From contig CANLHE010000014.1 of assembly GCA_947490605.1 (NCBI GenBank), positions 1 to 10,090 of the forward strand: a stretch of DNA of 10,090 nucleotides, written 5' to 3'. Source of the stretch: Actinomycetota bacterium. Its GTDB lineage: Bacteria; Actinomycetota; Actinomycetes; Nanopelagicales; Nanopelagicaceae. The notes below the pieces were generated by a model, which saw only the letters and a program-made list of their open reading frames with translations, ran no database searches and was not told the DNA's origin. Shown here piece after piece: positions 1 to 10,090 of the stretch; position 1 is the stretch's first letter, and each line of letters opens with the position of its first letter. Position numbers and translations under genes: made by a program.

Positions 1-81
1 GCCCAAGGTATATGTGCAACTACACCACCGGTAATACTTCAAGTGGGCAAATCCTCTGTTGCCTGCCACTTTCCAGAGTAA
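1..81 (+). CDS. Oligopeptide/dipeptide ABC transporter ATP-binding protein, C-terminal fragment
   Basis: Frame 1 is open from the first base to TAA at 79-81 and encodes the last 26 residues of a protein that starts outside the window. The tail has a Cys, then a PP pair, then a VG pair, and ends VACHFPE. This is the pattern of the C-terminal extension of Opp/Dpp-family transporter ATPases (C..PP.l..vg....VACh), a region next to the nucleotide-binding domain that is typical of peptide importers. Such a protein would power peptide uptake from the cytoplasmic face of the membrane. None of the ATPase motifs are visible, so DppD-like and DppF-like cannot be told apart. The stop codon directly abuts the stop codon of the opposing peptidase gene. 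The call rests on a short stretch, but the motif is distinctive. Confidence 0.72.
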   Translation, partial: AQGICATTPPVILQVGKSSVACHFPE

Positions 82-2040
82 TTACCAGATTCGAACGCGC
101 TTACCCTCTGGCATAAAGTGTTTATCACTTTGCTTAACTGCAAAGGCATCATAAAACTCAGTTAAATTTGCAACTATTTGATTGCACCTAAACTCATCAG
201 GGGAGTGTGGATCTGTTGCAATCCGCCGCTTAACCTCTTCCGGGCGATACTTACCCCGCCAGGATTGTGCCCAGCCCATAAAGAATCTTTGGGCGCCGCT
301 GTAGCCATCAATTTCAGGTGGCTGCTTTCCATTAAGTGAAATCTCATAAGCTTTATAGGCAATAGTTAATCCGCCCAGATCGCCGATATTTTCACCAATT
401 GTTAGCGCGCCATTGACCTTAACCTCAGGGGCTGCAGATGGGGAGAGTTGGTCATACTGCTCAATTAGTTTCTTAGTTCGCTTTTCAAACTCTGCTCGAT
501 CTTTATCACTCCACCAATTAACAAGGTTGCCATCACCATCATATTTAGAGCCTTGATCATCAAAGCCATGGCCGATCTCATGTCCGATTACCGCACCAAT
601 GCCGCCATAGTTGGCCGCATCATCATCTGCTAACACATCAAAAAATGGTGGTTGCAAAATAGCTGCTGGAAAGACAATCTCATTCATCCCTGGGTTGTAG
701 TAAGCATTAACAGTTTGCGGAGTCATATACCACTCAGATTTATCAACTGGCTTACCAATCTTGGCGTATTCATAATCTTGGGAGTACTTAGAGATCTGAG
801 CCAAATTGCCAATTAGATCACCTGAGTTAATTGTTAGTTTTGAGTAATCCCGCCACTTATCTGGATAGCCAATCTTTGGTGTGAATTTATCTAATTTAAT
901 AAATGCTTTTTCTTTAGTCTCATCACTCATCCAGGTAAGAGCTTTGATATCAACCCGGTATGCCTCAATCAGATTGGCAACTAAACCAACCATCCGCTCC
1001 TTGGCTTGCTTGCCAAAGTGGCGATCAACATAGATCTGACCAACTGCTTCACCCAGTGCGCCCTCCACCAGGCCAACTGCCCGCTTCCACCGCTCCTTAA
1101 GCTTTGGAATTCCAGAAAGGGTGGTGCCATAAAAACTAAAGTTTTCATCAACTAATGCTTTATTCAAATACGGGCTGGCGCCAGTGATGATGTGCCAGGT
1201 CAACCAGCTGCGCCATTTATCGGTGTCAAAGCTTTGGATTAATTTAGATAAACCTTCAAAGTAAGAAGGCTGTCTGACAACGACCTGCTCTAAAACATGA
1301 ACTGGAGTATTAGAGGCGCTGATCCATAACTGCCAATTAAAGGCAGGGGCAAGGGATGTTAATTCAGTAAAACTCTTTTTGTTATAGGTCGCTTCAGCAT
1401 CTCGATCCTTAACCTGATCCCAGTGGCAGGCCGCGATCTGGGTCTCAAGCTCTAGTACCTGTTTGGCTGCAGCGCTGCCACCAGGCAGCTTTGCTAACTC
1501 AAAGATCTTCTCCACATGTAATAAGAATGCATCTCTAACCTCTTGGTACTCACCCTCGCGGTAGTAGGCCTCATCGGGAAGTGATAAACCAGATTGACCT
1601 AGGTAGACAATGTTTTTACTTGAGTCTTTATTATCAGTTGAAACGTAGGAGTAGAAAAGACCAGAAGCCCCACGGCTTTCTAACTCACCTAATATTTGAA
1701 AAAACTCATCTGCAGTTTTAAAAGAGGCAGCAGCTGCTAAATCTTTTGCAATCGGAGTGATCCCTAACTGCTCAATTTTTCCCTCATCCATAAATGAGTT
1801 GTAGAGATCCCCTATTTTTTGGGCATTACTTCCACCAGCTGCATTACTTGCGGCCTGATCTAAGATGATTTGTTTGACCTGTTTTTCAGCCTGTTGATAT
1901 AGCCAGTAAAAAGCGCCATCACTTGCTCGATCATCTGGGATAACTGATTCCTTTAGCCACTTACCATTCATAAATCTAAAGAGATCATCTTGGGGGCGAA
2001 CCGATGAATCAATGTGGTTAAGGTCTAGGCCGCTTCGCAT
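82..2040 (-). CDS. pepO: M13 family zinc metallopeptidase (neprilysin/PepO-like)
   Basis: A 652-residue zinc endopeptidase of family M13, likely cleaving small peptides; relatives include neprilysin, lactic-acid-bacterial PepO and mycobacterial Zmp1 (about 660 residues). Numbered from the ATG at 2040: the N-terminal VRPQDDLFRFMNGKW segment (about 15-28) is typical of the M13 N-domain; a NAYYNP substrate-binding motif lies at 445-450; the zinc site HEIGH is at 487-491 (H487, H491, catalytic E488); the third ligand is E550 in GENIGDLGG; DPHSP (H612) and the invariant final Trp complete the family signature. No signal peptide or membrane anchor is seen, so it is probably cytoplasmic, as in many actinobacteria. 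A TTG nine bases upstream (2049) is in frame, but the only SD-like sequence (GATAGG) touches it and sits about 10 bases before the ATG, and homologues begin near MRSGLDL. The gene converges with the ABC ATPase gene, and both key motifs are intact. Confidence 0.95.
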   Translation of the reverse strand: MRSGLDLNHIDSSVRPQDDLFRFMNGKWLKESVIPDDRASDGAFYWLYQQAEKQVKQIILDQAASNAAGGSNAQKIGDLYNSFMDEGKIEQLGITPIAKDLAAAASFKTADEFFQILGELESRGASGLFYSYVSTDNKDSSKNIVYLGQSGLSLPDEAYYREGEYQEVRDAFLLHVEKIFELAKLPGGSAAAKQVLELETQIAACHWDQVKDRDAEATYNKKSFTELTSLAPAFNWQLWISASNTPVHVLEQVVVRQPSYFEGLSKLIQSFDTDKWRSWLTWHIITGASPYLNKALVDENFSFYGTTLSGIPKLKERWKRAVGLVEGALGEAVGQIYVDRHFGKQAKERMVGLVANLIEAYRVDIKALTWMSDETKEKAFIKLDKFTPKIGYPDKWRDYSKLTINSGDLIGNLAQISKYSQDYEYAKIGKPVDKSEWYMTPQTVNAYYNPGMNEIVFPAAILQPPFFDVLADDDAANYGGIGAVIGHEIGHGFDDQGSKYDGDGNLVNWWSDKDRAEFEKRTKKLIEQYDQLSPSAAPEVKVNGALTIGENIGDLGGLTIAYKAYEISLNGKQPPEIDGYSGAQRFFMGWAQSWRGKYRPEEVKRRIATDPHSPDEFRCNQIVANLTEFYDAFAVKQSDKHFMPEGKRVRIW

Positions 2041-2082
2041 AATGGGCAAGCCTATCTTTTATGAAAATTAATTTTGGGCAAT

Positions 2083-2116
2083 AAAAAATCCCGCCATTTG
2101 ACTGGCGGGATTTTTT
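2083..2116 (-). terminator. Intrinsic terminator of the Lys/Arg-repeat gene
   Basis: A perfect 14-bp stem (2083-2096 with 2103-2116) encloses the 6-base loop 2097-2102. The core is TCCCGCCA/TGGCGGGA and the flanks are A6 and T6. Read on the minus strand it ends in a U run and starts 10 bases after the stop codon of the repeat protein at 2127. Because the flanks are A6/T6 the element would work in either direction, but no plus-strand gene runs into it. Confidence 0.9.
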
Positions 2117-2126
2117 AGTTAATAAC

Positions 2127-2354
2127 TTACTTTGAAGCTTTTTTACGACGACGACGCTTTGGAGCAGCTTTTGCTGCTTTCTTACGACGACGCTTTGGAG
2201 CAGCCTTAGCAGCCTTCTTACGACGACGACGCTTTGGTGCAGCCTTTGCTGCTTTCTTACGACGACGACGCTTTGGGGCAGCTTTAGCAGCAGCCTTACG
2301 ACGACGACGCTTTGGTGCAGCTTTCGCTGCTTTCTTACGACGCTTTGCAGCCAC
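2127..2354 (-). CDS. Histone H1/HupB-tail-like Lys/Arg/Ala repeat protein
   Basis: A 75-residue protein of very simple composition: 23 Lys, 21 Arg, 24 Ala, 5 Pro, one Ser, one Met, and no acidic, aromatic or Cys residue. After a short basic start it consists of five units of the form AAPKRRRRKKAAK, four of 13 residues and one of 12. It starts at GTG (2354), with AGGAGA ending five bases upstream, and is followed by a strong terminator, so it looks like a genuine monocistronic gene rather than a chance ORF. Such chains bind nucleic acid through charge, as do the PAKK-type tails of mycobacterial HupB and bacterial H1-like proteins. Here the folded HU domain is absent, so the tail stands alone. 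A role in nucleoid compaction or RNA/ribosome binding is an inference. The repeats could also make the length vary between strains. Confidence 0.85.
   Translation of the reverse strand: MAAKRRKKAAKAAPKRRRRKAAAKAAPKRRRRKKAAKAAPKRRRRKKAAKAAPKRRRKKAAKAAPKRRRRKKASK
2130..2321 (-). repeat. 39-bp coding tandem repeat, about five copies
   Basis: Residues 12-75 of the basic protein are encoded by near-identical tandem units of 39 bp, one of them shortened to 36 bp. On the plus strand each unit shows a (C)TTACGACGACGACGCTTTGG core followed by a GCAGC(C/T)TT(A/T)GC-type stretch. Copies differ mainly at synonymous positions (for example GGAGCA, GGTGCA, GGGGCA), which suggests the array is old enough to have drifted while the protein pattern was kept. 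The missing codon in the fourth unit removes one Arg. Confidence 0.9.
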
Positions 2355-2446
2355 GTAGATCTCCTATCAAAGTGGTTCGATCCGTCACCGAACCTGTTTC
2401 ATGGATAAGCGTGTCACTAAATGGCAAAACTTTCCACTTATTTGGC

Positions 2447-2505
2447 AATATATTTGAAGCGTGTCGCAACTTTCTTTTTTTAATTTTTTATGCATTTTTT
2501 AATAA
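2447..2505 (-). promoter_or_regulatory. Candidate promoter with upstream A-tracts for the Lys/Arg-repeat gene
   Basis: On the minus strand TATATT (2452-2447) is a good -10 match. The expected -35 position is poor, but immediately upstream lie several A-tracts (2471-2505), spaced roughly one helical turn or less, that could act as an UP element or bend the DNA. Transcription would start near 2440 and leave a leader of roughly 85 bases. The position is a guess from base composition. Confidence 0.35.
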
Positions 2506-2510
2506 ATATT

Positions 2511-2524
2511 GGCAAATATTTGCC
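2511..2524. promoter_or_regulatory. Perfect 14-bp palindrome, operator-like
   Basis: GGCAAATATTTGCC is identical to its reverse complement. It sits 28 bases past the MFS stop codon and just upstream of the A-tract segment. It could bind a dimeric regulator of the basic-protein gene. As RNA it would form only a short stem, and no U run follows on either strand, which argues against a terminator. Confidence 0.4.
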
Positions 2525-2551
2525 GAAAATTACCAAAAACCTACTGGTGAG

Positions 2552-3823
2552 TTAATTATTTGGTGCAGTTTTACGTTTTTTTGCTTCCAAAACGGCAAAT
2601 TTATTGGTTTCACTGTCATATTTACGAAAATCTGGCAGTAAAGAGCTAAATAGCGTGACAAAACCGATGCAAAGCAGGCCACCGGATATGACTGAAGTGC
2701 GCAGTGAGGTGAGTTCTGCAGTAAAGCCGGCACGAGTTTGCCCACCCAGTGGTCCAACGGAGTAAGAAATAAGTTCCACTCCGGCCAATCTGCCCCGGAA
2801 CTCATCTGGAATCGATTGGTTCCACAAAGTAGAACGGAAGAGGGCAGAGACCATGTCGCTAGCCCCAGCCAGAATTAGAAATAGCAAAATTAAAAATAGA
2901 TTATTGGAAACTCCGGCCAAAGTAATTGCTACTCCCCAACCAAGGGCAGCTAAAAAGATTGCCCGACCATGTTTGGTATAAGTTTTTACCCAGCCACTAG
3001 TCAGCGTTACCAAAATAGAGCCAATAGTTCCGGCGGCATAGAACAAACCAAGTGCCCAAGGGGCGCCAACCTGCTCTGCCCAAAATGGAAAGAGTGCAGT
3101 TGGCATTGCAAAAAACATTGCAGCTAAATCAACTAGGTAAGTACCCATTAAATCCTTACGACTTGTTGCATATTTGACCCCAGCCACCAGGCTGGAAAAT
3201 GAAGGTTTTTCACTCTCTTTCATAGGTGGCACATTCTTAACTCTGATCAAAATAGAGAGTGCTAAAAAGTAGGTGAGAATATCTAAGATAAATCCAGCAC
3301 TAACGCCAGCGATTGAAATTAAAACACCAGCAAGGGCAGGGCCTGTGACCATTCCAATCTGCCAACGCAAACTCATTAACGCACTAGCTGCTGGTAGATC
3401 TTTATGTTCCACCAATCTTGGCAAAATCGCATCCGCACTTGGCCGCTGCAAACCATCAACTGCAGAGAAGAGGGCAGCGACAATATAAATCACCGCTAAT
3501 TTTGGTGAGGGCAGAAGGGAGTTAGTTAACAGGATTGTCGATAAGAAAAGAGCGGCAAACTCAGTCATCCAGATCATCCGCTTTCGATCCATATGATCGG
3601 CTAACACCCCGCCATAGAGGCCAAAGACCACCAATGGAATAATTTCAACTAAACCAATCAAGCCAACTGCTAGATAGGAGCCAGTTAACTCTTTAACTTG
3701 AAAGGGAAGGGCGACATAGGTAAACATCGAGCCGAAGTAGGAGATCAAGCCAGATAGCCATAGGCGGCGAAAATCTGGATAACGCTTTAAGGGTGAGAAA
3801 TCAATCGCAAGATTTGCTTTCAA
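2552..3823 (-). CDS. MFS transporter, EntS-like (MFS_3) drug/siderophore exporter type
   Basis: A 423-residue inner-membrane protein with about twelve hydrophobic segments, the usual size for this group. The loop between segments 2 and 3 carries MFS motif A (GGVLADHMDRKR, residues 71-82). Near 338-349 the IPDEFRGRLAGV stretch is characteristic of the EntS/MFS_3 branch of proton-driven exporters. The substrate cannot be read from the sequence; exporters of siderophores, macrolides and other small molecules belong here. The gene begins 18 bases after the panB stop codon on the same strand, so the two are probably co-transcribed. That could mean export of a pathway-related compound or simple co-expression. 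The start is TTG at 3823, with AGGAGGG ending only two bases upstream, unusually close; no better in-frame start is present before the first membrane segment. The C-terminus ends in a short charged tail. Confidence 0.88.
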   Translation of the reverse strand: MKANLAIDFSPLKRYPDFRRLWLSGLISYFGSMFTYVALPFQVKELTGSYLAVGLIGLVEIIPLVVFGLYGGVLADHMDRKRMIWMTEFAALFLSTILLTNSLLPSPKLAVIYIVAALFSAVDGLQRPSADAILPRLVEHKDLPAASALMSLRWQIGMVTGPALAGVLISIAGVSAGFILDILTYFLALSILIRVKNVPPMKESEKPSFSSLVAGVKYATSRKDLMGTYLVDLAAMFFAMPTALFPFWAEQVGAPWALGLFYAAGTIGSILVTLTSGWVKTYTKHGRAIFLAALGWGVAITLAGVSNNLFLILLFLILAGASDMVSALFRSTLWNQSIPDEFRGRLAGVELISYSVGPLGGQTRAGFTAELTSLRTSVISGGLLCIGFVTLFSSLLPDFRKYDSETNKFAVLEAKKRKTAPNN

Positions 3824-3825
3824 GG

Positions 3826-3832
3826 CCCTCCT
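3826..3832 (-). promoter_or_regulatory. Strong ribosome binding site at tight spacing before the TTG start of the MFS gene
   Basis: AGGAGGG on the minus strand lies two bases before TTG 3823 (three if the core is taken as AGGAGG). The sequence is near-ideal but the spacing is short. It supports the TTG because no ATG, GTG or other TTG lies at a better distance. The close spacing and weak start codon may hold MFS synthesis below that of PanB. Confidence 0.6.
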
Positions 3833-3841
3833 AATAATTAA

Positions 3842-4651
3842 TTAATCAAAGCTCTGATCTTTAGTAGGAAATCTACTCGCTGCCACATCAGAGGCAAACT
3901 CAGCCACCGCATCTAGCATCTCTTTTCGCATATTTCGATACGCCTTCGCAAGCTTTGGCATCTTCTCGGTAAGTCCCATCAAATCTGTCCAAACTAAAAC
4001 CTGACCATCACAATCTTTGCCAGCACCAATTCCAATAGTTGGAATCGAAAGTTGCGCAGTTATTTCGGCAGCGAGTGAAGCCGGGACCGCCTCCAAAATA
4101 ATTGCAAAAACACCAGCGGCCTCTAACGCTTTGGCATCTTCCATAACTCGGGCTGCATCATCACCGCGGCCCTGCACCTTAAAACCACCTAAGGCATGGA
4201 CAGATTGGGGGGTAAGACCAATGTGTCCCATCACTGGAATACCGGCGCTAATTAATTTCTTAATTTGGGGAACTACCTTTGCGCCCCCTTCTAGTTTTAC
4301 GGCTCCCACCTTTGCCTCTTTAAAAAATCTAACTCCAGTTGCTAAGGCCTGTTCCGGTGAGCCCTCATAGGAGCCAAATGGAAAGTCGGCGATCACCATC
4401 GCATTTTTACTTGCGTTTACTACCGCCCTAGCCATCGGAATTAACTCATCAACGGTTACCGGAATAGTGTTTTCAAATCCAAGAAAATTATTACCGGCCG
4501 AATCTCCCACCAATAAAACTGGAATACCCGCCTCATCAAAGATGGCAGCGCTCATCTGCTCATAACTAGTTAGCATGGCAAACTTTTCACCTGCTGCTTT
4601 TTTGGCAGCTAAATCGGCAATTGAGATACGAGAGGTTTGAGCATTGCTCAT
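3842..4651 (-). CDS. panB: 3-methyl-2-oxobutanoate hydroxymethyltransferase (ketopantoate synthase)
   Basis: PanB transfers a one-carbon unit from 5,10-methylenetetrahydrofolate to 2-oxoisovalerate to give ketopantoate, the first committed step of pantothenate and CoA synthesis, in the cytoplasm. The 269 residues match the family length (about 265). Visible motifs: LVGDSAGNN with metal ligand D50; PVTVDEL (64-70); ADFPFGSY with metal ligand D89; KLEGG (K119, E121); MGHIGLTPQSVHALGGF with H143; ILEAVP with catalytic E187; PTIGIGAGKDCDGQ (204-216). All expected active-site residues are present. The ATG at 4651 has AAGGAG five bases upstream. It is first in a likely two-gene unit with the MFS exporter and diverges from nadE. 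No panC, panD or panE is seen in the window. Confidence 0.97.
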   Translation of the reverse strand: MSNAQTSRISIADLAAKKAAGEKFAMLTSYEQMSAAIFDEAGIPVLLVGDSAGNNFLGFENTIPVTVDELIPMARAVVNASKNAMVIADFPFGSYEGSPEQALATGVRFFKEAKVGAVKLEGGAKVVPQIKKLISAGIPVMGHIGLTPQSVHALGGFKVQGRGDDAARVMEDAKALEAAGVFAIILEAVPASLAAEITAQLSIPTIGIGAGKDCDGQVLVWTDLMGLTEKMPKLAKAYRNMRKEMLDAVAEFASDVAASRFPTKDQSFD

Positions 4652-4757
4652 TGATACTCCTTAAGATCAAGGCCTATAACTAGGTCCCTGTCTTTGCTAG
4701 GTAGTAATACTTTAACCCAAACTGCGCCCAAGGCGCTACCTGAGGTACTCTTGAAAA
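4652..4757. promoter_or_regulatory. Divergent panB/nadE promoter region
   Basis: The 106 bases between the two start codons must serve both genes. On the minus strand TTGGGC (4731-4726) and TATTAC (4709-4704), spaced 16 bases, form a plausible panB promoter with a leader of about 45 bases. On the plus strand the nadE -10 lies at 4746-4751. An inverted repeat GCGCC-CAA-GGCGC (4724-4736) overlaps the proposed panB -35 and the position where a nadE -35 would lie, so one bound protein could affect both genes. The elements are inferred from consensus only. Confidence 0.45.
4746..4751 (+). promoter_or_regulatory. -10 box for a probably leaderless nadE transcript
   Basis: TACTCT (TANNNT form) ends six bases before the GTG start at 4758, the distance expected between a -10 box and the first transcribed base. 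No SD sequence is present at normal spacing (GAGG at 4742-4745 is 12 bases away). This fits leaderless transcription, which is common in actinobacteria. Confidence 0.5.
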
Positions 4758-6452
4758 GTGAGCCAGACCGGTCAGATCAGAGTAGCGCTAGCGCAGATCA
4801 ATCCCACTGTTGGAGATCTGAAAAATAATAGCGATCTAATATCTAAGCACGCCTTTGATGCGGCCAATGCTGGCGCAGTTGTAGTTGTATACCCAGAGAT
4901 GATTTTAACTGGCTATCCAGTTGAGGATTTAGCAAACCGGCCCTCATTTAGAGCAGCCTCCATTAATGCAATTAATGAGTTAGCGACGCGAATTAATAAT
5001 GAAGGAAATGGTGATTTAACTTTAATCGTTGGCTTTTTAGGCCAAAGTGATGCAGGCAAGCCACAAAATTGCGCAGCGGTAATTCATCAAGGCGCGATTG
5101 TTGCCACCTACATCAAACACCACCTACCTAATTACGGCGTCTTTGATGAGTATCGAAACTTCACACCCGGCAATCATTCATTGGTTGTAAGAGTTTGTGG
5201 CGTTGATATTGGAATTGCAATTTGTGAGGATATTTGGCAATCAGGTGGGCCGGTAGCAGAGCTAGCAAAGCGAAACATCGGCTTGATGCTAGTTCCAAAT
5301 GGATCACCCTTTGAGATCAATAAATATGATGCAAGGTTGGCACTTGTGCAACAGCGGGCAATTGAGATTGGCGCACCTCTTGCTTATGTAAATATGACTG
5401 GGGGAGCTGATGATTTAGTTTTTGATGGCGACACTATTGTGGTCGGCTCTGCTGGAGAGGTAATTGCACGGGCTCCACAATTTGAAGAGGGCTTAATGGT
5501 GATTGATCTAGATGTGCGCATCTCCTCTAGTGATCCAGATTTAATTATCTCTAATCCACCAATTTTAAAGTATGAAAAGATTAAAACTGGTGTAGCTGGA
5601 AGGCTTGGTGAAAATGATGAGATCTGGCAGGGGCTAGTACTTGGCCTGCGAGATTATGTTGAGAAAAATAATTTTAAATCAGTTCTCCTTGGTGTCTCAG
5701 GTGGAATTGATTCAGCCTTAGTTGCCGCCTTAGCAGCCGATGCGATTGGGGCAGATCGGGTATTTGGTGTGGCACTTCCAAGTAAGTACTCATCTGATCA
5801 CTCATTAAGTGATGCCAAAGAGTTAGCTTCTAATATTGGTTTAAATTATCGAATCATTGAGATTGCCCCGATGGTGGCAAACTTTATTGAGAATCTAAGA
5901 GTTGATGGGGTAGCAGAAGAGAATCTGCAGGCCAGAGTTCGCGGAACTACCTTGATGGCGCTTTCAAATCAAGAAGGTCATTTAGTTCTTGCCACCGGAA
6001 ATAAATCCGAGTTAGCAGTTGGTTACTCAACAATGTATGGCGATGCCGTTGGTGGCTTTGCGCCAATTAAAGATCTCTATAAAACTCAAGTTTGGCAGCT
6101 AGCTAAGTGGCGTAATGAGTTAGCAGTTCTGCAAGGAGATACTCCGCCAATTCCAGTTAACTCAATTAATAAGGAGCCAAGTGCTGAGCTTCGCCCGGGG
6201 CAAAAAGACACCGATTCACTTCCTGATTACAAAGTATTGGATCAGATTCTTACTATTTATATCGATCAAGATGGGGGTCGTCCTGCTGCGCTCGCGGCCG
6301 GCTTTGATGCTGATCTGGTAGATAAGGTAGTTCGATTAGTAGATCGGGCTGAATATAAGAGAAGGCAGTATCCACCAGGAACTAAAATCTCAAGCCGGGC
6401 TTTCGGTAAGGATCGAAGGTTGCCGATTACCTCACATTGGAATGAGTCTTAA
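4758..6452 (+). CDS. nadE: Glutamine-dependent NAD+ synthetase
   Basis: A 564-residue two-domain enzyme that makes NAD+ from nicotinic acid adenine dinucleotide with ATP, using ammonia released from glutamine. The N-terminal nitrilase-type glutaminase domain (about 6-265) has the complete Glu-Lys-Cys triad: E47 in VYPEM, K120 in YIKHHLPNYGVFDEYR, and C156 in AICEDIW. The C-terminal synthetase domain (about 275-560) has the ATP pyrophosphatase loop SGGIDS (314-319), the ATGNKSE segment (412-418), and YSTMYGDAVGGFAPIKDLYK (423-442). The length fits the shorter bacterial glutamine-dependent type rather than the longer (about 680-residue) mycobacterial one. The start is GTG at 4758, and the sequence that follows (QIRVALAQINPTVGD) aligns with typical family N-termini. 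It stands alone between the divergent panB and the cysK leader. The glutamine it consumes could come from the nearby glnA product. Confidence 0.97.
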   Translation: MSQTGQIRVALAQINPTVGDLKNNSDLISKHAFDAANAGAVVVVYPEMILTGYPVEDLANRPSFRAASINAINELATRINNEGNGDLTLIVGFLGQSDAGKPQNCAAVIHQGAIVATYIKHHLPNYGVFDEYRNFTPGNHSLVVRVCGVDIGIAICEDIWQSGGPVAELAKRNIGLMLVPNGSPFEINKYDARLALVQQRAIEIGAPLAYVNMTGGADDLVFDGDTIVVGSAGEVIARAPQFEEGLMVIDLDVRISSSDPDLIISNPPILKYEKIKTGVAGRLGENDEIWQGLVLGLRDYVEKNNFKSVLLGVSGGIDSALVAALAADAIGADRVFGVALPSKYSSDHSLSDAKELASNIGLNYRIIEIAPMVANFIENLRVDGVAEENLQARVRGTTLMALSNQEGHLVLATGNKSELAVGYSTMYGDAVGGFAPIKDLYKTQVWQLAKWRNELAVLQGDTPPIPVNSINKEPSAELRPGQKDTDSLPDYKVLDQILTIYIDQDGGRPAALAAGFDADLVDKVVRLVDRAEYKRRQYPPGTKISSRAFGKDRRLPITSHWNES

Positions 6453-6479
6453 TTAATTTTAAGCGTGGTTTAAGAACAC

Positions 6480-6492
6480 GCAAACTGTTTGC
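6480..6492. promoter_or_regulatory. Palindrome upstream of the cysK leader promoter, operator-like
   Basis: GCAAAC-T-GTTTGC is a perfect 6-bp inverted repeat around one central base. If transcription starts at 6531, its centre lies at about -45, a usual place for an activator site. The half-site GCAAA also occurs in the palindrome at 2511-2524, but there the two halves meet without a central base, so the same protein need not bind both. Confidence 0.4.
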
Positions 6493-6518
6493 AATTAGTG
6501 ATTAATAAAGATCTTTCC

Positions 6519-6524
6519 TATTAT
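6519..6524 (+). promoter_or_regulatory. -10 box of the cysK-cysE leader transcript
   Basis: TATTAT is a near-consensus -10 box ending six bases before the ATG at 6531, so the leader ORF would begin at the first transcribed base. No SD sequence precedes that ATG. A convincing -35 is lacking (TTAGTG at 6495-6500 is the nearest, with an 18-base spacer). Confidence 0.55.
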
Positions 6525-6530
6525 TTACCC

Positions 6531-6629
6531 ATGGCTCACTCAACTAACCAACTTATTACAATCAAACGTTGGTACTTCACCCGTTGCCGGGTAGTTGATT
6601 TTGCACGCGTAACCTCAACTAGTTGCTAA
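6531..6629 (+). CDS. Putative cysteine-responsive leader peptide upstream of cysK
   Basis: A 32-codon ORF, ATG to TAA, in the gap before cysK. Its C-terminal half reads RCRVVDFARVTSTSC and ends in Cys-stop, with another Cys at position 19. From memory, many actinobacterial genomes carry short annotated leader peptides with an Arg-rich start, a VDxxRV core and a Ser-x-x-Cys end ahead of sulfur and cysteine genes; this ORF shares that spacing. Mycobacterial Cys-rich leaderless upstream ORFs are known cysteine-responsive attenuators, so ribosome stalling at the UGC codons when cysteinyl-tRNA is scarce is a reasonable model here. It would be translated without an SD from a leaderless start. Two stretches of its own codons can pair with each other (see the attenuator entry). 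The peptide probably has no function after synthesis. A chance ORF cannot be excluded without comparison to relatives. Confidence 0.65.
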   Translation: MAHSTNQLITIKRWYFTRCRVVDFARVTSTSC

Positions 6630-6678
6630 GGCAAAAACCTTTTTTCTTGGGCATAGCCCATCTGTTTTACCTGCCTTA
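6540..6678 (+). promoter_or_regulatory. Candidate attenuator RNA with mutually exclusive stems before cysK
   Basis: Several complementary segments are visible. TCAACTA occurs at 6540-6546 and 6615-6621, and both can pair with TAGTTGA at 6592-6598, so only one stem can form at a time. ACCAAC (6547-6552) pairs with GTTGGT (6568-6573), and ACCCG-TTGC-CGGGT (6579-6592) is a compact hairpin. TAAGGCA (6627-6633), which contains the leader stop codon, pairs with TGCCTTA (6672-6678), continued by AAAAC/GTTTT (6634-6638 with 6664-6668) and enclosing TGGGC-ATA-GCCCA (6648-6660). A competing small hairpin AAGG/CCTT (6628-6631 with 6638-6641) runs into T6 (6640-6645) and could be a weak terminator. A ribosome stalled at the final Cys codon would cover the TAAGGCA strand. 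No T-box or known metabolite riboswitch motif was recognised. The pairings are seen in the sequence; their function is inferred. Confidence 0.45.
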
Positions 6679-6712
6679 AAAATTACTTAAATCAAACCTA
6701 CAAGGAGAATAT

Positions 6713-7639
6713 ATGAAAATTTATAACAATATAACTGAAGTCTTTGGTAACACCCCGTTAGTAAAGCTAAACAAGATTATGACTAACTCCAGTGCAACTG
6801 TGCTGGCAAAGCTTGAGTTTTATAACCCAACCTCAACTGTTAAGGATCGCTTAGCAATTGCGATGGTGGATGCGGCTGAAAAATCAGGTGCACTAAAGCC
6901 TGGTGGCACAATTGTTGAGGCAACTAGTGGAAACACCGGTATTGCACTTGCAATGGTGGGAGCAGCTCGCGGTTATAAAACTATTTTGACGATGCCTGAG
7001 TCAATGTCTAGTGAGCGCAAAGCATTACTTAGAGCATTTGGCGCAGAGTTAATTTTAACTCCAGCAGCTGAAGGCATGAGGGGTGCGGTAGCGCAAGCTG
7101 AAACTTATAAGGATTCTGGCGCTGTCTACGTTAGCCAATTTGAAAATGAGGCCGGCCCTGAGATTCACCGCCGAACAACTGGTGAGGAAATTTGGCGAGA
7201 TACCGATGGCACAGTTGACGCAGTTGTCTCTGGTATCGGTACAGGTGGCACAATCACTGGCGTTGGCCAATTATTAAAATCTAAAAATCCTGCGATAAAA
7301 ATATTTGGTGTTGAACCGGCTGCCTCACCGATTTTAAATGGTGGCGATCCTGGTAAGCATCCTTTGCAAGGTATTGGTGCAAACTTCATACCACCAGTTT
7401 TAGATAGAAAAATCTATGATGAAATTTTTGATGCTGATGCTGAAATTGCTGTTAAGTATGCTCGCGAGGCTGGCACCAAAGAGGGAATTTTAGCTGGGCT
7501 CTCATCAGGTGCTGCGCTTTGGGCTGCGCATCAAGTAGCACAACGGCCAGAGTTTGCTGGTAAAACTATTGTGGTAATCATTCCTTCCTTTGGCGAGCGA
7601 TACCTATCCACAATTTTATTTGCAGATTTGAATACCTAA
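6713..7639 (+). CDS. cysK: Cysteine synthase (O-acetylserine sulfhydrylase)
   Basis: A PLP enzyme that converts O-acetylserine and sulfide to L-cysteine in the cytoplasm. Its 308 residues match the CysK family (about 310). The PLP-binding lysine is K44 in NPTSTVKDR; the substrate loop TSGNTG is at 71-76; the phosphate-binding GTGGT is at 176-180; the serine that contacts the pyridine nitrogen is in AGLSSGAA (261-268); the family tail SFGERYLST is at 292-300. The ATG at 6713 has AAGGAG five bases upstream. cysE begins one base after the stop codon, so the two genes form a tight operon in which the acetyl donor enzyme and the synthase are made together and can form the cysteine synthase complex. 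The upstream Cys-ending leader ORF suggests control by cysteine supply. The canonical motifs favour O-acetylserine over cystathionine beta-synthase activity. Confidence 0.96.
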
Positions 7640-7640
7640 A

Positions 7641-8147
7641 TTGCTGCACCGAATTACTGAAGATATTAAGGCCGCACTTAGGCAAGATCCGGCTGCGCGC
7701 AATTGGCTTGAGGTGTTACTTACCTATCCCGGTTTGCACGCAGTTTGGGGATATCGGATTGCCCATTTCCTGTGGAATCTTAAATTAAAGTTAATTGCCC
7801 GGATCTACTCACATTGGATAAGGGCGGCAACTGGAGTAGAGATTCATCCCAACGCAAAGATTGGTAGAAGATTTTTTATCGATCACGGCATGGGGGTAGT
7901 AATTGGGGCAACTGCAGTAGTTGGTGATGATGTAATGATTTATCACGATGTAACACTGGGTGCTCGAACTAATGATGCTGGCAAGCGCCATCCAACTATT
8001 GGAAATAATGTGGTGATTGGATCTGGGGCAAGAGTTTTAGGTGATATTAATATTGGCGAGGGTGTTCGGATTAATGCCAATTTAGTTGTCACTAAAAGTG
8101 TTCCGGCCCGCACGATGGTGGATTCATCGGAGTTTTTCGCTATCTAA
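7641..8147 (+). CDS. cysE: Serine O-acetyltransferase, short type
   Basis: It acetylates serine with acetyl-CoA to O-acetylserine, the substrate of CysK. The 168 residues correspond to the short form found in Bacillus and Actinobacteria, without the long N-terminal helical part of E. coli Cys[28 protein letters not shown] (8-34) is the conserved N-terminal segment. The left-handed beta-helix follows, with catalytic H82 in IDHGMG and H117 in GKRHPTIG. The start is TTG at 7641, one base after the cysK stop, with no SD; translation is likely coupled to cysK. Unusual points: TLGA replaces the common TLGG, IGAT replaces IGET, and the usual VGVPA-type end is replaced by [11 protein letters not shown]. 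The protein still ends in Ile, the residue that enters the CysK active site in known complexes. An intact reading frame and active-site His residues argue for a working enzyme. Confidence 0.93.
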
Positions 8148-8190
8148 CTACGCTTAAATTAGTTAACATAGCCGTAATCATCACAGGCTT

Positions 8191-8196
8191 TAATAT
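8191..8196 (+). promoter_or_regulatory. Possible -10 box for glnA
   Basis: TAATAT lies four bases before the glnA ATG at 8201, which has no SD sequence upstream. The distance is slightly shorter than at the other leaderless-type starts here (six bases). TTTAAT (8189-8194) has the six-base spacing but a poorer sequence. glnA could also be read from the cysK-cysE transcript, as only 53 bases separate it from cysE and no terminator is seen between them. Confidence 0.35.
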
Positions 8197-8200
8197 CCCT

Positions 8201-9511
8201 ATGACCTCCCCAAGTGATTTAACAAAACAACAAGCATTTGTGCAGCGCACCTTAGAAGAGCGCAACATTCGATTTGTCCGACTTTGGTTTACCGATGTTT
8301 TAGGATTTTTAAAATCCGTTGCAATTGCACCAGCTGAATTAGAAAACGCTTTTACCGAAGGTATTGGCTTTGATGGCTCTGCCATTGAAGGATTTGCTCG
8401 AGTAACTGAATCAGATATGTTGGCAAAACCAGATCCAGCAAGTTTTTCTATTTTGCCTTGGCGAACTGAATCTCCAGGAGCTGCCAGAATGTTTTGTGAT
8501 ATCACCATGCCAGATGGCAGCCCAGCATCAGTTGATCCAAGAAGAGTATTACGTCAAACTTTAGAAAAAGCAGCAAAGATTGGTTACACCTGTTACACAC
8601 ATCCTGAGATTGAATTCTTCTTATTTAAAGATGAACCAAAAGCTGGTGAGGTGCCAGTGCCAGTTGATTCTGCTGGCTACTTTGATCACACTCCATCTGT
8701 TGTTGGTCATGACTTTCGTCGCCAAGCAATTACTTTGCTAGAAGCAATGGGCGTATCTGTTGAGTTCTCACACCATGAAGGAGCTCCTGGGCAACAAGAG
8801 ATTGATCTTAGATATGCCGATGCTTTATCTACTGCAGATAACATCATGACATTTAGACATGTAATTAAAGAGGTGGCATTAGATCAAGGATTTTTTGCTT
8901 CCTTTATGCCAAAGCCATTTACAAATCATCCAGGCTCTGCGATGCATACTCATATCTCTTTATTTGAGGGTGAGAAAAATGCATTTTATGAAGAGGGTGC
9001 GCCAATGCAATTATCTAAAGTTGGCCGATCATTTATTGCTGGAATTATTAAACATGCGCCAGAGATAACTGCAATTACAAACCAATGGGTTAATTCATAT
9101 AAGAGATTAAGTGGCGGTGGGGAAGCACCAGCATTTGCAACCTGGGCACAAAATGATCGCAATGCGATGGTTCGCATTCCAACCTATAAACCAAAGAAGG
9201 AAGCATCAACTCGAATTGAGGTGAGATCGCCAGATTCAGCTTGTAATCCATATTTAGCATTTGCAGTAATAATTGCTGCCGGTCTTGCTGGCGTTGAGGG
9301 TAAGTATGAATTAAAAGAGGAAAGTAATCCAACTCCACTTCCAACAGATTTGGCTGAGGCAATTAGCGCGATGGAGAAGAGTGAATTAGTTAAGAAAACT
9401 CTAGGTGATGATGTATTTGAGTATGTTCTGCTAAATAAGCGGGCTGAATGGGATGAGTACCGCAAGCAGGTCAGTGCCTATGAATTAAACAGGTATTTAC
9501 CAGTTCTATAG
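8201..9511 (+). CDS. glnA: Type I glutamine synthetase, GlnA2-like, without adenylylation site
   Basis: It makes glutamine from glutamate, ammonia and ATP, as a dodecamer in the cytoplasm. The 436 residues match GlnA2-type enzymes (M. tuberculosis GlnA2, about 446), not the roughly 470-residue GSI-beta. Visible family features: FDGSAIEGF (57-65); metal-binding PEIEFF (135-140) with E136 and E138; HHEGAPGQQEIDL (191-203); GSAMHTHISL (245-254) with metal-binding H249; NSYKRL (298-303); the NDRNAMVRIP segment (318-327); and RIEVRSPDSACNPYLA (338-353). The C-terminal region (about 368-395) lacks the NLYDLPPEE-type adenylylation loop, so GlnE would not regulate it by that route. It lies in the same neighbourhood as panB; in M. 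tuberculosis panB (Rv2225) and glnA2 (Rv2222c) are also close. A role in polyamine or other amide ligation, known for some GlnA-like actinobacterial enzymes, is less likely given the canonical motifs. Confidence 0.94.
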   Translation: MTSPSDLTKQQAFVQRTLEERNIRFVRLWFTDVLGFLKSVAIAPAELENAFTEGIGFDGSAIEGFARVTESDMLAKPDPASFSILPWRTESPGAARMFCDITMPDGSPASVDPRRVLRQTLEKAAKIGYTCYTHPEIEFFLFKDEPKAGEVPVPVDSAGYFDHTPSVVGHDFRRQAITLLEAMGVSVEFSHHEGAPGQQEIDLRYADALSTADNIMTFRHVIKEVALDQGFFASFMPKPFTNHPGSAMHTHISLFEGEKNAFYEEGAPMQLSKVGRSFIAGIIKHAPEITAITNQWVNSYKRLSGGGEAPAFATWAQNDRNAMVRIPTYKPKKEASTRIEVRSPDSACNPYLAFAVIIAAGLAGVEGKYELKEESNPTPLPTDLAEAISAMEKSELVKKTLGDDVFEYVLLNKRAEWDEYRKQVSAYELNRYLPVL

Positions 9512-9512
9512 G

Positions 9513-9518
9513 TATGCT
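9513..9518 (+). promoter_or_regulatory. -10 box for a probably leaderless membrane-protein gene
   Basis: TATGCT begins two bases after the last base of the glnA stop codon and ends six bases before the ATG at 9525. No SD sequence is present. The same arrangement occurs at nadE and at the cysK leader ORF. Read-through from glnA is also possible. Confidence 0.45.
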
Positions 9519-9524
9519 CAACCT

Positions 9525-10090
9525 ATGAGCAATCAAATTCGTACTGAAATACATGTTGATCTAGATAACCGAGATAAAAACACTGCGCTATTTAGAATTT
9601 TCATTGCCTTTCCAGCCTTAATTTTCCTATCTAGCTTCTCCGAGTTCTCTGGCGACATGATGGGAGTAGTTGGCGGAATTTTTGTGCTTCCAGTTGTGCT
9701 GTCGCTGTTATTTAGAAATGTTTATCCATCATATGTTTTAGCCTTCAACAAGGCATTACTAGAGTTAAGTAACCGCGTTACTGCATACTTATTAGTACTA
9801 ACCGATGATTATCCATCGATTGAAGCTAATCAAAAGATTAAGTTGCTCTATCCAGAAATTGAGGGTGGTAAGAAATTATCGCCTTGGATGCCATTAGTTA
9901 AATGGTTTTTAGCTATTCCACTTTTCGTACTTGGATTAATTTATGCAATCTACGGCCTGGCATTAACTCTTATCGCTTGGTTTTCAGTGGTAAGAAATGG
10001 TGTTTATCCTGAGGATAAGGCGGAAGAGGTTATTAAGGTGATTGCGTATTGGAACCGTCTATATGGATACGCACTCCTATTAGTAACTGA
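9525..10090 (+). CDS. DUF4389-type integral membrane protein, 3' end outside the window
   Basis: From ATG 9525 the frame stays open for 188 codons to the window edge. The function is unknown. Hydrophobic segments lie at about residues 22-38, 46-63 and 126-155, and an amphipathic part between them reads YPSYVLAFNKALLELSNR, followed by VTAYLLVLTDDYP. This motif (YP, a Leu-rich helix ending in an Arg, then AYLxxLTDxYP) is characteristic of the DUF4389 family. A second copy of the layout begins at residue 161 (YPEDKAEEVIKVIAYWNRLYGYALLLVT), so the protein looks internally duplicated, and I would expect a D.YP-like continuation beyond the edge. The start directly follows glnA with 13 bases between and no SD, fitting leaderless or coupled translation. 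Whether it works with glnA cannot be told. Confidence 0.82.
   Translation, partial: MSNQIRTEIHVDLDNRDKNTALFRIFIAFPALIFLSSFSEFSGDMMGVVGGIFVLPVVLSLLFRNVYPSYVLAFNKALLELSNRVTAYLLVLTDDYPSIEANQKIKLLYPEIEGGKKLSPWMPLVKWFLAIPLFVLGLIYAIYGLALTLIAWFSVVRNGVYPEDKAEEVIKVIAYWNRLYGYALLLVT

Follow-up and report, generated by a model that had tools for sequence, protein, structure and literature searches.

A conserved short reading frame ending in a cysteine codon ahead of cysK in Nanopelagicales, a probable cysteine-responsive leader peptide

Does the 32-codon open reading frame (ORF) that lies between nadE and cysK in a 10,090-nt stretch of DNA from a streamlined freshwater actinobacterium of the Nanopelagicaceae (hereafter, the window) encode a leader peptide through which the supply of cysteine governs the genes for its synthesis? 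The ORF follows the NAD-synthase gene nadE and directly precedes the cysteine operon cysK-cysE; a place ahead of a cysteine or sulfur operon is common to it and to leaders of the NF042933 type. The features on which the question turns are these:

6519 to 6524, plus strand: TATTAT, putative -10 box (6-7 nt TAnnnT-to-start spacing in relatives)
6531 to 6629, plus strand: ORF of the leader peptide (32 codons plus stop), on a probably leaderless mRNA
6624 to 6626, plus strand: TGC, terminal Cys codon, the presumed sensor codon
6702 to 6707, plus strand: AAGGAG, Shine-Dalgarno site of cysK, from the sequence
6713 to 7639, plus strand: cysK, cysteine synthase A (TIGR01139, 425.6 bits, above cut-off)
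7641 to 8147, plus strand: cysE, serine O-acetyltransferase (TIGR01172, 229.9 bits, above cut-off)

The leader ORF and its occurrence in relatives

The predicted peptide, MAHSTNQLITIKRWYFTRCRVVDFARVTSTSC, runs from an ATG at 6531-6533 to a TAA at 6627-6629. It includes two Cys codons, Cys19 (6585-6587) and Cys32 (6624-6626), the latter being the last sense codon. Six bases (6525-6530) separate the TATTAT box from the ATG, 83 nt lie between the leader stop and the start of cysK at 6713, and cysE begins one base past the end of cysK. The length of 32 codons, the spacing of the box, the distance to cysK and UGC as final sense codon had all been described in a first-pass annotation of this DNA, and they held when the coordinates were rechecked.

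In the ORF listing, the same frame opens at an upstream TTG (6489) and encodes 46 aa. In 72 of the 73 leader-bearing genomes, a TAnnnT sequence is located 6 nt (49 genomes) or 7 nt (23 genomes) ahead of an in-frame ATG (61) or GTG (11), chance expectation being about 14%; the sole genome without TAnnnT at the set distance is G099 (locus L170). As this spacing is conserved relative to the in-frame ATG or GTG, the TTG start is disfavored and ATG 6531 is preferred. The spacing probably corresponds to the layout of a leaderless mRNA, which we term putative. A -35/-10 consensus scan of positions 6400-6800, which demands a -35 hexamer, gave 0 sites; the putative promoter is hence recognised only from the -10 box and from its constant spacing to the start codon. 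No minus-strand ORF of at least 20 aa overlaps the leader in the ORF listing for 6300-6800. The window peptide has no Pfam or NCBIfam family match, and known structured RNAs were looked for in the window without an Rfam hit at gathering threshold. Far from the leader, a 75-aa ORF on the minus strand (2127-2354) with repeated Lys/Arg/Ala-rich units (AAKAAPKRRRRKK) was judged by eye to resemble a histone-H1-like tail protein.

A CysK search of genome contigs yielded 80 loci, the nearest of which include MAGs labelled Candidatus Nanopelagicaceae, Actinomycetota or Actinobacteria. Five out of ten inspected loci (L001, L002, L003, L005, and L021) carry behind the nadE end an ORF of the form W-x-FTRRR[VI]IDFGRA, with Cys at or near its terminus. 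A profile made from six leaders was run against 151 genomes of the order to which G004 (the genome of L005) belongs. At the loose threshold of E<=1, at least 141 of them match, and many strong matches lie directly upstream of cysK. CysK was found at E<=1e-100 in 65 of 101 sampled genomes of the order, and 49 of these 65 have a leader ahead of cysK, with the consensus W-x-FTR-x-R[VI][VI]DF...C.

Leaders were detected by a scored motif scan; strict motif scans miss the window and one sister clade. With the scored scan, a leader was located upstream in 76 of the 93 distinct rows with CysK identity >=70%. These 76 rows represent 73 distinct genomes, the window counted as one, some rows being two loci of one genome. 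When a motif test for nadE was combined with leader detection, 73 of the 93 upstream rows showed both nadE and leader, 17 neither, 3 the leader without nadE, and 0 nadE without the leader. Among the 17 rows with neither is L218, scored as having no leader though only 45 nt are present upstream before the contig end. Absence of the ORF from relatives, which had been named as a point against it, was found in 16 of the 65 cysK-bearing genomes; the rows that have no leader are also without upstream nadE, and cysK therefore occupies another neighborhood there.

Selection on the leader was estimated from 68 distinct cores. The pN/pS ratio was 0.286 in the leader frame vs 1.334 and 1.619 in the other two frames, and in the window's clade of seven it was 0.276 vs 1.395 and 1.148; as the counts are pooled pairwise over related sequences, these ratios carry no formal p value. 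Conservation of codons with synonymous substitutions, anticipated for relatives ahead of cysK, was thus found as purifying selection in the leader frame only (0.29 vs 1.33 and 1.62). The residues W (66), F (67), T (66), R (65), R (64), and D (68) are kept across the 68 cores, while third positions vary. Judged by these comparisons of sequence, 6531-6629 is a real, selected leader ORF. The window CysK is 99% identical to those of G096 (L167) and L105 (G121). When the window was set beside L167, the leader N-termini were seen to be almost wholly different and FTR-x-RVVDF-x-R-x-TSTSC to be common to both.

Cys ends the leader in 53 of the 73 genomes, is followed by one residue in 14 and by two in 6, so that it falls within the last three residues in all 73. 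At least two Cys are present within the last six residues in 60 of 73 leaders of the order; the leader of the window carries a single Cys at its end, with no polycysteine run. Position 19 is R or N in 66 of the 68 cores and C in 2. Of the two Cys codons to which a role had been ascribed, the terminal one is hence conserved, whereas Cys19 is not and was dropped as a sensor codon.

RNA hairpin, spacer and the output step

The transcribed region between the leader start and cysK includes three further features:

6579 to 6592, plus strand: hairpin P1, ACCCG-TTGC-CGGGT, over codons T-R-C-R-V (stem scan and synonymous-site covariation)
6630 to 6712, plus strand: spacer from leader to cysK, poor in G and rich in C/U, where Rho might load
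6648 to 6660, plus strand: terminator-like hairpin TGGGC-ATA-GCCCA, then TCTGTTTT (window, p=0.12; the order as a whole does not conserve it)

P1 takes the general form ACxCG-NNNN-CGzGU over codons T-R-x-R-V. Four of its five pairs are dictated by the amino acids, and the fifth links two synonymous third positions. In the window, the U-rich stretch spelt by V-D-F was seen by eye to end ten bases past P1 and to be followed by G. With G-U counted as a match, the two bases of the fifth pair are complementary in 39 of the 47 distinct V-type cores vs 22.8 on shuffling, and this pair is the strongest of the third-position pairs tested (z 5.26, the next being 2.31). After clustering of the cores, pairing was retained in 26 of 32 at 95% identity, 18 of 22 at 90% and 11 of 13 at 85%. 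Complementarity at this pair is seen in only 3 of 14 I-type cores, in which the amino-acid change breaks adjacent pairs. On a CysK tree of 68 rows, with ties resolved toward paired states, 30 P1 events were reconstructed. V-type lineages show 5 double changes from one paired state to another, four of which lead to A-U, and 7 losses of pairing, which weigh against strict constraint. As a whole, the leader region (200 nt) has only a mild folding advantage over shuffled sequence (z -1.78). We suggest that P1 could act as an RNA polymerase pause hairpin.

The spacer that follows the leader has a G content of 0.109, and C exceeds G in 70 of 73 rows. In the 60 nt upstream this is so in 34 of 73 rows, and ahead of cysK genes that have no leader in 10 of 16. 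In control gaps, C exceeds G in 48 of 102 (G content, 0.224), against 39 of 41 leader gaps analyzed by the same method. The spacers of the leaders found before DUF4395-like and rhodanese-like genes (see below) are poorer still in G (0.061), with more C than G in all 18. Within the cysK set, the first ten bases past the leader stop already have a low G content (0.09). Rho is present in the seven genomes, out of seven, that were checked. Rho loading beside the leader stop codon would fit such a G-poor spacer, and we put it forward tentatively.

A different output would be translational attenuation, in which the Shine-Dalgarno region of cysK is sequestered by leader or spacer RNA and is freed by a ribosome stalled on the Cys codons, the sensing being the same. 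Translational attenuation of Cys leaders is reported for mycobacteria, specifically M. smegmatis, in passages of PMC13236596 and PMC9031893. Among relatives of the window, leader codons are paired with the Shine-Dalgarno region of cysK in the consensus fold of one sister clade, represented by 13 rows. Simulated stalling makes that region more accessible, by over 0.1, in 17 of the 70 rows that have a recognisable Shine-Dalgarno string. Nevertheless, accessibility drops by more than 0.1 in 6 of the 70, including the window (0.51 to 0.25), and leader-to-Shine-Dalgarno duplexes that beat shuffled leaders at p<=0.05 are confined to 3 of these rows (median p 0.475). The predicted folds hence do not point to systematic masking of the Shine-Dalgarno site in window-type leaders such as is reported for mycobacterial ones; masking was set aside as the output, and translational attenuation appears unlikely here.

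Attenuation at an intrinsic terminator is less probable again. It would have a stall at Cys32 refold the RNA, so that the small GC-rich hairpin at 6648-6660 fails to terminate. Two terminator-like sites were obtained in the scan of 6400-6800 vs 0.2 in shuffles, and a GC-rich hairpin with a U-containing tract is present in several members of the window's clade (L105, p=0.05; L168, p=0.02; L169, p=0.10). Against this, the U tract of the window is interrupted, p values are 0.12 in the window, 0.12 in L167, 0.22 in L100 and 0.61 in L170, and comparison with shuffles over 73 rows gives p<=0.05 in 6 and p<=0.1 in 16 (median 0.56). An intrinsic terminator is therefore suggestive in the window's clade only, and was discarded as general output. 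As neither a conserved terminator nor Shine-Dalgarno masking was found, a Rho-type output is favored, weakly.

The Cys residues might also matter as residues and not as a gauge of tRNA, the product then being either a small protein with a function of its own or a nascent chain that senses, for instance, free cysteine or redox state. The near-invariance of W, F, T, R, R, and D in the 68 cores goes beyond what codon counting needs. However, the N-terminal part varies freely even at 99% CysK identity, and both the sulfur-related genes behind the leader and the position of Cys at its very end suit a stall site, which leaves such a function improbable, slightly more so than the terminator. Short ORFs are common and the window peptide taken alone has no family match, but frame-specific purifying selection and wide conservation reduce the probability of a chance ORF to practically nil.

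We consider that the ORF very probably encodes a cysteine-responsive leader peptide controlling cysK; that cysteine is sensed and cysK attenuated to some extent, whatever the output step, is likely. In the mechanism that we propose, the supply of charged Cys-tRNA would set cysK-cysE expression by means of the leaderless leader peptide 6531-6629. Ribosomes would initiate at the 5′ AUG and, under cysteine shortage, would come to rest at the terminal UGC codon or codons, perhaps with help from the conserved R-x-R-V-[VI]-D-F nascent chain. In that position the ribosome, lying over the stop codon and the first spacer bases, would hinder premature termination, most likely that by Rho. With ample cysteine, the ribosome would be released, the bare C/U-rich spacer would load Rho, and transcription would stop ahead of cysK. 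P1 may pause RNA polymerase, letting the ribosome keep pace. The Rho step is proposed on spacer composition only; a stalled ribosome would mask just the first dozen or so spacer bases, and G-poor RNA may have another cause. TnaC of E. coli combines a conserved nascent peptide, a halt at the end of its ORF and Rho-controlled read-through, and it halts at a high level of its amino acid. It is taken as a working model only, the opposite sign being expected for the cysK leader, and no sequence kinship is claimed.

Kinship to known leader peptides

The peptide had been likened to actinobacterial leaders ahead of sulfur genes, and this likeness was corroborated: NF042933, NF042936, and NF042934 all match relatives of the leader, in each case below cut-off. 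NF042933 (leader_Ms5788A; cut-off, 45 bits) gives 29.3 bits for a rhodanese leader, 24.0 for a DUF4395 leader, 15.7 for the L005 cysK leader and no match for the window. NF042936 (leader_Ms4527A) likewise matches relatives below cut-off only, and NF042934 (cis_reg_atten; cut-off, 27 bits) gives 18.0 and 13.4 bits for two relatives and none for the window. A polycysteine leader from another family of the phylum, L235, scores 47.3 bits with NF042933, above cut-off. The core [KR]R-x-x-D-[FL]-x-R is common to the window-type leader and to polycysteine leaders such as this one. The proposal of a different, non-polycysteine type consequently stands in part: the window lacks a Cys run, but the core is shared and 65 of the 73 cysK leaders hold 2-4 Cys within the counted stretch.

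Above its cut-off, NF042934 was found in 0 of 5 genomes of the order (at a loose threshold, 10 of 14 controls also match) and in 0 of 6 other actinobacterial genomes; across the phylum, among the matches listed, it passes in 6 of 149 genomes vs 0 of 14 controls. Downstream genes were named for only some of the passing loci, in part by eye. At L235 they are a DUF4395-like gene paired with a sulfurtransferase-like one. L238, L244, and L253 have cysK/M-like genes at a distance of 384-401 nt downstream, and L237, L252, and L254 have probable sulfite/nitrite reductases (NCBIfam fragment match, far below cut-off).

A 2005 study (PMC1262725) predicted Cys leader ORFs ahead of cys operons in Mycobacterium and P. 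acnes and ahead of cbs in B. longum; its relevant part describes no terminators and suggests Rho. Those leaders are like the present ones in their Cys codons near the stop, in having no conserved terminator and in the authors' suggestion of Rho. They differ in their runs of Cys codons and in lineage, and that part of the paper gives no covarying hairpin. Other excerpts describe a Cys-rich short ORF with ribosome occupancy ahead of cysA2 (PMC4633059) and the cysteine response of Cys-rich leaders in M. smegmatis, a result of Canestrari et al. (2020) as cited in PMC9094748, PMC9031893, and PMC13236596. Eight leader peptides of S. lividans, none named for cysteine, figure in an excerpt of PMC8079986. 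Our literature search returned, among the papers listed, nothing relevant by title on Nanopelagicales leader peptides, and no paper on Ms5788A, which does not imply absence from print.

The mycobacterial Cys-rich leaders (NF042933 and NF042936) and those studied here have in common a sulfur or cysteine gene behind, the [KR]R-x-x-D core and a C-terminal Cys, and the spacing of the -10 box would suit a leaderless layout here as well. Unlike them, window-type leaders show the W-x-FTR-x-R extension, a hairpin within the coding region and scores below cut-off, and the window is without a polycysteine run. The NF042934 leaders are similar in being short peptides with an R-x-x-D-x-x-R....C pattern before sulfur-related genes, and dissimilar in that their cut-off is not reached here. 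The cysK leader is most likely a new branch of the known actinobacterial Cys-leader kind, lying below present NCBI models.

Further leader loci, a putative operator and significance

Twenty further loci, taken from the six-leader profile matches listed, were examined for downstream genes. The next gene is DUF4395-like in 14 of them (L147-L149, L151, L154, and L158-L166; by Pfam for one, 92 bits, and by eye for the rest). It is followed by a Fur-like gene (Pfam for one) or, in two, by a sulfurtransferase-like gene (Rhodanese, Pfam for one). In the other six (L150, L152, L153, and L155-L157), a rhodanese-like gene comes next, then a putative sulfur-transport gene (Pfam fragment match, below cut-off); all six belong to genomes without CysK at E<=1e-100. 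Upstream of the leaders, one more element recurs:

6480 to 6493, plus strand: palindrome GCAAACTGTTTGCA, putative operator, beginning 51 nt ahead of the leader ATG

A palindrome-like match starts 48-54 nt ahead of the start codon in 74 of 75 cysK-leader rows; at 15 of the 18 distinct leaders of the DUF4395 and rhodanese types, the distance is 48-52 nt; L155-L157 show no -10 box or palindrome at the usual distance. The window on its own is unremarkable, with one site vs 0.22 expected and at least one in 33 of 200 shuffles. When one exact pattern of palindrome, TAnnnT and ATG was searched for, six sites in three genomes were obtained, five of which are leader starts; the reversed control pattern gave 0. 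The palindrome at 6480-6493 is probably the site of a transcription factor acting above the leader, and we refer to it as a putative operator. As a separate observation, the sixth site (L267, from position 1501, in G027) lies ahead of a gene that looks CopC-like by eye.

A more elaborate reading, which we hold to be doubtful, is that the T-R-x-R-V core is doubly coded, serving as nascent-chain element within the exit tunnel and as polymerase-pausing hairpin, and that one terminal Cys codon, with no need of a polycysteine run, would therefore be enough to gate Rho at the G-poor spacer; the shared upstream operator would then complete a small two-layer cysteine regulon. If this were true, the regulon of Nanopelagicales would consist of cysK-cysE, the DUF4395 operon, and rhodanese with sulfur transport.

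The leader described here would extend cysteine leader peptides to the streamlined order Nanopelagicales (acI lineage), and reveals a branch of leaders uncalled by present NCBI models. P1 is a new, testable feature of this branch, and a second regulatory layer probably lies above the leader. One peptide core connects the polycysteine and non-polycysteine leader types, and natural variants with 1-4 Cys would make the roles of codon, nascent chain and RNA hairpin separable.
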